This document shows positions 1-64,000 of a DNA stretch of 64,000 nucleotides, one piece after another (the stretch's first letter is position 1; the number at the start of each line of letters is the position of its first letter). The notes under the pieces were generated by a model. It was given only the letters and a program-made list of their open reading frames with translations. It had not been told where the DNA came from and did no database searches. A program made the translations under genes and the position numbers. The stretch is from positions 92,648 to 156,647 of the forward strand of contig NZ_JAOVZT010000006.1 in NCBI RefSeq assembly GCF_025716945.1, written 5' to 3'. The stretch is from Geodermatophilus sp. YIM 151500 (GTDB lineage Bacteria > Actinomycetota > Actinomycetes > Mycobacteriales > Geodermatophilaceae).

Positions 1-156
1 TCCCCCGGCGGCGCTGAGCCGCTCCGTGCCCCGCGGCGGGAGGCCTCCGGCCCCCGCGCCGCGGGGCACACCGCCGCCAGCTGCCGTCCCCCGGCGGCGC
101 TGAGCCGCTCCGTGCCCCGCGGCGGGAGGCCGCCGGCCCCCGCGCCGCGGGGCACA
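1..156. repeat. Duplicated hairpin unit (two 70-bp copies)
   Basis: Bases 1-70 and 87-156 are the same sequence apart from one difference (T at 46, G at 132). Each copy holds a perfect 12-bp inverted repeat, TGCCCCGCGGCG with its complement: arms 27-38/57-68 in the first copy and 113-124/143-154 in the second. The second copy abuts the stop codon of the reverse-strand DUF3097 gene, so the pair looks like a doubled terminator for that gene. The first copy may continue to the left of the window. Confidence 0.8.
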
Positions 157-966
157 TCAATCCGTCGTGACGAAGTCGATGAGCTCCTCCACCCGGCCGA
201 TGAGTGCGGGCTCGAGGTCGGTCCACGTGCGCACCCGCGCCAGGATCCGCTGCGACCAGACGTAGCCCGTGTCGTCCTCCCAGCCGAGGGCGGTGCAGAC
301 GCCCTCCTTCCAGGGCCGACCCTTCGGCACGACCGGCCAGGCCCGGATCCCGACCACCGACGGCTTGACCGCCTGCCAGATGTCGACGAACGGATGGCCG
401 ACGACCAGGGCGTGCTCCCCGGTGACCTGGGCGGCGATGCGCGACTCCTTCGAGCCGGTGACCAGGTGGTCGACCAGCACGCCGAGCCTCCGTCCGGACG
501 CCGGCCGGAAGTCCCGCACGATGCCCGGCAGGTCGTCGACGCCGTGCAGCGGCTCCACCACCACGCCTTCGATGCGCAGGTCGTGGCCCCAGACCTTCTC
601 GACCAGCTCGGCGTCGTGCTTCCCCTCGACGTAGATGCGGCCCTCGCGGGCGACCCGTGCCCGGGCGCCGGTCACGTAGGTAGACCCCGACGCGCTGCGC
701 GCCGGCCCCGCGGGCGCCGCCCGCTTCGGGCGGACCAGCACGACGGGCCGGCCGTCGACCCAGAAACCGGGCCCGAGCGGGTAGCCGCGCACCTTGCCGA
801 AGCGGTCCTCGAGGTGGACGACGTCCTTCTCGCAGCGGACGACGGCACCCACGAAGCCGCTGCTGGGGTCCTCGACGACCAGGTCGAGCTCGGCCTCGAC
901 CTGCTGCACCGGCTTCTTCACGGTGCGCGGGTGGACCAGGTTGTCGTACGGCGAGCGGGGAGGCAC
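157..966 (-). CDS. DUF3097 family protein
   Basis: This 269-residue protein of unknown function belongs to a family conserved across Actinobacteria. The N-terminal half is a small beta-rich region with the motif GYPLGPGFW near residue 80. The C-terminal half carries YVEGKHDAELVEKVWG and VLVDHLVTGSKE, a pattern reminiscent of TOPRIM-like folds; that resemblance is my inference. The protein is soluble, with no signal peptide or membrane segment. The GTG start at 966 is chosen because a -10-like box lies just upstream and no Shine-Dalgarno sequence is visible, which suggests a leaderless message. It is transcribed away from the PRC-barrel gene and ends in the duplicated hairpin. Confidence 0.88.
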   Translation of the reverse strand: MPPRSPYDNLVHPRTVKKPVQQVEAELDLVVEDPSSGFVGAVVRCEKDVVHLEDRFGKVRGYPLGPGFWVDGRPVVLVRPKRAAPAGPARSASGSTYVTGARARVAREGRIYVEGKHDAELVEKVWGHDLRIEGVVVEPLHGVDDLPGIVRDFRPASGRRLGVLVDHLVTGSKESRIAAQVTGEHALVVGHPFVDIWQAVKPSVVGIRAWPVVPKGRPWKEGVCTALGWEDDTGYVWSQRILARVRTWTDLEPALIGRVEELIDFVTTD

Positions 967-972
967 CCCGAG

Positions 973-978
973 ACGCTA
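973..978 (-). promoter_or_regulatory. Candidate -10 box for a leaderless transcript (DUF3097 gene)
   Basis: On the reverse strand TAGCGT ends 6 bases before the GTG start at 966. No purine-rich ribosome site lies between, so transcription probably begins at or next to the start codon. The same hexamer precedes several other genes in this window. No good -35 box is obvious. Confidence 0.5.
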
Positions 979-1249
979 CGCACGGCGCCTCACCCGCTCG
1001 TCGACGACACGCCGCCTACGACCGCGGCCGACGGCCCGTCACCGACCGGGTGCGCAGCGTTGGCGCCACGTCCCGAGCCCGCTTCACCGCGCTGACCTGC
1101 AGTTCCGTCCAGCAACCGAACCGAGCGACAGCAGGCGGGACCCGTTCGTCACGCCGCATCGCCCGTGCGCCGGCGTTTCCGTCCGGGGACCGCGGTCAAT
1201 CCGGTACGGGCCAGTTGCAGACGCAAGCACTCCGGAACGAGGGGGATCC

Positions 1250-2149
1250 ATGATCGGCACAGAGACGCTCGACCGCGTGATCGGCAAGGACGTCTACGAC
1301 GAGTCCGGTGACAAGATCGGCGCGGCGTCCGAGGTGTACCTCGACGACGCCACCGGCCAGCCCGAGTGGATCACCGTGCGCACCGGCCTGTTCGGCACCA
1401 AGGAGTCCTTCGTACCGATCCACGACGCCGACCTGACCGACGACGGCGTCCGCGTGCCGGTGAGCAAGGCCACGGTCAAGGACGCGCCGAAGATCGACGC
1501 CGACGGGCACCTGTCCCCGCAGGAGGAGGACGAGCTCTACCGCTACTACGGCATGGGCGCCGGTACGGCCGGCACGGACCTGCGCGACGACGCCGGCACG
1601 GCCGGCACGGACCTGCACGACGACGCCGGCACGGCCGGCACGGACCTGCGCGACGACGCCGGCACCAGGACCCGCACGGACGCCGGCATCGACACCCACA
1701 TGGCCGACGACGCCCGGGGCACCACCGGCCGCGACACCACCGGCCGCGACACCACCGGCCGCGACGCCCCCGATGACGCGATGACCCGCTCGGAGGAGCG
1801 GCTGGACGTGGGCACCCGCCGCGAGGAGGTCGGCCGGGCGCGGCTGCGCAAGTACGTGGTCACCGAGAACGTCACCCAGACGGTGCCGGTCTCCCGCGAG
1901 GAGGTCCGCGTCGAGCGCGAGCCGATCACCGACGCCGACCGCGGCGCGGCGCTGGACGGGCCGGCCATCAGCGAGGAGGAGCACGAGGTGACGCTGCACG
2001 CCGAGCGGCCGGTCGTGGAGAAGGAGGCCGTGCCCGTGGAGCGGGTCCGGCTCGACCGCGAGACGGTCACCGACGAGGCCAGGATCAGCGAGGACGTGCG
2101 CAAGGAGCAGATCGACACCGACGGGACGGACGCCGGCCGCCGCATCTGA
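1250..2149 (+). CDS. PRC-barrel and DUF2382 domain stress protein
   Basis: The product has 299 residues. Residues about 5-80 form a PRC-barrel (IGKDVYDESGDKIG, then WITVRTGLFG). Residues about 190-290 form a DUF2382 domain, with TRREEVGRARLRKYVVTENV and the conserved VPVSREEVRVEREPI. The linker between them holds three 11-residue repeats (GTAGTDLRDDA type) followed by three TTGRD repeats, encoded by near-identical DNA, so its length probably varies between strains. Proteins of this type are common in Actinobacteria and are often stress-linked; their exact job is unknown. The ATG at 1250 follows the purine-rich GAACGAGGGGG. No membrane segment is seen. Confidence 0.85.
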   Translation: MIGTETLDRVIGKDVYDESGDKIGAASEVYLDDATGQPEWITVRTGLFGTKESFVPIHDADLTDDGVRVPVSKATVKDAPKIDADGHLSPQEEDELYRYYGMGAGTAGTDLRDDAGTAGTDLHDDAGTAGTDLRDDAGTRTRTDAGIDTHMADDARGTTGRDTTGRDTTGRDAPDDAMTRSEERLDVGTRREEVGRARLRKYVVTENVTQTVPVSREEVRVEREPITDADRGAALDGPAISEEEHEVTLHAERPVVEKEAVPVERVRLDRETVTDEARISEDVRKEQIDTDGTDAGRRI

Positions 2150-2202
2150 CGCGGCCGCCGCACCGGACGCCGCTCCCTACCCGCGGACGGGTCCCTGATC
2201 GA

Positions 2203-2238
2203 CGGCGGCCGGCCGACCCACGACCCGGCCGGCCGCCG
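2203..2238 (+). terminator. GC-rich hairpin after the PRC-barrel gene
   Basis: A perfect 13-bp inverted repeat (arms 2203-2215 and 2226-2238, 10-base loop) lies 53 bases after the stop at 2149. It has no clear U-tract, which is usual for terminators in high-GC actinobacteria. Confidence 0.6.
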
Positions 2239-2343
2239 CTCCCCTGCGCGGGATCCGCAAGCCCACCGACATCCGGACCGTGATGCGGCGGTGTGCGGAG
2301 CTCGGCGGCACGGACCATCGGCGCAGGTGGGATGCTCGGCACC

Positions 2344-3276
2344 GTGAGCGAACCCGTCGTGGAGCGCACGGTCGCGCCCGTCCCGCCGCGCGCCGGAGCC
2401 GTGGGATTCGCGGGCCCCACCGAGCTCGCGGCCGCGCTGGAGTCGACCGGCTACCTCCCCGACGAGGGCCTGGCCACCGCCGCCTACCTGGCGCTGGTCA
2501 TGCACCGGCCGCTGTTCCTGGAGGGCGAGGCCGGCGTCGGCAAGACCGCGCTGGCGCAGGCGCTGGCCGACGTCACCGGCCGGCCGCTGCACCGGCTGCA
2601 GTGCTACGAGGGCCTGGAGGCCAGCCAGGCGCTCTACGACTGGGACTTCGGGCGCCAGCTGCTGCACCTGCGCGCGGCCGAGGCCGCGCACGTCGGCCAG
2701 GACCCGGCCGCGCTGGAGGCCTCCCTCTACGACCGGCGGTTCCTGCTCGCCCGGCCGCTGCTGCGCGCGCTCGAGGACTCGCCCAGCGTGCTGCTCGTCG
2801 ACGAGGTCGACCGGGCCGACGACGAGTTCGAGGCCTTCCTGCTCGAGGTGCTGTCGGACTTCACCATCTCCATCCCCGAGCTCGGCACCATCCGCGCGCA
2901 GACCCCGCCGCTGGTCGTGCTCACGTCCAACCGCACGCGCGAGGTGCACGACGCGCTCAAGCGCCGCTGCCTCTACCACTGGCTGCAGCACCCGGACTTC
3001 GACCGCGAGGTGGCGATCCTGCGCCGCCGGCTGCCCGAGGTCTCCGAGCGGCTCGCGCGCGAGGTGGCCGGGGCGACGGCCAGGCTGCGCACCCTCGACC
3101 TGCTCAAGCCCCCGGGGATCGCCGAGGCGATGGACTGGGCGAGCGCGCTGCACGCCCTCGGCGCCCGCGAGCTGCACCCGGACCTGGCGGCGCGCACGCT
3201 CGGCGCGGTGCTCAAGTACCGCGAGGACACCGACCGCGTGCACGCCCTGACGCGGGAGGCGCTCTTCGGTGCCTGA
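2344..3276 (+). CDS. MoxR-like AAA ATPase, CoxD-type maturation factor
   Basis: This cytoplasmic AAA+ ATPase has Walker A GEAGVGKT, Walker B VLLVDEVDRAD and the sensor segment LTSNRTREVHDALKRRC. It matches the MoxR/CoxD group encoded with CO dehydrogenase-type molybdenum hydroxylases. In Oligotropha, CoxD works with the VWA protein CoxE in building the copper-sulfur-molybdenum site; a similar job here is inferred from family and neighbours. The GTG at 2344 is preferred because AGGTGG lies 13 bases before it. The ATG at 2332 has that same site only one base away, and a GTG at 2293 is also in frame. The gene overlaps the VWA gene by 8 bases, so the two are probably translationally coupled. Confidence 0.88.
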   Translation: MSEPVVERTVAPVPPRAGAVGFAGPTELAAALESTGYLPDEGLATAAYLALVMHRPLFLEGEAGVGKTALAQALADVTGRPLHRLQCYEGLEASQALYDWDFGRQLLHLRAAEAAHVGQDPAALEASLYDRRFLLARPLLRALEDSPSVLLVDEVDRADDEFEAFLLEVLSDFTISIPELGTIRAQTPPLVVLTSNRTREVHDALKRRCLYHWLQHPDFDREVAILRRRLPEVSERLAREVAGATARLRTLDLLKPPGIAEAMDWASALHALGARELHPDLAARTLGAVLKYREDTDRVHALTREALFGA

Positions 3277-4450
3277 CCAGGGCATAGGAAGCTCTGCCCC
3301 CGTCTCGGAGCCCGCCGAGGGGGGCGTAGCTTCCTATGCCCGGGGAGGCGGGCGGGACGTCGTCGACGCGGTCCTCGGCTTCGCGCGCACGCTCCGGCAC
3401 GCCGGCGTGGCCGCCTCGCCGGACCGGGTCGAGGCCATGCTGAGCGCGGTCGCGGCGCTCGACGTCCTCGACCCCGGGCACGTCTACTGGGCCGGCCGCC
3501 TGACGCTGTGCGCCGGGCCGGACGACCTCGACCGGTACGACGCCGCCTTCGCGGCCTGGTTCGGCGGAGAGGTTCCCCGGGCGGTGCGTTCCGCCGGGCA
3601 GCCCCGGCTCCGGACGTCGACCGCCGCGGCCCTCGACGCCGATCCGGGCCAGGGCGAGGAGGGCGAGGCGCCGGAACTGGCGGGGCGCGCCAGCGGCGAC
3701 GAGGTGCTGCGCCACCGCGACGTCGCCGACCTCACCGCGGCCGAGCGGGAGCACCTGCGCCGGCTGTTCGCCCTGCTGGCGCCCGCCGCGCCGATGCGCC
3801 CGGCGCGCCGCCGCCGACCCAGCCCGGTGGGCTCGGTGCACCCGGCCCGGACGGTGCGCCGCGCGCTGCGCGACGGCGGCGAGGTGAGCCGGCTGCTGCA
3901 CCGCCGGTCGCGGCCCCGCCCGCGCCGCGTCGTCCTGCTGGTCGACGTCTCCGGCTCGATGGCGCCCTACGCCGACGCGCTGCTGCGCTTCGCGCACGCC
4001 GCCGTCCGGGCCCACCCGGCGGTGACCGAGGTGTTCACCGTCGGCACCCGGCTGACCCGGGTGACCCGGGAGATGCGGCTGCGCGACCCGGACCGGGCCC
4101 TCGCCGCCAGCGGCGCGGCGATCCCCGACTGGTCCGGCGGCACCCGGCTCGGTGAGGTGCTCAAGGCCTTCCTCGACCGCTGGGGGCAGCGCGGCACCGC
4201 ACGCGGAGCGGTCGTCGTCATCTGCAGCGACGGCTGGGAGCGCGGCGGCGCCGACCTCCTCGGCGAGCAGATGGCGCGGTTGCGGCGGCTGGCGCACGCC
4301 GTCGTCTGGGTCAACCCGCACAAGGGCCGGGCCGGCTACGAGCCGCTGACCAGCGGGATGCAGGCGGCGCTGCCCTCGGTCGACGTGTTCGTCTCCGGGC
4401 ACAGCCTGGCCGCGTTCGAGGAGCTGGCGGGGGTGATCGCCCGTGCGTGA
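3269..4450 (+). CDS. VWA domain protein, CoxE-type
   Basis: The 393-residue product is a CoxE/VWA family protein. The C-terminal half carries a metal-ion-dependent adhesion site, DVSGSMAPYAD, followed by SGGTRLGEVL and VVVICSDGWERGG. The middle is Arg-rich and likely flexible. CoxE proteins act with a CoxD ATPase as a chaperone pair for a molybdenum hydroxylase. The GTG start overlaps the stop of the ATPase gene. The codons for residues about 4-24 fall inside a long perfect hairpin (3280-3341), so the N-terminus looks like an invaded or exapted repeat. The next in-frame start (GTG near 3405) would remove family-conserved sequence. Confidence 0.87.
   Translation: MPDQGIGSSAPVSEPAEGGVASYARGGGRDVVDAVLGFARTLRHAGVAASPDRVEAMLSAVAALDVLDPGHVYWAGRLTLCAGPDDLDRYDAAFAAWFGGEVPRAVRSAGQPRLRTSTAAALDADPGQGEEGEAPELAGRASGDEVLRHRDVADLTAAEREHLRRLFALLAPAAPMRPARRRRPSPVGSVHPARTVRRALRDGGEVSRLLHRRSRPRPRRVVLLVDVSGSMAPYADALLRFAHAAVRAHPAVTEVFTVGTRLTRVTREMRLRDPDRALAASGAAIPDWSGGTRLGEVLKAFLDRWGQRGTARGAVVVICSDGWERGGADLLGEQMARLRRLAHAVVWVNPHKGRAGYEPLTSGMQAALPSVDVFVSGHSLAAFEELAGVIARA
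3280..3341. repeat. Long palindromic element inside the start of the CoxE-type gene
   Basis: Arms 3280-3293 and 3328-3341 form a perfect 14-bp inverted repeat (GGGCATAGGAAGCT and its complement). Further inner pairing joins GCCCCC with GGGGGC and CTCGG with CCGAG. The AT-rich outer arms contrast with the surrounding DNA. The element lies wholly within coding sequence and keeps the reading frame open. Confidence 0.8.
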
Positions 4451-4454
4451 AAGA

Positions 4455-4509
4455 GGACCCCGTCCCTCACAACCCACGCACGCTCGGGGTGAGCCTCCGG
4501 ACGGGGCCA
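4455..4509. repeat. Palindromic repeat family 2, copy 1
   Basis: This is an imperfect hairpin with arms CCCCGTCC (4458-4465) and GGACGGGG (4499-4506) and an inner stem CTCAC (4466-4470)/GTGAG (4489-4493). The core CGCACGCTCGGGG (4477-4489) recurs identically at 27184-27196, and AGGACCCCGT precedes both copies. It lies between the CoxE-type and XdhC genes. Confidence 0.75.
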
Positions 4510-4542
4510 CGGTGCTGCGGCCACGAGGAAAGGTGCAGTCAG

Positions 4543-5664
4543 GTGCGTGATGTGCTGGACGAGCTGGTCGGCTGGTGGCAGGCCGGCGAGACGGTCGGGA
4601 TGGGCACCGTCGTGGGCACCTGGCGCTCGGCGCCGCGCCCGGCGGGGGCCGCGATGCTGGTCGGGCCCGACGGCACCGCGGTGGGCAGCGTCTCCGGCGG
4701 CTGCGTCGAGGGCGCGGTGTACGAGGAGGCCCGGGACGCCGTCGCCAGCGGGCTGCCGGTGCTGCAGCGCTACGGGGTCAGCGACGACGACGCCTTCGCC
4801 GTCGGCCTGACCTGCGGCGGCATCCTCGACGTCTTCGTCGAGCCGGTGTCGCGCGAGTCCTTCCCCGAGCTCGGCGAGGTCGCCGAGTCGGTCGACCAGC
4901 ACGAACCGGTCGCCGTCGTCACCGTGGTCAAGGGCCCCGAGGACCGGCTGGGCCGCCGGCTCGTCCTGTGGCCGGACCGCTGCTCGGGCACGCTGGGCCT
5001 GCAGCGCCTGGACGACGCCGTCGCCGACGACGCCCGGGGCATGCTCGCCGCCGGGCGCACCGGGCTGCTGCACGTCGGTCACGACGGCGAGCGCCGCGGC
5101 GACGACCTCACCCTGTTCGTCAACTCCTTCGCGCCGCCGGCCCGCATGGTGGTGTTCGGCGCGATCGACTTCGCCGCCGCGGTCGCCCGGGTGGGCGCCT
5201 TCCTCGGCTACCGCGTCACCGTGTGCGACGCCCGCCCGGTGTTCGCCACCGAGAAGCGCTTCCCCGACGCGCACGAGGTCGTGGTCGAGTGGCCGCACCG
5301 CTACCTGCAGGCCGAGGCCGACGCGGGGCGCATCGACGAGCGCACGGTGCTGTGCGTGCTCACGCACGACCCGAAGTTCGACGTCCCGCTGCTGGAGGTC
5401 GCGTTGCGGCTGCCGGTCGCCTACGTCGGCGCGATGGGATCGCGGCGCACGCACGAGGAGCGCCTCGCCCGGCTGCGCGAGGCGGGGCTCGCGGACGACG
5501 AGATCGCCCGGCTGTCCTCACCGATCGGGCTGGACCTGGGTGCGCGGACACCGGAGGAGACGGCCGTCTCGATCGCCGCGGAGATCATCGCCGGGCGGTG
5601 GGGCGGCACCGGGGAGCGGCTCACCGGCACCGGTGGCCCGATCCACCGCACCGCCGACCGCTGA
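4543..5664 (+). CDS. XdhC/CoxI family molybdenum-enzyme maturation protein
   Basis: The product has 373 residues. The N-terminal XdhC domain shows TWRSAPRPAGAAMLV and SVSGGCVEGAV. The C-terminal Rossmann-like domain shows VVFGAIDFAAAVARVGAFLG and AYVGAMGSRRTHEER. XdhC proteins bind and sulfurate molybdenum cofactor before it enters xanthine dehydrogenase or CO dehydrogenase-type enzymes. The GTG at 4543 is chosen because GAGGAAAGG (4525-4533) lies 9 bases upstream, which leaves the palindromic repeat outside the gene. The stop codon lies inside the first unit of a 35-bp tandem repeat. The likely client is the CoxSLM enzyme encoded at 23-27 kb. Confidence 0.9.
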   Translation: MRDVLDELVGWWQAGETVGMGTVVGTWRSAPRPAGAAMLVGPDGTAVGSVSGGCVEGAVYEEARDAVASGLPVLQRYGVSDDDAFAVGLTCGGILDVFVEPVSRESFPELGEVAESVDQHEPVAVVTVVKGPEDRLGRRLVLWPDRCSGTLGLQRLDDAVADDARGMLAAGRTGLLHVGHDGERRGDDLTLFVNSFAPPARMVVFGAIDFAAAVARVGAFLGYRVTVCDARPVFATEKRFPDAHEVVVEWPHRYLQAEADAGRIDERTVLCVLTHDPKFDVPLLEVALRLPVAYVGAMGSRRTHEERLARLREAGLADDEIARLSSPIGLDLGARTPEETAVSIAAEIIAGRWGGTGERLTGTGGPIHRTADR

Positions 5665-5738
5665 GCCGCACCACCGCACACCGCACCGCCGACCGCTGAG
5701 CCGCACCACCGCACGCCGCACCGCCGACCGCTGAGCCG
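5647..5738. repeat. 35-bp direct tandem repeat over the xdhC stop codon
   Basis: Units begin at 5647, 5682 and 5717, the last one partial, and start with CGCACCGCCGACCGCTGAGC. Each copy repeats the last codons and the TGA of the XdhC gene. Otherwise 5665-5930 shows no gene and no clear promoter. Confidence 0.85.
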
Positions 5739-5930
5739 GACCGCGACCTCCGAGCCGCACCGGCCGAGCCGCCGCGCGGCTCGCGGGTGCGCTTCCGCAT
5801 CGCGGAAGTAGCGCCCCAGGTGGCGGGATGGACGGGCAGTGGTCAGAGTGCGTGTCGTGGCACCCGACGGCGTTCCGGAGAAGCCGGGGGTGGCCGCAGC
5901 TCACCGTCGAGCGGAACGGATGATGGCGCC

Positions 5931-7418
5931 ATGACCGCACTGGCCGAGACCCCCGTCTCCTCGCGCACCGCCGACCTGGCCGCCGGACTGCGGGCGGCCG
6001 TCGGTGCCGAACGCGTGCTCACCGACCGCGTCCAGACCCGGACCTACGAGTGCGACGGGCTGGCCAACTTCAAGGTCACCCCGGCGATCGTCGTGCTGGC
6101 CGAGAGCCGCCAGCACGTCGTCGACTGCGTGCGGCTGTGCTCGGAGGCGGGGGTGCCGTTCGTGGCCCGCGGGTCGGGCACCGGGCTGTCCGGCGGTGCG
6201 CTGCCCAGCGCGGACGGCGTCCTGCTGGTGCTCTCCCGGCTGCGCCGGCTCGGCCCCGTCGACGCCGACAACGCGCAGGTCACCGTCGAGCCCGGGGTGA
6301 TCAACCTGTGGGTCACCCGCGACGCAGCGCCCCACGACCTGCTCTACGCGCCCGACCCGTCGTCGCAGCTGGTCTGCTCGATCGGCGGCAACGTCGCCGA
6401 GAACGCCGGCGGCGCGCACTGCCTGAAGTACGGGTTCACGGTCAACCACGTGCTCGGTGCGGAGGTCGTGCTGCCCGACGGCGAGGTCGTGCACCTGGGC
6501 GGCCGCGCACCCGAGCACCCCGGCTACGACCTGCTGGGGGCCTTCATCGGCAGCGAGGGCACGCTCGGCGTGGCCACCGAGCTGACCCTGCGGCTGATCC
6601 GGGTGCCCGAGGAGGTGCAGACCATGCTGGTCGGCTACCACTCGGTGGAGGACGCGGCCGGCACGGTCAGCGACATCATCGCCGCCGGCATCGTGCCCGC
6701 CGCCGTCGAGATGATGGACGCCCTGGCCATCGAGGCCGCCGAGGCCGCGGTGAGCTGCGGGTACCCCGAGGGCGCCACCGCCGTCCTGGTCATCGAGCTC
6801 GACGGGCCGAAGGCCGAGGTGGAGGCCCAGTTCGCCCAGGTCGAGGAGATCGCCGGCACGCGCAACGCCTTCGAGGTGCGGATCGCCGCCGACGCCGACG
6901 AGCGGGCGCTGATGTGGAAGGGCCGCAAGTCCGCCTTCGCGGCCGTCGGCCGGATCAGCCCCAGCTACTACGTGCAGGACGGCGTGATCCCGCGCACCAA
7001 GCTGCCGGAGGTGCTCGCCGAGATGAAGCGCATGGCCGACGCGAAGGGGCTGCGGGTGGCCAACGTCTTCCACGCCGGCGACGGCAACCTGCACCCGCTG
7101 GTGCTGTTCGACGACGCGGTGGAGGGCCAGGCGCACGAGGCCGAGGAGCTGGCCGGCGACATCCTCGAGCAGTGCATCACCTCCGGCGGCTCGATCACCG
7201 GCGAGCACGGCGTCGGCCAGGAGAAGCGGATGAAGATGGCCAAGCAGTTCACGCCGGAGGACCTCGACACCATGCAGCTGGTGCGCTGCGCGTTCGACCC
7301 GGACGGCGTGGCCAACCCGGGCAAGGTGTTCCCCACCCCACGCCTGTGCGGGGAGCGGCCCGGCGTCCGCACGGGCGAGCACCCGGTGCAGGCGGCCGGC
7401 CTGGGCGAGGTCTTCTGA
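5931..7418 (+). CDS. glcD: Glycolate oxidase FAD subunit GlcD
   Basis: The 495-residue product is an FAD-linked oxidase of the VAO/PCMH fold with a GlcD C-terminal domain. Visible features are the FAD-binding ARGSGTGLSGG near residue 80, SIGGNVAENAGG near 150, GSEGTLGV near 205, and the C-terminal NVFHAGDGNLHP and GSITGEHGVGQEK. GlcD binds FAD and oxidises glycolate or D-lactate, passing electrons to GlcE and GlcF. The ATG at 5931 gives the family length. Its stop overlaps the next start in a TGATG arrangement. With glcE, glcF and the lactate permease it forms one operon for 2-hydroxyacid use. Confidence 0.95.
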   Translation: MTALAETPVSSRTADLAAGLRAAVGAERVLTDRVQTRTYECDGLANFKVTPAIVVLAESRQHVVDCVRLCSEAGVPFVARGSGTGLSGGALPSADGVLLVLSRLRRLGPVDADNAQVTVEPGVINLWVTRDAAPHDLLYAPDPSSQLVCSIGGNVAENAGGAHCLKYGFTVNHVLGAEVVLPDGEVVHLGGRAPEHPGYDLLGAFIGSEGTLGVATELTLRLIRVPEEVQTMLVGYHSVEDAAGTVSDIIAAGIVPAAVEMMDALAIEAAEAAVSCGYPEGATAVLVIELDGPKAEVEAQFAQVEEIAGTRNAFEVRIAADADERALMWKGRKSAFAAVGRISPSYYVQDGVIPRTKLPEVLAEMKRMADAKGLRVANVFHAGDGNLHPLVLFDDAVEGQAHEAEELAGDILEQCITSGGSITGEHGVGQEKRMKMAKQFTPEDLDTMQLVRCAFDPDGVANPGKVFPTPRLCGERPGVRTGEHPVQAAGLGEVF

Positions 7419-8605
7419 TGACGGCCGCCACCGCCACCCGCCGTCCCGGGACGCCGGACGACGCGGTCAACGGCGTCGTGCCCGGCGAGGTGGTCCGCCC
7501 GACGTCGGTCGAGGAGGTCGCCGAACTGCTGAAGGCGGCGACGGCCGACCGGCGCACCGTCGTGCCGGCCGGCGGCCGCAGCAAGCTCACCTGGGCCGCG
7601 CCACCCTCGTCGTGCGACCTGCTGCTCGACACCACCGGGCTCGACCGGGTGGTCGAGCACGTGGCCGGTGACCTGACCGTCGTCGCCGAGGCCGGCGTGC
7701 GGCTGGCCGACCTGCAGGCCCGGGTCGGCGACGCCGGCCAGGTGCTGGCCCTCGACCCCCCCGAGGAGGGCGCCACCCTCGGCGGCGTGGTCAGCGCCAA
7801 CGCCTCGGGCCCGCGGCGGCTGCGCTACGGCACGGTGCGTGACCTGCTGATCGGCATCACCGTCGTGCTCGCCGACGGCACGGTGGCGCACGCCGGCGGC
7901 AAGGTGGTCAAGAACGTCGCGGGCTACGACCTCGGCAAGCTCTACACCGGCGCGCACGGCACGCTCGGCGTCGTCGTCTCCACCACCTGGCGGCTGCACC
8001 CGGTGCCCCCGGCCCGACGCGTCGTCGTCCTGGAACTGCCCGATGCCTCCGCCGCCGGGCCCCTCGCCATCGCGCTCAACCGGTCGACGCTCACCCCGTC
8101 GGCGGTCGAGCTCGTGGCCGAGGCCGGCGGTGCCGGCCGGCTCGTCGTCGTGTTCGAGTCGATCGCCGAGTCGGTGTCGGCGCAGGCCAGGCAGGCCGTC
8201 GAGCTGATGGGCGGCGGCGCGGAGCTCGACGAGGTGCCCGCCGACCTCGGGCGGCGCCCGGGCGGACCGGACGACGTCCTGCTCCGCCTGGCCTACGTGC
8301 CCACCGGCCTGACCGACGTGCTGGCGGCGCTGCCCGCGGGCACGCACCTGGCGGCCTCGGCCGGCACCGGGGTGGCCTACGCCGCCGTGCCCGCCGCCGA
8401 CGCGGCCGGCGCGCTGCCCGCGGTCCGCGCGGCGCTCGCGCCGCACGACGGCAGCGCGGTGCTGCTGCACGCGCCGGAGGCGGTTCGGGACCAGCTCGAC
8501 CACTGGGGGCCGGTCGGTGACGCGCTGGACCTCATGCGCCGGGTCAAGGAACGGTTCGACCCCGAGCGGCTCATGTCGCCGGGACGGTTCGTCGGAGGGC
8601 TGTAG
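7418..8605 (+). CDS. glcE: Glycolate oxidase FAD-binding subunit GlcE
   Basis: The 395-residue product is a second FAD-binding PCMH-type protein. It has VPAGGRSKLTWAAPP near residue 50, a Gly-rich LGGVVSANASGPRRLRYG near 125, and KVVKNVAGYDLGKLYTGAHG near 165. These are the marks of GlcE, the non-catalytic flavin partner of GlcD. Its ATG shares a base with the glcD stop, and glcF begins 4 bases after its own stop, so the three are made together. Confidence 0.93.
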   Translation: MTAATATRRPGTPDDAVNGVVPGEVVRPTSVEEVAELLKAATADRRTVVPAGGRSKLTWAAPPSSCDLLLDTTGLDRVVEHVAGDLTVVAEAGVRLADLQARVGDAGQVLALDPPEEGATLGGVVSANASGPRRLRYGTVRDLLIGITVVLADGTVAHAGGKVVKNVAGYDLGKLYTGAHGTLGVVVSTTWRLHPVPPARRVVVLELPDASAAGPLAIALNRSTLTPSAVELVAEAGGAGRLVVVFESIAESVSAQARQAVELMGGGAELDEVPADLGRRPGGPDDVLLRLAYVPTGLTDVLAALPAGTHLAASAGTGVAYAAVPAADAAGALPAVRAALAPHDGSAVLLHAPEAVRDQLDHWGPVGDALDLMRRVKERFDPERLMSPGRFVGGL

Positions 8606-8608
8606 CAG

Positions 8609-10240
8609 ATGACGGAGATCACCCCGGGCAGCCACGGTAGGGGCGACTCGCCACCGGCCGGGTCGCCCGGCGCCTCGGCCAACGTCAACCCGGTCCGGCA
8701 ATCCGCCGCGGACCTGCCCGACGGCGCGTCGACCGGGACCGTGCGGGCGGCCGACGAGGCCCCGGCCGAGGTGGTCGGGGCGCGGCGGGCGCTCGACGTC
8801 GGCCAGGACCTCGACCTCCCCGCGGGCACCGGGGCCGCCACGGTGGGGGCGCGGGACGCGCTCGGCCTGGCCCGGACCGGCCAGGCGGTGCTGCCGGCCT
8901 TCGACGAGCACCACCCGCCGGACGCCGCGCTGATCGGCGACTGCGTGCACTGCGGGTTCTGCCTGCCGACCTGCCCCACGTACGTGCTCTGGGGCGAGGA
9001 GATGGACAGCCCGCGCGGCCGCATCTACCTGATGAAGGAGGGCCTCGAGGGCGAGCCGCTCGACGACTCGATGGCCCGGCACATCGACCAGTGCCTGGGC
9101 TGCATGGCCTGCGTGACCGCCTGCCCCTCCGGCGTCCAGTACGACAAGCTCATCGAGGCCACCAGGGCGCAGGTCGAGCGGCGCCACGAGCGCCCGCGCA
9201 CCGAGAAGCTGTACCGCGACCTGATCTACGCGCTGTTCCCGTACCCCCGCCGGCTCAAGGCGCTGCGCGGGCCGCTGATGGCCTACCAGGCCAGCCGGCT
9301 GGGCAACCTGCTCGCCCGCACCGGCCTGATGTCGAGGCTGCCCGCCCCGCTGCAGGCCATGGAGTCGCTGGCGCCCAAGCTGGGCCGGGCTGAGCGGATC
9401 CCGGAGTTCACCCCGGCCGTGGGCACCCGGCGGCGCACCGTCGGCGTCCTGGCCGGGTGCGTGCAAGGCACGTTCTTCCCCGACGTCAACGCGGCCACCG
9501 TGCGGGTGCTCGCGGCCGAGGGGTGCGACGTCGTCCTGCCGCGGCGTCAGACCTGCTGCGGCGCCCTGCCCGGCCACGGCGGCCGGGAGGAGCAGGCCCT
9601 CGACTTCGCCAAGCGGACGATCGAGACCTTCGAGCGGGCCGACGTCGACACCGTCGTCGTCAACGCGGCCGGCTGCGGCTCGAACATCAAGGAGTACGGC
9701 CACCAGCTGCGCGACGAGCCGGAGTGGGCCGCGCGGGCGGAGGCGCTGGCCGCCAGGGCCCGCGACATCAGCGAGTTCATCGTCGAGATCGGCCCGGTGG
9801 CCGCGCGGCACCCGTTGCCGATGACCGTGGCCTACCAGGACGCCTGCCACCTCGCGCACGCGCAGGGCATCCGGCAGCAGCCGCGCACGCTGCTCCGCGG
9901 CATCCCCGGCGTGCAGATCAAGGAACTGACCGAGGCCGAGCTGTGCTGCGGCAGCGCCGGCACCTACAACATGCTGCAGCCCGAGCCCGCCCGCGAGCTC
10001 GGCGAGCGCAAGGCCAGGGCCGTGCGCGCCACCGGGGCCGAGCTGATGGTGACGGCCAACCCCGGCTGCTGGATGCAGGTGGCCACGACGCTCGCGCGCA
10101 TGGGCGAGCGGATGCCGGTCGCCCACACCGTCCAGGTGCTCGACGCGTCGATCCGCGGGGTGCCCGTGGAGCAGTTGCTGGACGCAGCGCTCAACGGCCC
10201 CGGCACGGCCCTGCCCCGACCCACCGCCGCAACCCGGTGA
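8609..10240 (+). CDS. glcF: Glycolate oxidase iron-sulfur subunit GlcF
   Basis: The 543-residue product carries two 4Fe-4S motifs, Cys112-115-118-122 ([11 protein letters not shown]) and Cys162-165-168-172 ([11 protein letters not shown]). Two C-terminal CCG-type domains follow, with [12 protein letters not shown] and [10 protein letters not shown], the pattern of GlcF and related heterodisulfide reductase-like proteins. It would take electrons from GlcD/GlcE to the respiratory chain. About 100 residues precede the first cluster, which is long for the family (GlcF usually starts close to its first cluster). This N-terminus is Pro/Ala/Gly-rich and low complexity. The ATG at 8609 fits the spacing to glcE. 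Confidence 0.93.
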
Positions 10241-10266
10241 GCGCTCCCGGCTGATCCCCCGCCCAC

Positions 10267-10290
10267 CCGTGCGGGGTCGATCCCGCACGG
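10267..10290. promoter_or_regulatory. Hairpin between glcF and the permease gene
   Basis: CCGTGCGGG (10267-10275) and CCCGCACGG (10282-10290) form a perfect 9-bp stem with a 6-base loop, in the 88-base gap between glcF and the permease. It could lower expression of the permease relative to the oxidase or shape mRNA processing; neither is shown by sequence alone. Confidence 0.45.
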
Positions 10291-10328
10291 CCGCACCCGA
10301 CCTGCCCGGCCGATCGAGAGGCGTCGAC

Positions 10329-12272
10329 GTGGACAACCTCGCTGTGCTCAGCCTGCTCGCCCTGGCGCCCATCCTCACGGTCGGCGTCCTGCTCGCCGGG
10401 CTGAGATGGCCGGCCAAACGGGCCATGCCCGTCGGCTTCGTCGTCGTCGTGCTCGTCGCCTTCTTCGTGTGGGACATGTCGCCCACGGCGATCGCGGCGT
10501 CGGCGGTGCAGGGCCTGCTGGTGGCGCTGACCCTGCTCTACATCGTCTTCGGCGCACTGCTGCTGCTCGAGACGCTGACCAAGAGCGGCGCGATGGCGAC
10601 CATCCGGGCCGGCTTCACCAGCATCAGCCCCGACCGGCGGGTGCAGGCGATCATCGTCGGCTGGCTGTTCGGCAGCTTCATCGAGGGCGCCTCCGGCTTC
10701 GGCACCCCGGCCGCGGTCGTCGCTCCGCTGCTGCTGGCCCTGGGCTTCCCGGCCATGGCCGCCGTCATGGTCGGGTTGATCATCCAGAGCACGCCGGTCA
10801 GCTTCGGGGCGGTGGGCACCCCGATCCTCGTCGGCGTCAACGGCGGCCTGGCCGGCGCCGGCCCGGTCGAGGACCGCATCGCGGAGCTGGGCACCGACCT
10901 GCCCGGCTTCCTCGAGCGCATCGGGCTGCAGGTGGCGCTGCTGCACGCCACGATCGGCACGTTGATCCCGCTGATCCTCGCCTGCATGCTCACCGGCTTC
11001 TTCGGCGAGCGGAAGCGCTTCGCCGACGGTCTCGCCGTCGCCCCCTTCGCGCTGTTCGCGGCGTTCTCGATGACGGTGCCCTACGTGCTGGTCGCCTGGC
11101 TGCTCGGACCGGAGTTCCCGTCGCTGCTGGGCGGCCTCACCGGCCTGGTCATCGTCATGTTCGCGTCCAGCCGCGGCTTCCTCGTGCCGAAGCAGGTCTG
11201 GGACTTCCCGCCGCGGCAGCGCTGGGCGCACCACTGGATGGGCAGCCTGGTCCCCGAGGACGAGGAGCCCGTCGCCGCCCGGAAGATGAGCATCTGGCTG
11301 GCCTGGACGCCGTACGTCGTGGTCGCCGCGCTGCTCGTGCTGACCCGCACGATCGACCCGGTCACCGAGTTCCTCACCACCGGCTGGCGCGTGGTGAACG
11401 TCGAGAACATCCTCGGCGTCGAGGGGATCTCCCAGGCGCTGCAGGTCGTGTACCTGCCGGGCTTCCTGTTCATCGTCACCTGCCTGCTGACCTACGGGTT
11501 GCACCGCATGCGCGGCCCGGAGATCGCGGCGTCGTGGAAGGTGGCCGGCGGCCAGCTGGCCGGGGCCGCGGTGGCGCTGCTGTTCGCCCTGCCGCTGGTG
11601 CGGGTCTTCATCAACTCCGGCGAGACGTACAACGAGTCGGGTCTGACGTCGATGCCGCTGACCCTGGCCGAGGGGGCGGCCTCCATCGCGGGCGACGCGT
11701 GGCCGGCCTTCGCCCCGTGGATCGGCGCGCTGGGCGCCTTCGTCGCCGGTTCGAACACGGTCAGCAACCTGATGTTCTCGCTGTTCCAGTTCTCCACCGC
11801 CGAGCAGATCGGCGTCACGCCGGAGACCGTCGTCGCCACCCAGGCCGTCGGGGGCGCCGCCGGGAACATGATCACGGTGCACAACATCGTGGCCGCCTCG
11901 GCGACGGTCGGACTGGTCGGCCGCGAGGGAGACCTGATCCGCAAGACGATCCTGCCGACCATCTACTACTGCTTGCTGGCCGGGGGGCTCTCGCTGGTCA
12001 CGATCTACGGCTTCGGGGCGAACGTGAGCACGCTCTGGCTCGCCCTGGTGCTGGCGGGGGTCGTCGGCCTCGTGCTGGCCATGCGCCGCGCGCCGGGCAA
12101 GCCCAACGACGAGCTGGAGCCCGCGCCGGCCGCCGCCGGCGGGCGGGGGAGCGCGGCCGGAGCCGGCGGGCGGGGGAGCGGCGGGGGCGGCAGCGGCTCG
12201 CGCGCCGGCCGCGACGGCCGGCCGCACACCGACCTGGGCCCGGACCCGGCCTCGGGGCCCGACGAGCGGTAG
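10329..12272 (+). CDS. L-lactate/glycolate permease, LctP family
   Basis: The 647-residue membrane protein has 12 or more hydrophobic segments and family motifs such as [16 protein letters not shown] near residue 115 and [16 protein letters not shown] near 475. LctP/GlcA permeases bring in lactate or glycolate with protons. Placement after glcDEF makes it the importer for the oxidase substrate. The last 60 residues are a Gly/Ser/Arg-rich tail expected in the cytoplasm. The GTG at 10329 is chosen because GAGAGG lies 7-8 bases upstream. A perfect terminator hairpin follows the gene. Confidence 0.92.
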
Positions 12273-12319
12273 CGGGGAGGACGCGACGGCCGCCGCCCGG
12301 GTTGCCGCTCTCCGGCGCC

Positions 12320-12351
12320 GGTGCCCTGCCCACGACCGTGGGCAGGGCACC
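12320..12351. terminator. Bidirectional terminator hairpin
   Basis: A perfect 14-bp stem (12320-12333 and 12338-12351) with a GACC loop lies between the convergent permease gene (stop 12272) and SRPBCC gene (stop 12358). It can serve both. Confidence 0.8.
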
Positions 12352-12357
12352 AGCGCG

Positions 12358-12810
12358 TCAGGACCGCTCCGCCGCGGCGGCGATGTCGACCAGGTCCTTC
12401 TCCAGCATCCGGGTCACCGCGCGCCGGCCGAGCGGCCCGGTGACCGCCCCGAGCACCCGATTCAGGGTGGACGTCGGCCTCGCCCCGAAGGTCATCGCCA
12501 GGTCGCTCCCGCCGTCGCCGGCCGGCGTCACCGCGACCGTGGACAGGTACCGGACGCCCGGCCGCACCGCCTCGGTCGTGTACGACCGCTGCGGCTCCAC
12601 CGCGGTGACGGTCATCTCCTCGGTGGCCGAGCGACCCAGCATCGTGCGGGTCTCCCGCCACCGTGTCCCGACGCCGAACCCTCCCGGCGTGAGGACCTCC
12701 ACCGCGTCGATGCCCCGGATCACCTGCGGGGCTGCCGCGAGGTCGGTGGCCACCGCCCACACCCGCTCCACCGGCGCCGCCACGTGCCGGCGGACCTCCA
12801 CGTCCTGCAT
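12358..12810 (-). CDS. SRPBCC family protein (polyketide cyclase/START-like)
   Basis: The 150-residue protein has the SRPBCC pattern: RHVAAPVERVWAVATDL at the N-terminus, GFGVGTRWRETRTMLG in the middle and a long C-terminal helix ending in LVDIAAAAERS. This fold makes a deep hydrophobic ligand pocket; the ligand cannot be read from sequence. The ATG at 12810 is preceded by GAGGGAGCGAG on the reverse strand, a reasonable ribosome site. It stands alone, convergent with the permease and divergent from the XRE gene. Confidence 0.82.
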   Translation of the reverse strand: MQDVEVRRHVAAPVERVWAVATDLAAAPQVIRGIDAVEVLTPGGFGVGTRWRETRTMLGRSATEEMTVTAVEPQRSYTTEAVRPGVRYLSTVAVTPAGDGGSDLAMTFGARPTSTLNRVLGAVTGPLGRRAVTRMLEKDLVDIAAAAERS

Positions 12811-12948
12811 GCTGTCTCGCTCCCTCGTGGTCCTGCCGCCGCCGTGGCGGCATCCGGCCGACACCCTGCCACCGGGGGACGACGATTTCCCGCACCACCG
12901 CCGAGGGACCGCGCCGGCTCGACCCGGCCGGGTAAGCCTCGCCGTCGC

Positions 12949-12977
12949 TGGACGGGATAGCGGAGCAGGTATAGCGT
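12949..12977 (+). promoter_or_regulatory. Promoter of the XRE/ClpP-like operon
   Basis: TGGACG (12949-12954) and TAGCGT (12972-12977) are separated by 17 bases, a good sigma-70-type layout. The start codon is 7 bases after the -10 box with no ribosome site, so the message is likely leaderless. Confidence 0.6.
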
Positions 12978-12984
12978 CTCTGCT

Positions 12985-13251
12985 ATGCCTCCGGTGCGCC
13001 GGTCGTCCTTCCCGGGCCTCGAGGACCTCGCCGGCCGCCGGCGCGAGCTGATCGAGGAGCTGGTCCGCGCCCGCCGCGAGGCGGCGCTCAGCCAGACCGA
13101 GATCGCCGCGCGGATGGGCACCTCGCAGTCGGCCGTCGCCCGGCTGGAGAGCGGCGAGCTCGACGCGCGGCTGTCCACCCTCGAGCGCTACGCGGCCGCC
13201 CTCGGTCGCGTCGTCGACTGGCAGGTCCGACCGTCCCAGGAGTCGCCATGA
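12985..13251 (+). CDS. XRE-family helix-turn-helix regulator
   Basis: The 88-residue protein is mostly a Cro/CI-type helix-turn-helix, visible as LSQTEIAARMGTSQSAVARLESG (residues about 34-57) followed by the helix LSTLERYAAALG. It has no toxin-like partner of the HigB or RelE type. Its stop overlaps the start of the ClpP-like gene (ATGA), so the two products are made together and may act together. The start follows a promoter so closely that the transcript is probably leaderless and may be autoregulated. Confidence 0.85.
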   Translation: MPPVRRSSFPGLEDLAGRRRELIEELVRARREAALSQTEIAARMGTSQSAVARLESGELDARLSTLERYAAALGRVVDWQVRPSQESP

Positions 13252-13973
13252 CCGTCCCGTCCCGCGCCACGCCGTCCGCCACCGCCGTGCCGTCCGCCAC
13301 CGCCGTGCCGTCCGCCACCTTCCCGCCGCTGCCGCCGCACCCGCCCGAGCCACCCCGTCCCCGGCCCCATCCCTGGCAGCCCGAGCCGCGCCCGGCGGCA
13401 CCGGCCTCGGCCTCCGCCAGCGCCTTGCTCGTCGTCGGCGGGCCGGACTGGCTGGCGCAGCAGCTGCTCGACCGCCGGGTGATCGCCCTGGCCGGCCGGC
13501 TGGACGACGAGGTCGCCAACCGGACCGTGGCGGAGCTGGCCCTGCTGGACGCCGCCGGGGACGAGCCGATCGCGCTGCGGCTGTCCGGGGTGGACGCGGA
13601 TCTCGGCCCGGCGCTGACCGTATTGGATGCCCTCGACCTGACCGGCGCGCCGGTGCACGCCACCTGCCTGGGTAGGCTGAGCGGCGCCGCCGTGGTCCTG
13701 CTGGCGGTGGCCGACGTCCGGACGGTCGGGTCGCACGCGGTGCTGCAGCTCTCCGAACCGCGGGCGCCCCGGCCCGGCCTCGGGCGCGAGGTCGAGCCCC
13801 TCGCCGAGGCCTACGCGCGCGACCTGCGCCGGCTGCAGGAGCGGCTGGCCGAGGCGTGCGGACGCCCGGTCGGCGAGGTCGCCGCCGACATGCGCCCCGG
13901 CCGGGTGCTCGATGCTCACGAGGCGGTCGACCACGGCCTGGCCGACACCGTCGGCCCCCCTGCCCGCCGTTGA
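13248..13973 (+). CDS. ClpP/crotonase-fold protein lacking the usual Ser and His
   Basis: The 241-residue protein has a Pro-rich N-terminal 55 residues, with PSATAV repeats, followed by a ClpP-like domain (about 65-240). The region HATCLGRLSGAAVVLLA (about 137-153) aligns with the ClpP nucleophile loop, but the usual Ser position is Gly146, with Ser145 beside it. The usual His position is Ser169 in AVLQLSEP. It is therefore unlikely to be a normal Clp peptidase and may be structural or regulatory. It is translationally coupled to the XRE regulator. The assignment rests on motif alignment by eye. Confidence 0.72.
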   Translation: MTVPSRATPSATAVPSATAVPSATFPPLPPHPPEPPRPRPHPWQPEPRPAAPASASASALLVVGGPDWLAQQLLDRRVIALAGRLDDEVANRTVAELALLDAAGDEPIALRLSGVDADLGPALTVLDALDLTGAPVHATCLGRLSGAAVVLLAVADVRTVGSHAVLQLSEPRAPRPGLGREVEPLAEAYARDLRRLQERLAEACGRPVGEVAADMRPGRVLDAHEAVDHGLADTVGPPARR

Positions 13974-14022
13974 TCGTCGTCGGGCGGTCGCCCGCCGCGC
14001 CGGCGCGGGCCGCCGGGCGACC

Positions 14023-14604
14023 GTGACCGGCCTCGTGGGCGGCCTCCGGTACGACGTCGAGGTGGTCGGCCTGCTCGCCTCGCCCGCGCACCGCTACGCC
14101 GGGCGGCCGGGCGGCGAGGTGCCCGCGCAGGCCGGCGACCGCCGCGACCGGCTGGAGGTCCGCGCCGGCCACGGCATCGTCGGTGACCGGTACGCCGGTC
14201 ACCCGGCGCACCGGGACGCCCAGGTCACGGTGCTGGCCGCCGAGTCGGTCGAGCGGCTGGCGGCCGAGCTCGGCGCCGGCCCGCTCGACCCGCTGCTCAC
14301 CCGTCGCAACGTCGTCCTGCGCGGCGCCGAGGTCGAGGCGCTGCGCGGGCACACCTTCGCGCTCGACGGCGGGACAGGACCCCTCCTGTTGCGCGGTGGG
14401 CGGCCGGCGAACCCGTGCGCCTGGCTGGACGTCGTCCTCGCCGCCGGTGCGCACCGGGGCATGCGCGGCCGCGGTGGCGTGCGCTGCGCGGCGCTGTCGG
14501 ACGGCGCGCTGACCCTCGGCCCCGCCGTCCTGCTCAGCCCCGTGCCGCTGGACGCGACCCGGGCCGGAGAGGCCGTCCGCCCGGCGGTCCGGACCGTGCG
14601 GTGA
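14023..14604 (+). CDS. MOSC domain protein
   Basis: This is a MOSC (molybdenum cofactor sulfurase C-terminal) protein of about 193 residues. It shows AGHGIVGDRYAG, TVLAAESVERLA, TRRNVVLRG and the conserved Cys motif ANPCAWLD. MOSC domains handle molybdenum cofactor or its sulfur, or work in reduction of N-hydroxylated compounds. The start is uncertain: GTG at 14023 is the best candidate, since the sequence before it is Arg-rich and not family-like. Its stop overlaps the FAD monooxygenase start (GTGA). A link with the Cox hydroxylase is possible but inferred. Confidence 0.8.
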   Translation: MTGLVGGLRYDVEVVGLLASPAHRYAGRPGGEVPAQAGDRRDRLEVRAGHGIVGDRYAGHPAHRDAQVTVLAAESVERLAAELGAGPLDPLLTRRNVVLRGAEVEALRGHTFALDGGTGPLLLRGGRPANPCAWLDVVLAAGAHRGMRGRGGVRCAALSDGALTLGPAVLLSPVPLDATRAGEAVRPAVRTVR

Positions 14605-16022
14605 GCTCCGTGGCGGTCGTCGGCGCCGGCCCCGTCGGGCTGACCGCCGCGCTGCTGCTGGCCCGGCGCGGAGTGGCGGTCACCGTGCTCGACCGGCAGC
14701 GGGCGCCCTATCCGCTGCCGCGTGCGGTGCACCTCGACGCCGAGTGCTTCCGCGTGCTGCAGGACGCCGGCGTGGCCGACGCGGTGCGCGACGTGAGCCG
14801 TCCGATGGCCGGGCTGCGGCTGCTCGACCGGCGGCTGCGGCCGCTGGCGGAGTTCACCCGCGACCCGACGGTGGAGCCGCACGGCTGGCCGCCGGACGTC
14901 CTCCTCCACCAGCCCGACCTCGACCGCGTGCTGCGCGCGGCCGCCGTCGGCACTCCTGGTGTGAGCGTCGAGGACGGTGCCGAGGTCGTGGATCTGCGCC
15001 AGGACGGCGGAGGGGTGTCCCTGACCGTGCGCCACCGCGCCGGCGGGGCGGACCGGTCCGTCCGCACCGACGCGGCGCTCGGCTGCGACGGTGCCGGCAG
15101 CACGGTGCGCCGGCTGACCGGTGGGTCGATGCGCGACCTGGGACGCCCCGACCGATGGCTGGTCGCCGACCTGCTGGCACCGGACGCCGACCTGTGGCCG
15201 GGCACCCACCAGGTCTGCGACCCGCGGCGGCCGGTCACGTTCATGCCGGTTCCCGGCGGCCGGGTGCGGTTCGAGTGGCGGCTCGCGCCGGGGGAGGACG
15301 GCGCCGCCGCGGCGCCCGCGCTGCTCGAGCGGCACGGCCTCGGCGCGGCTCCCGTCGAGCGGGTCGCCGAGTACACCTTCCGCGCGCAGGTGGCCGACCG
15401 GTGGCGGTGCGGCCGGGTGCTGCTCGCCGGCGACGCCGCCCACCTCACCCCGCCGTTCGTGGGGCAGGGCCTCGGATTGGGTCTGCGCGACGTGCACCAG
15501 CTGGCCTGGAAGCTCGCCGACGTGCTGTGCGGGCGGGCGGGCGACACCCTGCTCGACACCCACCAGGCCGAGCGCGAGCCGCATGCCCGGGCGCTGATCC
15601 GCGTCGCGCAGCTGGTCGGCGAGCTGATGACCGGTGGGGGAGCCGCGGGCGCCGCCGTCCGTCGGGCGGTGCTCGCCGTCCTGCCCCGGTTGCCCGGCAT
15701 CGCCGACTTCGCCGTGGCCGGGCGAACGCCGCCGCTGCGCCGCGGACCGCTCGTGGAGCGCCGCGGGCGGGCCGGGCGGCGGCTGGCGGGCGCCCTGGTC
15801 CCCCAGCCGATGGTGCGGCTGGACGACGCCGACCGGCGGCTCGACGACGTGCTCGGGACCGGCTGGGCAGTGCTGTCGCTGCTCGGGGACGACCGGATCG
15901 CCGTCCGGGCCGACGGGAGGTGCACGGAGCTGTCCAGCCCCGAGCTGGCCGGCTGGTTGCGGACCGGGCGGGCGACGTCGGTGGTGGTACGGCCCGACCG
16001 CATCGTCCGCTCCGCCCGCTGA
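14601..16022 (+). CDS. FAD-dependent monooxygenase (aromatic hydroxylase type)
   Basis: The 473-residue flavoprotein has a Rossmann motif VVGAGPVGLTAALLLARRG at the N-terminus, the internal motif GCDGAGSTVRRL near residue 155 and the FAD ribityl-binding motif VLLAGDAAHLTPPFVGQGL near 275. This is the PHBH/MhpA layout, in which NAD(P)H-reduced FAD hydroxylates an aromatic substrate. No ring-cleavage or hydrolase genes are adjacent, so the substrate cannot be assigned. The GTG at 14601 overlaps the MOSC stop. Confidence 0.88.
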   Translation: MSSVAVVGAGPVGLTAALLLARRGVAVTVLDRQRAPYPLPRAVHLDAECFRVLQDAGVADAVRDVSRPMAGLRLLDRRLRPLAEFTRDPTVEPHGWPPDVLLHQPDLDRVLRAAAVGTPGVSVEDGAEVVDLRQDGGGVSLTVRHRAGGADRSVRTDAALGCDGAGSTVRRLTGGSMRDLGRPDRWLVADLLAPDADLWPGTHQVCDPRRPVTFMPVPGGRVRFEWRLAPGEDGAAAAPALLERHGLGAAPVERVAEYTFRAQVADRWRCGRVLLAGDAAHLTPPFVGQGLGLGLRDVHQLAWKLADVLCGRAGDTLLDTHQAEREPHARALIRVAQLVGELMTGGGAAGAAVRRAVLAVLPRLPGIADFAVAGRTPPLRRGPLVERRGRAGRRLAGALVPQPMVRLDDADRRLDDVLGTGWAVLSLLGDDRIAVRADGRCTELSSPELAGWLRTGRATSVVVRPDRIVRSAR

Positions 16023-16928
16023 CCTGCGTCGCACCGCTCCGGCAGGACGTCCCCGTGTCGACCGCGGACGTCCCGTCCTCGAGCGCGGTCCCGCCGACGG
16101 CCCCAGTAGGACTGTCGTCACGCCTCGTGCCCTCGAGGGCGTTCCCGCGGGAACTCCCTCGGGTCATCGGCCCGGCGGGGTCGCGGTGGCGCCGACGGCG
16201 GTGCCGATGCCGGTCTCGGCGGTCAGCCGGCGGACGAGGTCGCGGTTGCCCATCAGGACGCCGACGGCCCACGGGATGTTCATCCGTTCGCCGTTGACCG
16301 GCATGGTGTCGGGCAGGCCGGCGGGTTCGCCGGCCGGGTAGAGCAGCGCGGACACCGGGGAGTCCGGACCCGGCGCCGGGTCGGGCGGCGCCGCTCGCCG
16401 GGGGAGGGCGGCCGCCGTCCGGCGGCTGCGCCGCGGTGACGCCCTCGACCGGCGGGGCCCGGTCGCCGCCCGGGGACGGTGGGCGCGCCGGCCGAGCACC
16501 CGGCGGCCCGGTCCGGCCGGCGCCGGGGACGGGCCGGCTGCTGCCGCGGGTGGGGGCGCGGGTGCGGCGGGGCGGGCCGGTCGTCGGCCGCGGGCCTGTC
16601 GTCGGCCGCGGGCCTGGTCGATCGGTTCGACGCCGATGAAGCAGTCCGGCGTGCGGTCCTGCGCCGGGGGATCGGCGTCGGCGGTCAGTGGGCCGTCCGG
16701 GGCGGTCGGCGTCTCGATCCCGTCGACCGCGCGCCGATCAGCACCGCAGACATCACGTCGGTCGTCCTAGCGCGGGGGCGCCCCACGCCAGCCAATTGGG
16801 TCGGGGCGGACACCCGGCCCGCACCGGCGGTGGTCGCGACGTCGGCCAATGCGCGCCGCACGTCCGCGTCGGCGCCCCTCGCCCGCAAGGCGGCTTCTGG
16901 TCGCCCGCTCGACAACCCTGGGCTCGCG
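16023..16928. other. Poorly coding 0.9-kb stretch with two abutting palindromes
   Basis: No convincing gene is seen. Open frames exist on both strands but are Arg/Gly/Pro-rich and family-free. A reverse-strand frame (16164-16499) ends in a somewhat protein-like segment, DTMPVNGERMNIPWAVG and MGNRDLVRRLTAETG, which could be a gene remnant. Two perfect palindromes abut: GCCCTCGAGGGC (16129-16140) and GTTCCCGCGGGAAC (16141-16154). A short tandem GTCGTCGGCCGCGGGCCT lies near 16581-16616. Confidence 0.6.
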
Positions 16929-17459
16929 TCACGACCACGGCGTCGCTGCGGACCAGGTGATGCGCATTCTCTTGGGGTAGTGGTAGTCCTCTTCTCGGGA
17001 GCCCCAGCGCCAGAGCATGACCAGCCGGTGGTCGGAGCCCGAGATCGTCCCCAGGTCGACCTCGCCGCGCGTCACGTCCTCGATGACCTCACGCACCACG
17101 TCGAGCGAGGGTCGCGGCGGACCCTCGTTGACGTCGATCGGCGTCGTCAGTTCGATGGGTGGGCTGTCGCTGACATAGATGTCGACCCGACCGGAACGGC
17201 CATCGAACTGTTCGTAGACCCGAATGGTGATGTCGGCTGCCCCGGGGGCGCGCGGCACGATGCACATCTCCAGGTGCTCGGGCAGTCCCGGATCCGGCTG
17301 CCCCGGGACGTGGACCTCGGTGACCTCAGCCGCTCCTGCCGGCAACCCCGCCAGGGTCTCGGCGATCACGCCTCGGATGCCGTCGACGTCGGCCGGCCCG
17401 TTCGACAGGGAGGCAAGCCGTCGAGCTTCTTCGCGTCGCTGCCGCCAACCACGGAACAT
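16929..17459 (-). CDS. Hypothetical protein
   Basis: I do not recognise this 176-residue protein. It starts MFRGWRQRREEARRLASL, has an Ala/Gly/Pro-rich early part, then a beta-rich region (ADITIRVYEQFDGRSGRVDIYVSD) and ends with an aromatic, charged tail (REEDYHYPKRMRITW). There is no signal peptide or membrane segment. The ATG at 17459 is preferred to a start farther upstream because GAGGGG lies just before it and the upstream residues are low complexity. Local base composition is lower in GC than in neighbouring genes, which with the adjoining non-coding stretch hints at transferred DNA. Confidence 0.6.
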   Translation of the reverse strand: MFRGWRQRREEARRLASLSNGPADVDGIRGVIAETLAGLPAGAAEVTEVHVPGQPDPGLPEHLEMCIVPRAPGAADITIRVYEQFDGRSGRVDIYVSDSPPIELTTPIDVNEGPPRPSLDVVREVIEDVTRGEVDLGTISGSDHRLVMLWRWGSREEDYHYPKRMRITWSAATPWS

Positions 17460-17667
17460 CCGCCCCTCGCCATCCGTCGCGCAAGACTGCCCGAGGCTCG
17501 CGCCCCGAGAAGTGTCCCGGAGTGGGCCGCCCAGGGACACGCAGCCCGCCGCCCTCGCTGCATCGGCAGGGAGGCACGTCGGCGTCGCCGGCGACCAGTG
17601 CACTGCTCGGTGGGGCGGGCGGTCGGGCCCAGCGCAGCCGGGCGGACGGCGCGGGCAGGATGGGCCG

Positions 17668-18870
17668 GTGAGTTATGACGTCGCCGCCGTCCGCGCCCGG
17701 TTCCCGGCCTTGGGGTCCGGCACCGCCCACTTCGACGGGCCGGGCGGCTCGCAGACCCCCGACGTCGTCGCGCGGGCGGTCGCAGACACGCTGACCGCGC
17801 CGATCGCCAACCGCGGCTCGGTCACCGCCGCCGAGCGGTTCGCCGACGACGTCGTGGTCGGCGCGCGGCGGGCCGTCGCCGACCTGACCGCCGGCGACCC
17901 GCGCGGCGTCGTCTTCGGCCGCAGCGCCACGCAGCTCACCTACGACCTCGCCCGGGTGCTCAGCGCCCAGTGGGGCCCGGACGACGCCGTGGTGGTGACC
18001 CGGCTCGACCACGACGCGAACGTCCGGCCGTGGGTGCAGGCCGCGAGACGGGCGGGCGCCACCGTGCGCTGGGCCGACTTCGACCCGGCCACCGGCGAGC
18101 TCGAACCGGCCGCCGTCGCCGCGCTGGTCGACGAGCGCACCCGGTTGGTCGCCGTCACCGGCGCCGCCAACCTCATCGGCACCCGCCCCGACGTGCCCGC
18201 CATCGCCCAGCACGCGCACGACGCCGGCGCGCTCGTCTGGGTCGACGGGGTGCACCTCACCGCCCACGCCGCGGTCGACGTCGCCGCGCTCGGCGCCGAC
18301 TTCTTCACCTGCTCGCCGTACAAGTTCCTCGGTCCCCACCTCGGTTGCCTGGTCGCCGCCCCGCACCTGCTCGACCCGCTGCACCCCGACAAGCTGCTGC
18401 CGAGCACCGGCGCCGTCCCCGAGCGGTTCGAGCTGGGCACCCTGCCCTACGAACTGCTCGCCGGGACGACGGCGGCGGTCGACTTCCTGGCCGGGCTCGA
18501 CGGCGCCGCGTCCGGCGGCCGGCGCGACCGGCTGGTCGCGAGCATGGCCGCGGTCGAGGCGCACGAGGACCGGCTGCGCGAGCGCGTCGAGGAGGGCCTG
18601 CGCGCGCTGCCCGGCGTCACGCTGTGGTCGCGCGCCAAGCACCGGACGCCGACCCTGTTGGTCACCGTCGACGGGAGGGACGCGGCCGACGCGCACCGCT
18701 TCCTGGCCGAGCGCGGGGTCAACGCGCCGGCCGGCTCGTTCTACGCGATCGAGGCGTCCCGGCACCTCGGCCTCGGCGACACCGGAGGGCTGCGCATCGG
18801 CCTGGCGCCCTACAGCGACGACGACGACGTCGACCGGCTGCTCGCCGGGCTGCGCGCCTGGACCGGCTGA
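17668..18870 (+). CDS. Cysteine desulfurase-like aminotransferase, class V
   Basis: The 400-residue PLP enzyme is of the class V/NifS type. It shows HFDGPGGSQTPDVVARA at the start, DHDANVRPW near residue 112, VDGVHLTAH near 192 and the lysine motif CSPYKFLGPHLG near 215, where Lys would bind PLP. It resembles the cysteine desulfurase-like subgroup rather than IscS or SufS proper, and there are no Suf genes nearby. The GTG at 17668 is followed at once by family sequence and has AGGA upstream. It could supply sulfur for molybdenum cofactor in this region, but that is inference. Confidence 0.85.
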   Translation: MSYDVAAVRARFPALGSGTAHFDGPGGSQTPDVVARAVADTLTAPIANRGSVTAAERFADDVVVGARRAVADLTAGDPRGVVFGRSATQLTYDLARVLSAQWGPDDAVVVTRLDHDANVRPWVQAARRAGATVRWADFDPATGELEPAAVAALVDERTRLVAVTGAANLIGTRPDVPAIAQHAHDAGALVWVDGVHLTAHAAVDVAALGADFFTCSPYKFLGPHLGCLVAAPHLLDPLHPDKLLPSTGAVPERFELGTLPYELLAGTTAAVDFLAGLDGAASGGRRDRLVASMAAVEAHEDRLRERVEEGLRALPGVTLWSRAKHRTPTLLVTVDGRDAADAHRFLAERGVNAPAGSFYAIEASRHLGLGDTGGLRIGLAPYSDDDDVDRLLAGLRAWTG

Positions 18871-18876
18871 GGGAGC

Positions 18877-19356
18877 TCAGAGCTCGACGCGCTCGTTCTC
18901 CCCGCCTTCGTAGCGTTGCCCGGTCACCTTCGCCTTGGCGAAGCTCAGCACGGTGGCGATCCGGCCGCCGGGGGTGTCCCAGTACTCCGCCGACCGGCCC
19001 TCGACCTTGATCAGCACGACGCTGTCGTCGTCCGGACCCTGCGGCAGCCAGGCCTCGACGCCGCCGTTCCACAGCTCCCGCTTCTTCGCGACGTCGTCGA
19101 CGACCACGGCCTCGCCGGTGAGCGAGACCCACGAGTCGTTCGACGACATCGCGACGTTGACCTGCGGCGAGCTGGTCACGTGCTGCACCTTGCGGGACCC
19201 GCGCTCGGCGAAGAACCACAGGTCGCCGTCGAACTCCACCTCCTGCAGCGCCATCGGGCGGCTCATCAGCGTGCCGAACGGGTCGCGGGTGGTGAGCATG
19301 CCGAAGCGGTGGTCCTTGACCAGCTCGGCGACCTTGCGGCTCTCGGGGCTGCTCAT
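18877..19356 (-). CDS. Pyridoxamine 5-phosphate oxidase-fold general stress protein
   Basis: The 159-residue protein has the split-barrel flavin fold of the general stress protein 26 group: KDHRFGMLTTRDPFGTLMSRPM, then GDLWFFAERGSRKVQHV and the C-terminal SAEYWDTPGGRIATVLSFAKAKVTG. Such proteins bind FMN, FAD or F420; the cofactor here is not evident. The ATG at 19356 has GGAGG a few bases upstream. The stop is only 6 bases from the stop of the convergent desulfurase-like gene. Confidence 0.87.
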   Translation of the reverse strand: MSSPESRKVAELVKDHRFGMLTTRDPFGTLMSRPMALQEVEFDGDLWFFAERGSRKVQHVTSSPQVNVAMSSNDSWVSLTGEAVVVDDVAKKRELWNGGVEAWLPQGPDDDSVVLIKVEGRSAEYWDTPGGRIATVLSFAKAKVTGQRYEGGENERVEL

Positions 19357-19415
19357 GCGGTCCTCCAGGAGGTCGAGGGGTGTGGGGCCTGCGTGCCCGT
19401 GGGCGGCCCGGCCGA

Positions 19416-19454
19416 CACGTCCGGCCGGCACGTCCGGCCGGCACGTCCGGCCGA
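19416..19454. repeat. Three tandem 13-bp units between divergent genes
   Basis: The unit CACGTCCGGCCGG is repeated at 19416, 19429 and 19442, the last with a final A. The units lie in the 202-base region between the divergent stress-protein and GAF-regulator genes and could be regulator sites. No other gene is seen in that region. Confidence 0.7.
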
Positions 19455-19558
19455 GGCTGCGCGGGACCGTCGATGGGTCGTGCGCGATCCGCTCTGGTGC
19501 GAGGGACGCCGACGGGTCACGATGGCGGCGACATGAGTGCCGACCCGCGGGGCGTGCG

Positions 19559-20872
19559 GTGCCGCCGACGCTGAACCCCTGGTTGGCGCTGCCCGGCGGC
19601 CGGCCGAGCCCGGCGCTGGACCGGCGGCTGCGCGCGGCGCACGAGCGGTTCGTCACCGGCGGCCCCGATCCGGGAGCACCGGTGCGGCCGGTGGTCCGGG
19701 AGTCGTGGCGGCGCTGCCTGGCCAGCGGCGTCGACCCGGACGGCGGGACACCGCCCGTCGAGCTCGTGGACGACGACCTGCTCGACTACCGCGCGGCGCA
19801 CCCGCTGGCCGGCGTGCTGCCGGTGATCCGGCGCCTGCTCGTGGCCGACGCCGAGGTCGACCGCATGATCGTGGCGGTCACCGACGCGGCGGGTCGCATG
19901 CTGTGGGTCGAGGGGGACGCCCGCCTGCGGTCGCGGGCGGCCGGGATGAACTTCGTCGAGGGCGCGCGCTGGTCGGAGGAGGTCGCCGGCACCAACGCCC
20001 CGGGCACGGCGCTCGCCCTCGACCACGCCGTCCAGTTCTACGGCAGCGAGCACTTCCGGCGGCCGGTGCAGCCGTGGAGCTGCTCGGCGGCCCCGGTCCA
20101 CGACCCGGTGACCGGTGCGCTGCTCGGCGCCGTCGACGTGACCGGCGGCGAGCACGTGGCCAGCCCGCAGATGCTCACCCTCATCCGCGCCACGGCCGCG
20201 GCCGTCGAGGCCGAGCTGCGCTGGCAGCGGCGCGAGCAGGTGCAGCGGGCCACCTCCGCACGGGTGCCCGCGGCCCCCGTCCCGCGCCTCGACGTGCTGG
20301 GCCGGGACCGCGCCCGCCTGGCGCTCCCCGCCCGGCGGCTGGACCTGTCGCTGCGCCACTCCGAGCTGCTCCTGCTGCTGGCCGAGGCGGCGGTCACGGG
20401 CGAGGGGCGCACCGCCGAGCAGCTCGCCGCCGAGTGCCACGCGGGCGAGGCCGCCGCGGTCACCGTGCGCGCCGAGCTGTCGCGGCTGCGCCGGCTGGTC
20501 GGCGCCCAGCTGGTCGGGTCCCGCCCCTACCGGCTGCTCGCCCGGGTCGACACCGACCTGGAGCGGGTGCGCCGGCTGCTCGGCCGGGGCGCGGTCGGCG
20601 CGGCGCTCGACGCCTACCCCGGACCGGTGCTGCCCCGCTCGCGGGCGCCCGGCGTCGCCGCGGTCCGGGAGCGGTTGTCGGCCCGGCTGCGCCACGCCGT
20701 CCTGGAGAGCCGGCGGCCCGAGCTGCTGCTGCGCTGGTCGGCCCAGCCGGAGGCGCGGGACGACGCCGCGGTGTGGCAGGCCTGCCTCGACGTCCTGCCG
20801 TCCGGCTCCCCGCGCCGCGCGGCCGCGGCGGCGCAGCTGCTGCGGCTGCGCCGTCCCGCCCGCGCCCGCTGA
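19559..20872 (+). CDS. GAF domain transcriptional regulator
   Basis: The 437-residue protein begins with the helical segment of AcoR-type regulators (VRESWRRCLASGVDPD near residue 45). A GAF sensor domain (about 95-220) follows, with GRMLWVEGDARLRSRAAGMNFVEG and APVHDPVTGALLGAVDVTGG. The C-terminal half is Leu/Arg-rich, with helix-turn-helix-like segments (RTAEQLAAECHAGEAA). No sigma-54 ATPase module is present, as is usual for actinobacterial versions. The target is unknown. The start GTG at 19559 is inferred because no ATG is in frame; the ribosome site is poor. Confidence 0.75.
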   Translation: MPPTLNPWLALPGGRPSPALDRRLRAAHERFVTGGPDPGAPVRPVVRESWRRCLASGVDPDGGTPPVELVDDDLLDYRAAHPLAGVLPVIRRLLVADAEVDRMIVAVTDAAGRMLWVEGDARLRSRAAGMNFVEGARWSEEVAGTNAPGTALALDHAVQFYGSEHFRRPVQPWSCSAAPVHDPVTGALLGAVDVTGGEHVASPQMLTLIRATAAAVEAELRWQRREQVQRATSARVPAAPVPRLDVLGRDRARLALPARRLDLSLRHSELLLLLAEAAVTGEGRTAEQLAAECHAGEAAAVTVRAELSRLRRLVGAQLVGSRPYRLLARVDTDLERVRRLLGRGAVGAALDAYPGPVLPRSRAPGVAAVRERLSARLRHAVLESRRPELLLRWSAQPEARDDAAVWQACLDVLPSGSPRRAAAAAQLLRLRRPARAR

Positions 20873-20998
20873 CCCGGACCGCTCCTCCGGGCGGGATCAC
20901 GCGGACCCGGCGTGCCGGATCCTGGTGGCGCAGATCACCGGACGTCGGCACGCCCGTGCGGGGAATGCAGTCGTGCGGCCGGCGCCTTGGCCCCGGGT

Positions 20999-22255
20999 GT
21001 GACCTCCCCGGACCGCACCCCCGCCGTCCCGGCGCCGGGCCGCGGGCACGTGGTGGCCGCCGTCGTCGCCCTCGCCCTCGGCGGCTTCGCGATCGGCACC
21101 ACCGAGTTCGTGACGATGGGGCTGCTGCCCGACATCGCCGCCGGCACGGGCGTCGACATCCCGCGTGCCGGCGGCTACATCTCCGCCTACGCGCTCGGCG
21201 TGGTCGTCGGCGCGCCGGTGATCGCCGCGCTGTCGGCCCGACTGCCCCGGCGGGCGCTGCTGCTCGGCCTCATGACCGCCTTCCTCGCCGGCAACGTGGC
21301 GTCCGCGCTGGCCCCCGGCCACCTGTCGCTGCTGGCGGCCCGGTTCCTGTCCGGCCTCCCGCACGGCGCCTACTTCGGCGTGGCCTCCCTGGTCGCGGCG
21401 TCGCTGGTGGTCCCGCAGCTGCGCGGCCGGGCGGTCAGCTCGGTCATGCTCGGGCTCGCCGTCGCCACGCTGGCCGGCGTCCCGGCCGCCACGTGGCTGG
21501 GCCAGGCGCTGGGGTGGCGCGCCGCCTACTGGGCGGTCGTCGCGATCGCCGCGGTCACCGTGCTGTCGGTGGTCGCCGTCGTCCCGCCGTCGCCGGGCCG
21601 GCCGGGGGCGAGCGTGCGCACCGAGCTGGGCGCGCTGCGCCGCCCGCAGGTGCTGCTCACCCTGGTCGTGGCCGTCGTCGGCTTCGGCGGCATGTTCGCC
21701 GTCTACACCTACATCGCCCCGCTGACCACCGAGGTCACCGGCCTCGCGCGCGGCGCCGTCCCGATCGTCCTGCTGGCCTTCGGCGTCGGGGGCGTCCTGG
21801 GGACGGCGCTCGGCGGGCGGCTGGCCGACCGCGCGCTCTTCGGCTCCCTGGTGGGCGCGATGGTGTCCACCGGCGCGCTGCTGGCCGTGGTCCCGCTGGC
21901 CGCGCGCAGCGCCCTGACGCTGCTGCCCGGCGTGTTCGCCCTCGCGCTGAGCGCCTCGGTGCTCGTCGTCTGCCTGCAGCTGCGGCTGATGGAGGTCGCC
22001 GGTGAGGCGCAGATGCTCGGGGCCGCGCTCAACCACTCCGCACTCAACGCGGCCAACGCGCTCGGCGCCTGGCTGGGCGGGGTCGTGATCGCCGCGGGCC
22101 TCGGCTTCACCGCGCCGAGCGCGGTGGGTGCCGGCCTCGCCGCCGCCGGGCTCGTCGCCCTGGGCGCCTCGGCGGCGCTCCGGCGGCGGGAGCTGCGCAC
22201 AGCGGCGATCACGGCGTGCCGCCCCGCCGCGGAGGCGCTGGCCCCCGCCCGCTGA
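20999..22255 (+). CDS. MFS transporter, DHA1/AraJ-type
   Basis: The 418-residue protein has 12 hydrophobic segments and DHA1-family marks: [18 protein letters not shown] in the first helix, [16 protein letters not shown] near residue 115 and [11 protein letters not shown] between the halves. Members export sugars, drugs or amino acid derivatives with proton antiport. The GTG at 20999 begins just before the first helix. The gap to the GAF regulator is 126 bases on the same strand, so that regulator may control it. Confidence 0.87.
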
Positions 22256-22346
22256 CCCCGCTCGCCCGGGGGATGCCCGGCGGAGGACCCCACGCGGCCG
22301 GGCAGGGCCCGGTTTGCGGATCCCCGTGGCCTCCGGGACGGCCGGG

Positions 22347-22961
22347 TCAGCCGGCCGGCTCCCGGCGCATCCGCCACATCGGCGGGCCGCCGTCCGCGAG
22401 CGGGGCGCCCGGCGCCACGAGGTCGAACCCGTGCGTCCGGTACCAGTCGACGTTGGCCGGCTTGCCGGTCTCGAGGTAGGTCACCTCGTCGGCGGCGTCG
22501 GCCGCGGCCAGTCCCTCGCGCAGCAGCCGGGCGCCGATCCGGCGGCCCTGCGCGGCCGGCGCGACGCCGAGCACCTGCAGGTAGCGCACCGGGGTCGACG
22601 GGAAGGCCCGGTCCAGAGCGTCCCCCAACCGGCGGATGGCCCGGGCCTCACCCGGCCGCCGGACCAGCAGCGGCAGCATCCGCGGCAGCGCGCGGGCCTG
22701 CCGCCACGCGGTCATCGGATAGCGCCCGGGCGGCTGCCACACGGCCGCGCCGAGCACCCGCCCGCCGGCCAGCGCGACGCGGGCGTGCCGGCCGGAGTCG
22801 GCGATGGCGACGCCGACCAGCGTGCGCAGCGCGGCCCGCCGTCCCCGCCCGTCGGGGAGGACGTGGCTCCAGGAGGGGTCGGCCGCGAGTGCTTCCACGA
22901 GCACCTCCCGGGCGTCGCGCAGCTCGGTCAGCGCCGGCGGGCGGACGGCGACGTCGTCCAT
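22347..22961 (-). CDS. GNAT family N-acetyltransferase
   Basis: The 204-residue protein carries the acetyl-CoA binding segment [20 protein letters not shown] near residue 130 and the late GNAT motif [21 protein letters not shown] near 165. The first 120 residues hold the variable acceptor part, including [12 protein letters not shown]. The substrate is unknown. The ATG at 22961 gives a normal family length. It is divergent from the Cox structural operon, with a 252-base region between. Confidence 0.88.
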
Positions 22962-23000
22962 ACCGGGGATGATGCGCGCCCCTCCGGCGGCGCGCGCCGC

Positions 23001-23015
23001 TGCAACGCCGTTGCA
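23001..23015. promoter_or_regulatory. Palindrome in the GNAT/coxS divergent region
   Basis: TGCAACG and CGTTGCA flank a single C, giving a perfect 15-base palindrome, with a further CAACGTTG overlapping to the right. It sits 40 bases upstream of the GNAT start and about 200 bases upstream of coxS, so it could be an operator for either gene. Confidence 0.45.
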
Positions 23016-23213
23016 ACGTTGAGGTGTCCCGCGGCTGAGGACAGGCCACCGCGATGGACCTCCGCGGCTGCGGGAGGTGACTCGCTGACTCCCGACGGAG
23101 GAGCGGCAGCCGGACCGATCCGTCACGCCCAGCCGTGGACTCCGGGCCGCCGCGTTGCCAGACTGCGCCCAGGCCGGAGTGTGACCGGCGCCACGCAACG
23201 GAGCGGAGGACCA

Positions 23214-23770
<557 letters not shown>

Positions 23771-23774
<4 letters not shown>

Positions 23775-26266
23775 CCGTCACCGAGGACCGGGCTGCGACC
23801 GGCGCCCCGGAGAAGGAGGTCGGCAAGCCGCGCCGCCGCAAGGAGGACGCCCGGCTGATCACCGGCCGCACGCTGTGGACCGACAACCTCGTGCTGCCCG
23901 GGCTGCTGCACATGTCCGTCGTCCGCAGCCCGGTGGCGCACGCCCGCATCACCGGCATCGACGTCAGCGCGGCGCAGCAGGCGCCCGGCGTGCTCGCGGT
24001 GCTGACCGGCCGCGACCTGGCCGACGAGCAGGGGTCGCTGCCCTGCGCGTGGCCGGTGACGCCGGACATGGTCAACCCCGGGGCACCGGCCGTCGCCGTC
24101 GACCAGGTCAACCACGTGGGCGAGGCCGTCGCGGTGGTCGTCGCGCGCAGCCGGGCTGCCGCCGCCGACGCCCTCGAGCTGGTCGACGTCGACTACGAGC
24201 CGCTGCCACCGGTGCTCGACATGGAGGCGGCGCTCGCCGAGGGCGCCGACCTCGTGCACCCGGGCACCGCGTCCAACCGCAGCTACCACTGGGTCTTCGA
24301 CGGCGGGGAGGCCGGCACGGCCGCCGACACCGAGCAGGCCTTCGCCGACGCCGAGGTGGTGGTCAGCCGCCGGTTCGTGCAGCAGCGGCTGATCCCCGCG
24401 TTCATGGAGCCCCGCTCGGTCGTCGTCCAGCCCCAGGGCGACAACTACACGGTCTGGTCGGCCACCCAGGTGCCGCACATCCTGCGGCTGATGCTGTCGA
24501 TGGTGACCGGCATCCCCGAGCACAAGGTGAAGGTGATCGCCCCCGATGTCGGCGGCGGCTTCGGCGGCAAGCTGCAGGTCACCCCCGAGGAGGTGCTCAC
24601 CCTGCTCGCGGCCCGCCGGGTCGGCCGGCCGGTCAAGTGGACCGAGACGCGCAGCGAGTCGCTGATGAGCGCCCACCACGGCCGCGACCAGATCCAGTAC
24701 ATCGACATCGCCGCCGACCGCGAGGGCAACGTCAAGGGCCTGCGCTGCCGGATCCTGGCCGACATGGGCGCCTACCTGCGCCTGATCACACCCGGCGTCC
24801 CGGTCCTGGGTGCCTTCATGTTCATCGGCATCTACAAGTTCCCCGCCTACCGGTTCGAGTGCGACGGCGTCTTCACCACGAAGACGCCGACCGACGCCTA
24901 CCGGGGCGCCGGGCGGCCGGAGGCCACCTTCGCCATCGAGCGGATCATGGACGAGCTCGCCGTCGAGCTGGGCATGGACCCGCTGGAGGTGCGCCGGAAG
25001 AACTGGATCAGGGCCGAGGAGTTCCCGTTCACCACGGCCGCGGGCCTGGAGTACGACAGCGGCGACTACGAGGCGGCCACGCAGAAGGCGCTCGAGCTCA
25101 TCGGCTACGACGAGCTGCGTGCCGAGCAGCGCCGCCGTCGGGAGTCGGGCGACCCGGTGCAGCTGGGCATCGGCTTCTCCACGTTCACCGAGATGTGCGG
25201 GATCGCGCCCTCCCGGGTCCTCGGGTCGCTGTCCTACGGCGCCGGGGGCTGGGAACAGGCGAGCATCCGGATGCTGCCCACCGGCAAGGTCGAGGTGGTC
25301 ACGGGCACCAGCCCGCACGGCCAGGGGCACGAGACGGCCTGGAGCCAGATCGTCGCCGACCAGCTCGGCGTGCCGTTCGAGGACGTCGAGGTGCTGCACG
25401 GCGACACCGCGGTGTCCGCCCGCGGGCTGGACACCTACGGGTCCCGCTCGCTGGTGGTGGGCGGCGTCGCCGTGGTGAAGGCCGCCGAGAAGGTGGTCGC
25501 CAAGGCGCGCCGGGTCGCCGCCCACCTGCTGGAGGCCAGCGAGGACGACCTGGACTTCGCCGGCGGCTCGTTCTCCGTGCGGGGGACGCCGGGCACCTCG
25601 GTGAGCATCCAGGAGGTCTCGCTGGCGTGCTTCACCTCGCACAACTTCCCGGAGGGCATGGAGCCGAGCATCGACGCCGAGGCGACCTTCGACCCGGAGA
25701 ACTTCTCCTTCCCGCACGGCACGCACATCTGCGCGGCCGAGGTCGACACCGAGACCGGCAGGGTGACGATCCGCAAGTACGCCTGCGTGGACGACATCGG
25801 CGAGATCGTCAACCCGCTCATCGTCGAGGGGCAGGTGCACGGCGGCCTCGCCCAGGGCATCGCGCAGGCGCTGTACGAGGAGGCGGTGTACGACGCCGAC
25901 GGCAACCTGACCACCGGCACGTTCGTCGACTACCTGGTGCCGTCGGCGGCCGACCTGCCGCACTTCGACACCGGCAACACCGTCTCGCCGGCGCTGGCCA
26001 ACCCGCTGGGCGCCAAGGGCGTCGGGGAGGCGGGCACGATCGCGTCGACGCCGGCGGTCGTGAACGCCGCGCTGGACGCCGTCCGCCACCTCGGGGTCAC
26101 CGACATCCGGATGCCGCTCACCCCCGAGCGGGTCTGGCGGGCGTTGCAGGGTGGCGGTGACGGCGGCGACCGGGCAACCGCCGGCACCACCGCCTACGGC
26201 GGGGCGCAGACCGAGACCACGGCGGGCGTGTCCACCCCGCAGAGCTCGCTGGGAGGTGACCGGTGA
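23771..26266 (+). CDS. coxL: Molybdenum hydroxylase large subunit, form II CoxL-type
   Basis: The 831-residue catalytic subunit of the xanthine oxidase family has the cofactor-binding segment [11 protein letters not shown] near residue 260 and the late [11 protein letters not shown], which holds the catalytic Glu. The active-site loop is AYRGAGR at residues 376-382. Form I CO dehydrogenases have AYXCSFR with a copper-ligating Cys; AYRGAGR marks form II enzymes, whose substrate is less certain. The S-L-M gene order also fits form II. The C-terminal 50 residues are Gly/Thr-rich. It overlaps coxS by 4 bases. Confidence 0.93.
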
Positions 26267-26294
26267 TCCCCCGAGTCGACGAAGGAGACGAGCG

Positions 26295-27152
26295 ATGATC
26301 CCCGCCCCGTTCGCGTACGCGCGCCCGACCACCGTCGACGAGGCGGTCCAGGCGATCGCCGAGGGCGGCGAGGACGTCAAGGTGATGGCCGGCGGGCAGT
26401 CGCTCATCCCGGTCATGCGGCTGCGGCTGGCCGCGCCCGAGACCGTCGTCGACCTCGGCCGGGTGGCCGAGCTGCGCGGCGTCCGGGACGACGGCGACGC
26501 GATCGTCATCGGCGCGATGACCACGCACGCCCAGGTGCTCGCCGATCCGCTGGTCCGGCAGCACGCGCCGCTCGTCGCCGCGGCGACCGAGACGGTCGCC
26601 GACCGGCAGACCCGCCACCGGGGCACGTTCGGCGGCGCGCTGGCGCACGCCGACCCGGCCGGCGACCTGCCGGCGTGCGCGCTGGCCCTGGACGCCGAGT
26701 TGGTCGTCGCCGGCCTCGGCGGACGACGGACCGTGCCGGCCGCTGAGTTCTTCGTCGACTACCTCACCACCGCCCTGGAGGAAGGGGAGATCCTGGTCGA
26801 GGTGCGCATCCCGAAGCTGCCCGGCGAGTGGGGGATGCACTACGAGAAGTTCCAGCGGGTGGCGCAGGCCTGGTCGATCGTGGCCGTCGCCGCCGCCGTC
26901 CGGCGCGAGGACGGGCACATCGCCGAGGCGCGCATAGGGCTGACCAACATGGGCCCGACGCCGCTGCGCGCCACCGCGACCGAGGCGGCGCTGGCCGGTG
27001 CCGACGCGACGGTGGAGGCCGTCGCGGCGGCCGCCGGGCACGCGGCGGAGGGGACCAGCCCGAGCAGCGACCTCAACGCCCAGGCCGACTACCGGCAGCA
27101 CCTGGCGCAGGTGCTCACCCGTCGGGCGGTCCTCCGCGCGGCCGGGCTGTAG
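26295..27152 (+). CDS. coxM: Molybdenum hydroxylase FAD subunit, CoxM-type
   Basis: The 285-residue protein has the two FAD motifs of the family, AGGQSLIPVM (residues about 32-41) and HRGTFGGALAHADPAGD near 115, plus a C-terminal CO-dehydrogenase flavoprotein domain with HYEKFQRVAQAWSIVAVA. It accepts electrons from CoxS and passes them to the respiratory chain. The ATG at 26295 has GAAGGAG 7 bases upstream. The gap to coxL is 28 bases. Confidence 0.93.
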   Translation: MIPAPFAYARPTTVDEAVQAIAEGGEDVKVMAGGQSLIPVMRLRLAAPETVVDLGRVAELRGVRDDGDAIVIGAMTTHAQVLADPLVRQHAPLVAAATETVADRQTRHRGTFGGALAHADPAGDLPACALALDAELVVAGLGGRRTVPAAEFFVDYLTTALEEGEILVEVRIPKLPGEWGMHYEKFQRVAQAWSIVAVAAAVRREDGHIAEARIGLTNMGPTPLRATATEAALAGADATVEAVAAAAGHAAEGTSPSSDLNAQADYRQHLAQVLTRRAVLRAAGL

Positions 27153-27161
27153 CGTCCAGAA

Positions 27162-27216
27162 GGACCCCGTTCTCCCCACCCCTCGCACGCTCGGGGCGGT
27201 GCACGGAACGGGGGCG
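27162..27216. repeat. Palindromic repeat family 2, copy 2
   Basis: Arms CCCCGTTC (27165-27172) and GAACGGGG (27206-27213) flank the core CGCACGCTCGGGG (27184-27196), identical to the core at 4477-4489. It lies in the gap between coxM and coxG, just as copy 1 lies between the CoxE-type and XdhC genes. It may act as an attenuator or mRNA-processing site; that is inference. Confidence 0.75.
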
Positions 27217-27298
27217 GATGGTCCGTAGCCGTTCGTCGCCGGCCGGCCCGCCCCAGACCCGGGCGGGCCGGCCGGGATGCGTGACCTGGAGGTCAGTC

Positions 27299-28399
27299 GT
27301 GCAGCTGGAGAACTCGTTCACCGTGCCCGTGCCCGTCGACGACGCCTGGCGGGTCCTGCTCGACATCGAGCGCATCGCTCCCTGCATGCCCGGCGCGGCG
27401 CTGGACTCGGTCGAGGGCGACTCGTTCACCGGCCGGGTGAAAGTCAAGCTCGGCCCGATCAACCTGACCTACCAGGGCCGCGCGTCGTTCATCGAGAAGG
27501 ACGAGGCGGCCCACCGCGCGGTCATCGACGCCAAGGGCAAGGACCAGCGGGGCAACGGCACGGCGGCGGCCACCATCACGGCGAACCTCGCGGCTGAGGG
27601 CTCGGTCACCCGCGTCGACGTGCTGACCGACCTCAGCATCACCGGCCGGCCCGCGCAGTTCGGCCGCGGGGTGATGACCGACGTCGGCAACAAGCTCCTC
27701 GGCCAGTTCGCCGATAAGCTGGCGGCCCAGCTGGCCGCGGCGCAGGACGTGGCGGTCGACCGGGTGGCCGCGGGCGAGCAGCAGGAGCCGACCGTGGCGA
27801 CGAAGGCCGCCGCCGCGGCCGCCACGGCGACCGGCGCGGCCGAGGAGGTCGCCGCCTCGGCGGAGCAGGTCGGCGGCGACGGCGTCGCGGCGAAGGCGGC
27901 CCGCAAGGCCGGCACCGCCGCCAAGAAGGCCGCCGCCGCGGCCACCGACACGGTGTCGACCACCCAGAAGGTCGACACCGGCACGAAGCCCACCGAGGCC
28001 GCGCCCACCAAGGCCGCGCCCGCCGAGGCCGCGCCCGCCGAGGCCGCGCCCGACACCGCTCCGGCGGCGGCCGGCACCGCTCCCGCGGCCGCGACCGGCC
28101 CCACGGTCGCGGAGACCGCGCCGGGCGCCGCTGGTACGCCGTCCGCCCGGCCGGCCCGGCCCGGCGGGGGTCCGAGCGGTCCCACGGCCCCGCCGACCCG
28201 GCCGGCCACCGGCGCGCCGGCGCGCAGCACGCCGTCCGGCCCCACCCGGCCGCAGCCGGCCGCCGAACCGGAGCCGATCGACCTGCTCGAGGTCGCCGGC
28301 GGCGCCGCGCTGACCCGGATGGCGGTGCCCGCGGCGGGCATCGTCGCCGCGGTGCTGCTCGTGCTCCTCGTGCTCCGCCGACGGCGGCGCCGCCGCTGA
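27299..28399 (+). CDS. coxG: CoxG-like SRPBCC protein with C-terminal membrane anchor
   Basis: The 366-residue protein has an N-terminal CoxG/SRPBCC domain (about 1-150: FTVPVPVDDAWRVLLDIERIAPCMPGA, then GRVKVKLGPINLTYQG). A long Ala/Thr/Pro-rich linker follows (about 160-325), with short APAEAAP repeats, and then one membrane helix (MAVPAAGIVAAVLLVLLVL) before a poly-Arg end. CoxG is thought to tether Cox enzymes to the membrane, which this layout supports. The GTG at 27299 has GGAGG 6 bases upstream. It is separated from coxM by repeat copy 2. Confidence 0.88.
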   Translation: MQLENSFTVPVPVDDAWRVLLDIERIAPCMPGAALDSVEGDSFTGRVKVKLGPINLTYQGRASFIEKDEAAHRAVIDAKGKDQRGNGTAAATITANLAAEGSVTRVDVLTDLSITGRPAQFGRGVMTDVGNKLLGQFADKLAAQLAAAQDVAVDRVAAGEQQEPTVATKAAAAAATATGAAEEVAASAEQVGGDGVAAKAARKAGTAAKKAAAAATDTVSTTQKVDTGTKPTEAAPTKAAPAEAAPAEAAPDTAPAAAGTAPAAATGPTVAETAPGAAGTPSARPARPGGGPSGPTAPPTRPATGAPARSTPSGPTRPQPAAEPEPIDLLEVAGGAALTRMAVPAAGIVAAVLLVLLVLRRRRRRR

Positions 28400-28484
28400 C
28401 CCTCGTACGGCGGCTGTCCATCGACGGCCCGGGCGTACGGCCCTCGGCTCCCGCGCTTGCTCACGCGGAACGGGTCGCTGCGCG

Positions 28485-29681
28485 TCAACGCAGCAGGACG
28501 GCCAGCACGTCCGGAGCGGTGAAGCTGCGGTTGTAGTTGCTCTCGTCGTACTTCGCCAGGACACCGGCTTGGACCAGCTGCCGGACCAAGGTGTTGGCGC
28601 GCACGTAGCCCACGCCGAGTCGGTGCTCGACCTGCCGGACGGTGAAGATCGGGCGAGCCAGCGAGAAGTCCACCAGCGACATGGCGGTGTCTGCTCGCAT
28701 GCCTGCAGCCCTGACCTTGCGTTTCAGCTCCGCCTGCACGGTGAGCAGGTCCTCCAGCCGGGCGGCCGTGTCGTCGGCGGAAGCCGCGAGGGCCGTGGCG
28801 AAGAAGTCGACCCACGCGTCCCAGTCGCCACGCGCGCTGACGCCGTAGAGCCGTTCGTAGTACTCCCCCCTCCGCGCCTCGAACCAGGGTGAGACGGTCA
28901 GACTCGGCTCCGTGATCACACGGGCCCGAAGCAGCTGGAGGACGACAAAGAGCCGACCGATGCGACCGTTGCCATCGTTGAAGGGATGCAAGGTCACGAA
29001 CTGGTAGTGCCCCATGGCCGCCGCGACGACAGGGTCGATCTCCTGGCTCGTGTCCCGGGAGACCCAGTCCAGCCAGTCCCTCACCTGGGCTTCGAGCTCG
29101 GGACCCGGTGGCCGAGGGACGAAGCGCGCGTCCTGGACCCGCGTGCCCCGGTGCGACCCGATGACGACCTGGATGTCGCGCACGCGGCCGGAGCTGGAGG
29201 TCTCGGCGGGCGTCCCCCGGACCAGGCGTGCCTGCAGGTCGATCAGCATGCCCAGCGTCAGCGGGCGCCCGTCGGCCACCCAGGCCAAGGCGTGCTCGGC
29301 TGCGCGCAGATAGTTGACGACCTCACGGAGGTTGGCATCGGGCTGGTCCTCGTCCTCGTCCGCCGCGAGCACGTCCTGCAGCGGTGCATACGTCCCTTCG
29401 AGTGCCGAGGTGCTCTGCGCCTCTCGTGACAGCGTGGACCTGCGCAGGAGCGAGGGGTTGGGCAGTCGCTTCGCCGAGCTGTCCAGTGAAGCGAGCGCTG
29501 CGCGGGCCCGCGCCGCCGCGTTGAACGTCCCCGCCGAGAGGTGGGGGGTGGAGTAGGGGAGCGGGTCGGGGATAAAGGCGACGTGCTGCCAAGGGCCGAA
29601 GCGCGGGTCCGTGCCCGTGATGGTCAGCAAAGAGCCTGTTGGGCTGCCCGTGAAGTCCTCAGCGCGCGCACAATGACACAA
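28485..29681 (-). CDS. Fic family protein with built-in inhibitory motif
   Basis: The protein has up to 398 residues. It carries the full Fic signature HPFNDGNGRIGR (232-243), so it can probably transfer AMP from ATP to a target. Upstream, TSALEG (91-96) matches the inhibitory helix pattern [S/T]xxxE[G/N] in the class II position, so it should be autoinhibited without a separate antitoxin. The C-terminus has a winged-helix look (FTVRQVEHRLGVGYVRANTLVRQLVQAG). The start is uncertain: TTG at 29681 or TTG at 29630, neither with a clear ribosome site. Codon use is less GC-biased than in neighbours. Confidence 0.87.
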   Translation of the reverse strand: MCHCARAEDFTGSPTGSLLTITGTDPRFGPWQHVAFIPDPLPYSTPHLSAGTFNAAARARAALASLDSSAKRLPNPSLLRRSTLSREAQSTSALEGTYAPLQDVLAADEDEDQPDANLREVVNYLRAAEHALAWVADGRPLTLGMLIDLQARLVRGTPAETSSSGRVRDIQVVIGSHRGTRVQDARFVPRPPGPELEAQVRDWLDWVSRDTSQEIDPVVAAAMGHYQFVTLHPFNDGNGRIGRLFVVLQLLRARVITEPSLTVSPWFEARRGEYYERLYGVSARGDWDAWVDFFATALAASADDTAARLEDLLTVQAELKRKVRAAGMRADTAMSLVDFSLARPIFTVRQVEHRLGVGYVRANTLVRQLVQAGVLAKYDESNYNRSFTAPDVLAVLLR

Positions 29682-29805
29682 TATGCGCCGTTCAGCGTAG
29701 ATCTGTCCCGCATCAGCCGCAGGTATGACACCTACGGCACCGGACAGGGACGAGCGCTCGATCGATGCGCGGGTGACGGTCCCCCGGCGAGACCGGACGC
29801 TCCTC

Positions 29806-30477
29806 TCAGGACGTATCCGACGCCGCGACGAGGGTCTCGGCCAGCCAGGAAACGGCCGCGGCGGCCACCACGTGCGGGATCCTCTTCAGCGCGTGGTCAC
29901 CGGGGACGGCCTGGACCGACGCGCGCGGTCGCCCGGCCAGCACGGCCGCCACCTCCTCGGGGGTGCCGAAGGCGTCGGTCCCGCCCTGGACGACGAGCAC
30001 CGGGACGCCGACGCCGGTCAGCTCCTCCGCGCGGCTCTTCTCCGGCCGCCCCGGCGGGTGCAGCGGGAAGGCCAGTGCGAGCACGCCGGCCGCCTGGTGC
30101 GCCGCCGCCGTCCGGCAGGCCACCCGGGCACCGGCGCTGCGGCCCCCGAGCACCAGCGGCCCGGTGAGACGACCGTCGGCGCGCAGCCGGTCGAGCACCG
30201 CCGTCCAGCCGAGGTCGAGCCGCGGCGGTGCGGGCGCGACCCGGCCACCGGCCACCCGCCACGGCTGCTCGACGCGCAGCACCCGCCAGCCGTCGCCGGC
30301 CGCGGCGTCGGTGACCGCGACGAGGTCGGGCGCCCCGGCGCCCCCTCCGGCGCCGTGGCCGAGAACCAGGGTGCCGCGCGGCCCGCCGTCCGGTTCGGTG
30401 GCCAGCACCCGGGCCGGCCCCAGCGGGGTGGCGACGTCGGTGACCGCCACCGTCCGGGCGTCCGGTGCGGGGCTCAC
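29806..30477 (-). CDS. Alpha/beta hydrolase, dienelactone/KANL3-Tex30-like
   Basis: The 223-residue protein has TLVLGHGAGGGAGAPDL near residue 35, GGRSAGARVACRTA near 100 (nucleophile elbow GRSAG) and LVVQGGTDAFGTPEEV near 155, with a late His in GDHALKR. This is the small bacterial alpha/beta hydrolase fold; the substrate is unknown. The GTG at 30477 overlaps the stop of the HAD gene. It is third in an operon with DedA and HAD. Confidence 0.82.
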   Translation of the reverse strand: MSPAPDARTVAVTDVATPLGPARVLATEPDGGPRGTLVLGHGAGGGAGAPDLVAVTDAAAGDGWRVLRVEQPWRVAGGRVAPAPPRLDLGWTAVLDRLRADGRLTGPLVLGGRSAGARVACRTAAAHQAAGVLALAFPLHPPGRPEKSRAEELTGVGVPVLVVQGGTDAFGTPEEVAAVLAGRPRASVQAVPGDHALKRIPHVVAAAAVSWLAETLVAASDTS

Positions 30478-31193
30478 CCCTCGGCGGCGGGCAGGGCCAG
30501 CAGCCCCTCCACGGCGCCGAGGATGTCGTCGGCGACGACGGTGGCCGGCTCGTACACCGCCGCGTACACCCGCTCGGCGCGGGGGAACCACGCGCCCGTC
30601 AGCCCGGCGCGCACCGCACCCTGCACGTCCCAGGCATGCGCGGCGACCAGGGCCAGCCGCGAGGGCGCGACGCGGCAGGCGCCGGCCGCCCACAGGTAGA
30701 CCTCGCGGTTGGGCTTCCACGCCCGGATCGACTCGCTGGTCATGGTCCGCTCGACGAGCGGTCGGATGCCGCCGCGCTCGAGGCCCGCCTCGGCGATCCC
30801 GGGGGAGCCGTGCGACAGGGTCACCGCCCGCACGCCCGCCTCGGCCAGCCGGCGCAGCGCCGGCTCGACGTCCGGGTGCGGGCTCAGCTCGGCGAAGGCC
30901 CCGGCCACCCGGGCGCGGTCGTCATCGGACAGGTCGCAGCTCTGCGCCAGCGCTGCGTCGAACGCGTCGCGGAACCGGCACCATCCGCCGGCCGCCACCG
31001 CGGCGAAGCCGGTCAGCAGCGTGCGGGCGAAGACGGCCGGCAGCAGGTGCTCGGGCTGGCCGAGCTCGACCAGCGCCGCGCGCACCGGCGCCAGGTCGAG
31101 CAGCGTCTCGTTGACGTCGAAGGCGACCACCTCCGGCCGGACGGCGGTGACCTCGGGCCGCCCGGGGCCGCCCCCGGCTGCGGCGGGCGTCAC
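30474..31193 (-). CDS. HAD-like hydrolase, haloacid dehalogenase type II
   Basis: The 239-residue protein has the HAD nucleophile motif FDVNETLLD near residue 25, motif II TLSHGSP near 125, a Lys in IRAWKPNREVY near 158 and the last motif ALVAAHAWDVQGA near 180. The DVNETL form is typical of the 2-haloacid dehalogenase subfamily, though many members are phosphatases of unknown substrate. The GTG at 31193 overlaps the DedA stop and its own stop overlaps the next start. Confidence 0.85.
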   Translation of the reverse strand: MTPAAAGGGPGRPEVTAVRPEVVAFDVNETLLDLAPVRAALVELGQPEHLLPAVFARTLLTGFAAVAAGGWCRFRDAFDAALAQSCDLSDDDRARVAGAFAELSPHPDVEPALRRLAEAGVRAVTLSHGSPGIAEAGLERGGIRPLVERTMTSESIRAWKPNREVYLWAAGACRVAPSRLALVAAHAWDVQGAVRAGLTGAWFPRAERVYAAVYEPATVVADDILGAVEGLLALPAAEG

Positions 31194-31852
31194 GCCCCGC
31201 TCCCCGGCCCCTGCCGCTGGGTCCGCACCTTGCGGAACCGGCGGACCACGAGGAAGGCGATCGAACCGACAACGGCTGCCACGATGAGGTAGTCGAGGAC
31301 GCCGACGTACCGCTCCACCAGCTGGTACTGGGTGCCGAGCAGCATCCCGCCGCCGATGAGCAGCGCGTTCCACAACCCGCTGCCCAGCGTGGTGTACAGC
31401 ACGAACTGCGGCAGCGGCATGCCCACGACCCCGGCCGGCACGGAGATGAAGCTGCGCACGATGGGCACCAGCCGCCCGAAGAACACCGCCGACCGGCCGT
31501 GCCGCTCGAACCAGTGCCAGGCCTTGTCGACGTCCTCGGCGTCGACCAGCGGCATCCGGTCGAGCACCCAGCGGCTGCGCTTGGGACCGAGCGCGCGACC
31601 GAGCCAGTACAGCGCGAGCGCGCCGAGCAGCGAGCCCAGCGTGGCGAAGAGGAAGACCGGCAGGAGGCTCTCCCGGCCGGTCTGCACCAGGTAACCGGCC
31701 AGCGGCAGGATCACCTCGCTCGGGATCGGCGGGATCACCGTCTCGAGCAGGATGGACAGCCCGACCCCGACCGGGCCGAGGGCGTCGATGGCGTCGAACA
31801 GGAAGCCTGTGATGCCGCCCGGGTCGGAGGCGGCGGCGAGAACCGGCGGCAC
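31190..31852 (-). CDS. DedA family membrane protein
   Basis: The 220-residue membrane protein has the DedA/SNARE-associated pattern: LLETVIPPIPSEVILPLAGYL near residue 35, GALALYWLGRALG and the charged HWFERHGRSAVFFGRLVPIVRSFISVPAGV near 120. DedA proteins move undecaprenyl phosphate or phospholipids across the membrane and support envelope homeostasis. The start is inferred as GTG at 31852. It leads an operon with the HAD and alpha/beta hydrolase genes, divergent from the amidohydrolase. Confidence 0.9.
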   Translation of the reverse strand: MPPVLAAASDPGGITGFLFDAIDALGPVGVGLSILLETVIPPIPSEVILPLAGYLVQTGRESLLPVFLFATLGSLLGALALYWLGRALGPKRSRWVLDRMPLVDAEDVDKAWHWFERHGRSAVFFGRLVPIVRSFISVPAGVVGMPLPQFVLYTTLGSGLWNALLIGGGMLLGTQYQLVERYVGVLDYLIVAAVVGSIAFLVVRRFRKVRTQRQGPGSGA

Positions 31853-31915
31853 CGGGCCACGGTACGCGAGATCGTCGTCCGCCCGTTGCTGGTGCGAGCC
31901 GCGCCGCGGTGCCCG

Positions 31916-31921
31916 TAGCGT
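31916..31921 (+). promoter_or_regulatory. Candidate -10 box for the amidohydrolase operon
   Basis: TAGCGT ends 6 bases before the ATG at 31928. No ribosome site lies between, which suggests a leaderless transcript. Confidence 0.5.
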
Positions 31922-31927
31922 CGGCGC

Positions 31928-33220
31928 ATGCCGCGCTTCACCGCGTCCGCGCTCGTCGTCGGCGACCGGGCCGGCACCGTCGTCCGGGACGCGGTGCTCG
32001 ACGTGGTCGACGGGTCGATCCACTGGGTCGGACCGGCCGCCGAGGCGCCGGAGGCGCCGGACGCCGAGCGGGTGGAGCTGCCCGGCTGGCTGCTGCCCGG
32101 CCTGGTCAACGCCCACTCGCACGCGCCCATGGCGCTGTTCCGCGGCCAGGGGGAGGGCCTGCCGCTGGAGCGCTGGCTGCGGGAGGTGATGTGGCCGCGG
32201 GAGGCGCGGCTGACGCCGGACGACGTCGAGGTGGCGATGACCGCCGCGTCGGCGGAGATGCTGCGCAACGGGGTGACGACGAGCGTGGAGATGTACTTCC
32301 ACCCCGATCGCATCGCCGCCGCGGTGCGGTCGACCGGGGCCCGCGCCGTGGTCGCCGCGCCGCTGCTGCCGCTGCCGGGCATGCCGCCGCTGGAGGAGCA
32401 GCTCGCGGCGGCCGTCGACCTGGCCGCCGGCGTCGCTGCCGACGGCCACGTCGAGTACGGCATCGGGCCGCACGCGGCCTACACCGTGCCGCTGCCGGTG
32501 CTGGGCGCGGCGGGGCGGGCGGCCCGCGAGCACGGCCTGCTGCTGCACCTCCACGTGGCCGAGACCGCCACGGAGGGCGCCGACCTGCTGGCCAGGCACG
32601 GCGCCTCGGTGCCGCAGCTGCTGGCCGCGCACGACGTGCTCGGCGGGCGCGTCCTGGCCGCGCACTGCGTGCACCTGGACGACGGCGACCTCGAGCTGTG
32701 GCAGGAGTACGACGTCGCGGTCGCGCACTGCCCGGCGAGCAACGCCAAGCTGGCCAGCGGCACCGCTCCGCTGCGGGAGATGCTCGACCGCGGTCTGCGG
32801 GTCGGCCTGGGCACCGACGGCCCGGCGTCCAACGACGCGCTCGACCTGCTCGCCGACGCCCGGCTGGCCGCCCAGCTGGCCCGGCTGCGCGCCGCGGACG
32901 CGACAGCGCTGTCGGCCGGCGAGGCGTTCTGGCTGGCCAGCGGGGGAGCCGCCGCCGCTCTCGGCCGGTCCGACCTCGGGGAGCTGGCCGCAGGCCGAAG
33001 GGCCGACCTGGTGCACGTCGACGCCCGGGACCTGGCGTTCGAGCCGGTCGGTGACGCCGGCGACGTGCTCAGCCACCTCGTCTGGTCCGGCGGCGCCCGG
33101 TGCGTGCGGGAGGTGTGGGTCGGCGGGCGCCAGGTCGTCGGTGGAGGCGTGTGCACCACGGTGGACGCCGAGGCGCTGCGGCTGGAGGTCGCCGCCCGCG
33201 CCGCCCGCCTCGCCGGATGA
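31928..33220 (+). CDS. Amidohydrolase, SAH/MTA or guanine deaminase-like
   Basis: The 430-residue enzyme is of the amidohydrolase superfamily. It has the metal motif NAHSHAPM near residue 62, metal His in HLHVAET near 200 and AHCVHLDD near 240, and catalytic Asp in GTDGPASND near 298. The layout fits deaminases of S-adenosylhomocysteine, methylthioadenosine or related purines and triazines. It heads an operon with a flavoprotein (4-base overlap) and a radical SAM protein. Radical SAM enzymes give off 5-deoxyadenosine, a plausible substrate for this deaminase subfamily; that link is inference. Confidence 0.85.
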   Translation: MPRFTASALVVGDRAGTVVRDAVLDVVDGSIHWVGPAAEAPEAPDAERVELPGWLLPGLVNAHSHAPMALFRGQGEGLPLERWLREVMWPREARLTPDDVEVAMTAASAEMLRNGVTTSVEMYFHPDRIAAAVRSTGARAVVAAPLLPLPGMPPLEEQLAAAVDLAAGVAADGHVEYGIGPHAAYTVPLPVLGAAGRAAREHGLLLHLHVAETATEGADLLARHGASVPQLLAAHDVLGGRVLAAHCVHLDDGDLELWQEYDVAVAHCPASNAKLASGTAPLREMLDRGLRVGLGTDGPASNDALDLLADARLAAQLARLRAADATALSAGEAFWLASGGAAAALGRSDLGELAAGRRADLVHVDARDLAFEPVGDAGDVLSHLVWSGGARCVREVWVGGRQVVGGGVCTTVDAEALRLEVAARAARLAG

Positions 33221-34767
33221 TCGGACGCGCGGGCACCGCCGCAGGACGTCGCGTGCTCGTCGTCGGCGGCGGGCACAACGGCCTGGTCGCGGCCTGCTAC
33301 CTCGCCCGAGCCGGCGCCGATGTGACGGTCCTCGAGCAGGCCGACCGGCTCGGCGGCGGCTCGCGCACCGAGGAGGTGGTGCCGGGACACCGCTTCGACC
33401 TGCATTCGGCGGCGCACAACATCATCAACGCCACGGACATCGCCGCGGAGCTGCGGCTGGCCGACGCGGGCCTCGAGTACCTCGAGATGGACCCGTTCTC
33501 GGTCGCCGTCTTCCGGAACGGGACGGTCGTGCGCTTCCACCGGGACGTCGAGCGCACCGTCGCCTCGATCGCCGAGGTCGACGCGGACGAGGCCCGCCGC
33601 TACGCCGCCTGGATCCGCGGCGCGACGCCGGTCGTCACGGCGATGCGCAGCGGCATCGACGGGCGACGCGGGCCGGGCCGGCTGGCGGCTGCGGCGGTCG
33701 CACTGGCGCGCAACGGCGGACCGATGGGCCTGGCCGGGCTGCTGCTCTCGCCGTACGGCAAGCTGCTGGCGCAGCGCTTCGGCAGCGACCTGGTGCGCGC
33801 GCCCGTCTCGGCCTTCGCCGCGCACGCCTCCGCCGCGCCCGACGCGCCCGGCAGTGCGGTGTTCGCGCTCTGGCAGGCCTTCTACCACCAGGTCGGGCAG
33901 TGGCACGCCGTCGGTGGGGCGCAGGGTCTGGCCGACGCGCTGGCGCGGCGGCTGACCTCGCTCGGCGGTCGGTGGCGGACGGGCGCCGCCGTCCGCCGGA
34001 TCCACCGGCGAGGTGCCCGGGTGAGCGGGATCGAACTGGAGTCGGGGGAGCGGCTCGGCGCCGACGCGGTGCTCTCGGCCGTCGATCCCGGCGTCGCGCT
34101 GCTGGAGCTGCTCGACCCGCCGCTGGACGGTCCGGACGCCGCGGCGCTGCGCGCGGTCACCCGGAGCAACGCCGTCCAGATGGTGGTGCACGTGGCGACG
34201 GACGCGTTGCCGTCGTACCCGGGGGGCCGGCCGGGCGACTGGAACGGGCTGCAGAGCTACGTCGACAGCGTGGCAGGCCTGGCCGACGGATTCGCCCAGG
34301 CCCGGGCGGGTCGGTTGCCGGACGACCCGGTGCCCACCTACGCGTTCACGCCGAGCGCGCTCGACCCGACCCTGGCCCCGCCCGGCCGGCACACGGTCTA
34401 CCTGGCCTGCCCCAGCGCACCGTTCCGCCTGCGCGGTGGCTGGGCCGGGCAGGCCGCCGGTTTCGCCGATCGGATGATCGCCACCGTGGAGGCACGGGCG
34501 CCGGGCTTCACGGCGTCGATCACGGCCCGTTCGGTGCGGACGCCGGAGGACATGGCCGACGAGCTGCGCTGGCCGGGCGCCCATCCCATGCACGCCGACA
34601 TCTCGCTCGACCAGCTCGGCCCGTTCCGGCCGACGCGCGCCCTGGCCCGGCACCGCACCCCGGTCGCCGGCCTCGTCGTGGCCGGTGCCGGGGTCGCGCC
34701 GGTCGGCGGCATCGCCGGGGTCAGCGGCCGGACGGCGGCCCGGGTCCTGCTGCGATCCCTCGGGTGA
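33217..34767 (+). CDS. FAD-dependent oxidoreductase, phytoene desaturase/PYROXD2-like
   Basis: The 516-residue flavoprotein has an N-terminal dinucleotide motif VLVVGGGHNGLVAACYLARAG, then the glutamate motif VLEQADRLGGGSRTEE. The C-terminal flavin motif is VVAGAGVAPVGGIAGVSGRTAA. This is the amine oxidase/CrtI fold, closest by eye to the PYROXD2 group. There are no carotenoid synthesis genes nearby, so a carotenoid desaturase role is unlikely. The ATG at 33217 overlaps the amidohydrolase stop. It probably works on the same unknown pathway as the following radical SAM protein. Confidence 0.83.
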   Translation: MIGRAGTAAGRRVLVVGGGHNGLVAACYLARAGADVTVLEQADRLGGGSRTEEVVPGHRFDLHSAAHNIINATDIAAELRLADAGLEYLEMDPFSVAVFRNGTVVRFHRDVERTVASIAEVDADEARRYAAWIRGATPVVTAMRSGIDGRRGPGRLAAAAVALARNGGPMGLAGLLLSPYGKLLAQRFGSDLVRAPVSAFAAHASAAPDAPGSAVFALWQAFYHQVGQWHAVGGAQGLADALARRLTSLGGRWRTGAAVRRIHRRGARVSGIELESGERLGADAVLSAVDPGVALLELLDPPLDGPDAAALRAVTRSNAVQMVVHVATDALPSYPGGRPGDWNGLQSYVDSVAGLADGFAQARAGRLPDDPVPTYAFTPSALDPTLAPPGRHTVYLACPSAPFRLRGGWAGQAAGFADRMIATVEARAPGFTASITARSVRTPEDMADELRWPGAHPMHADISLDQLGPFRPTRALARHRTPVAGLVVAGAGVAPVGGIAGVSGRTAARVLLRSLG

Positions 34768-34845
34768 ACCGATCGGTGGCGCACGACCGAACGGGGTGGG
34801 AGCGTCGTCGGGGAGACCGGCGCGGAACCGATCCGTGGAGGGCAG

Positions 34846-36255
34846 ATGGCGGAGCGCACACGGCTGCGCGCGCGGTGGCGCGGATTCGTCGAGCGGACCC
34901 GCCCGGTGCACCCCGAGACCGAGCGGGTGCTCGCCGAGCGGTGGGCGGCGCTGCCCGGGCGCGTGCGCACCCCGGCGCAGAGCCTCGGCCGGCACGCGGT
35001 CGGCTGCGAGGGCACGCACGGCGTCTTCCCGAAGTGCAACCTGACCTGCACCCCCTGCTACCACTCGGCCGACGCCAACAAGGTGCGCGTCGACGGCGGG
35101 CACACCCTGCGCGAGGTGACCGCGCAGATGGCCTACCTGCGGGAGCGCCGGGGGCCCTACGCCCACGCGCAACTGATCGGCGGCGAGGTGTCGCTGCTCT
35201 CGCCCGACGACCACGCGGCCGCGCTGCGTGGGATGCGCGACGCCGGTCGCTCGCCGATGTCCATGACGCACGGCGACTTCGACCCCGGGTACCTGCGGGC
35301 GCTGGTGACCGGTCCGGACGGCGGGCTGCGCTTCGACCGGGTGAGCTTCGCGGCGCACTTCGACTCGCTGATGCGCGGCCGGCGCGGCGCCGTCCGGCCG
35401 CGGTCGGAGGCGGAGCTGGACCCGTTCCGGCAGCGCTTCGTGGACATGTTCCGCGACCTCGCCGCCGAGACCGGCCTGCGGTACTACCTGGCGCACAACA
35501 TGACGGTCACCCCGGCCAACCTCGGCCAGGTGGCGCGGACGGTGCGCGCGGTGCTCCCGATGGGCTACTCGATGATGAGCTTCCAGCCGGCCGCGCACGT
35601 CGGCGACCAGCGGCGCTGGAAGGAGAGCTACACGGCGGTCGACGCCGACGCGGTCTGGGCCCAGCTCGAGCAGGCGCTCGGCCGGCGGGTGCCGCACGAG
35701 GGCGTCGAGTTCGGTGATCCGCGGTGCAACCGGCTGGGGTTCGGTTTCCTGGTCGACGGTGGCTGGCACCCGTTCGTCGAGCCGTCGGACCCGGTCGAGC
35801 TGGCCGCCCGGGACGCCTTCTTCGCGCACTTCGGCGGGGTGGCGTTCAGCGGCACACCGCCCGTGCTGCTCGTGGTCAAGGTGCTGCGGGTGCTGCGCCA
35901 CCATCCCGGTGACCTGCGGGTCGCCGTCCGCTGGGCGCGACGGGCGCTGCGCCGGGTCGGCGGGCCGCGCCGCCTCGTGCGGGCCGCCCGCGCCGGCCGC
36001 GTCGGGTTGATGACCTTCGAGGTGCACAGCTTCATGGACGCCGCGCAGGTGGGTCCGGCCTGGGCGATGATGCAGCGCGGCGAGGTGGCGACCGATCCCG
36101 TGCTCGCGGCGACGCAGGAGCGGCTGGCGGCCTGCACCTACTCGATGGCGCACCCGGAGACCGGCCAGCTCGTGCCGGCCTGCGCCCAGCACTCGGTGCT
36201 GGACGTGCAGGAGAACGCGCAGCTGCGCACGCTCCTCCCGCTCACCCCGGTCTGA
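34846..36255 (+). CDS. Uncharacterised radical SAM protein
   Basis: The 469-residue protein has the radical SAM cluster motif KCNLTCTPCYHS (Cys64, Cys68, Cys71) and another Cys at 54 in VGCEGTHG. The next conserved-looking blocks are HAQLIGGEVSLLSP near residue 108 and SPMSMTHGDFDPGYL near 135. The end holds LAACTYSMAHP and PACAQHSVLD, with two more Cys that might bind a second cluster. It lacks a recognisable SPASM or B12 domain. I know no assigned reaction for this group. The ATG at 34846 has GGAGGG just upstream, 78 bases after the flavoprotein stop. Confidence 0.82.
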   Translation: MAERTRLRARWRGFVERTRPVHPETERVLAERWAALPGRVRTPAQSLGRHAVGCEGTHGVFPKCNLTCTPCYHSADANKVRVDGGHTLREVTAQMAYLRERRGPYAHAQLIGGEVSLLSPDDHAAALRGMRDAGRSPMSMTHGDFDPGYLRALVTGPDGGLRFDRVSFAAHFDSLMRGRRGAVRPRSEAELDPFRQRFVDMFRDLAAETGLRYYLAHNMTVTPANLGQVARTVRAVLPMGYSMMSFQPAAHVGDQRRWKESYTAVDADAVWAQLEQALGRRVPHEGVEFGDPRCNRLGFGFLVDGGWHPFVEPSDPVELAARDAFFAHFGGVAFSGTPPVLLVVKVLRVLRHHPGDLRVAVRWARRALRRVGGPRRLVRAARAGRVGLMTFEVHSFMDAAQVGPAWAMMQRGEVATDPVLAATQERLAACTYSMAHPETGQLVPACAQHSVLDVQENAQLRTLLPLTPV

Positions 36256-36459
36256 GTACGGCAAGGGAGGGTGACAGACGGGTCCATCTGTTGGGCTGGT
36301 TCGGGCCGAAGTGGCTGGACTACGCGTTCCGGCTCGCCCGCCCACTGACCGACCAGCGGGCGTCAGGTGGCTCCCTCGTGGCGGCCAGCCTGCGACGCAG
36401 CAGCGTCGAGGGTGCCGAACGCGGCCTCACGTGTCGATCGGGTAGCCCGGGGGCCCGCC

Positions 36460-37708
36460 TCACACGAGAAGCGGTGCGGCGAGGAGGATCTCGGTGCCGT
36501 CGGGACGCCAGGTGCGCCATCGGTGGCCGGGTGGGGCGGTGTCGTCGCGTTCGACGCGGAAGCCGTGGTGGACCTTGGTGTGGTGCCGTTTCGCACAGCA
36601 GACCGAGGTTGTCGACGTCGGTGGGCCCGTCGAAGATCCAGTCGAGCAGGTGATGGGCGTCGCACCACCAGGTCGGGGCCTCGCAGCCGGCGAAGACGCA
36701 GCCGCGATCGCGCAGTTCCAGGGAACGGCGCTGGGCGGGGGTGACCAGCCGCTTGGTGCGACCGTGGTCGAGCGGCACGCCGTCGGGGCCGATCACGATC
36801 CGCGAGACCTGCGAGTCGCAGGCCAGCCAGCGGGCCCGCGCGGCGGACAGGGTGGCGCCCAGGCCGGTGGTCGCGGCGGTGGCGCCGGTGGCCGGGTCGA
36901 CGAGGTCGTCGATGCCGATGGTGACGACGACGTGCGGCTTCTGGCCACGCAGCACCGGCAGCTGCCCCGAGGCCAGGGCGAGGTCGGCCAGCTGCACCAG
37001 CGAGTCGGCCAGGCGCTGAGCACGGCTGCGGGTGTCACCGGCGCAGCGGGATGCGGCAGCGATCGACTCGACGGCGGTGGCCAGCTTCTCGCCGCCCACG
37101 GTGTCCAGCGCGCCGCCGAACGTCCAGGACCCGTCGCGGTGCTGGACCAGGCCGAGGGAGCGGCCCTCGGTGGGGTCGGGTTCGGGTCCGTCGGGGTCCA
37201 GGGCGGCCAGGTAGTGCCCGACGGCGACCTGCAGGTCGCGGTGCGGCCGGGCCGTGGCCACGCCGAGCAGCGTGGACTCGACCTCGGTCAGGTCGATGCC
37301 CTGGTCGGCGGCCTTGTCCAGGTTGGCCGGCTCGGCGAGCCGGGCGAGCACGTCGACAGCGTCGTCGGAGAGCTGCCCGGCCGCGTACGCCGTCGCCGCC
37401 GCGGGCAGGTGCTGCAGGGCGCGGCCGTGCCGGACCAGCCGGGAGGCGGTCGCCCTGGAGAGCCGCGCGTGCCCGCGCAGCCAGGCCGGCAGGGTCGTGA
37501 GCCCGTCGTGCTCGCTGGCCTGGCGGGTGTCGGCGACCCGCACCGCGGCGGTGAGCGCCGCAGTGACCTTGTTCTGCAGCCGGACCAGCGCCCGCACCCG
37601 GTCCAGGGCCTCCCCGTCACCGGCGACCGCGGCCGGGTCGGCGGCCAGCAGCGCGTCGACGGCGGCCTCCAGCGACCCGAGCGGGTCACCGGCACCGGTC
37701 GAACACAT
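36460..37708 (-). pseudogene. DUF222-HNH endonuclease, frameshifted in the HNH domain
   Basis: The first 370 or so codons encode a normal DUF222 domain (LVRLQNKVTAALTAAVRVAD, LSRATASRLVRHGRALQHLP) and most of an HNH nuclease (RDRGCVFAGCEAPTWWCDAHH, then TDVDNLGLLCE). One extra T in the TTT at 36589-36591 of the given strand then shifts the frame. Skipping it restores the family end: ERHHTKVHHGFRVER, then WRTWRPDGTEILL and a stop at 36460. As given, translation runs on to 36320 with a non-family tail and loses the final His/Lys motif. Members are highly repeated in actinobacterial genomes. A sequencing error cannot be excluded. Confidence 0.85.
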
Positions 37709-37885
37709 GTACGGAGACTACCGCCGCCGGGTACCAGCCGCAACACGAAACCGCAGGTCAGGGCGGCGATCCGATCCTGTGGACAGGTGCGGGGAACCGT
37801 CAGCGGGGCCTGCTGGGCGCGCAGGTGCGACGCCCCTCTCACAACCGCGGAGGGAGCGTCCAGATCGCCGATCGCGCCGTCCCGG

Positions 37886-38986
37886 TCAGGCCTCGCTCGG
37901 CGACGGCACCGGCTGTGCCGGCTCGCCGGCCCTGCCGTCCACCGGAACCACCCACCGGTCCTCGACCGGCAGCCGCAGCCCGACCGTGCGGCCGGTCGGC
38001 ACGTCCTGGCGGGGGTCGAGCTCGGCGTCGACCGACGCCGCGCCGGCGGGGCCGGCCACCTCGACCGTCACCAGCGACCGCAGCCCGCGCCGCCGCACGC
38101 GCACGACCGTGCCGTCGACGTCGCCGTCCCCGGCGGGCAGCACGGCCACCGCCTCGTGCCGGACGACGAGCACCGCCGGCCCCGACGGCGCGGACGACGG
38201 CAGCTCCAGCGAGCCCAGCGCCGACTCGTGCCGCCCGTCGCGCACCACGCCGGTGACCTCGGTGCGACCGCCGAGCAGCCGGCTGACCGAGAGCGAGGCC
38301 GGGCGGGCGTAGAGCTCGCGCATCGGCCCGGTCTGCAGCAGCCGTCCGTCGTCGAGGACGGCCACGGTGTCGGCGAGCGCGTCGGCCTCGGCGTGGTCGT
38401 GGGTGACCAGCAGGATCGTCGGGTCCAGGCGCATGCGCAGGTCGGCGAGCAGCTCGTGCATCTCCTCGCGCAGCCCGGCGTCGAGCGCGCTGAAGGCCTC
38501 GTCCAGCAGCAGCACCCGCGGCTCGGCGGCCAGCGCCCGGGCCAGCGCGACCCGCTGCTCCTGCCCGCCGGACAGCGCCCGGACCGGCCGGTCGCCGAAC
38601 CCGCCGAGCTGCACCAGGTGGAGGTACTCGTCGGCCCGCCCGCGCGCCTGCCGCCGCGGGACCCCGCGCACCCGGTCGGCGAAGGCGACGTTGTCGCGCA
38701 CCGTCATGTGCGGGAACAGCAGCGGGCGCTGGAAGACCATCGCCATGCCGCGCCGCTCCGGCGCCACCCCGGCAAGGTCGACGCCGTCCAGCAGCACGCT
38801 GCCGCTGGTCGGCTCGTCCAGCCCGGCGGTCAGCCGCAGCACGGTGCTCTTCCCGGATCCCGACGGGCCGAGGATGCCGACGCACGCGCCGCTGGGCACG
38901 TCGAGGTCGAAGCCGTCGAGGGCGGGCGGCGTGCCCGCGCCGTGCACCCGGGTCAGGCCGCGCAGCCGCAGCGATCCCCCGCTCAC
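37886..38986 (-). CDS. ABC transporter ATP-binding protein, YnjD-like
   Basis: The 366-residue ATPase has Walker A GPSGSGKS, Q-loop VFQRPLLFPHM, signature LSGGQEQRVALARAL, Walker B VLLLDEAFSALD and the switch His in LLVTHDHAEA. The last 120 residues form a TOBE-like regulatory region, as in sulfate, iron and spermidine importers. The GTG at 38986 overlaps the permease stop, with GGAGGA upstream. It is last in a four-gene importer operon. Confidence 0.9.
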   Translation of the reverse strand: MSGGSLRLRGLTRVHGAGTPPALDGFDLDVPSGACVGILGPSGSGKSTVLRLTAGLDEPTSGSVLLDGVDLAGVAPERRGMAMVFQRPLLFPHMTVRDNVAFADRVRGVPRRQARGRADEYLHLVQLGGFGDRPVRALSGGQEQRVALARALAAEPRVLLLDEAFSALDAGLREEMHELLADLRMRLDPTILLVTHDHAEADALADTVAVLDDGRLLQTGPMRELYARPASLSVSRLLGGRTEVTGVVRDGRHESALGSLELPSSAPSGPAVLVVRHEAVAVLPAGDGDVDGTVVRVRRRGLRSLVTVEVAGPAGAASVDAELDPRQDVPTGRTVGLRLPVEDRWVVPVDGRAGEPAQPVPSPSEA

Positions 38987-39837
38987 CGGGTCCTCCGTCC
39001 ACGACGGCCGAGCACGCCCGCCGCGGCCAGCAGCGCCACCGGCGGCAGGATCGAGGCCAGCGAGACCACGGCCACCTGCGCGTCGTTGCCCGTGGCGGCC
39101 GCGGCCGAGGCCACGAGCACCGGCAGCGTGGTCAGCTGCCCGCCGCCGACCAGCACGGTGACGATGTAGTCCGACCACCCCACGAGGAAGGCCAGGAAGG
39201 CCGCCCCCGCAAGCGCGGGCGCGAGCATCGGCAGCTGCACCGAGCGCACCGCCTGCCACGGTGAGGCGCCCAACGTGCGGGCCTCGTCCTCGAAGCCCCG
39301 GTCGTGCGCGGCGTAGGCCGCCCGCATCACGATCACCGTGTAGGGCAGCGCGGCCACCACCAGCAGCACCAGCACGCCGGCCGCGGCCGGCACCCGCAGC
39401 CGCAGCAGCAGCACGTCGAGGCCGAGCGCCACCGCGAACGGCGGTAGCACGAGCGGCGACAGCACCACCGCCAGGACGGCGGTCGACGCCGGCACGAGGC
39501 GGGAGGCGAGCGCCCGCCCGGCCATGGCACCGAGCGGCGTGGCCAGCACCGCCACCGCCAGGCCGAGCAGCGTCGACCGGCCGAAGGCCGCGCCGGCGTC
39601 GCGGGCCAGCGCCTCCCGCAGGCCGCGGGTGCCCCACGCCTGCGGCAGCAGCGCCGGGAAGGCCCAGCGGTCGGCGAAGGCCCACAGCAGCAGCGGGACG
39701 ACGGGTAGCACCAACCACACGACCAGCACCGCGCGGCCGGCCACCGACGCGGCCCGGCCGGCCCGGGCCCGGGCCGCCCGCGCCCGAGCCGGCCGGGCCC
39801 GGGCCGGCCGCGCCACGGGCGCCCGGACGGCGCTCAT
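38983..39837 (-). CDS. ABC transporter permease (second)
   Basis: The 284-residue protein has about six membrane segments and the EAA loop that contacts the ATPase (AHDRGFEDEARTLGASPWQAVRSVQLPM, with the Gly near residue 190). The first 30 residues are an Arg/Ala-rich low-complexity stretch encoded by near-repeats. The ATG at 39837 overlaps the stop of the first permease, and its own stop overlaps the ATPase start. Confidence 0.88.
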   Translation of the reverse strand: MSAVRAPVARPARARPARARAARARAGRAASVAGRAVLVVWLVLPVVPLLLWAFADRWAFPALLPQAWGTRGLREALARDAGAAFGRSTLLGLAVAVLATPLGAMAGRALASRLVPASTAVLAVVLSPLVLPPFAVALGLDVLLLRLRVPAAAGVLVLLVVAALPYTVIVMRAAYAAHDRGFEDEARTLGASPWQAVRSVQLPMLAPALAGAAFLAFLVGWSDYIVTVLVGGGQLTTLPVLVASAAAATGNDAQVAVVSLASILPPVALLAAAGVLGRRGRRTR

Positions 39838-40754
39838 CGCTCGGCCGCCAGCCGCCGCAGCGCCCGCAGCGACAGCAGGACGACGACCAGCGCCACCCCC
39901 GCCGTGGTCACCGCCACCGCGGCCGCCTGCGGCCGCGCGGCCAGGTCGATGGAGGTGAACAGCCGGAAGGCGAGCACGGCCAGCGGCTCCGGGAACGGCC
40001 GGCCCAGCAGCGCGGCCACCTCGTACGAGCCGAGCGCGTAGACGAACGAGACCGCGGCGGTCGACCACAGCGCGGGCGCGGCCAGCGGCAGGGTCACGAA
40101 CCGGAGCCTGGCCCACCGGCCGGCACCGAGCAGCGCGGCCGTCTCGCCGTACGACGCCGAGCGCGACGACAGCACGGCGGTCACCACGAGCGCGATGAAC
40201 GCCGACTCCTTCCACGCGTACTCGGCGACCACCGCGATCCACAGCCGGCCGCCCACCAGCGACGGCCACGAGGACGGGTCGATGCCGAGCAGGCGGGGGA
40301 GGAACCCGGCGTCGGCGAGGAGCAGCCCGATGGCGGCGGCGCCCACCAGGTGCGGGACGGGGATGGTGAGCGACGCCAGCGTGCCCAGCAGCCGGCTGCG
40401 GCGGACGGCGGCGGTCGCGGCCAGCGCCAGGCACAACCCGACGAGGGCGGCGATCACCGTGGCGGCGGACGCGATGCCGAGGGAGATGCGCAGCGAGGTG
40501 CCCAGGTCCGCGCCCACCGCCCGCCAGGCGTCCACCGACGGCTCGGGTCGTCCCACGAGGGGCGCCAGGCCCGACGCCAGCAGCAGCGCCGATCCCAGCG
40601 CGGCGCCGACCACGGCGACCACCGGCACCAGGGCCGGCAGCACGAGCAGGACGGCGCGGCCGCGGGGCCCCGGACGCCGCGGGCGCCGGCCGCCGGCCCC
40701 TCCGGATCCGCGGACCGGGCGGGCTGACGGGGACCGTGCCGCGGTCGTCATCAC
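39834..40754 (-). CDS. ABC transporter permease (first)
   Basis: The 306-residue membrane protein has six or more helices and an EAA-type loop (ETAALLGAGRWARLRFVTLPL near residue 205). GTG at 40754 is followed directly by ATG at 40751 and either may be used. It starts 10 bases after the stop of the binding-protein gene. The two permeases together would form the heterodimeric channel. Confidence 0.88.
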   Translation of the reverse strand: MMTTAARSPSARPVRGSGGAGGRRPRRPGPRGRAVLLVLPALVPVVAVVGAALGSALLLASGLAPLVGRPEPSVDAWRAVGADLGTSLRISLGIASAATVIAALVGLCLALAATAAVRRSRLLGTLASLTIPVPHLVGAAAIGLLLADAGFLPRLLGIDPSSWPSLVGGRLWIAVVAEYAWKESAFIALVVTAVLSSRSASYGETAALLGAGRWARLRFVTLPLAAPALWSTAAVSFVYALGSYEVAALLGRPFPEPLAVLAFRLFTSIDLAARPQAAAVAVTTAGVALVVVLLSLRALRRLAAER

Positions 40755-40764
40755 CGTCGGCGCG

Positions 40765-42015
40765 TCAGTTCGCGGCGATCTGCCGGCGCCAGCCCTCGTC
40801 TATCGCGGTGACCCAACCGGCGTCGAGCTCGGGGTCGGCGTCCGCGCTGAGCTCCTCGTACGGCGGCACGACCTCCGACCGCGGCAGCTGCGCGAGCCCG
40901 GCCCGCACGTCCTCGGGCAGCCGGTCCTGGTCGAGCACCGGGTACTGCCCCCACACGTCGGGGTCGGCCTTGGCCAGCTGCTGCTCCGGCGAGAGCGCCA
41001 GGTCCGCCACCACCATCGCCCCGGCCTGGCTGCCGGAGGTCGAGGGGATGGCCAGGAAGCTGGCGTTGCCGATCGTGCCGTCCTCGACCAGCAGCACGCG
41101 CGTGGTCTCCGGGAAGGTGCCGTCGGCGACCAGGTCGGGCAACGTCGCCGGGCCGTAGGTCATCGTGAAGTCGACCTGCCCGTCGGCGTAGAGCGAATCG
41201 AGCTCGCCGAGCTCCTGGGGGTAGGTCCGCCCCTCCCGCCACAGCGACGGCTCGAGCTCGGCCAGCCGGTCGAACAGCGAGGGCGCCAGCTCGTCGTACG
41301 CCTCCTGCGAGAACTCCAGGGGCACGTTCTGGACGCCTCCGGACACCGCGTAGAGCGCCTGGCGCACGAACACCGAGCCGGTGAAGTCGGGAGGGGCGGG
41401 GTAGGTGAAGCGGCCGGGGTTGGCCTCGGCCCAGTCGAGCAGCTCCTCGACGCTGCCCGGCGGGTCCTCGACCCGTGCCCCGTCGTAGACCAGGGCGAAC
41501 TGCGCCTTGTGCCAGGGCGCCTCGCAGCCCTCGACGTCCAGCCCGAAGTCGCTCGTGACCAGCGGGTCGTCGGGGTCGACGAGGCCGGCGTTGGGCAGCA
41601 TCGACGTCCAGCCGCACAGCCACGCGCCGGCCTGCTGCCCCGTGGCGAAGTTCTCCCCGTTGACCCAGACCAGGTCGACCTCGCCGTCCTCCACGTCGGC
41701 CTGCCGCTCCGAGAGCACCCGGTTCACCGCGTCGGCGGTGTCCGCGACGGGTACCCGCTCGAGGGTCACGCCGAGCTCCGCCGCGGCCGGGGCGAGCACG
41801 TCGTCGACGTAGGCGTTGCCCTTGTCGTCGCCGCCGTACATCCACAACCGCACGGTCTGCCCGTCGGCCTCGGCCAGCACGTCGTCCCAGCTGCGCTCGG
41901 CCGCGGCGGGCGCGTCGCTGCCCGGTGCCGCGCAGGCGGACAGGGCGGACAGGGTGAGGGCGACCGCACCGGCGGCCACCGCCGGGGACCGTCCTGCGGG
42001 GCGTCGTGCGGTCAT
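40765..42015 (-). CDS. ABC transporter substrate-binding lipoprotein, YnjB-like
   Basis: The 416-residue protein starts with a lipoprotein signal ending in LSAC (Cys28), so it should be anchored outside the membrane. The mature part matches the YnjB family, notably VDLVWVNGENFATGQQ near residue 112, GQTVRLWMYGGDDKGNAYVDD near 52 and WDDVLAEADG. The substrate of YnjBCD systems is not established; distant similarity to thiamine and iron importers is known. No riboswitch is visible in the 150-base leader. The ATG at 42015 has AGGAGG upstream. Confidence 0.9.
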   Translation of the reverse strand: MTARRPAGRSPAVAAGAVALTLSALSACAAPGSDAPAAAERSWDDVLAEADGQTVRLWMYGGDDKGNAYVDDVLAPAAAELGVTLERVPVADTADAVNRVLSERQADVEDGEVDLVWVNGENFATGQQAGAWLCGWTSMLPNAGLVDPDDPLVTSDFGLDVEGCEAPWHKAQFALVYDGARVEDPPGSVEELLDWAEANPGRFTYPAPPDFTGSVFVRQALYAVSGGVQNVPLEFSQEAYDELAPSLFDRLAELEPSLWREGRTYPQELGELDSLYADGQVDFTMTYGPATLPDLVADGTFPETTRVLLVEDGTIGNASFLAIPSTSGSQAGAMVVADLALSPEQQLAKADPDVWGQYPVLDQDRLPEDVRAGLAQLPRSEVVPPYEELSADADPELDAGWVTAIDEGWRRQIAAN

Positions 42016-42167
42016 CGACCTGCGTCCTCCTGGTCCGGTGCGGGAGCGGGCGCGCCTCGAGCACCCGACGGACCTTCGGGCGGAGGGCCGCCTCCGGATG
42101 TGGTCGGTGCGGACGTGCGACAAGATCGTGCCCGGCTCATCGGAGTGCCGCCACGCGGAGGTCGCCC

Positions 42168-42794
42168 GTGCTCGACGCCGCCGCCCGCCGGGTGCTCGAC
42201 GCCCCTCTGGGCCGGCTGGCCGCCGGTCTCGACCGGCCCGGCGTGACGCCGGACCGGCTCACCGGCCTGGGACTCGCGCTCGGCCTCGGCAGCGCGGTCA
42301 CCGCCGCGCTGCAGCTGTGGGCGGTCGCGCTGGTGCTGTGGCTCGTCTCGCGCCTGGCCGACGGGCTGGACGGGCCGCTCGCCCGGCGTCGCCGCGCCCG
42401 GGGAGCGCCGGGCGACGCCGGCAGCGGCGGCTTCTTCGACATCACCGCGGACTTCTGCGTCTACGGGACGACGGTCGTGGGCGTCGCCATCGGCGCCGCG
42501 CGCGGGCACGGCGCTCCGGTGTGGCCCTTCCTGCTCGTCCTGCTGGCCTACTACGTCAACGGGACGGCGTTCCTCGCCTTCTCGTCGATCGCCGAGCGGT
42601 CCGGACGGCGGCTCGACGACGGCCGGTCGCTGTCGTTCCTGGGCGGGCTGGCCGAGGGCACGGAGACGATCGTCGTGCACTCGCTGTGGCTGCTGCTGCC
42701 GCAGCACGCCGACGTCGTCGCCGGCTGCTGGGCGGCGCTGGTCGCGCTGAGCGCCGGCCAGCGCGTGGTCGCCGGCTACCGCGCGCTGCGCTGA
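42168..42794 (+). CDS. CDP-alcohol phosphatidyltransferase family protein
   Basis: The 208-residue membrane protein has about five hydrophobic segments and the catalytic motif of the family, DGPLAR followed by GGFFDITAD. In the canonical motif, DGxxAR and the next Gly are 8 residues apart; here the gap is 13 (RRRARGAPGDAGS), an insertion in the active-site loop. It may join a CDP-linked lipid to an unknown alcohol. The GTG at 42168 has GGAG upstream. Its end overlaps the convergent flavoprotein gene by 19 bases. Confidence 0.83.
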   Translation: MLDAAARRVLDAPLGRLAAGLDRPGVTPDRLTGLGLALGLGSAVTAALQLWAVALVLWLVSRLADGLDGPLARRRRARGAPGDAGSGGFFDITADFCVYGTTVVGVAIGAARGHGAPVWPFLLVLLAYYVNGTAFLAFSSIAERSGRRLDDGRSLSFLGGLAEGTETIVVHSLWLLLPQHADVVAGCWAALVALSAGQRVVAGYRALR

Positions 42795-44236
42795 CGGTCC
42801 AGCCGGCGACCCCTCAGGCGGACGGCGGCCCGCAGCAGGGGGCGGACCGGGAACGAGGCCAGCCGGTCGCGCACGTCGTCGAGCGCCGCGTCCACGACCG
42901 CGTCGTTGTAGGTGGGGTACGGGTGCGTCGTGCCGGCGAGGTCCGACGCCCGCAGGCCCCGGCGGACGGCGAGGGCGAGCTCGCCGAGGGTCTCCCCGGC
43001 GCGGGGGCCGACCACGGTGGCGCCCACGATCCGCCGCCGCCGATCGAGAACCAGCGTCGTGAACCCCTCGGTCCCGGCCTCGGTGACCGCGCGGTCGACG
43101 GTCTCGTGGCCGACCCGGCGGAGCGTCAGCCCGCGCGCCCGCCCGTCCTCCGGTGACACGCCGACGGAGGCGACCTCGGGCGCGGTGTAGGTGACCCGCG
43201 GGACGACGCGGTCGACCTCCCGCCGCAGGCCGAGCACGGCGTTGCTCGCCGCGATGCTGCCGTGCACCCCGGCGGTGTGCGTGAAGTACGGCGGGCCGGT
43301 CACGTCGCCGGCGGCCCAGATCCGCGGGTTCGTGGTGCGCAGCGTCCCGTCCACGACCACCCTGCCGTCGTCGGCGCGTCGCACCCCGGCGTCCGCGCAC
43401 CCCAGCATCCCGGTGCGCGCCCGCCGGCCCACGGCGACCAGCAGCGCGTCGAACGCGATCCGCGTCCCGTCGGCGAGCGCGAGCTCCCCGCGCGCGACCG
43501 ACGCGGCCTGCTGGCCGAGCCGCACGTCGACGCCGTCGCGGCGCAGGGCCGCCGCGACCACCGCGGACGCCTCCGGGTCCTCGCCGCCGAGCAGCCGCCG
43601 GGCGCCGTCGACCACGGTGACGCCGGCACCCAGCCGGGCGAAGGCCTGCCCCAGCTCGCAGCCGATCGGCCCGCCGCCGAGCACGACCAGCCGCCCGGGC
43701 AGCTCGGTCAGCTCGTCCCAGACCGTCTCGCTGGTCAGCGGCCGGGCGTCGGCCAGGCCGGGCACCGGGGGCAGCAGGGGATCGGCCCCCGTGGCGAGCA
43801 GCGCCGACCGGAAGGTGACGGCCCGGCCGTCCACCCGCGCCGTGTCGGGACCGGTCAGCACGGCGGTCCCCGCCAGGACGCGGACGCCGGCGGCCCGCAG
43901 GGTCGCGGGGGAGTCGTCCGGCTCGATCGTCCCGATCGCCGCGCGCACGTGCGCGCGGACCCGGGCGAAGTCGACCGACACCCGGGGGACGTCGACGCCG
44001 AGGGCACCGGCCCGTCGGGCGTCGGCCGCGGCAGCGGCGGCAGCCAGCAGCGATTTGGAGGGCACGCACCCGGTCCAGAGGCAGTCACCTCCGGTGCGGT
44101 GCCGCTCGACGAGCAGCACCCGCGCACCGAGGGCCGCGGCGGTCCGCGCGCCGACGATCCCGGCGGTGCCCCCACCCAGGACCAGGAGGTCCACCACCCC
44201 GGTGTCGCCGTCGGCCGTGTTCCCGCTGCTCGGCAT
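42776..44236 (-). CDS. Pyridine nucleotide-disulfide oxidoreductase, mercuric reductase-like group
   Basis: The 486-residue flavoprotein has an FAD motif VLGGGTAGIVGARTAAALG, the redox pair GGDCLWTGCVPSK (Cys52, Cys57), an NAD(P)H motif VVLGGGPIGCELGQAFARLG near residue 185 and a late FAD motif IWAAGDVTGPPYF near 310. The C-terminal motif is THPYPTYND in place of the usual HxHPT. No mercury-binding domain or extra Cys pair is present, so mercury reduction is unlikely. The ATG at 44236 faces the ArsR gene, whose operators lie between them. Confidence 0.87.
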   Translation of the reverse strand: MPSSGNTADGDTGVVDLLVLGGGTAGIVGARTAAALGARVLLVERHRTGGDCLWTGCVPSKSLLAAAAAAADARRAGALGVDVPRVSVDFARVRAHVRAAIGTIEPDDSPATLRAAGVRVLAGTAVLTGPDTARVDGRAVTFRSALLATGADPLLPPVPGLADARPLTSETVWDELTELPGRLVVLGGGPIGCELGQAFARLGAGVTVVDGARRLLGGEDPEASAVVAAALRRDGVDVRLGQQAASVARGELALADGTRIAFDALLVAVGRRARTGMLGCADAGVRRADDGRVVVDGTLRTTNPRIWAAGDVTGPPYFTHTAGVHGSIAASNAVLGLRREVDRVVPRVTYTAPEVASVGVSPEDGRARGLTLRRVGHETVDRAVTEAGTEGFTTLVLDRRRRIVGATVVGPRAGETLGELALAVRRGLRASDLAGTTHPYPTYNDAVVDAALDDVRDRLASFPVRPLLRAAVRLRGRRLDRQRSAR

Positions 44237-44310
44237 GGCACTCCTCGGGGTCGTCCGCCGGCGGCTCGGCGGAGGCCCCCACGCTAGGTGGCGGGCGGCT
44301 GCGGATGGTT

Positions 44311-44370
44311 CAACCGGATGGTTGACGAAGGCGTGCAGGAGCGCTAGCGTCGTCTACAACCGCTCGGTTG
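44311..44370 (+). promoter_or_regulatory. ArsR promoter with two operator palindromes
   Basis: CAACCGGATGGTTG (44311-44324) and CAACCGCTCGGTTG (44357-44370) share the form CAACC-N4-GGTTG, with centres 46 bases apart. TTGACG (44322-44327), a 17-base gap and TAGCGT (44345-44350) make a strong promoter. The first palindrome covers the -35 box and the second the start region. A bound repressor dimer at either would block RNA polymerase. The divergent flavoprotein gene may share the control. Confidence 0.8.
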
Positions 44371-44388
44371 AGGAACAGGGAGGGTGTC

Positions 44389-44754
44389 GTGGCGGCGGAC
44401 CGGCTCTCGCGGGTGTTCTCGGCCCTGGCCGATCCCACCCGGCGCGACATCGTGGCGCGGCTCGCCGTGGGCGACGCCACGGTCGGCGAGGTGGCCGCGC
44501 CGTACGACGTCACCGTCCAGGCGGTCTCCAAGCACCTCAAGGTGCTCGAAGGGGCCGGCCTGGTCAGCCGCAGCCGCCAGGCGCAGCGGCGTCCGGTGCA
44601 CCTCGAGGCGGAGGTGCTCGACCTGATGACCGCGTGGATCGAGCGGTACCGGCGGCAGGCCGAGGAGCGCTACCGCCGGCTGGACGACGTCCTCCGGTCC
44701 ATGCCGGACGACGCGAGCACGTCCCCCGCAGCGCAGGAAGGGAGCCCGTCATGA
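44389..44754 (+). CDS. ArsR-family transcriptional repressor
   Basis: The 121-residue winged-helix protein shows FSALADPTRRDIVARLAVG, the recognition helix region DVTVQAVSKHLKVLEGAGLV and wing SRSRQAQRRPVHLE. It has no metal-binding Cys of the ArsR or CadC type, which is normal for the subgroup paired with SRPBCC proteins. The GTG at 44389 has AGGGAGG upstream; a TTG at 44368 is also in frame. The next gene overlaps by 4 bases. It is likely to repress itself through the two palindromes upstream. Confidence 0.9.
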   Translation: MAADRLSRVFSALADPTRRDIVARLAVGDATVGEVAAPYDVTVQAVSKHLKVLEGAGLVSRSRQAQRRPVHLEAEVLDLMTAWIERYRRQAEERYRRLDDVLRSMPDDASTSPAAQEGSPS

Positions 44755-45236
44755 CCGCCACCCGGCACTCCGAGACGCAGATCGTCGTCGATCCCGATGT
44801 CCCGCTCGTCCGGATCATCCGGGAGTTCGACGCCCCGAAGGAGAAGGTGTTCCGGGCGCACGTCGACCCCGACCTGCTCGTCCAGTGGCTCGGTCCGCGT
44901 GGCGTGCAGATGCGCATCGACCGGTACGACTGCCGCAGCGGCGGGTCGTACCGCTACGTCCACACCGGCGACCAGGGGGAGGAGTACGGCTTCCGCGGCT
45001 GCTTCCACGAGGTCCGGCCCGACGAGCTGATCGTGCAGACCTTCACCTACGAGGGCGAGCCCGACGGCGTCGCGCTGGAGAAGTTGACGCTCGAGGGCGT
45101 CGGCGACGGGCGCACCCGGCTCACCACCACCTCGCTGGTCGACTCCTTCGCCGACCGCGACGCCATGGTCGCCAGCGGGATGGAGGTCGGCGTCCGGGAG
45201 GGCTACGAGCGCCTCGACGAGCTGCTCGCCCGCTGA
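44751..45236 (+). CDS. SRPBCC/AHSA1 family protein paired with ArsR
   Basis: The 161-residue protein has the AHSA1 pattern: VRIIREFDAPKEKVFRAHVDPDLLVQWLGPRG, then SGGSYRYVHTGDQGEEYGFRGCFHEV and a C-terminal amphipathic helix. ArsR/AHSA1 pairs are widespread in Actinobacteria; the SRPBCC protein may bind the signal ligand. The ATG at 44751 overlaps the ArsR stop. A perfect palindrome of repeat family 1 begins 4 bases after its stop. Confidence 0.9.
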   Translation: MTATRHSETQIVVDPDVPLVRIIREFDAPKEKVFRAHVDPDLLVQWLGPRGVQMRIDRYDCRSGGSYRYVHTGDQGEEYGFRGCFHEVRPDELIVQTFTYEGEPDGVALEKLTLEGVGDGRTRLTTTSLVDSFADRDAMVASGMEVGVREGYERLDELLAR

Positions 45237-45240
45237 CGTC

Positions 45241-45277
45241 GAGTGGATCCGTGCGCGTGACGCGCACGGATCCACTC
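45241..45277. repeat. Palindromic repeat family 1, copy A (terminator-like)
   Basis: A perfect 17-bp stem starting GAGTGGATCCGTGCGCG (45241-45257), loop TGA and arm 45261-45277. It follows the SRPBCC stop by 4 bases. The core GGATCCGTGCG is shared with copies at 61.6 and 62.5 kb and nearly with the one at 56.0 kb. Confidence 0.88.
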
Positions 45278-45320
45278 CGCACCGTCCGGGCGCGGCGCGG
45301 ATCCGGTCCGGACCGACTGG

Positions 45321-45326
45321 TAGACA
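45321..45326 (+). promoter_or_regulatory. Candidate -10 box for the tldD/tldE operon
   Basis: TAGACA ends 6 bases before the GTG at 45333, again with no ribosome site between, consistent with a leaderless message. Confidence 0.42.
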
Positions 45327-45332
45327 GGCGGG

Positions 45333-46847
45333 GTGCCACCCCGCCACCCCGTCGACGAGACCTTCCTCGCCCTGCCGCTGAACGCCCTGGCGGAGGCAGC
45401 CCTCACCCGCGCGGTCGACCTCGGCTGCGAGCACGCCGACCTGCGGGTCGAGCGGATCCGCACCCAGAACATCCGGTTGCGCGACGCCCGGCTCGAGGCG
45501 CTGGCCGACGCGGAGGACCTCGGCCTCGCCGTCCGCGTGGTGCACGAGGGCACCTGGGGTTTCGCCGCCGGCGTCGTGCTGACCGCAGCCGAGGCGGTCC
45601 GCCTGGCCGAGCAGGCCGTGGCGGTGGCGCGGGTGTCGGCCGCGCTGAGCAGCGACCGCGTCGAGCTCGCGCCCGAGCCGGTGGAGCGTGACGGGACGTG
45701 GGTCTCCGACTACGACGTCGACCCGTTCACCGTGCCGGACGCCGACAAGACCGGCCTGCTCACCGAGCTGTCGGAGCGGCTGCTGGCCGCCGACGGCGTC
45801 GAGCACGTGCAGACCACCTGCATGCTGGTCAAGGAGCAGAAGTTCTACGCCGACACCGCCGGCACCCGCACCCGGCAGCAGCGCGTGCGGCTCAACCCCG
45901 ACATCACCGCCCTCACCGTCGACCGCGCCACCGGCTCGTTCGAGAGCATGCGCACCCTCGCCCCACCGGCCGGGCGCGGCTGGGAGTACCTCACCGGCAC
46001 CGGCTGGGACTGGCAGGCGGAGCTGGCCGAGATCCCGGAGCTGCTGCAGGAGAAGGTCAAGGCGCCGTCGGTCGAGGCCGGGCGCTACGACCTGGTCATC
46101 GCGCCGTCCAACCTGTGGCTGACCATCCACGAGTCGGTCGGGCACGCCACCGAGCTCGACCGGGCGCTGGGCTACGAGGCCGCCTACGCCGGCACCTCCT
46201 TCGCCACGGTCGACCGGCTCGGCACGCTGCGCTACGGCTCCCCGCTGATGGCCGTCACCGGCGACCGCACGGCCCCGCACGGGCTGTCGACGGTGGGCTG
46301 GGACGACGAGGGCGTCGCCGGGCAGCGGTGGGACATCGTGCGGGACGGCGTGCTGGTCGGTTACCAGGTCGACCGCAACATGGCCCGGCTGCGCGGCATG
46401 GACCGCTCCAACGGCTGCGCCTTCGCCGACGGCCCGCACCGCGTGCCGGTGCAGCGGATGCCGAACGTGTCGCTGCAGCCCGCACCCGGCGGCCCCTCGA
46501 CGGAGGAGATCATCGCCGGCGTCGACCGGGGCATCTACGTCGTCGGCGACAAGAGCTGGTCGATCGACATGCAGCGCTACAACTTCCAGTTCACCGGCCA
46601 GCGCTTCTACCGCATCGAGGGCGGCAGGCTCGCGGGGCAGGTGCGCGACGTGGCCTACCAGGCGACGACCACCGACTTCTGGGGCGCGATGACACGGGTC
46701 GGCGGGCCGCAGACCTACGTCCTCGGTGGCGCCTTCAACTGCGGGAAGGGTCAGCCCGGCCAGGTCGCCCCGGTCAGCCACGGGTGCCCCGCCGCGCTGT
46801 TCGAGCAGGTCAACGTCCTCAACACGGTGCAGGAGGGAGGACGGTGA
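45333..46847 (+). CDS. tldD: TldD-type metalloprotease subunit
   Basis: The 504-residue protein has the zinc motif HESVGH (266-271) in WLTIHESVGHATELDRALGYE, the mark of the catalytic TldD/PmbA subunit. It also has the late family sequence TTTDFWGAMTRVGGPQTYVLGG. TldD with TldE degrades unfolded or leader peptides, for example of modified peptides. Only a modest N-terminal region precedes the first family motif. The start GTG overlaps nothing; the stop overlaps tldE by GTGA, so the two are co-translated. Confidence 0.92.
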   Translation: MPPRHPVDETFLALPLNALAEAALTRAVDLGCEHADLRVERIRTQNIRLRDARLEALADAEDLGLAVRVVHEGTWGFAAGVVLTAAEAVRLAEQAVAVARVSAALSSDRVELAPEPVERDGTWVSDYDVDPFTVPDADKTGLLTELSERLLAADGVEHVQTTCMLVKEQKFYADTAGTRTRQQRVRLNPDITALTVDRATGSFESMRTLAPPAGRGWEYLTGTGWDWQAELAEIPELLQEKVKAPSVEAGRYDLVIAPSNLWLTIHESVGHATELDRALGYEAAYAGTSFATVDRLGTLRYGSPLMAVTGDRTAPHGLSTVGWDDEGVAGQRWDIVRDGVLVGYQVDRNMARLRGMDRSNGCAFADGPHRVPVQRMPNVSLQPAPGGPSTEEIIAGVDRGIYVVGDKSWSIDMQRYNFQFTGQRFYRIEGGRLAGQVRDVAYQATTTDFWGAMTRVGGPQTYVLGGAFNCGKGQPGQVAPVSHGCPAALFEQVNVLNTVQEGGR

Positions 46848-48244
46848 CCGCCTCGTCGAGCAACGTCCCGGCCCAGGACCTCGTGGAGCAGGCCCTGGCG
46901 GCCTCGACCGCCGACGAGCAGATCGCCTACGTGGTCGAGAGCTCGGAGGCCAACCTGCGGTGGGCGAGCAACAGCCTGACCACCAACGGGGCGATGCGCT
47001 CCCGCCGCGTCGTGGTCATCAGCTTCGTCGACGGTGGCGCCGGCATGGCTGCCGGCACCGTCGCGCGCACCGGCACCCCGGACGTCGCCCAGCTGGTGGC
47101 CGCCAGCGAGCAGGCCGCGCGCGACGCCGGGCCGGCCGAGGACGCCATGCCGCTCATCAGCGAGAAGCCGCCGTCGTCCGGCGACTGGGACGCCGATCCC
47201 GCCGAGACCTCGATCGAGGTGTTCACCGACTTCGCGCCGGCGCTGGGCCAGGCCTTCGGCGAGGCCCGCGACCGCGGCCAGCTGCTGTTCGGCTTCGCCG
47301 AGCACACGATGGAGACGGTCTACTTCGGCTCCTCGACCGGCCTGCGGCTGCGCCACGACCAGCCCACCGGCCGGGTCGAGCTGAACGGTAAGAGCGCCGA
47401 CTTCGGCAGGTCCGTCTGGGCCGGCGTTGGCACCCGCGACTTCCGCGACGTGTCGGTGCCCGACCTGGCCGCCGAGGTCACCCGCCGCTACGAGTGGTCG
47501 CAGCGGCAGCTCGAGCTGCCCGCCGGACGCTACGAGACGCTGCTGCCGCCGTCGGCCGTCAGCGACCTGATGATCTACCTGTACTGGACGATGGAGGCGC
47601 GGGACGCCGACGAGGGGCGCAACGTCTTCGCCCGACCCGGCGGCGGCAACCGGATCGGCGAGCGGCTCGCCGCGCTGCCGCTGACCCTGCGCAGCGACCC
47701 GTTCGCGCCCGGCCTCGAGTGCGCCCCGTTCCAGGTGGTGAGCGGTTCGTCGGGCAGCGCGTCGGTCTTCGACAACGGCATGGCCGTCCCCGCGACCAAC
47801 TGGATCGAGGACGGCACGCTCACCAACCTCGTCCGGCCCCGGGCCTGGGCGCTGCGGACGACGGCGCCGGCCACCGCGGCCGGCGACAACCTCCTCCTGG
47901 AGGACGCGGCGGCGACGGCCTCCCTCGACGAGATGGTGGCCGCCACCGATCGCGGCCTGCTGCTCACCACGCTCTGGTACATCCGCGAGGTCGACCCGCA
48001 GACGTTGCTGCTCACCGGGCTCACCCGCGACGGCGTCTTCCTCGTCGAGAACGGGGAGGTGACCGGTGCGGTGAACAACTTCCGCTTCAACGAGTCGCCG
48101 GTCGACCTGCTCGCCCGCACCGTGCAGGCGGGCCGGACGGAGCGCACGCTGCCGCGTGAGTGGAACGACTGGTTCACCCGGACGGCGATGCCGCCGCTGC
48201 GCGTGCCCGACTTCAACATGAGCAGCGTCAGCCCCGCCAGCTGA
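46844..48244 (+). CDS. tldE: TldE/PmbA-type protease partner
   Basis: The 466-residue protein is the TldE partner, homologous to TldD but without the HExxxH site. The corresponding region reads LLPPSAVSDLMIYLYWTMEAR. Other family marks are LFGFAEHTMETVYFGSSTGLRLRH near residue 145 and NNFRFNESPVDLLART near the end. The inactive subunit completes the heterodimer and the cleft. The GTG at 46844 overlaps the tldD stop. Confidence 0.91.
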   Translation: MTASSSNVPAQDLVEQALAASTADEQIAYVVESSEANLRWASNSLTTNGAMRSRRVVVISFVDGGAGMAAGTVARTGTPDVAQLVAASEQAARDAGPAEDAMPLISEKPPSSGDWDADPAETSIEVFTDFAPALGQAFGEARDRGQLLFGFAEHTMETVYFGSSTGLRLRHDQPTGRVELNGKSADFGRSVWAGVGTRDFRDVSVPDLAAEVTRRYEWSQRQLELPAGRYETLLPPSAVSDLMIYLYWTMEARDADEGRNVFARPGGGNRIGERLAALPLTLRSDPFAPGLECAPFQVVSGSSGSASVFDNGMAVPATNWIEDGTLTNLVRPRAWALRTTAPATAAGDNLLLEDAAATASLDEMVAATDRGLLLTTLWYIREVDPQTLLLTGLTRDGVFLVENGEVTGAVNNFRFNESPVDLLARTVQAGRTERTLPREWNDWFTRTAMPPLRVPDFNMSSVSPAS

Positions 48245-48565
48245 GCCGGGATGCGCGTCCCCTCTGGGTCCCGCCGGGACCCCGGGGCGGGTACCCCGGG
48301 CGTGACCACGCCGACTGTGCGGTTCCACAACAGCGGGTCCGCACGTCTGGCGACAACTGCTGGCGACAGCCGCCGTCCGCCCCCTTACGCTCGGTGCCGG
48401 AACCACCACCGAAAGCTCTCGTCGATCGGGTTGGCTCCGCAGGGCTCAACCGGAGCGGCCGTCATGCCGATACCGGATGCAGCACCTCCGCGTCCGGCCC
48501 CGGACGCCGACCCGCACCGCGCAACGCGACCTCCCGCACCGGGAGCCGTCGAGGGGAGGACTCCC
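48245..48565. other. Leader or intergenic stretch without a clear gene
   Basis: This 321-base stretch follows tldE. Its open frame continues into the next gene but is low complexity, and a good ribosome site at 48551-48560 marks the real start downstream. I see no clear hairpin terminator or known riboswitch pattern. Confidence 0.5.
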
Positions 48566-48868
48566 GTGACCAGGAGTCGCAAGCCGTCCGTCTTCCAGAT
48601 CGGCAAGGTCCGCGACGACGGCCGCACGGTGGTCATCTCCGGCTGGGGATTGGGCCTGTGCGCCGCGGCCTGCAGCTGCCACCGCCACCCCTCCGCCGGG
48701 CACCTGGCCATCGCCGAGGACCAGGCGGGCGGCAAGCTCGGCCTGGCCAGCTTCCGCGACGGCGGCTGCGACTGCTGCGAGCCGTGGACGGCCGAGGAGC
48801 TGTCCGCGATCCTGCGCGACTTCACCGCACTCTCCGGGCTGGACGCCCAGGAGCCCCTCGCCGGCTGA
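48566..48868 (+). CDS. Small Cys-rich hypothetical protein
   Basis: I do not recognise this 100-residue protein. It begins VTRSRKPSVFQIGKVRDDG and has two Cys clusters, LCAAACSCHRHPSAGH and GGCDCCEPWTAEEL, which look able to bind a metal. There is no signal peptide. The GTG at 48566 is chosen because GAGGGGAGGA lies 5 bases upstream; the open frame extends farther back but is low complexity. It stands alone between tldE and the NlpC gene. Confidence 0.68.
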   Translation: MTRSRKPSVFQIGKVRDDGRTVVISGWGLGLCAAACSCHRHPSAGHLAIAEDQAGGKLGLASFRDGGCDCCEPWTAEELSAILRDFTALSGLDAQEPLAG

Positions 48869-49248
48869 CCGCCCCGGTCCGGCGGATGTCCCCGCCGCCC
48901 GCCGCCGGTCCCGGCCGCTCGTCACCGCCCCGGGACCGGCTCGTGTGCCCGGGCCGTTCGCGCCCGTCGGGCAGTCCTGCCCCGGCCCGCCCGCTCCGCC
49001 CGGCTCGCTCGCCCGGCGCACCGCGCGGCTCGCCCGCCGGGCGTGCCGCGCGATGTCCAGAGGTACCGGCGGGCCGGCTGTGACGACCGGGACGCCGTGC
49101 GATCGGTGTGACGCCCGGGACGGTGACGCCTCCGTCGTCCCGCGCGCCACCCGCTACGTGCAGGCGGTCTCTCCCTACCGTCCGTCCCGACGCGCCTCTC
49201 TTCCCTGCCCGGATCCCGGGCACGGGCGCCGACGGACGGAGGACGACG
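48869..49248. other. Upstream region of the NlpC/P60 gene
   Basis: These 380 bases hold no convincing gene. I looked for the conserved parts of the c-di-AMP (ydaO) riboswitch, which often precedes cell-wall hydrolases in Actinobacteria, and did not find them. A purine-rich ribosome site GGAGGA ends a few bases before the downstream start. Confidence 0.5.
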
Positions 49249-50289
49249 GTGCAGCACACGCGGACCACCCCCCGCCGCCGGACCGCCCGCGCCGCGACCG
49301 CCGTGGGTGCCGTGCTCGTCGCGCTGGCCACCGGCGTGCTCGCGCCCGCTCCGGCGTCGGCCGAGCCGGCCACCGTGGCCGAGGCCGGGGCCCAGGTCGA
49401 GCAGGCCGCGCTGCAGCTGACCCAGATCGACGAGCAGGTGCACGAAGCCGAGGTGACGGTGGCCGCCCAGCAGGCGGCCGCCGCGACCGCCGCGCAGCAC
49501 GCCGCGGAAGCGCAGGCCGCGCTGGCCGCGCTGGAGCCGCGGCTGGCCGCGATCGCCCAGAGCGGCTACACGGGGCGGACGCAGTCGCGGATGGCGGCGT
49601 TCCTGACCAGCGAGTCCGCCACCGAACTCGTCCAGCAGATGACCACCCTGGACATGATCGCCGACCACACCGAGGCGGTGGTCGCCGAGGTCGCCGCCGC
49701 GCAGCGCGCCGCCGCCGAGGCGCAGGCAGCCGCCGACCAGGCGGCGGCCACCGCGCGTGCGGGGCTGGAGGAGCTGCAGGCGCAGAAGGCCCAGCTGCAG
49801 ACCCGGGTGGCCGAGTACCAGGCGATCTTCGCCCGGCTGACCGCGGCCGAGCAGGCCCGCGTCACCGAGCGGCTGGCCGGCCCGGCGCTGGAGGCGCCGG
49901 CGACCGCGGAACTCCCGCCGGCGCCCAGCGGCGCCGCGGGGGCCGCCGTACGGGCCGCCCTGGCCCAGATCGGTGCACCGTACGAGTGGGGCAGCTCCGG
50001 GCCGCGCGGCTTCGACTGCTCCGGCCTGACCCGCTTCGCCTTCGCCGCGGCCGGCGTGGAGCTGCCGCACTCCAGCCGGGCGCAGGCCGGCATGGGCACC
50101 AGGGTGTCGCGCGACCAGCTGCAGCCCGGTGACCTGGTCTTCTTCTACTCGCCGATCAGCCACGTCGGGCTCTACATCGGCAACGGTAAGATGGTGCACG
50201 CCCGCACCTTCGGCCGCCCCGTCGCGGTCACCAGCGTCGACCAGCGCGGCTACGCCGGCGCCGTCCGCATCTCCGCCCCCGCCGGCTGA
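49249..50289 (+). CDS. Secreted NlpC/P60 cell-wall hydrolase
   Basis: The 346-residue protein has a signal peptide ending in APASA (about residue 38). A long Ala/Gln-rich coiled coil follows (about 45-205). The NlpC/P60 domain (about 228-346) has catalytic Cys257 in FDCSGLTRF, His305 in SHVGLYIG and a third polar His in MVHAR. It cuts peptide cross-links in peptidoglycan, like RipA-type endopeptidases; the coiled coil often controls access to the site. The GTG at 49249 has GGAGGA upstream. Confidence 0.92.
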   Translation: MQHTRTTPRRRTARAATAVGAVLVALATGVLAPAPASAEPATVAEAGAQVEQAALQLTQIDEQVHEAEVTVAAQQAAAATAAQHAAEAQAALAALEPRLAAIAQSGYTGRTQSRMAAFLTSESATELVQQMTTLDMIADHTEAVVAEVAAAQRAAAEAQAAADQAAATARAGLEELQAQKAQLQTRVAEYQAIFARLTAAEQARVTERLAGPALEAPATAELPPAPSGAAGAAVRAALAQIGAPYEWGSSGPRGFDCSGLTRFAFAAAGVELPHSSRAQAGMGTRVSRDQLQPGDLVFFYSPISHVGLYIGNGKMVHARTFGRPVAVTSVDQRGYAGAVRISAPAG

Positions 50290-50349
50290 CCGGGCCCCCG
50301 CCGGAGCCGCCGCGCTCCCACCCGGAGAGCGTCGGCGCACCGCCGGCGC

Positions 50350-50928
50350 TCAGTACGGGCGGCGGCCCTCCCTCAGCATCTCCACCAGCGCGCCGATCCG
50401 GCGTGCTCGGGTCGCCGGCGTGCCGGCGGTGTGCACCCGCCACAGGACGGCGTAGCGGTTGCTGCCGTCCAGCGCCTCGAACGCCCGCTGCGCCGCGGGG
50501 TCGGCGGCCAGCGCGGCGGCCAGGTCGTCGGGCACGGTCGCCTCGGCCTGCCCGGGGTAGGCGCGGTCCCAGCGGCCGTCGGCGCGTGCCGCCTCCACGG
50601 CCGCCAGCCCGGCCGGGCGCATCCGGCCCGTGGCGGTCAGCGCGGCGACCGTCTCGACGTTCTTCCGCGACCAGACGCTCCGCGGCCGGCGCGGGGTGAT
50701 CCGCTGCGCCCAGAACCGGTCGTCCAGCCGCTGCGCCCGCCCGTCGATCCAGCCGAAGCACAGCACCGCCTCGACGAGCTCGGTCTGCGTCACCGACGGG
50801 ATCCCGGTGCCCTTCTTCGCGAGCCTGACCCACGCGCCGGGCGCGGCGGCGTGCTCGGCCTCCAGCCACGCCTCCAGTGCGGCCCGGTCGGCGAAGTCCA
50901 GCAGCGGGAGGTCGTCGGGGACGGTCAC
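50350..50928 (-). CDS. YdeI/OmpD-associated family protein
   Basis: The product has about 192 residues. Motifs of the YdeI family are WVRLAKKGTGIPSVTQTELVEAVLCFGWIDGR, FWAQRITPRRPRSVWSRKNV and the C-terminal RARRIGALVEMLREGR. Members are linked with resistance to antimicrobial peptides and small envelope stresses; the activity is unknown. The start is uncertain between GTG at 50928 and GTG at 50946, and no clear ribosome site is seen. Confidence 0.83.
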   Translation of the reverse strand: MTVPDDLPLLDFADRAALEAWLEAEHAAAPGAWVRLAKKGTGIPSVTQTELVEAVLCFGWIDGRAQRLDDRFWAQRITPRRPRSVWSRKNVETVAALTATGRMRPAGLAAVEAARADGRWDRAYPGQAEATVPDDLAAALAADPAAQRAFEALDGSNRYAVLWRVHTAGTPATRARRIGALVEMLREGRRPY

Positions 50929-51061
50929 GTCGCCGATGGTGGGCACCGCGCCGGACGGCGTCCACCCCCGTCGCCCCGGCACGGTTTGGCGCCGCGGCCG
51001 TCCGGCTATCCGTCGGCATCGGACGCCCGAGCAGGTGGGCGAGCGGCGGACGGGGAGGCGC

Positions 51062-51808
51062 GTGGGACGACGGGAGCCCGGCCCGGTGGCGCTGTGGCTG
51101 GTGCGCCACGGCGAGAGCACCGGCAACCTCGCCGACGTCCGGGCGCAGGAGGCGGGGGCGGGCCGGCTCGAGCTCGACGTCCGCGACCCCGACGTCCCGC
51201 TGTCCGACACCGGCCGCGGCCAGGCCGAGGCGCTGGGCCGCTGGCTCGCGGAGCTGCCGGACGACGAGCGGCCCACCGCCGTCCTCAGTTCCCCGTTCGT
51301 CCGCGCGCGGACGACGGCCGAGATCGCCGCCGGGCAGCTCGGCCTCGCCGTGCGGGTGGACGAGCGGTTGCGCGAGCGCGACCTGGGCGTCCTGGACGGC
51401 ATGACCGGCACGGGCATCCGTGAGGAGTTCCCCGAGGAGGCACGCCGCCGCCGCGCGCTGGGCAAGTTCTACTACCGGCCGCCGGGCGGCGAGAGCTGGG
51501 CCGACGTCGCGCTGCGGCTGCGCAGCCTGCTCACCACCGAGGCGCTGCGGCACGACGGCGAACGGCTGCTCCTGGTCGGCCACCAGGCGGTCATCATGGT
51601 GTTCCGGTACGTGCTGGAGGAGCTCAGCGAGGAGCAGGTGCTCGACATCGACCGCCGCGAGCAGATCGCCAACGCGTCGTTCACCCGGTACGAGAGCGCC
51701 GGCGACGGGGGGCTGGCGCTCCGCGCGTTCAACTGCGTCGACCACCTCGTCGTCGAGGACGAGGACGTCACCGAGGAGCCGGATGAGCAGCTCGACGGCC
51801 GTGGCTGA
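51062..51808 (+). CDS. Histidine phosphatase family protein (phosphoglycerate mutase-like)
   Basis: The 248-residue enzyme has the phosphohistidine motif LVRHGESTGN near residue 13, Arg in SSPFVRARTTAEIA, the acidic ERDLGVLDGM near 105 and the second His in LLVGHQAVIM near 170. It is a phosphatase of the PGM-like branch; the substrate is not clear. The GTG at 51062 has GGAGG upstream. Its last 26 bases overlap the next gene, so the two are linked in expression. Confidence 0.87.
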   Translation: MGRREPGPVALWLVRHGESTGNLADVRAQEAGAGRLELDVRDPDVPLSDTGRGQAEALGRWLAELPDDERPTAVLSSPFVRARTTAEIAAGQLGLAVRVDERLRERDLGVLDGMTGTGIREEFPEEARRRRALGKFYYRPPGGESWADVALRLRSLLTTEALRHDGERLLLVGHQAVIMVFRYVLEELSEEQVLDIDRREQIANASFTRYESAGDGGLALRAFNCVDHLVVEDEDVTEEPDEQLDGRG

Positions 51809-52679
51809 CGCCACGCTGGTCACCCCGCAGGTGCTCCGGGCCTGGCGGCTGCCCGAGCCGACCGGCGGCAAGGAGGCCCGCGGTTCGATCCTGGTCATCG
51901 GCGGCAGCTCCGAGACCCTGGGCGCCGTGCAGCTGGCCGCCGAGGCCGCGCTGCGCGCCGGGGCGGGCCGCCTGCAGGTGGCCACCGCCGCCAGCGTCGC
52001 CCCGTTCGCGGCCACCGCGCTGCCGGAGGCGCTGGTGCGCCGCCTGCCCGAGACGTCGCGCGGCGCCATCCGCGCCGACGACGCCGCGGAGGTGCTCGAC
52101 CTGGCCGAGGCGGCGTCGGCCGTCCTCATCGGCCCGGGCATGATCGACACCGAGGAGACGCAGGCCCTCGGCGCCGCGCTGCTGCCGCGGCTGCGCGGTC
52201 CGCTGGTGCTCGACGCCCTCGGCCTGGCCTGCGTCACCGCCGACGAGGGGTGCGTGCTGCACCTCGAGGGCCGGGCGGTGCTCACGCCCAACCCCAAGGA
52301 GCTCGCTCTCTCGCTGCACCGCGACCCCGACCTCGACGACGACGACCCGGCCGGCTCGGCCCGCGAGCTGGCCGGCAGGGCCGGGGCGACCGTCGGCCTC
52401 GGGGGTGCCACGTCGTGGATCGCCGCTCCCGACGGCCGGCTCTGGCGCGACGAGAGCGGCGGCGCCGGGCTGGGCGTCTCCGGTTCGGGCGACGTCCGCG
52501 CCGGGATCGTCGCCGGCCTGCTCGCCCGCGGCGCCGACCCGGTGCAGGCGGCCGTGTGGGCCGCGCACCTGCACGGCCGGGCGGGGGAGCGGCTGGCGGC
52601 GGCGGTCGGCCGGCTCGGCTTCCTGGCCCGGGAGCTGCCTCCGGAGATCCCGCGGGTGGCCGCCGAGATCGAACTCTGA
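51783..52679 (+). CDS. nnrD: ADP-dependent NAD(P)H-hydrate dehydratase
   Basis: The 298-residue protein is the YjeF C-terminal (carbohydrate kinase-like) domain alone. It has SILVIGGSSETLGAVQLAAEAALRAGAGRL near the start, VLTPNPKEL near residue 165 and the catalytic GSGDVRAGIVAGLLARG near 240. It repairs hydrated NADH and NADPH using ADP or ATP. The N-terminal epimerase domain found in many fused forms is not present here. The start ATG lies inside the phosphatase gene. Confidence 0.88.
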   Translation: MSSSTAVADATLVTPQVLRAWRLPEPTGGKEARGSILVIGGSSETLGAVQLAAEAALRAGAGRLQVATAASVAPFAATALPEALVRRLPETSRGAIRADDAAEVLDLAEAASAVLIGPGMIDTEETQALGAALLPRLRGPLVLDALGLACVTADEGCVLHLEGRAVLTPNPKELALSLHRDPDLDDDDPAGSARELAGRAGATVGLGGATSWIAAPDGRLWRDESGGAGLGVSGSGDVRAGIVAGLLARGADPVQAAVWAAHLHGRAGERLAAAVGRLGFLARELPPEIPRVAAEIEL

Positions 52680-52778
52680 CCCGCCGGGGGCGGGCGCCCG
52701 GCGCTGTGCTGGGGTGGACGGCACCCTCGACCGTCGCCCCCTCGACCGTCGTCACCGCCGATCCGGAGGAGCCGCACC

Positions 52779-53306
52779 GTGGACCACTTCATCGCCGAGC
52801 ACGAGTTCGGCGCGCCGCAGATCCACGACGAGGCCTTCGTCGCGCCCACCGCCGTCGTCGTCGGCAGGGTGACCATGGGCCCGCGGGCGAGCATCTGGTA
52901 CGGCGCGATCGCGCGGGCCGACTCCGAGATCATCGAGATCGGGGAGGACAGCAACATCCAGGACGGCAGCACGCTGCACTCCGACCCCGGGTCCCCGCTC
53001 GTCGTGGGCAGGGGCGTCACCGTCGGCCACCGCGTGGTGCTGCACGGCTGCCGCGTCGACGACGACGTCCTGGTCGGCATGGGCAGCGTGGTCATGAACG
53101 GCGCGCACATCGGCAGCGGCTCGATCGTCGCGGCGGGCGCGGTCATCACGCAGGGCACCGTGGTGCCGCCAGGGTCGATCGTGGCCGGCGTCCCGGCGAA
53201 GGTGGTCAAGCAGGCCGGCGACAAGGAGATGGCCCACATCACCCGCAACGCGAAGAGCTACACCGACCGCATCCCGGCCGCCCGGAAGGTGCGCCCGCTC
53301 GCCTGA
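52779..53306 (+). CDS. Gamma carbonic anhydrase-like hexapeptide protein
   Basis: The 175-residue protein is a left-handed beta helix: VVVGRVTMGPRASIWYGAIARAD, NIQDGSTLHSDPGSP, VTVGHRVVLHGCRVDDDVLVGMGSVVMNGAHIG. Zinc-ligand candidates are His in TLHSD and the two in GHRVVLHG. Members are gamma carbonic anhydrases or PaaY-like thioesterases; catalytic activity is not assured. The GTG at 52779 directly precedes family sequence. Confidence 0.87.
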   Translation: MDHFIAEHEFGAPQIHDEAFVAPTAVVVGRVTMGPRASIWYGAIARADSEIIEIGEDSNIQDGSTLHSDPGSPLVVGRGVTVGHRVVLHGCRVDDDVLVGMGSVVMNGAHIGSGSIVAAGAVITQGTVVPPGSIVAGVPAKVVKQAGDKEMAHITRNAKSYTDRIPAARKVRPLA

Positions 53307-53432
53307 CTGGACGGTCCCCGGGTGGCCACGGTCGAGCGAGCAGCTCCGGTCGTCCACGCGGCGTGTTCGCGCGCGTCAGCGCCCACGGATGCGCGCGCTC
53401 GGTGGCAGGGCGCCCTCGACCGAGGGACCGCG

Positions 53433-53918
53433 TCACGTGGTCGGCGCGCCCTCCTGGGTCGGCGCCGGGGCGCTCGTGCCGGTCGGCGACCCGCCGGTGC
53501 CCGTCTGCGGCGTGGTCCCCGTGCCGGTGCCCGTGCCGGTGCGGGGGCTCGTGCCGGTCGTCGTCCCGGGTGACGTGTCCGTCGGCGTCTCCTCCGGGGA
53601 CGTCGTCGTGGGGGACTCCGGTGACTGCTCGGTCGTCTCCGGCGTGGTCGGCGGGGGCGTCCCGGCCGGCGCCTCGGTGACCGGGGCCGGGGCGGCCGGT
53701 GTGCCCGCCGAACCCGTGGGCACCGGGCGGACCAGCAGGTACAGGACGGCGACGGCGACGAAGGCCACCGAGAGCAGCACCGTGGAGGTGCGGGCGCGGC
53801 CGAGGTGCGCGGGCACCGACCCCCACTGCCGACGCCAGCGCGACCGCGGCGGCGCGGTGCTCACCGTGGGGACGTCGACCGCCTGCTCGCGCGGGTGCTC
53901 CTCCTGCGGCGTGCTCAC
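53433..53918 (-). CDS. Single-pass membrane protein with Thr/Pro/Gly-rich outer tail
   Basis: The 161-residue protein has a charged cytoplasmic start, one helix (TVLLSVAFVAVAVLYLLV, about 45-63) and a tail of Thr/Pro/Gly/Ser repeats such as TGTGTGTGT. The tail is likely disordered and outside the membrane. I do not recognise a family. The GTG at 53918 overlaps the stop of the MscS gene, so the two are made together and it may be an accessory to the channel. Confidence 0.75.
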   Translation of the reverse strand: MSTPQEEHPREQAVDVPTVSTAPPRSRWRRQWGSVPAHLGRARTSTVLLSVAFVAVAVLYLLVRPVPTGSAGTPAAPAPVTEAPAGTPPPTTPETTEQSPESPTTTSPEETPTDTSPGTTTGTSPRTGTGTGTGTTPQTGTGGSPTGTSAPAPTQEGAPTT

Positions 53919-54829
53919 CGCAGCACCTGCGTCGGGGTCTCGCCCGCCTCCGCGGGCGCCTCGTCCGCCGCCGGCGCGGACGGCAGGTGCATGCCCTGCC
54001 GGCGGAACGCGAGCACCACGCGGGCCCGCAGGTCGCGGCCCACCTCGAACTGCCGGCCGGGGAGCGTCCGGGCCACCACGCGCACGTTGACCTGGTCGAG
54101 GTCGATGCTCTCCACCCCCATCACGCTGGGCGGATCGAGCAGCAGCGGGCGCATCGCCGGATCGCGGAACGCCTCGCGGCCGACCTCGCGCAGGATCTCG
54201 TTGACCCGGTTGACGTCCATGCTGGTCGGCACCGGGACGTCGACCACGGCGCGCGCCCAGTCGCGGGAGAGGTTGACGACCTTGACGATCTGCCCGTTGG
54301 GCACCGTCATCACCTCGCCGTCGGCGGAGCGGACGCGGGTGATGCGCAGCGTGACGTCCTCGATGGTGCCGTTGGCCGGTTCGGCCGCACCGATCACGCT
54401 GATGGCCACGACGTCGCCGAAGCCGTACTGCCGCTCGGTGATGATGAAGAAGCCGGCGAGCACGTCCTGCACGATGCGCTGCGCGCCGAAGCCGAGCCCG
54501 ACGCCGAGCACGGTCGCCGGGGCGACCAGCCCGGTCACCGGGACGCCGATGCGGTCGAGCACGAAGAAGACCGCGATCGTGTAGATGAGCACGATGGCCG
54601 CCCAGGTGAGCACCTGCGTCAGCGAGTGACGGTGCTTGGCGGCCTCCGAGCGCACCAGGGCGTCACCGCCGGTGGCGCGGCGGTCGATGCGGTCGGTGAT
54701 CCGCACGCCGACCCACTGCACGAAGCGGGTCAGCAGCACCGAGCCCAGGATGATGAGCAGGATCTCCAGGCCACTGCGGCGCAGCCAGTCCCAGAGGTCG
54801 GTGAGCGGGGTGATCGCGAGGGCGTCCAT
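53915..54829 (-). CDS. MscS family mechanosensitive channel
   Basis: The 304-residue protein has two to three membrane helices, then the pore helix and MscS beta domain: PATVLGVGLGFGAQRIVQDVLAGFFIITERQYGFGDVV near residue 110 and VMTVPNGQIVKVVNLSRDW near 165. It would open under membrane stretch during osmotic downshock. The C-terminus is Ala/Glu/Pro-rich. The ATG at 54829 gives the usual short N-terminus. It is coupled to a small membrane protein gene downstream. Confidence 0.9.
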   Translation of the reverse strand: MDALAITPLTDLWDWLRRSGLEILLIILGSVLLTRFVQWVGVRITDRIDRRATGGDALVRSEAAKHRHSLTQVLTWAAIVLIYTIAVFFVLDRIGVPVTGLVAPATVLGVGLGFGAQRIVQDVLAGFFIITERQYGFGDVVAISVIGAAEPANGTIEDVTLRITRVRSADGEVMTVPNGQIVKVVNLSRDWARAVVDVPVPTSMDVNRVNEILREVGREAFRDPAMRPLLLDPPSVMGVESIDLDQVNVRVVARTLPGRQFEVGRDLRARVVLAFRRQGMHLPSAPAADEAPAEAGETPTQVLR

Positions 54830-54993
54830 CGTCGTCCACCCTGTCGCCTCGGGCCGACCACCGCCAGCGCTAACCGGACCGGCCGCCCGACCGGCTGACC
54901 CGCCGGCGTCGTCCTGGCCGACCGGCCGACCGGCGGGCCGGACGGGCCCATGCCCCCGCGGGGTCGGTAGGTGGCATCTGCCCCGACGACGGC

Positions 54994-54999
54994 TACAGT
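54994..54999 (+). promoter_or_regulatory. Candidate -10 box for the EamA gene
   Basis: TACAGT ends 7 bases before the GTG at 55007. An earlier in-frame GTG at 54998 overlaps this box, so if the box is real the start must be 55007 and the message leaderless. Confidence 0.5.
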
Positions 55000-55006
55000 G
55001 CGGCAC

Positions 55007-55987
55007 GTGCCCCGTCCCGCCCACCCCGGCCTCGGCTACGCCTGCACGCTGGCCGCCGCCGGTTTCTTCGCCGTCAACGGCACCGTCTCCACCCTCGCCC
55101 TCGAGGCCGGGCTGCCTCCCACGCGGTTGACCGCGCTGCGCTGCCTCGGTGCCGCGGTCGGCCTGGTGGCGGTGCTCGCGCTGGTGGCGCCCGGGCGGCT
55201 GCGGATCAGCCGGCGCGAGGTGCCGTTCCTGGCGGTCTTCGGCGTGGTCGGAGTCGCGCTCACGCAGTTCCTCTACTACGTGGCGATCGGGCGGCTGCCG
55301 GTCGGCATCGCGCTGGTGTTCGAGATGACCGCGCCGGTGCTCATCGCCCTGTACGTCCGGGTCGTCCGGCGCGAGCAGGTGCGCGGGCGGCTCTGGATCG
55401 CGCTGGCGCTGTCGCTGTCGGGCCTGGTGCTGGTCGCCCAGGTCTGGCAGGGCGGCGGCTCGCTCGACGCGGTGGGCGTGGCGGCCGCGCTGTGCGCCGC
55501 GGTGTGCCTGGCCACCTACTACCTGATGGGGGAGCGCGGCACCGGCACCCGCGACCCGGTGACCCTGACCTGCTGGAGCTTCGTCGCGGCCGGGGCCTTC
55601 TGGTCGGTGGCCGCACCCTGGTGGGAGTTCGACGCCGCGGTGCTCGGCGAGCGGGTCCCGGTGTCGCTCGGCGCCCTCCAGCTGCCGCTGTGGGTGCTGG
55701 TCGCGTGGATCGTCGTGCTCGGCGCGATCGTGCCCTTCTGGCTGTCGATCGCCGCGCTGCGCCACCTGCCGCCCACGACGGCCGGCCTGGTGGCGACGAC
55801 CGAGCCGGTGTTCGCGTCGGTCGTCGCCTGGCTGTGGGTCGAGCAGGTGCTCACGGGCTGGCAGATCGCCGGTGGCGCCGTCGTCCTGCTCGGCATCGCG
55901 CTCGCGCAGACCGCCCGCCGGGCGCCGGCGCCCACCCCGCTGCCCGAGGTCCCCCTGGCGCTGATCGGAGTGGATCCGTCGCGGTGA
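55007..55987 (+). CDS. EamA/DMT superfamily transporter
   Basis: The 326-residue protein has ten hydrophobic helices in two EamA repeats. Marks include GFFAVNGTVSTLALEAG in helix 1, the first-repeat end GRLPVGIALVFEMTAPV near residue 105 and the second-repeat end LPPTTAGLVATTEPVFASVVAWLWV near 260. It probably exports small metabolites or amino acids. The last codons and the TGA lie inside the left arm of a palindromic repeat (55966-56017). Confidence 0.88.
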   Translation: MPRPAHPGLGYACTLAAAGFFAVNGTVSTLALEAGLPPTRLTALRCLGAAVGLVAVLALVAPGRLRISRREVPFLAVFGVVGVALTQFLYYVAIGRLPVGIALVFEMTAPVLIALYVRVVRREQVRGRLWIALALSLSGLVLVAQVWQGGGSLDAVGVAAALCAAVCLATYYLMGERGTGTRDPVTLTCWSFVAAGAFWSVAAPWWEFDAAVLGERVPVSLGALQLPLWVLVAWIVVLGAIVPFWLSIAALRHLPPTTAGLVATTEPVFASVVAWLWVEQVLTGWQIAGGAVVLLGIALAQTARRAPAPTPLPEVPLALIGVDPSR

Positions 55988-56017
55988 CATCGCGGTGACC
56001 GCGACGGATCCACTCCG
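55966..56017. repeat. Palindromic repeat family 1, copy B
   Basis: A perfect 20-bp stem (55966-55985 and 55998-56017) with the core GGAGTGGATCCGTCGCGG and a 12-base loop. It lies across the EamA stop codon and reaches to 2 bases before the convergent DsbA-like gene stop, so it can act as a two-way terminator. Confidence 0.88.
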
Positions 56018-56018
56018 G

Positions 56019-56741
56019 TCACTTCTTCAGGCGGCGGCTGCCCGCGTGCCAGTCCTCCTGGGTGCCGACCTCGCCGCCCGCCACGCCGAACGCCGGTAGC
56101 TGCGGCCGCTCCCGCAGGCTGCGCTTGAGCTCGGCGAAGCCCGGGAAGGTGGCCAGGCCGACGACGTGGTCCCACAGCCGGGCGGCCTGCTCCTCGTCGG
56201 GCAGCCGGCTGATCACCGGCCCGAAGAACGCCGTCCCCTCGTCGGTGCCGGGGCGGAAGTGCAGGATCGGCGTCCCGACGTCCTTGCCGGTCAGGGCCAG
56301 CGCCTCGTCGGTCTCGGCCCGGATCTCCAGGTCGTGCGACTCGTCGTCCAGCGCGTCGAGCAGCGGGACCGGCAGCCCGGCCGCCGCCAGGATCGGGGCG
56401 ACGAACTCGCGGGTGCCCCGCTCGGGGCGCTCGTCGTCGCGACCCTGCTCGAAGATGCGCTCCCCGCAGGCCTCGTAGAAGCGGCCGACCGCTGCCTGCC
56501 CGTGCTCGGCCCGGACCCGGGACGCCACCCGCAGCAGCCGCAGCCCGGCGGTGTGCCCGGCCTCGTAGTCCGGCGGGAAGTGCGTGTCGTAGTCCACGTG
56601 GGCGTTGAGCAGTCGCAGCGAGATGAACCGCCACTCGACGGTGTAGTCGCGCTGGGCGACCACGGTGCGCACCCACTTGCTGGTCATCCAGGCGAAGGGG
56701 CACACCGGGTCGAAGTAGAAATGCAGGTCGGTGTCGGCCAT
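56019..56741 (-). CDS. DsbA-like thioredoxin-fold protein (mycothiol-dependent nitroreductase type)
   Basis: The 240-residue protein has the DsbA family fold: HFYFDPVCPFAWMTSKWV at the start, long helical insertion, then DVGTPILHFRPG and FFGPVISRLP. Rv2466c-type mycothiol-dependent enzymes carry CPWC; here the site is CPFA (Cys14 only), so a one-Cys mechanism with mycothiol, or loss of activity, is implied. No signal peptide is seen, so it acts in the cytoplasm. A -10 box 7 bases upstream suggests a leaderless message. Confidence 0.85.
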   Translation of the reverse strand: MADTDLHFYFDPVCPFAWMTSKWVRTVVAQRDYTVEWRFISLRLLNAHVDYDTHFPPDYEAGHTAGLRLLRVASRVRAEHGQAAVGRFYEACGERIFEQGRDDERPERGTREFVAPILAAAGLPVPLLDALDDESHDLEIRAETDEALALTGKDVGTPILHFRPGTDEGTAFFGPVISRLPDEEQAARLWDHVVGLATFPGFAELKRSLRERPQLPAFGVAGGEVGTQEDWHAGSRRLKK

Positions 56742-56748
56742 GCCCGCG

Positions 56749-56754
56749 AACGTA
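56749..56754 (-). promoter_or_regulatory. Candidate -10 box for the DsbA-like gene
   Basis: On the reverse strand TACGTT ends 7 bases before the ATG at 56741, with no ribosome site between. Confidence 0.45.
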
Positions 56755-56781
56755 ACCCGGGCCGCCGCGTGCCGCCGGGCG

Positions 56782-57282
56782 TCAGGAGGACAGGGCGACG
56801 ACCGCCACGCCGACGACGAGCGGGGCAGCGAGGGTGCCGGCCACGGCCCACGGCACCCACCGCGGGACGGGGAGCATCTCCTGCCCGGTGCGCGGGTCGC
56901 GGATGACCGAGCTCCTGCGCCGGACGTGTCCGATCGTCGGGACGCCGATCGCCACGCCGAGCAGGAGCGCCGCCCACGAGGGCAGGGGGCCGGCCGGAGT
57001 GCCGCCCACCAGCCCGAGCAGACCGACGGCGACGAGGTAGCCGCCGACCCCGCTGGCCACGGCCACGAGGAGTTCGTGCCAGCCCCACCGGGACCGGCGC
57101 CCGCCGGCGAAGCCGGCCGCGTAGTCCCTGGCCGGACCGAACGCGTCCAGCGGGTCCTCCCCGGTGTCGGCGACGTGGCTCTCCACCTCGGCGACGATCT
57201 CGCCGATCCGGTCGCCGGGGACCTCCCGCATCCGCAGGGCCAGGATGAGGTCGCGGCGGTAGGTGCTCAGGGCGGTGCTCAT
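56782..57282 (-). CDS. Two- to three-helix membrane protein partnered with PadR
   Basis: The 166-residue protein begins with a helical cytoplasmic domain of the DUF1700/HAAS kind (YRRDLILALRMREVPGDRIGEIVAEVESHV). Helices VAVASGVGGYLVAVGLLGLVG, WAALLLGVAIGVPTIG and a C-terminal VAGTLAAPLVVGVAVVAL follow. Such proteins often sit beside PadR regulators and may act on their sensing. The ATG at 57282 overlaps the PadR stop. Confidence 0.83.
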   Translation of the reverse strand: MSTALSTYRRDLILALRMREVPGDRIGEIVAEVESHVADTGEDPLDAFGPARDYAAGFAGGRRSRWGWHELLVAVASGVGGYLVAVGLLGLVGGTPAGPLPSWAALLLGVAIGVPTIGHVRRRSSVIRDPRTGQEMLPVPRWVPWAVAGTLAAPLVVGVAVVALSS

Positions 57283-57626
57283 CGCTGCGCCTCCAGGGAC
57301 GGGAGCAGGCGCCCGGCCCGCTCGGCGAAGGTGTGCCACGCGGCCGTGCGCTCGGCGAGCGCCGCGCTGCCCTGCTCGGTGACGGTGTAGAACTTGCGCC
57401 CGGGACCGCCGGCGCCCTCCCGCCAGGCCGACCGCAGCAGGCCCTCCTGCTCCAGCCGGTTGAGCACCGGGTAGAGGGTGCCGCCCTTGACCGTGCCCAA
57501 GCCGGCCGCGTGCAGCCGCTGGGCGACGGCGTAGCCGTAGGTCTCCTCGGCGGCCACCACGGCGAGCACGCACAACGGCAGCGCGGCGCGCATCCACTCG
57601 GGAGGCCAGGACCCGTCGTCCGACAT
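57279..57626 (-). CDS. PadR-family transcriptional regulator
   Basis: The 115-residue winged-helix protein has the PadR pattern: LCVLAVVAAEETYGYAVAQRLHAAG, then VKGGTLYPVLNRLEQEGLLRSAWREG and RKFYTVTEQG. It lacks a long C-terminal dimer domain, as is normal for short PadR proteins. A perfect 16-base palindrome sits exactly between its -35 and -10 boxes, so it very probably represses itself and the membrane protein gene. Confidence 0.9.
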   Translation of the reverse strand: MSDDGSWPPEWMRAALPLCVLAVVAAEETYGYAVAQRLHAAGLGTVKGGTLYPVLNRLEQEGLLRSAWREGAGGPGRKFYTVTEQGSAALAERTAAWHTFAERAGRLLPSLEAQR

Positions 57627-57632
57627 GAGTAG

Positions 57633-57661
57633 GTTGTAGCGCTGACTAGTCAGCGACGCAA
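57633..57661 (-). promoter_or_regulatory. PadR promoter with operator filling the spacer
   Basis: On the reverse strand TTGCGT (57656-57661), a 17-base spacer and TACAAC (57633-57638) form the promoter. The spacer holds the perfect palindrome CGCTGACTAGTCAGCG (57640-57655). The -10 box ends 6 bases before the ATG, so the message is likely leaderless. Confidence 0.75.
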
Positions 57662-57731
57662 GCTACCTCGCCGCCCGAACGGGTGGATCGGTCCCGAGCG
57701 GTCCGGCCGGGGGAACGCCGGTGGCCGGCGG

Positions 57732-58145
57732 TCACTCCAGGCTGCTCGCGTCGTCGGGGACGTCGACGGCGTGCTGCCGCAGGGCCTCGATCGGGACCAC
57801 CTCCAGCGCCCGGGCGTTGGTGGCGGCCAGCACCACGCCGGCGGCCGCGCCGGCCTGGTACGCCTGCAGCCACCGGACGGCGACCACGCACCACCGGTCG
57901 CCCGGTCGCAGCCCCGGGAAGCCGTACTCGGGACGCGGCGTCGTCAGGTCGTTGCCCAGCTCCTGCTGCAGCTCCAGGAACTCGGCGGAGACCACCGCGC
58001 AGACGGTGTGGCTGCCGATGTCGTCCGGCCCGCTCGTGCAGTGCCCGTCCCGGTAGAAGCCGGTGACCGGTTCGTCGCCGCACGGCTGCAGCGGCCCGCC
58101 GAGCACGTTGCGCTGCTCGCCCGGCGTGGGCCGACCCCCGGTCAC
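57732..58145 (-). CDS. DUF2237 family protein
   Basis: The 137-residue protein matches DUF2237 throughout: NVLGGPLQPCGDEPVTGFYRDGHC, IGSHTVCAVVSAEFL, RPEYGFPGLRPGDRWCVVAVRW and the end ATNARALEVVPIEAL. Its Cys and His residues are spread and could bind a metal; the function is unknown. The GTG at 58145 overlaps the stop of the G6PD-like gene, so the two are made together. Confidence 0.88.
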   Translation of the reverse strand: MTGGRPTPGEQRNVLGGPLQPCGDEPVTGFYRDGHCTSGPDDIGSHTVCAVVSAEFLELQQELGNDLTTPRPEYGFPGLRPGDRWCVVAVRWLQAYQAGAAAGVVLAATNARALEVVPIEALRQHAVDVPDDASSLE

Positions 58146-59500
58146 GGCCGCGCCTCCGGACCAGCCGACCCGGCGGCGTACTCGAGCAGCGGCACCTCAT
58201 CGGCCGCCCACGCGGCGAGCACCGGCTCGACGATCCGCCAGCTCTCCTCGGCCTCGACGTCGCTGATCGCCAGGCTGGTGTCGCCGCCGAGCAGCTCGCG
58301 CAGCACCAGGCCGTACGCGGGCAGGTCGCCGCCGGGCGGCGTGGCGGTGAGCACCTCGCGCTCGAGGTCGAAGGGGTCGCCGGAGCCGTTGAGGTTCAGC
58401 TCCAGCGCGATGCCGTCGGGGGACAGCTGCAGCCGCAGCACGTCCGGCGCGGGCTCCTCGTCGGTGAAGGGAAGGTGCGGCACGGGGCGGAAGCGGACGA
58501 CGACCTCCTTGCGGCCGGTGCCCATCGCCTTGCCGGTGCGCAGCCGGAACGGCACGCCGGCCCAGCGCCAGTTCTCCACGGTGACGGTGAACTCGGCGTA
58601 GGTCTCGGTCCCGCGGGCCGGATCGACGCCCTCCTCACCGGCGTAGTCGGGCAGCCGGCGGCCGTCGACCTCGCCGGCGGTGTAGCGGCCGCGGACGCTG
58701 CCGGCCCGGACGTCGACCGGCGGGCGGACCGCGCGCAGCAGGTCGGCCTTGCGCGAGGCCAGCCCGCCCCCGGTGACGGTCAGCGGAGGCTCCATCGCCA
58801 CCAGCGCGAGCAGCTGCAGCAGGTGGTTCTGCAGCATGTCGCGCAGCGCGCCGGCCCGGTCGTAGTAGCCGGCCCGCCCCTCCAGGCCCAGCGTCTCGTC
58901 GAACACGATGTCCACCCGCTCGACGTGCGCGGCGTTCCACACCGGCTCGAACAGCCGGTTGGCGAAGCGCAGACCCAGCACGTTCAGCACCGTCGGCTTG
59001 GCCAGGAAGTGGTCGACCCGGAAGACCGACTCCTCGGGCAGCAGCCGGTGCAGCGCGGCGTTGAGCTCGCGGGCGTCGGCCAGGTCGCGCCCGAAGGGCT
59101 TCTCCACGACCACCTGCGCGCCCTCGGGCAGGCCCACCGCGGCGAGGGCGTCGACGGTCGGGCGGAAGACGGTGTTGGGGAGCGCCAGGTAGACGATCGG
59201 CACGCCGTCGGTCCGGTCGAGCGCGGCGCGCAGGTCGGCGGAGGAGGTGACGTCGCCGGGGCGGTAGCGCAGCCGGCCGACCAGTCGCTCGCGGGCCTCC
59301 TCGTCGAGGTCGCCGGCGTGCGCGGCCAGGCGGCGCCGGGCCCAGTCGCGGTACCCGTCGTCGTCCAGGTCCTCGCGGCTGACCCCGAGCAGACCGACGT
59401 CGGCCAGGTCGCCGCTCGCCTCCAACCGGGCCAGCGACGGCAGCAGCAGGCGGCCGGTGAGGTCGCCCGAGCCGCCCAGGATCACCAGCGAGCGCCGCAC
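58142..59500 (-). CDS. Glucose-6-phosphate dehydrogenase-like enzyme
   Basis: The 452-residue protein has the N-terminal nucleotide motif LGGSGDLTGRLLLPSLARL and the active-site region RVDHFLAKPTVLN (161-173), where His164 and Lys168 match the substrate site of Zwf. The usual sequence there is RIDHYLGKE, so Tyr, Gly and Glu are replaced. EKPFGRDLADARELN is also family-like. It may be a true G6PD with altered substrate preference. No opcA, gnd or transketolase genes are near. The GTG at 59500 has GGAGG upstream. Confidence 0.83.
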   Translation of the reverse strand: MRRSLVILGGSGDLTGRLLLPSLARLEASGDLADVGLLGVSREDLDDDGYRDWARRRLAAHAGDLDEEARERLVGRLRYRPGDVTSSADLRAALDRTDGVPIVYLALPNTVFRPTVDALAAVGLPEGAQVVVEKPFGRDLADARELNAALHRLLPEESVFRVDHFLAKPTVLNVLGLRFANRLFEPVWNAAHVERVDIVFDETLGLEGRAGYYDRAGALRDMLQNHLLQLLALVAMEPPLTVTGGGLASRKADLLRAVRPPVDVRAGSVRGRYTAGEVDGRRLPDYAGEEGVDPARGTETYAEFTVTVENWRWAGVPFRLRTGKAMGTGRKEVVVRFRPVPHLPFTDEEPAPDVLRLQLSPDGIALELNLNGSGDPFDLEREVLTATPPGGDLPAYGLVLRELLGGDTSLAISDVEAEESWRIVEPVLAAWAADEVPLLEYAAGSAGPEARP

Positions 59501-59598
59501 GGCGTCCTCCCTCCTCGGGGCGTCGTCCGCCTGGCCCTGCCCGCGCCCGTCCGTGCCGAACCCTCCCCGGCGGACGCCCGGGCTGGCAAGGTGCTGCC

Positions 59599-61581
59599 GT
59601 GACCAGCGCATCGACCGACACGTCCGATCCCGAGGTGCTCTGGCGACCCACGCCCGAGTCGGCGCGGGCGACCCGCGTCGCGGCCTTCGCCGCCTGGGTC
59701 GGCGAGCGGCGCGGGCTCGACGTCGGCGACCCGCCCGACTACGACGCGCTGTGGCGCTGGTCGGTCGACCACCTCGAGCAGTTCTGGGCCGACCTCGCGC
59801 ACTGGACAGGCGTGCTGCCCGACGTCCCCGACGACGAGGTGCTGACCCGCCGCGAGATGCCCGGTGCCGTGTGGTTCCCGGGGCGGACGGTGAACTTCGC
59901 CGAGCAGGCGCTGCGGTACGACGGCGTGGCCCTCGTCACCGTCGCCGAGGGCGGCGACCCGGTCGAGATCTCCTGGGCCCAGCTGCGCCGCCAGGTCGGG
60001 GCGTTCGCCGCGACCCTCCGCCGGCTGGGCGTGCGGGCCGGCGACCGGGTGGCCGGCTACCTGCCCAACGTGCCCGAGGCGGTCGTCGCCTTCCTCGGCG
60101 CCGCCTCGATCGGCGCGGTCTGGTCGTCCTGCGCGCCCGACTTCGGCACCCGGGCCGTGCTCGACCGGTTCGCGCAGATCGAGCCGGTGGTGCTGGTCGC
60201 CGTCGACGGCTACCGCTTCGGCGGCAAGGAGTACGACCGCCGGCAGGTCGTCGCCGAGCTGCGCTCGGCGCTGCCGACGGTGCGGACGACGGTCGCCGTC
60301 CCCCGGCTGCACCCCGACGAGGTGCCGGACGGCGCGCTGCCGTGGGCGGACGCGGTCGCCGACGAGCAGGAGCCGGAGTTCGCCGAGCTGCCCTTCGACC
60401 ACCCGCTGTGGGTCGTGTACTCGTCGGGCACCACCGGCCTGCCGAAGGGCATCGTGCACGGGCACGGCGGGGTGGTGCTCGAGCAGCGCAAGCAGCTCCA
60501 GCTGCACCTGGACGTCGGGCCCGGCGACCGCTTCTTCTGGTACGCCTCGACCGCCTGGATCATGTGGAACATCGCCACGTCGGCCCTGCTGACCGGCGCC
60601 ACCGTCGTGGTCTACGACGGCGCCCCGGCATGGCCGGAGGTCGACGCGCAGTTCGCGCTGGCCGCCCGCACGGGCATGACCTACCTGGGCACCAGCGCCG
60701 GGTACCTGACCGCCTGCGAGAAGGCCGGCGTCCGGCCGGGGGAGGTGCACGACCTGTCGCGGCTGCGCGGGATCGGGTCGACCGGCTCGCCGCTGCCCGC
60801 CTCGGCCTTCCGCTGGGTGTACGACGCGGTGGGGCGCGAGGTGTTCCTCGGGTCGCTGTCGGGCGGCACCGACGTGGCCACCGGGTTCATCGGCTCGGTG
60901 CAGCTGCTGCCGGTGACGGCGGGAGAGCTGCAGCGGCCCATGCTGGGCGTGGCGGCGGCGGCGTGGGACGAGGCCGGCGAGCCGGTCGTCGGCGAGCTCG
61001 GCGAGCTGGTGGTCACCGCCCCGATGCCGTCCATGCCGCTGTACCTGTGGAACGACCCGGACGGCGCCCGCTACCGGGAGACCTGGTTCGAGCCGTGGCC
61101 CGGCGTCTGGCGGCACGGGGACTGGCTGGAGATCACCGAGCGGGGCACCTGCCTGATCACTGGCCGGTCGGACTCGACGCTCAACCGTGGCGGGGTGCGG
61201 ATGGGCACGGCCGACATCTACGCCGCCGTCGAGTCGGTGCCGGAGGTCGTCGACTGCGTGGTGCTCGGGGTGGAGCAGCCCGACGGCGGCTACTGGATGC
61301 CGCTGTTCGTGCAACTGGCCCCCGGCGCCGAGCTCGCCGACGAGCTGGTGGGCCGCATCCGGACGGCGATCCGCGAGCAGGCCTCGCCGCGGCACGTGCC
61401 CGACGAGGTGCTCGCCGTCCCCGGCGTCCCGCACACCCGCACCGGCAAGCGCCTGGAGGTGCCGCTGAAGCGGCTGTTCCAGGGCGTCGACCCGGCGAGG
61501 GCGGTCAACGTCGGCGCGGTCGACGACGCCGCGCTGGTCGACCACTTCGTGACGCTGGCGCGCGACCGCCGCGGCCGCTGA
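59599..61581 (+). CDS. Acetoacetate-CoA ligase
   Basis: The 660-residue enzyme is of the ANL superfamily, AACS branch. It has VYSSGTTGLPKGIVHGHGG near residue 275, the A5 region TGFIGSVQLLPVTAGELQ near 430, the A8 SDSTLNRGGVRMGTADIY near 530 and the C-terminal Lys in RTGKRLEVPLKRLFQG. Acetoacetate is activated to acetoacetyl-CoA with ATP. The overall length and the TLNRGGVRMG motif separate it from acetyl-CoA synthetase. The GTG at 59599 is divergent from the G6PD-like gene. Confidence 0.92.
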   Translation: MTSASTDTSDPEVLWRPTPESARATRVAAFAAWVGERRGLDVGDPPDYDALWRWSVDHLEQFWADLAHWTGVLPDVPDDEVLTRREMPGAVWFPGRTVNFAEQALRYDGVALVTVAEGGDPVEISWAQLRRQVGAFAATLRRLGVRAGDRVAGYLPNVPEAVVAFLGAASIGAVWSSCAPDFGTRAVLDRFAQIEPVVLVAVDGYRFGGKEYDRRQVVAELRSALPTVRTTVAVPRLHPDEVPDGALPWADAVADEQEPEFAELPFDHPLWVVYSSGTTGLPKGIVHGHGGVVLEQRKQLQLHLDVGPGDRFFWYASTAWIMWNIATSALLTGATVVVYDGAPAWPEVDAQFALAARTGMTYLGTSAGYLTACEKAGVRPGEVHDLSRLRGIGSTGSPLPASAFRWVYDAVGREVFLGSLSGGTDVATGFIGSVQLLPVTAGELQRPMLGVAAAAWDEAGEPVVGELGELVVTAPMPSMPLYLWNDPDGARYRETWFEPWPGVWRHGDWLEITERGTCLITGRSDSTLNRGGVRMGTADIYAAVESVPEVVDCVVLGVEQPDGGYWMPLFVQLAPGAELADELVGRIRTAIREQASPRHVPDEVLAVPGVPHTRTGKRLEVPLKRLFQGVDPARAVNVGAVDDAALVDHFVTLARDRRGR

Positions 61582-61584
61582 TCC

Positions 61585-61638
61585 GGAGGGGATCCGTGCG
61601 CGTCACCCGCATGCGCGTCACCCGCACGGATCCACTCC
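61585..61638. repeat. Palindromic repeat family 1, copy C, with inner tandem
   Basis: The arms are GGAGGGGATCCGTGCG (61585-61600) and its complement with one mismatch (61623-61638). Between and into them a 15-bp unit is doubled (61597-61611, 61612-61626). It lies 4 bases after the AACS stop and 11 before the convergent stop. Confidence 0.85.
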
Positions 61639-61648
61639 CGTGCCCGGC

Positions 61649-62035
61649 TCAGCCCGCAGGCGGCACGTCGGCGATGTCGGTCCAGACGGCGGCACCACGG
61701 GCACGGGCAAGCTCGACCATCTCGTCCGACCCGGCGGAGGCGCCCGGCAGGCGCAGCACCCCGTCGCAGCGGGCGACCAGTCGGCGGCCCATCGGGTGGA
61801 AGACCTCGTCGAAGGCGGCGTCGCCGACCCGGGTCGACCCGGCCAACTCCGCGAGCGGGAGGGCGAGGTCCTCGCCGTTCACCGCGAGGTGGCCGGCGCG
61901 GAACAGCTCCAGGCAGGCCTCCTGGATGCGCCGGTGGTTGACGGCGATCCTGTCCGGGTCGTCGCCGGTGCCGCCGCGGTAGGGGCCGGCGACCAGGATC
62001 ATGAGAGGGCGCGCGAGATCGGTCACGGGCGGCAT
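61649..62035 (-). CDS. DUF4406/nucleoside deoxyribosyltransferase-like small protein
   Basis: The 128-residue protein begins near MILVAGPYRGGTGDDP, a pattern of nucleoside 2-deoxyribosyltransferase-like folds. It continues with NHRRIQEACLELFRAGHLAVNGEDLALPLAE and ends with LPGASAGSDEMVELARARGAAVWTDI. The conserved acidic pair in AGSDEM would be the active region. ATG at 62035 is preferred; GTG at 62026 and ATG at the MIL are alternatives. The family assignment is by eye. Confidence 0.72.
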   Translation of the reverse strand: MPPVTDLARPLMILVAGPYRGGTGDDPDRIAVNHRRIQEACLELFRAGHLAVNGEDLALPLAELAGSTRVGDAAFDEVFHPMGRRLVARCDGVLRLPGASAGSDEMVELARARGAAVWTDIADVPPAG

Positions 62036-62095
62036 CCTGCCGTGCGCCCCTCGTTGCGACCCGCGCGCGCCAGGTCGTGGCCCCGCGCCCACCAG

Positions 62096-62476
62096 TCAGC
62101 CGCCGTGGTGCACCGCCTCGACGTTGTTCCCGTCCGGGTCGCGGAAGAAGACGCCGTAGTAGCCGGGGTGGTACTCGGGCCAGACCCGTGGCTCGTGCAG
62201 GATCTCGGTGCCGGCTGCGCGGGCTGCGTCGAAGACCGCGTCGACCGCCTCGCGGGAGGGCGCCGCCAGCGCGAGGTGCACCGGCCGCCCGCCGTCCTCC
62301 TCGAGCGGTCCGAACCACAGCCGCGGCTGGCCGTCCGGGCCGGAGAGCCCCACGACCGGGCCGGCGGGAGTGGGGAAGCGCATGGCCTCTCGCACGCCGA
62401 GCGGGGTGAAGACCCGCGTGTAGAAGGCCGTGGCGGCGTCGACGTCCGCGACCTGCAGCGCCAGGTGGTCGATCAT
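62096..62476 (-). CDS. VOC family (glyoxalase-like) protein
   Basis: The 126-residue protein has the vicinal oxygen chelate fold: HLALQVADVDAATAFYTRVFTPLG at the start, RPVHLALAAPSREAVDAVFDAARAAG in the middle and YGVFFRDPDGNNVEAVHHGG at the end. The metal ligands would be His4, the His in PVHLAL and Glu in NNVEAV. The substrate is unknown. A -10 box ends 8 bases before its ATG. Confidence 0.88.
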   Translation of the reverse strand: MIDHLALQVADVDAATAFYTRVFTPLGVREAMRFPTPAGPVVGLSGPDGQPRLWFGPLEEDGGRPVHLALAAPSREAVDAVFDAARAAGTEILHEPRVWPEYHPGYYGVFFRDPDGNNVEAVHHGG

Positions 62477-62484
62477 GCGGTCGG

Positions 62485-62490
62485 ACGTTA
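62485..62490 (-). promoter_or_regulatory. Candidate -10 box for the VOC gene
   Basis: On the reverse strand TAACGT ends 8 bases before the ATG at 62476. Palindromic repeat copy D lies just upstream of it and separates the gene from the preceding MFS gene. Confidence 0.42.
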
Positions 62491-62500
62491 GCGCTGATCC

Positions 62501-62539
62501 GGAGGGGATCCGTGCGCCTCACCCGCACGGATCCACTCC
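62501..62539. repeat. Palindromic repeat family 1, copy D
   Basis: Arms GGAGGGGATCCGTGCG (62501-62516) and the complement with one mismatch (62524-62539). It begins with the same flank, GCTGATCC, as copy C. It lies 3 bases after the stop of the reverse-strand MFS gene. Confidence 0.88.
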
Positions 62540-62542
62540 ACG

Positions 62543-63751
62543 TCAGCGGTGGCCGGGGGGCAGGCGGCGGCTGATCAGCAGCGCCGCCAGCGGCAGTGGG
62601 AGCAACGCGGCGAAAGCCCAGCCGAGGTCGGCGGCGTCGCCGACGGCGCCGAGCAGGGGCGTGACCACCCCGCCGGCGGAGACGGCCAGCCCCAGGGTGA
62701 CGCCCGACGCGGTGCCGATCCGATTGGGCAGGTACTCCTGCCCGAGCGTGGTCTGCACGGAGAACGGCAGGTACAGCCCCAGCCCGAGCAGCACGGCCGC
62801 CGCGACGGCGACCGGGTAGCCGGGGGCGGCCACGAGCAGGCCCAGCGCCGGCAGCGTCACCGCGTAGCCGAGCCGGACGGCGACCAGCCGGCCGTACCGG
62901 TCGGCGAGCCAGCCACCGGCGAGCGTGCCCCCGGCACCAACGGCCAGGAACGTCGTCAGCGCGGCCGAGCCGGCGGCGGTCGTGGCGTCGAAGCGGTCGA
63001 TGACGAAGAGCGCCAGCAGCGAGAGGGTGCCGAAAAAGAGGACCGACCGGATGACCACGAGGGTGGTGAGCCACCCGAACGCCCGCCAGTCGTCGACGGC
63101 CGTGCCGGTCCCGCCCGCCGTCCGGCGGTCCGCGCTGCGGGTGCGCCGACGGCGCTGCAGGCCGAGCAGGAACGCGGCCATCGCGAGCGCGGGCAGCGCC
63201 AGCCACGGCGTACCGGCCACGCCCTGCGCGAGGAGCACGGGGGTGACCAGCACCGGGCCGAGGGCGAAGCCGATGTTGCCGCCGAGGGCGAACCAGCTCA
63301 TGCCCTGCGCCGACGGGCCTGCCGCGGCCCGGGTCGCCCGGGCGGCCGCGGGGTGGTAGGCGGCGACGCCGAGGCCGGACAGCGCGACGGCCGCCCAGGT
63401 CCACCAGTACGGCTCCGCGACGCCGGCCAGCCCGATCCCGACCCCGGCGACGAGCAGGCCCAGCGGGGTGAGCCAGGGCAGCGGCCGTCGGTCGGCGAGC
63501 ACGCCGAACGCCGGCTGGACGACGGAGCTGAGCACTGTCGCGGCCAGCGTGATGCCGGTGGCCGCGGCGTAGGAGTAGCCGCGCTCCAGCACGAGGAACG
63601 GCAGCAGCGCCGGCACCGCGCCCTGGTAGAGGTCGTCGACGACGTGGCTGGCCGTGAGCACTCCGACGGCGCGCCGGTCGACGCGCCGCCCGGTGGCGGA
63701 AGCGCCGCCCGGGGGCGCGCTCCCCGCCGTCGTCGGGTCCGCGCCGCTCAT
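62543..63751 (-). CDS. MFS transporter, Fsr (fosmidomycin resistance)-like
   Basis: The 402-residue protein has 12 hydrophobic segments and Fsr marks: HVVDDLYQGAVPALLPFL in helix 1, LSGLGVAAYHPAAARATR near residue 115 and GGWLADRYGRLVAVRLG between the halves. It probably exports a small toxic compound. The central loop (about 200-225) is Arg/Gly-rich. The ATG at 63751 gives a normal N-terminus. It ends in palindromic repeat D. Confidence 0.87.
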   Translation of the reverse strand: MSGADPTTAGSAPPGGASATGRRVDRRAVGVLTASHVVDDLYQGAVPALLPFLVLERGYSYAAATGITLAATVLSSVVQPAFGVLADRRPLPWLTPLGLLVAGVGIGLAGVAEPYWWTWAAVALSGLGVAAYHPAAARATRAAAGPSAQGMSWFALGGNIGFALGPVLVTPVLLAQGVAGTPWLALPALAMAAFLLGLQRRRRTRSADRRTAGGTGTAVDDWRAFGWLTTLVVIRSVLFFGTLSLLALFVIDRFDATTAAGSAALTTFLAVGAGGTLAGGWLADRYGRLVAVRLGYAVTLPALGLLVAAPGYPVAVAAAVLLGLGLYLPFSVQTTLGQEYLPNRIGTASGVTLGLAVSAGGVVTPLLGAVGDAADLGWAFAALLPLPLAALLISRRLPPGHR

Positions 63752-63968
63752 GGCCGGTGCGGCCCGGCCGCCGCAGCCGTCACGGGCACTCCTGGTGATC
63801 GGGGTCGTCGACGGACTGTCCTGGCCGCCGCGGGACGTCGTCAAGTCGGCCGGTCCGGCGCGCGGCACCCGGTGGCACGCCGTCGGCGAAATGGGCTGCG
63901 AATTGTCGGTGCTCCCATCCACCATGGCGACCGACCGGGACCGGCCCGGGCCTGTCGAGGGGACGACG

Positions 63969-64000
63969 ATGACCACCCTGCCGCTGCCGCGGGCGCTGCA
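63969..64000 (+). CDS. Start of a gene running off the window
   Basis: An ATG at 63969 with GAGGGG 6 bases upstream opens a frame (MTTLPLPRAL) that is cut by the window end. The ribosome site is good but no family can be named from ten codons. The 217 bases before it, back to the MFS start, hold no other gene. Confidence 0.4.
   Translation, partial: MTTLPLPRAL

Follow-up and report, generated by a model that had tools for sequence, protein, structure and literature searches.

A probably self-regulated gene pair of soil actinobacteria joins an XRE-family regulator to a ClpP homologue devoid of the peptidase site

The stretch of DNA analysed here (the window) comprises 64,000 nucleotides of Geodermatophilus sp. 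YIM 151500. It carries the gene for a small XRE-family regulator (hereafter XRE), followed on the same strand by the gene for a ClpP-like protein that we call pseudo-ClpP. The features on which the argument depends are these:

2293..5664, + strand: three upstream neighbours encoding an AAA ATPase, a CoxE-type VWA protein and XdhC/CoxI (Pfam assignments)
12957..12986, + strand: predicted operator of two tandem dyads, ATnnC-N6-GnnAT (12957-12972 and 12971-12986), overlapping the -10 element and the XRE start codon
12972..12977, + strand: TAGCGT (TAnCnT), the -10 element of what is presumably a leaderless promoter, 7 bases before the XRE start codon
12985..13251, + strand: XRE-family regulator, 88 aa (Pfam HTH_3, E 7.7e-11)
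13238..13242, + strand: Shine-Dalgarno-like AGGAG for the pseudo-ClpP gene, within the last codons of the XRE gene
13248..13973, + strand: pseudo-ClpP, 241 aa (Pfam CLP_protease, E 4.2e-18), whose N-terminal tail is rich in Pro (about residues 1-65) and is followed by a domain of ClpP fold (about 67-236)
13683..13685, + strand: Gly146 codon, at the nucleophile (Ser97) position; all 36 family members have Gly here, the 20 canonical ClpPs have Ser (18) or Ala (2)
13752..13754, + strand: Ser169 codon, at the catalytic His122 position; His in 0/36 family members against 20/20 canonical ClpPs
13899..13901, + strand: Gly218 codon, at the catalytic Asp171 position; Asp in 0/36 family members (Gly 34, Gln 1, His 1), Asp in 19 and Asn in 1 of the canonical ClpPs
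13912..14604, + strand: downstream neighbour with a MOSC domain (Pfam MOSC, 2.4e-7); the true start is probably near 14000

The XRE stop codon and the pseudo-ClpP start codon share the sequence ATGA, an overlap of four bases, and both reading frames lie where the initial annotation had placed them, coupled as it had described. Among the 23 pairs that could be read, 20 have the second gene starting at -4 from the XRE stop, two at -1 and one at +4. With spacing so similar across the pairs, the arrangement is non-random. A Shine-Dalgarno-like sequence precedes the pseudo-ClpP gene in 17 of the 23 and is missing in the other six.

The ClpP-like protein is best understood from the residues it has lost. 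Catalytic positions are given in E. coli ClpP numbering, in which we take the triad to be Ser97, His122 and Asp171; Tyr62 is the ATPase-docking tyrosine, the glycine pair belongs to the oxyanion hole, and the D/E-R pair is taken as the ring-ring sensor. Thirty-six family members, the window's included, were aligned with a convenience set of 20 ordinary actinobacterial ClpPs; four rows from this genome's own clpP loci (two in the wrong frame, two duplicates) were left out of the counts, and the rows exclude the broken member L026 and the N-terminally cut L084. The initial annotation had placed Gly146 at the nucleophile position with Ser145 beside it and Ser169 at the histidine position, all of it correctly. 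It was right about the loss of serine and histidine and yet understated the extent of the decay, because the aspartate (Gly218) and the oxyanion glycines are gone as well: the two glycines occur together in none of the 36 family rows, against all 20 canonical ones. The Tyr62 column reads Arg in 19 members, His in 11, Gln in three, Leu in two and Asn in one, compared with Tyr in 19 and Phe in one of the canonical sequences, and docking of Clp ATPases in the known way is unlikely. The D/E-R pair is kept in a single member, which makes a double ring doubtful.

Other residues were considered as replacements and rejected. A triad built around Ser145, the outcome that the initial annotation had set against its own reading, is unlikely, for this residue is serine in just two of the 36 members, and none of them has the catalytic His or Asp. 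In the DTxRD motif it is the last Asp that is catalytic, and its counterpart is Gly218; Asp214 corresponds to the first. His163 (kept in 27/36) and Asp214 (34/36) lie in columns that canonical ClpPs also keep and that are not the catalytic ones. Counting along the alignment gives the same assignment of the triad columns as does the triad S111, H136 and D185 of precursor ClpP, as listed in the part of a published survey used here (PMC2605481). Pseudo-ClpP thus shares with the ClpP peptidases (MEROPS S14) the fold and the Pfam CLP_protease assignment but lacks their triad, oxyanion pair and docking tyrosine, and is, to judge from its sequence, a non-peptidase. As a separate observation, two canonical-type ClpPs from other families of the order, L050 and L059 (and by eye L053 and L055), show Ala in the nucleophile column and EGG instead of PGG; just upstream of L050 lies, by eye, a ClpP with Ser, His and Asp, so that pairs of active and inactive ClpPs occur there too.

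Structure prediction, which had been proposed as a check on the pair, returned a ClpP fold for the 241-residue protein. The AlphaFold model, computed from 15 sequences, has a mean pLDDT of 82.5, with 144 residues at 90 or more; ten-residue means exceed 90 over positions 81-240, except for 86 at 171-180, and are low in the first 70 residues. The top Foldseek matches are ClpP1 structures, and comparison with ClpP1 4u0h_E (VIA) gives Z 25.8 and rmsd 2.1 over 174 aligned residues. A long helix (182-204) is found at the place of the ClpP handle. Of the 23 readable pairs, all but L041 and L098 have the Pro-rich tail ahead of the ClpP domain (21 pairs).

The model of XRE is weaker (mean pLDDT 76.6). 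Its nearest relatives among solved sequences are HigA antitoxins (HigA3, 4.2e-9), and among the matches listed its fold resembles small autoregulators, including restriction-modification (R-M) controllers and HipB, these matches being modest and including POU domains. Pfam finds no ligand domain in its 88 residues. In one genus outside Geodermatophilaceae (L039, L040, L042 and L043) the XRE protein itself has a Pro-rich C-terminal tail of about 70-150 residues ending in RRW, as if it were a counterpart to the tail of the second protein.

The XRE promoter offers a clue to regulation. The position of the -10 element fits a transcript that is presumably leaderless, and the fixed bases of TAnCnT are invariant in all 19 upstream sequences counted. 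The initial annotation had proposed a shared leaderless promoter; the conserved -10 element, seven bases ahead of the start codon, agrees with this, but a scan of 12800-14200 for sigma-70 consensus promoters and terminators gave no match. Over this element lies the double dyad, whose second half runs into the XRE gene so that its last AT forms part of the ATG. In all 23 readable pairs its two dyads occupy the same places, -28 and -14 relative to the XRE start codon, a count to be read with the fact that the loose pattern was written after viewing 19 of these upstream sequences, the four pairs outside that set being L039, L040, L042 and L043. A third dyad lies upstream of the double dyad in L075. 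Palindromy is imperfect: in 15 family sites, 14-24 of the 30 bases agree with the reverse complement, and 420 control 30-mers average 9.7 such bases and reach 22 at most. The window contains one double dyad, against 0.005 per strand in shuffled windows. A position weight matrix built without the window's site scores that site at 44.1, the next place at 6.9 and the best of five shuffles at 12.3.

XRE very probably binds these dyads at its own promoter, if conservation and position are a guide. Because the dyads overlap both the -10 element and the start codon, repression is favoured over activation, and XRE is most likely a dedicated autorepressor. Against autorepression, the helix-turn-helix regulators of clpP operons, ClgR and PopR, are activators, according to the portion of PMC9765437 drawn upon here; as described there, they act on Streptomyces clpP operons, which encode active proteases, and are degraded by ClpP1P2. 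The likeness to these regulators lies in the tie to ClpP homologues and in the match of the XRE model with C. glutamicum ClgR 3f51 (Z 9.6, rmsd 6.7, 72 aligned). Here, in contrast, the dyads cover the -10 element and the start codon, and the adjoining ClpP is without a catalytic site. A second comparison is with the R-M controller (C) proteins, small autoregulators with a double operator of the kind predicted for XRE; the model matches the controller 3clc, in an entry titled as a tetramer on a 35-bp operator, with Z 9.3 and rmsd 2.2 over 66 aligned residues. The adjacent genes named by Pfam, however, are not restriction or modification genes: they encode SRPBCC, pseudo-ClpP and MOSC proteins, then XdhC, oxidases and transport-like proteins.

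A wider XRE regulon was considered and rejected. A strict form of the operator pattern, allowing up to three mismatches, matched the pair's own promoter alone in seven of 12 whole genomes and nothing, own promoter included, in the other five, so that diverged targets would be missed; the reversed control pattern matched in one of the 12. With the loose pattern, a scan of 437,589 bases of the own genome, about one tenth of it, found a single double dyad, the one at the pair.

The initial annotation had suggested a survey of the pair in Actinobacteria, and the pair does recur. A class-wide search of 296 genomes returned 12 besides the own genome at E 5.2e-43 or better, with ordinary ClpPs following from 1.6e-35. 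Relatives were found in Geodermatophilus, Blastococcus, Modestobacter and Pseudonocardiaceae. Within Geodermatophilaceae, an intact pseudo-ClpP is present in 16 of the 112 genomes searched (the own one and 15 others at 58-64% identity) and an intact XRE in the same 16, counts in which absences may be false, most likely in broken assemblies, since the searches scored part of the first-look candidates of each genome (25 in the pseudo-ClpP search, 47 in that for XRE; 9 in the class-wide search). Twelve of the 112 genomes yielded no match to ClpP at all. In 15 of the 16 the two genes are adjacent on one contig; in the remaining genome, G085, the end of the contig cuts the second gene short just behind XRE. 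A seventeenth genome, G087, retains the remains of both (L074, 9880-10290, - strand): an XRE gene without its first half and a ClpP-like frame from which a large internal deletion has removed most of the domain. The 20 kb around this decayed pair contain no double dyad.

Association with XRE is not universal in the wider family. An XRE gene lies beside 24 of the 36 members, and the other 12 have none within 0.7-1.5 kb upstream. A profile search of the genomes of these solo members gave just two weak XRE matches, one of them with stop codons. The double dyad is absent from all 12 of their loci; for the solo members L099-L109 the gene starts are not certain.

The pair also has a constant address. 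All 12 family loci with long flanks show the order AAA, CoxE, XdhC, XRE, pseudo-ClpP on one strand; the XRE start is less than 200 bp from XdhC in ten of them, and the distance is 1.5 kb in L071 and 6.3 kb in L063. In G034, G099 and G085 XdhC is likewise upstream on the same contig, and a MOSC match follows the pair in seven of the 12 long-flank loci. The corresponding loci of ten pair-less relatives have no XRE or pseudo-ClpP match after XdhC and no double dyad; MOSC lies within 100 bp of xdhC in six of them, further away in two, and was not found in two. With the XdhC-side site conserved and both genes missing from the pair-less relatives, the pair is an optional unit at a fixed place within Geodermatophilaceae. 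Outside the family the surroundings differ, an example, read by eye, being a position between cysteine desulfurase and mnmA genes. The window has further peculiarities of its own. Between xdhC and XRE (5787-12272) lies a block that encodes an iron-sulfur protein, a FAD-linked oxidase and, as read by eye, a lactate permease; its genes have no match in the other 12 family loci. Divergent from XRE, at 12358-12810 on the - strand, is a gene for an SRPBCC/polyketide-cyclase-like protein, which matches the NCBIfam Rv0910 family toxin model weakly (39.1 bits, cut-off 100).

In a tree of the 36 members and the canonical rows, all the pseudo-ClpPs fall on one side of a 100/100 branch and the canonical sequences lie apart; the tree has a midpoint root and three long branches, and its set of sequences contains no ClpR. 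In eight pairs for each gene, dN/dS ranges over 0.21-0.39 in pseudo-ClpP and 0.11-0.39 in XRE, so both genes are under purifying selection in the pairs tested. The loss of triad, oxyanion pair and docking tyrosine in 36/36, the 100/100 branch and the dN/dS of the pseudo-ClpP gene together indicate a maintained non-peptidase. Its product evolves faster than the neighbours do, to judge from identities to the window's proteins at the 12 family loci: 60-66% for pseudo-ClpP, against 78-89% for XRE and 77-93% for AAA, CoxE and XdhC. Protein distances of XRE and pseudo-ClpP are correlated across the 23 pairs (Mantel r 0.86, 0/2000), and weakly so within the family (r 0.21, 92/2000).

Taken together, the XRE and pseudo-ClpP genes probably constitute one self-regulated gene pair in some soil actinobacteria. 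Homology, predicted fold, catalytic loss, common grouping in the tree, purifying selection, co-occurrence and operator conservation form the basis for regarding the pair as a cassette, which would be self-limiting. XRE dimers sitting on the two tandem dyads would cover the -10 element and the start codon and so hold a leaderless operon at a low level. Pseudo-ClpP would be translated from the start that overlaps the XRE stop, with the help of an internal ribosome site in most pairs, and its dose would be what XRE controls. The protein itself would be a pseudoenzyme, possibly ring-forming, unable to hydrolyse peptides as ClpP does and most likely acting by binding, through either the ring chamber or the Pro-rich tail. 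We infer that XRE would bind the dyads and repress, not activate, the operon, and that pseudo-ClpP would assemble into a ring and act by binding. We put the probability of this reading, XRE autorepression combined with a binding, non-proteolytic role of pseudo-ClpP, at about 0.6. The cassette would thus work like a small controller-type autoregulator placed ahead of a pseudoenzyme. The alternatives considered below (a sensor for XRE, a ClpR-like subunit, a toxin-antitoxin pair, a service to molybdenum hydroxylases) overlap in part with it.

It is conceivable, and we hold it as a tentative possibility, that pseudo-ClpP serves as sensor or co-regulator of XRE, binding the repressor and releasing or strengthening repression when a ligand or an unfolded peptide enters the ring. 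Overlapping genes, an identical distribution in 16 of 112 genomes and joint decay in G087 are all what such a partnership would leave behind, and the 88-residue XRE, in which no ligand domain was found, could use a partner of this kind. But a third of the family (12/36) has no adjacent XRE, nor is there a close XRE elsewhere in those 12 genomes, and co-divergence within the family is weak; nor did a fused XRE-ClpP protein come to notice in passing. The existence of solo members disfavours any role that needs XRE. The suggestion in the initial annotation of a non-peptidase ClpP-fold partner for a repressor therefore survives in one part, the protein being gene-coupled to XRE and devoid of a peptidase site, and stays a tentative possibility in the other, the role as sensor, scaffold or partner. 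One might still imagine a more specific version, in which a ClpP ring relieved of proteolysis and ATPase docking has become a chamber for ligands or peptides that directly tunes XRE, a former protease turned sensor; this strikes us as rather unlikely.

Somewhat doubtful, too, is the notion that pseudo-ClpP behaves as a ClpR-like or dominant-negative subunit that mixes with the housekeeping ClpP1/ClpP2 and changes or blocks proteolysis. ClpR of cyanobacteria, plastids and apicoplasts is a ClpP homologue without the catalytic triad, as the section of PMC7966870 used here describes it, and pseudo-ClpP is likewise a triad-less ClpP homologue, a likeness of sequence and one drawn beside a tree without ClpR. 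The ClpP fold and the helix at the handle place would suit a mixed ring, and the genome (4.77 Mb, 53 contigs) does provide partners, its two other CLP_protease genes being an ordinary clpP1/clpP2 pair. There is, moreover, a precedent in the accessory ClpP(ADEP) of Streptomyces, which acts on ClpP1 and forms mixed dimers and trimers with it, in the passages of PMC12607617 relied on here. Pseudo-ClpP differs from ClpR, however, in being actinobacterial, encoded apart from the clpP genes, deprived of the docking tyrosine (36/36), and endowed with a Pro-rich tail and an XRE regulator of its own. With both ring-ring (D/E-R kept in 1/36) and docking residues lost, ordinary Clp function is disfavoured. 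The clpP1/clpP2 pair, furthermore, is on another contig, and the 630 bases that precede the first clpP contain no dyad.

A type II toxin-antitoxin pair, with XRE as a HigA/HipB-like antitoxin and the ClpP-like protein as a new toxin, is improbable. The resemblance of XRE to HigA and HipB in sequence and fold, HigA antitoxins being its closest solved sequences, is joined by the gene order, the overlapping partner gene, the predicted own operator and presence or absence as a unit. The partner, however, is ClpP-like and has no PADLOC match at E 0.1, the only catalytic site known for the ClpP fold is lost from it, and 12 of the 36 copies have no such XRE adjacent, which a toxin should not allow. 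A defence system was also considered and set aside, given that XRE matches just general HTH models in PADLOC and the ClpP-like protein none. The same applies to a phage or plasmid origin: neither phages (E 1e-4) nor plasmids (E 1e-10) nor viral contigs gave a match, and the ClpP-like protein has just weak matches in PHROGs, the best being 0.0017. As improbable as a toxin is a service to the adjoining molybdenum hydroxylase maturation operon (AAA-CoxE-XdhC), for example as an enzyme-assembly scaffold, for although the upstream block is kept in 12/12 loci and the window encodes at 23135-27152 the large and flavoprotein subunits of a molybdo-hydroxylase of the CO/xanthine dehydrogenase type, XdhC has a match in 106 of the 112 family genomes and the pair is in 16, relatives outside the family live in other surroundings, and the pair seems to own its promoter.

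Inactive ClpP homologues as such are not new. A 2008 survey counted 21 of them among 121 Clp protease-like proteins of family S14 (PMC2605481), and the part of it used here describes neither this clade nor an XRE partner. The XRE/pseudo-ClpP pair is likewise not named in literature titles or the starts of abstracts, among the matches listed. The predicted operator could be tested with little effort, and the cassette is a small one. Known dead ClpPs, ClpR among them, belong to the Clp protease. The clade described here has been kept by selection despite the loss of triad, oxyanion glycines and docking tyrosine, often together with a dedicated regulator. That a catalytically dead clade is maintained in this way suggests that the ClpP fold can be useful without proteolysis.
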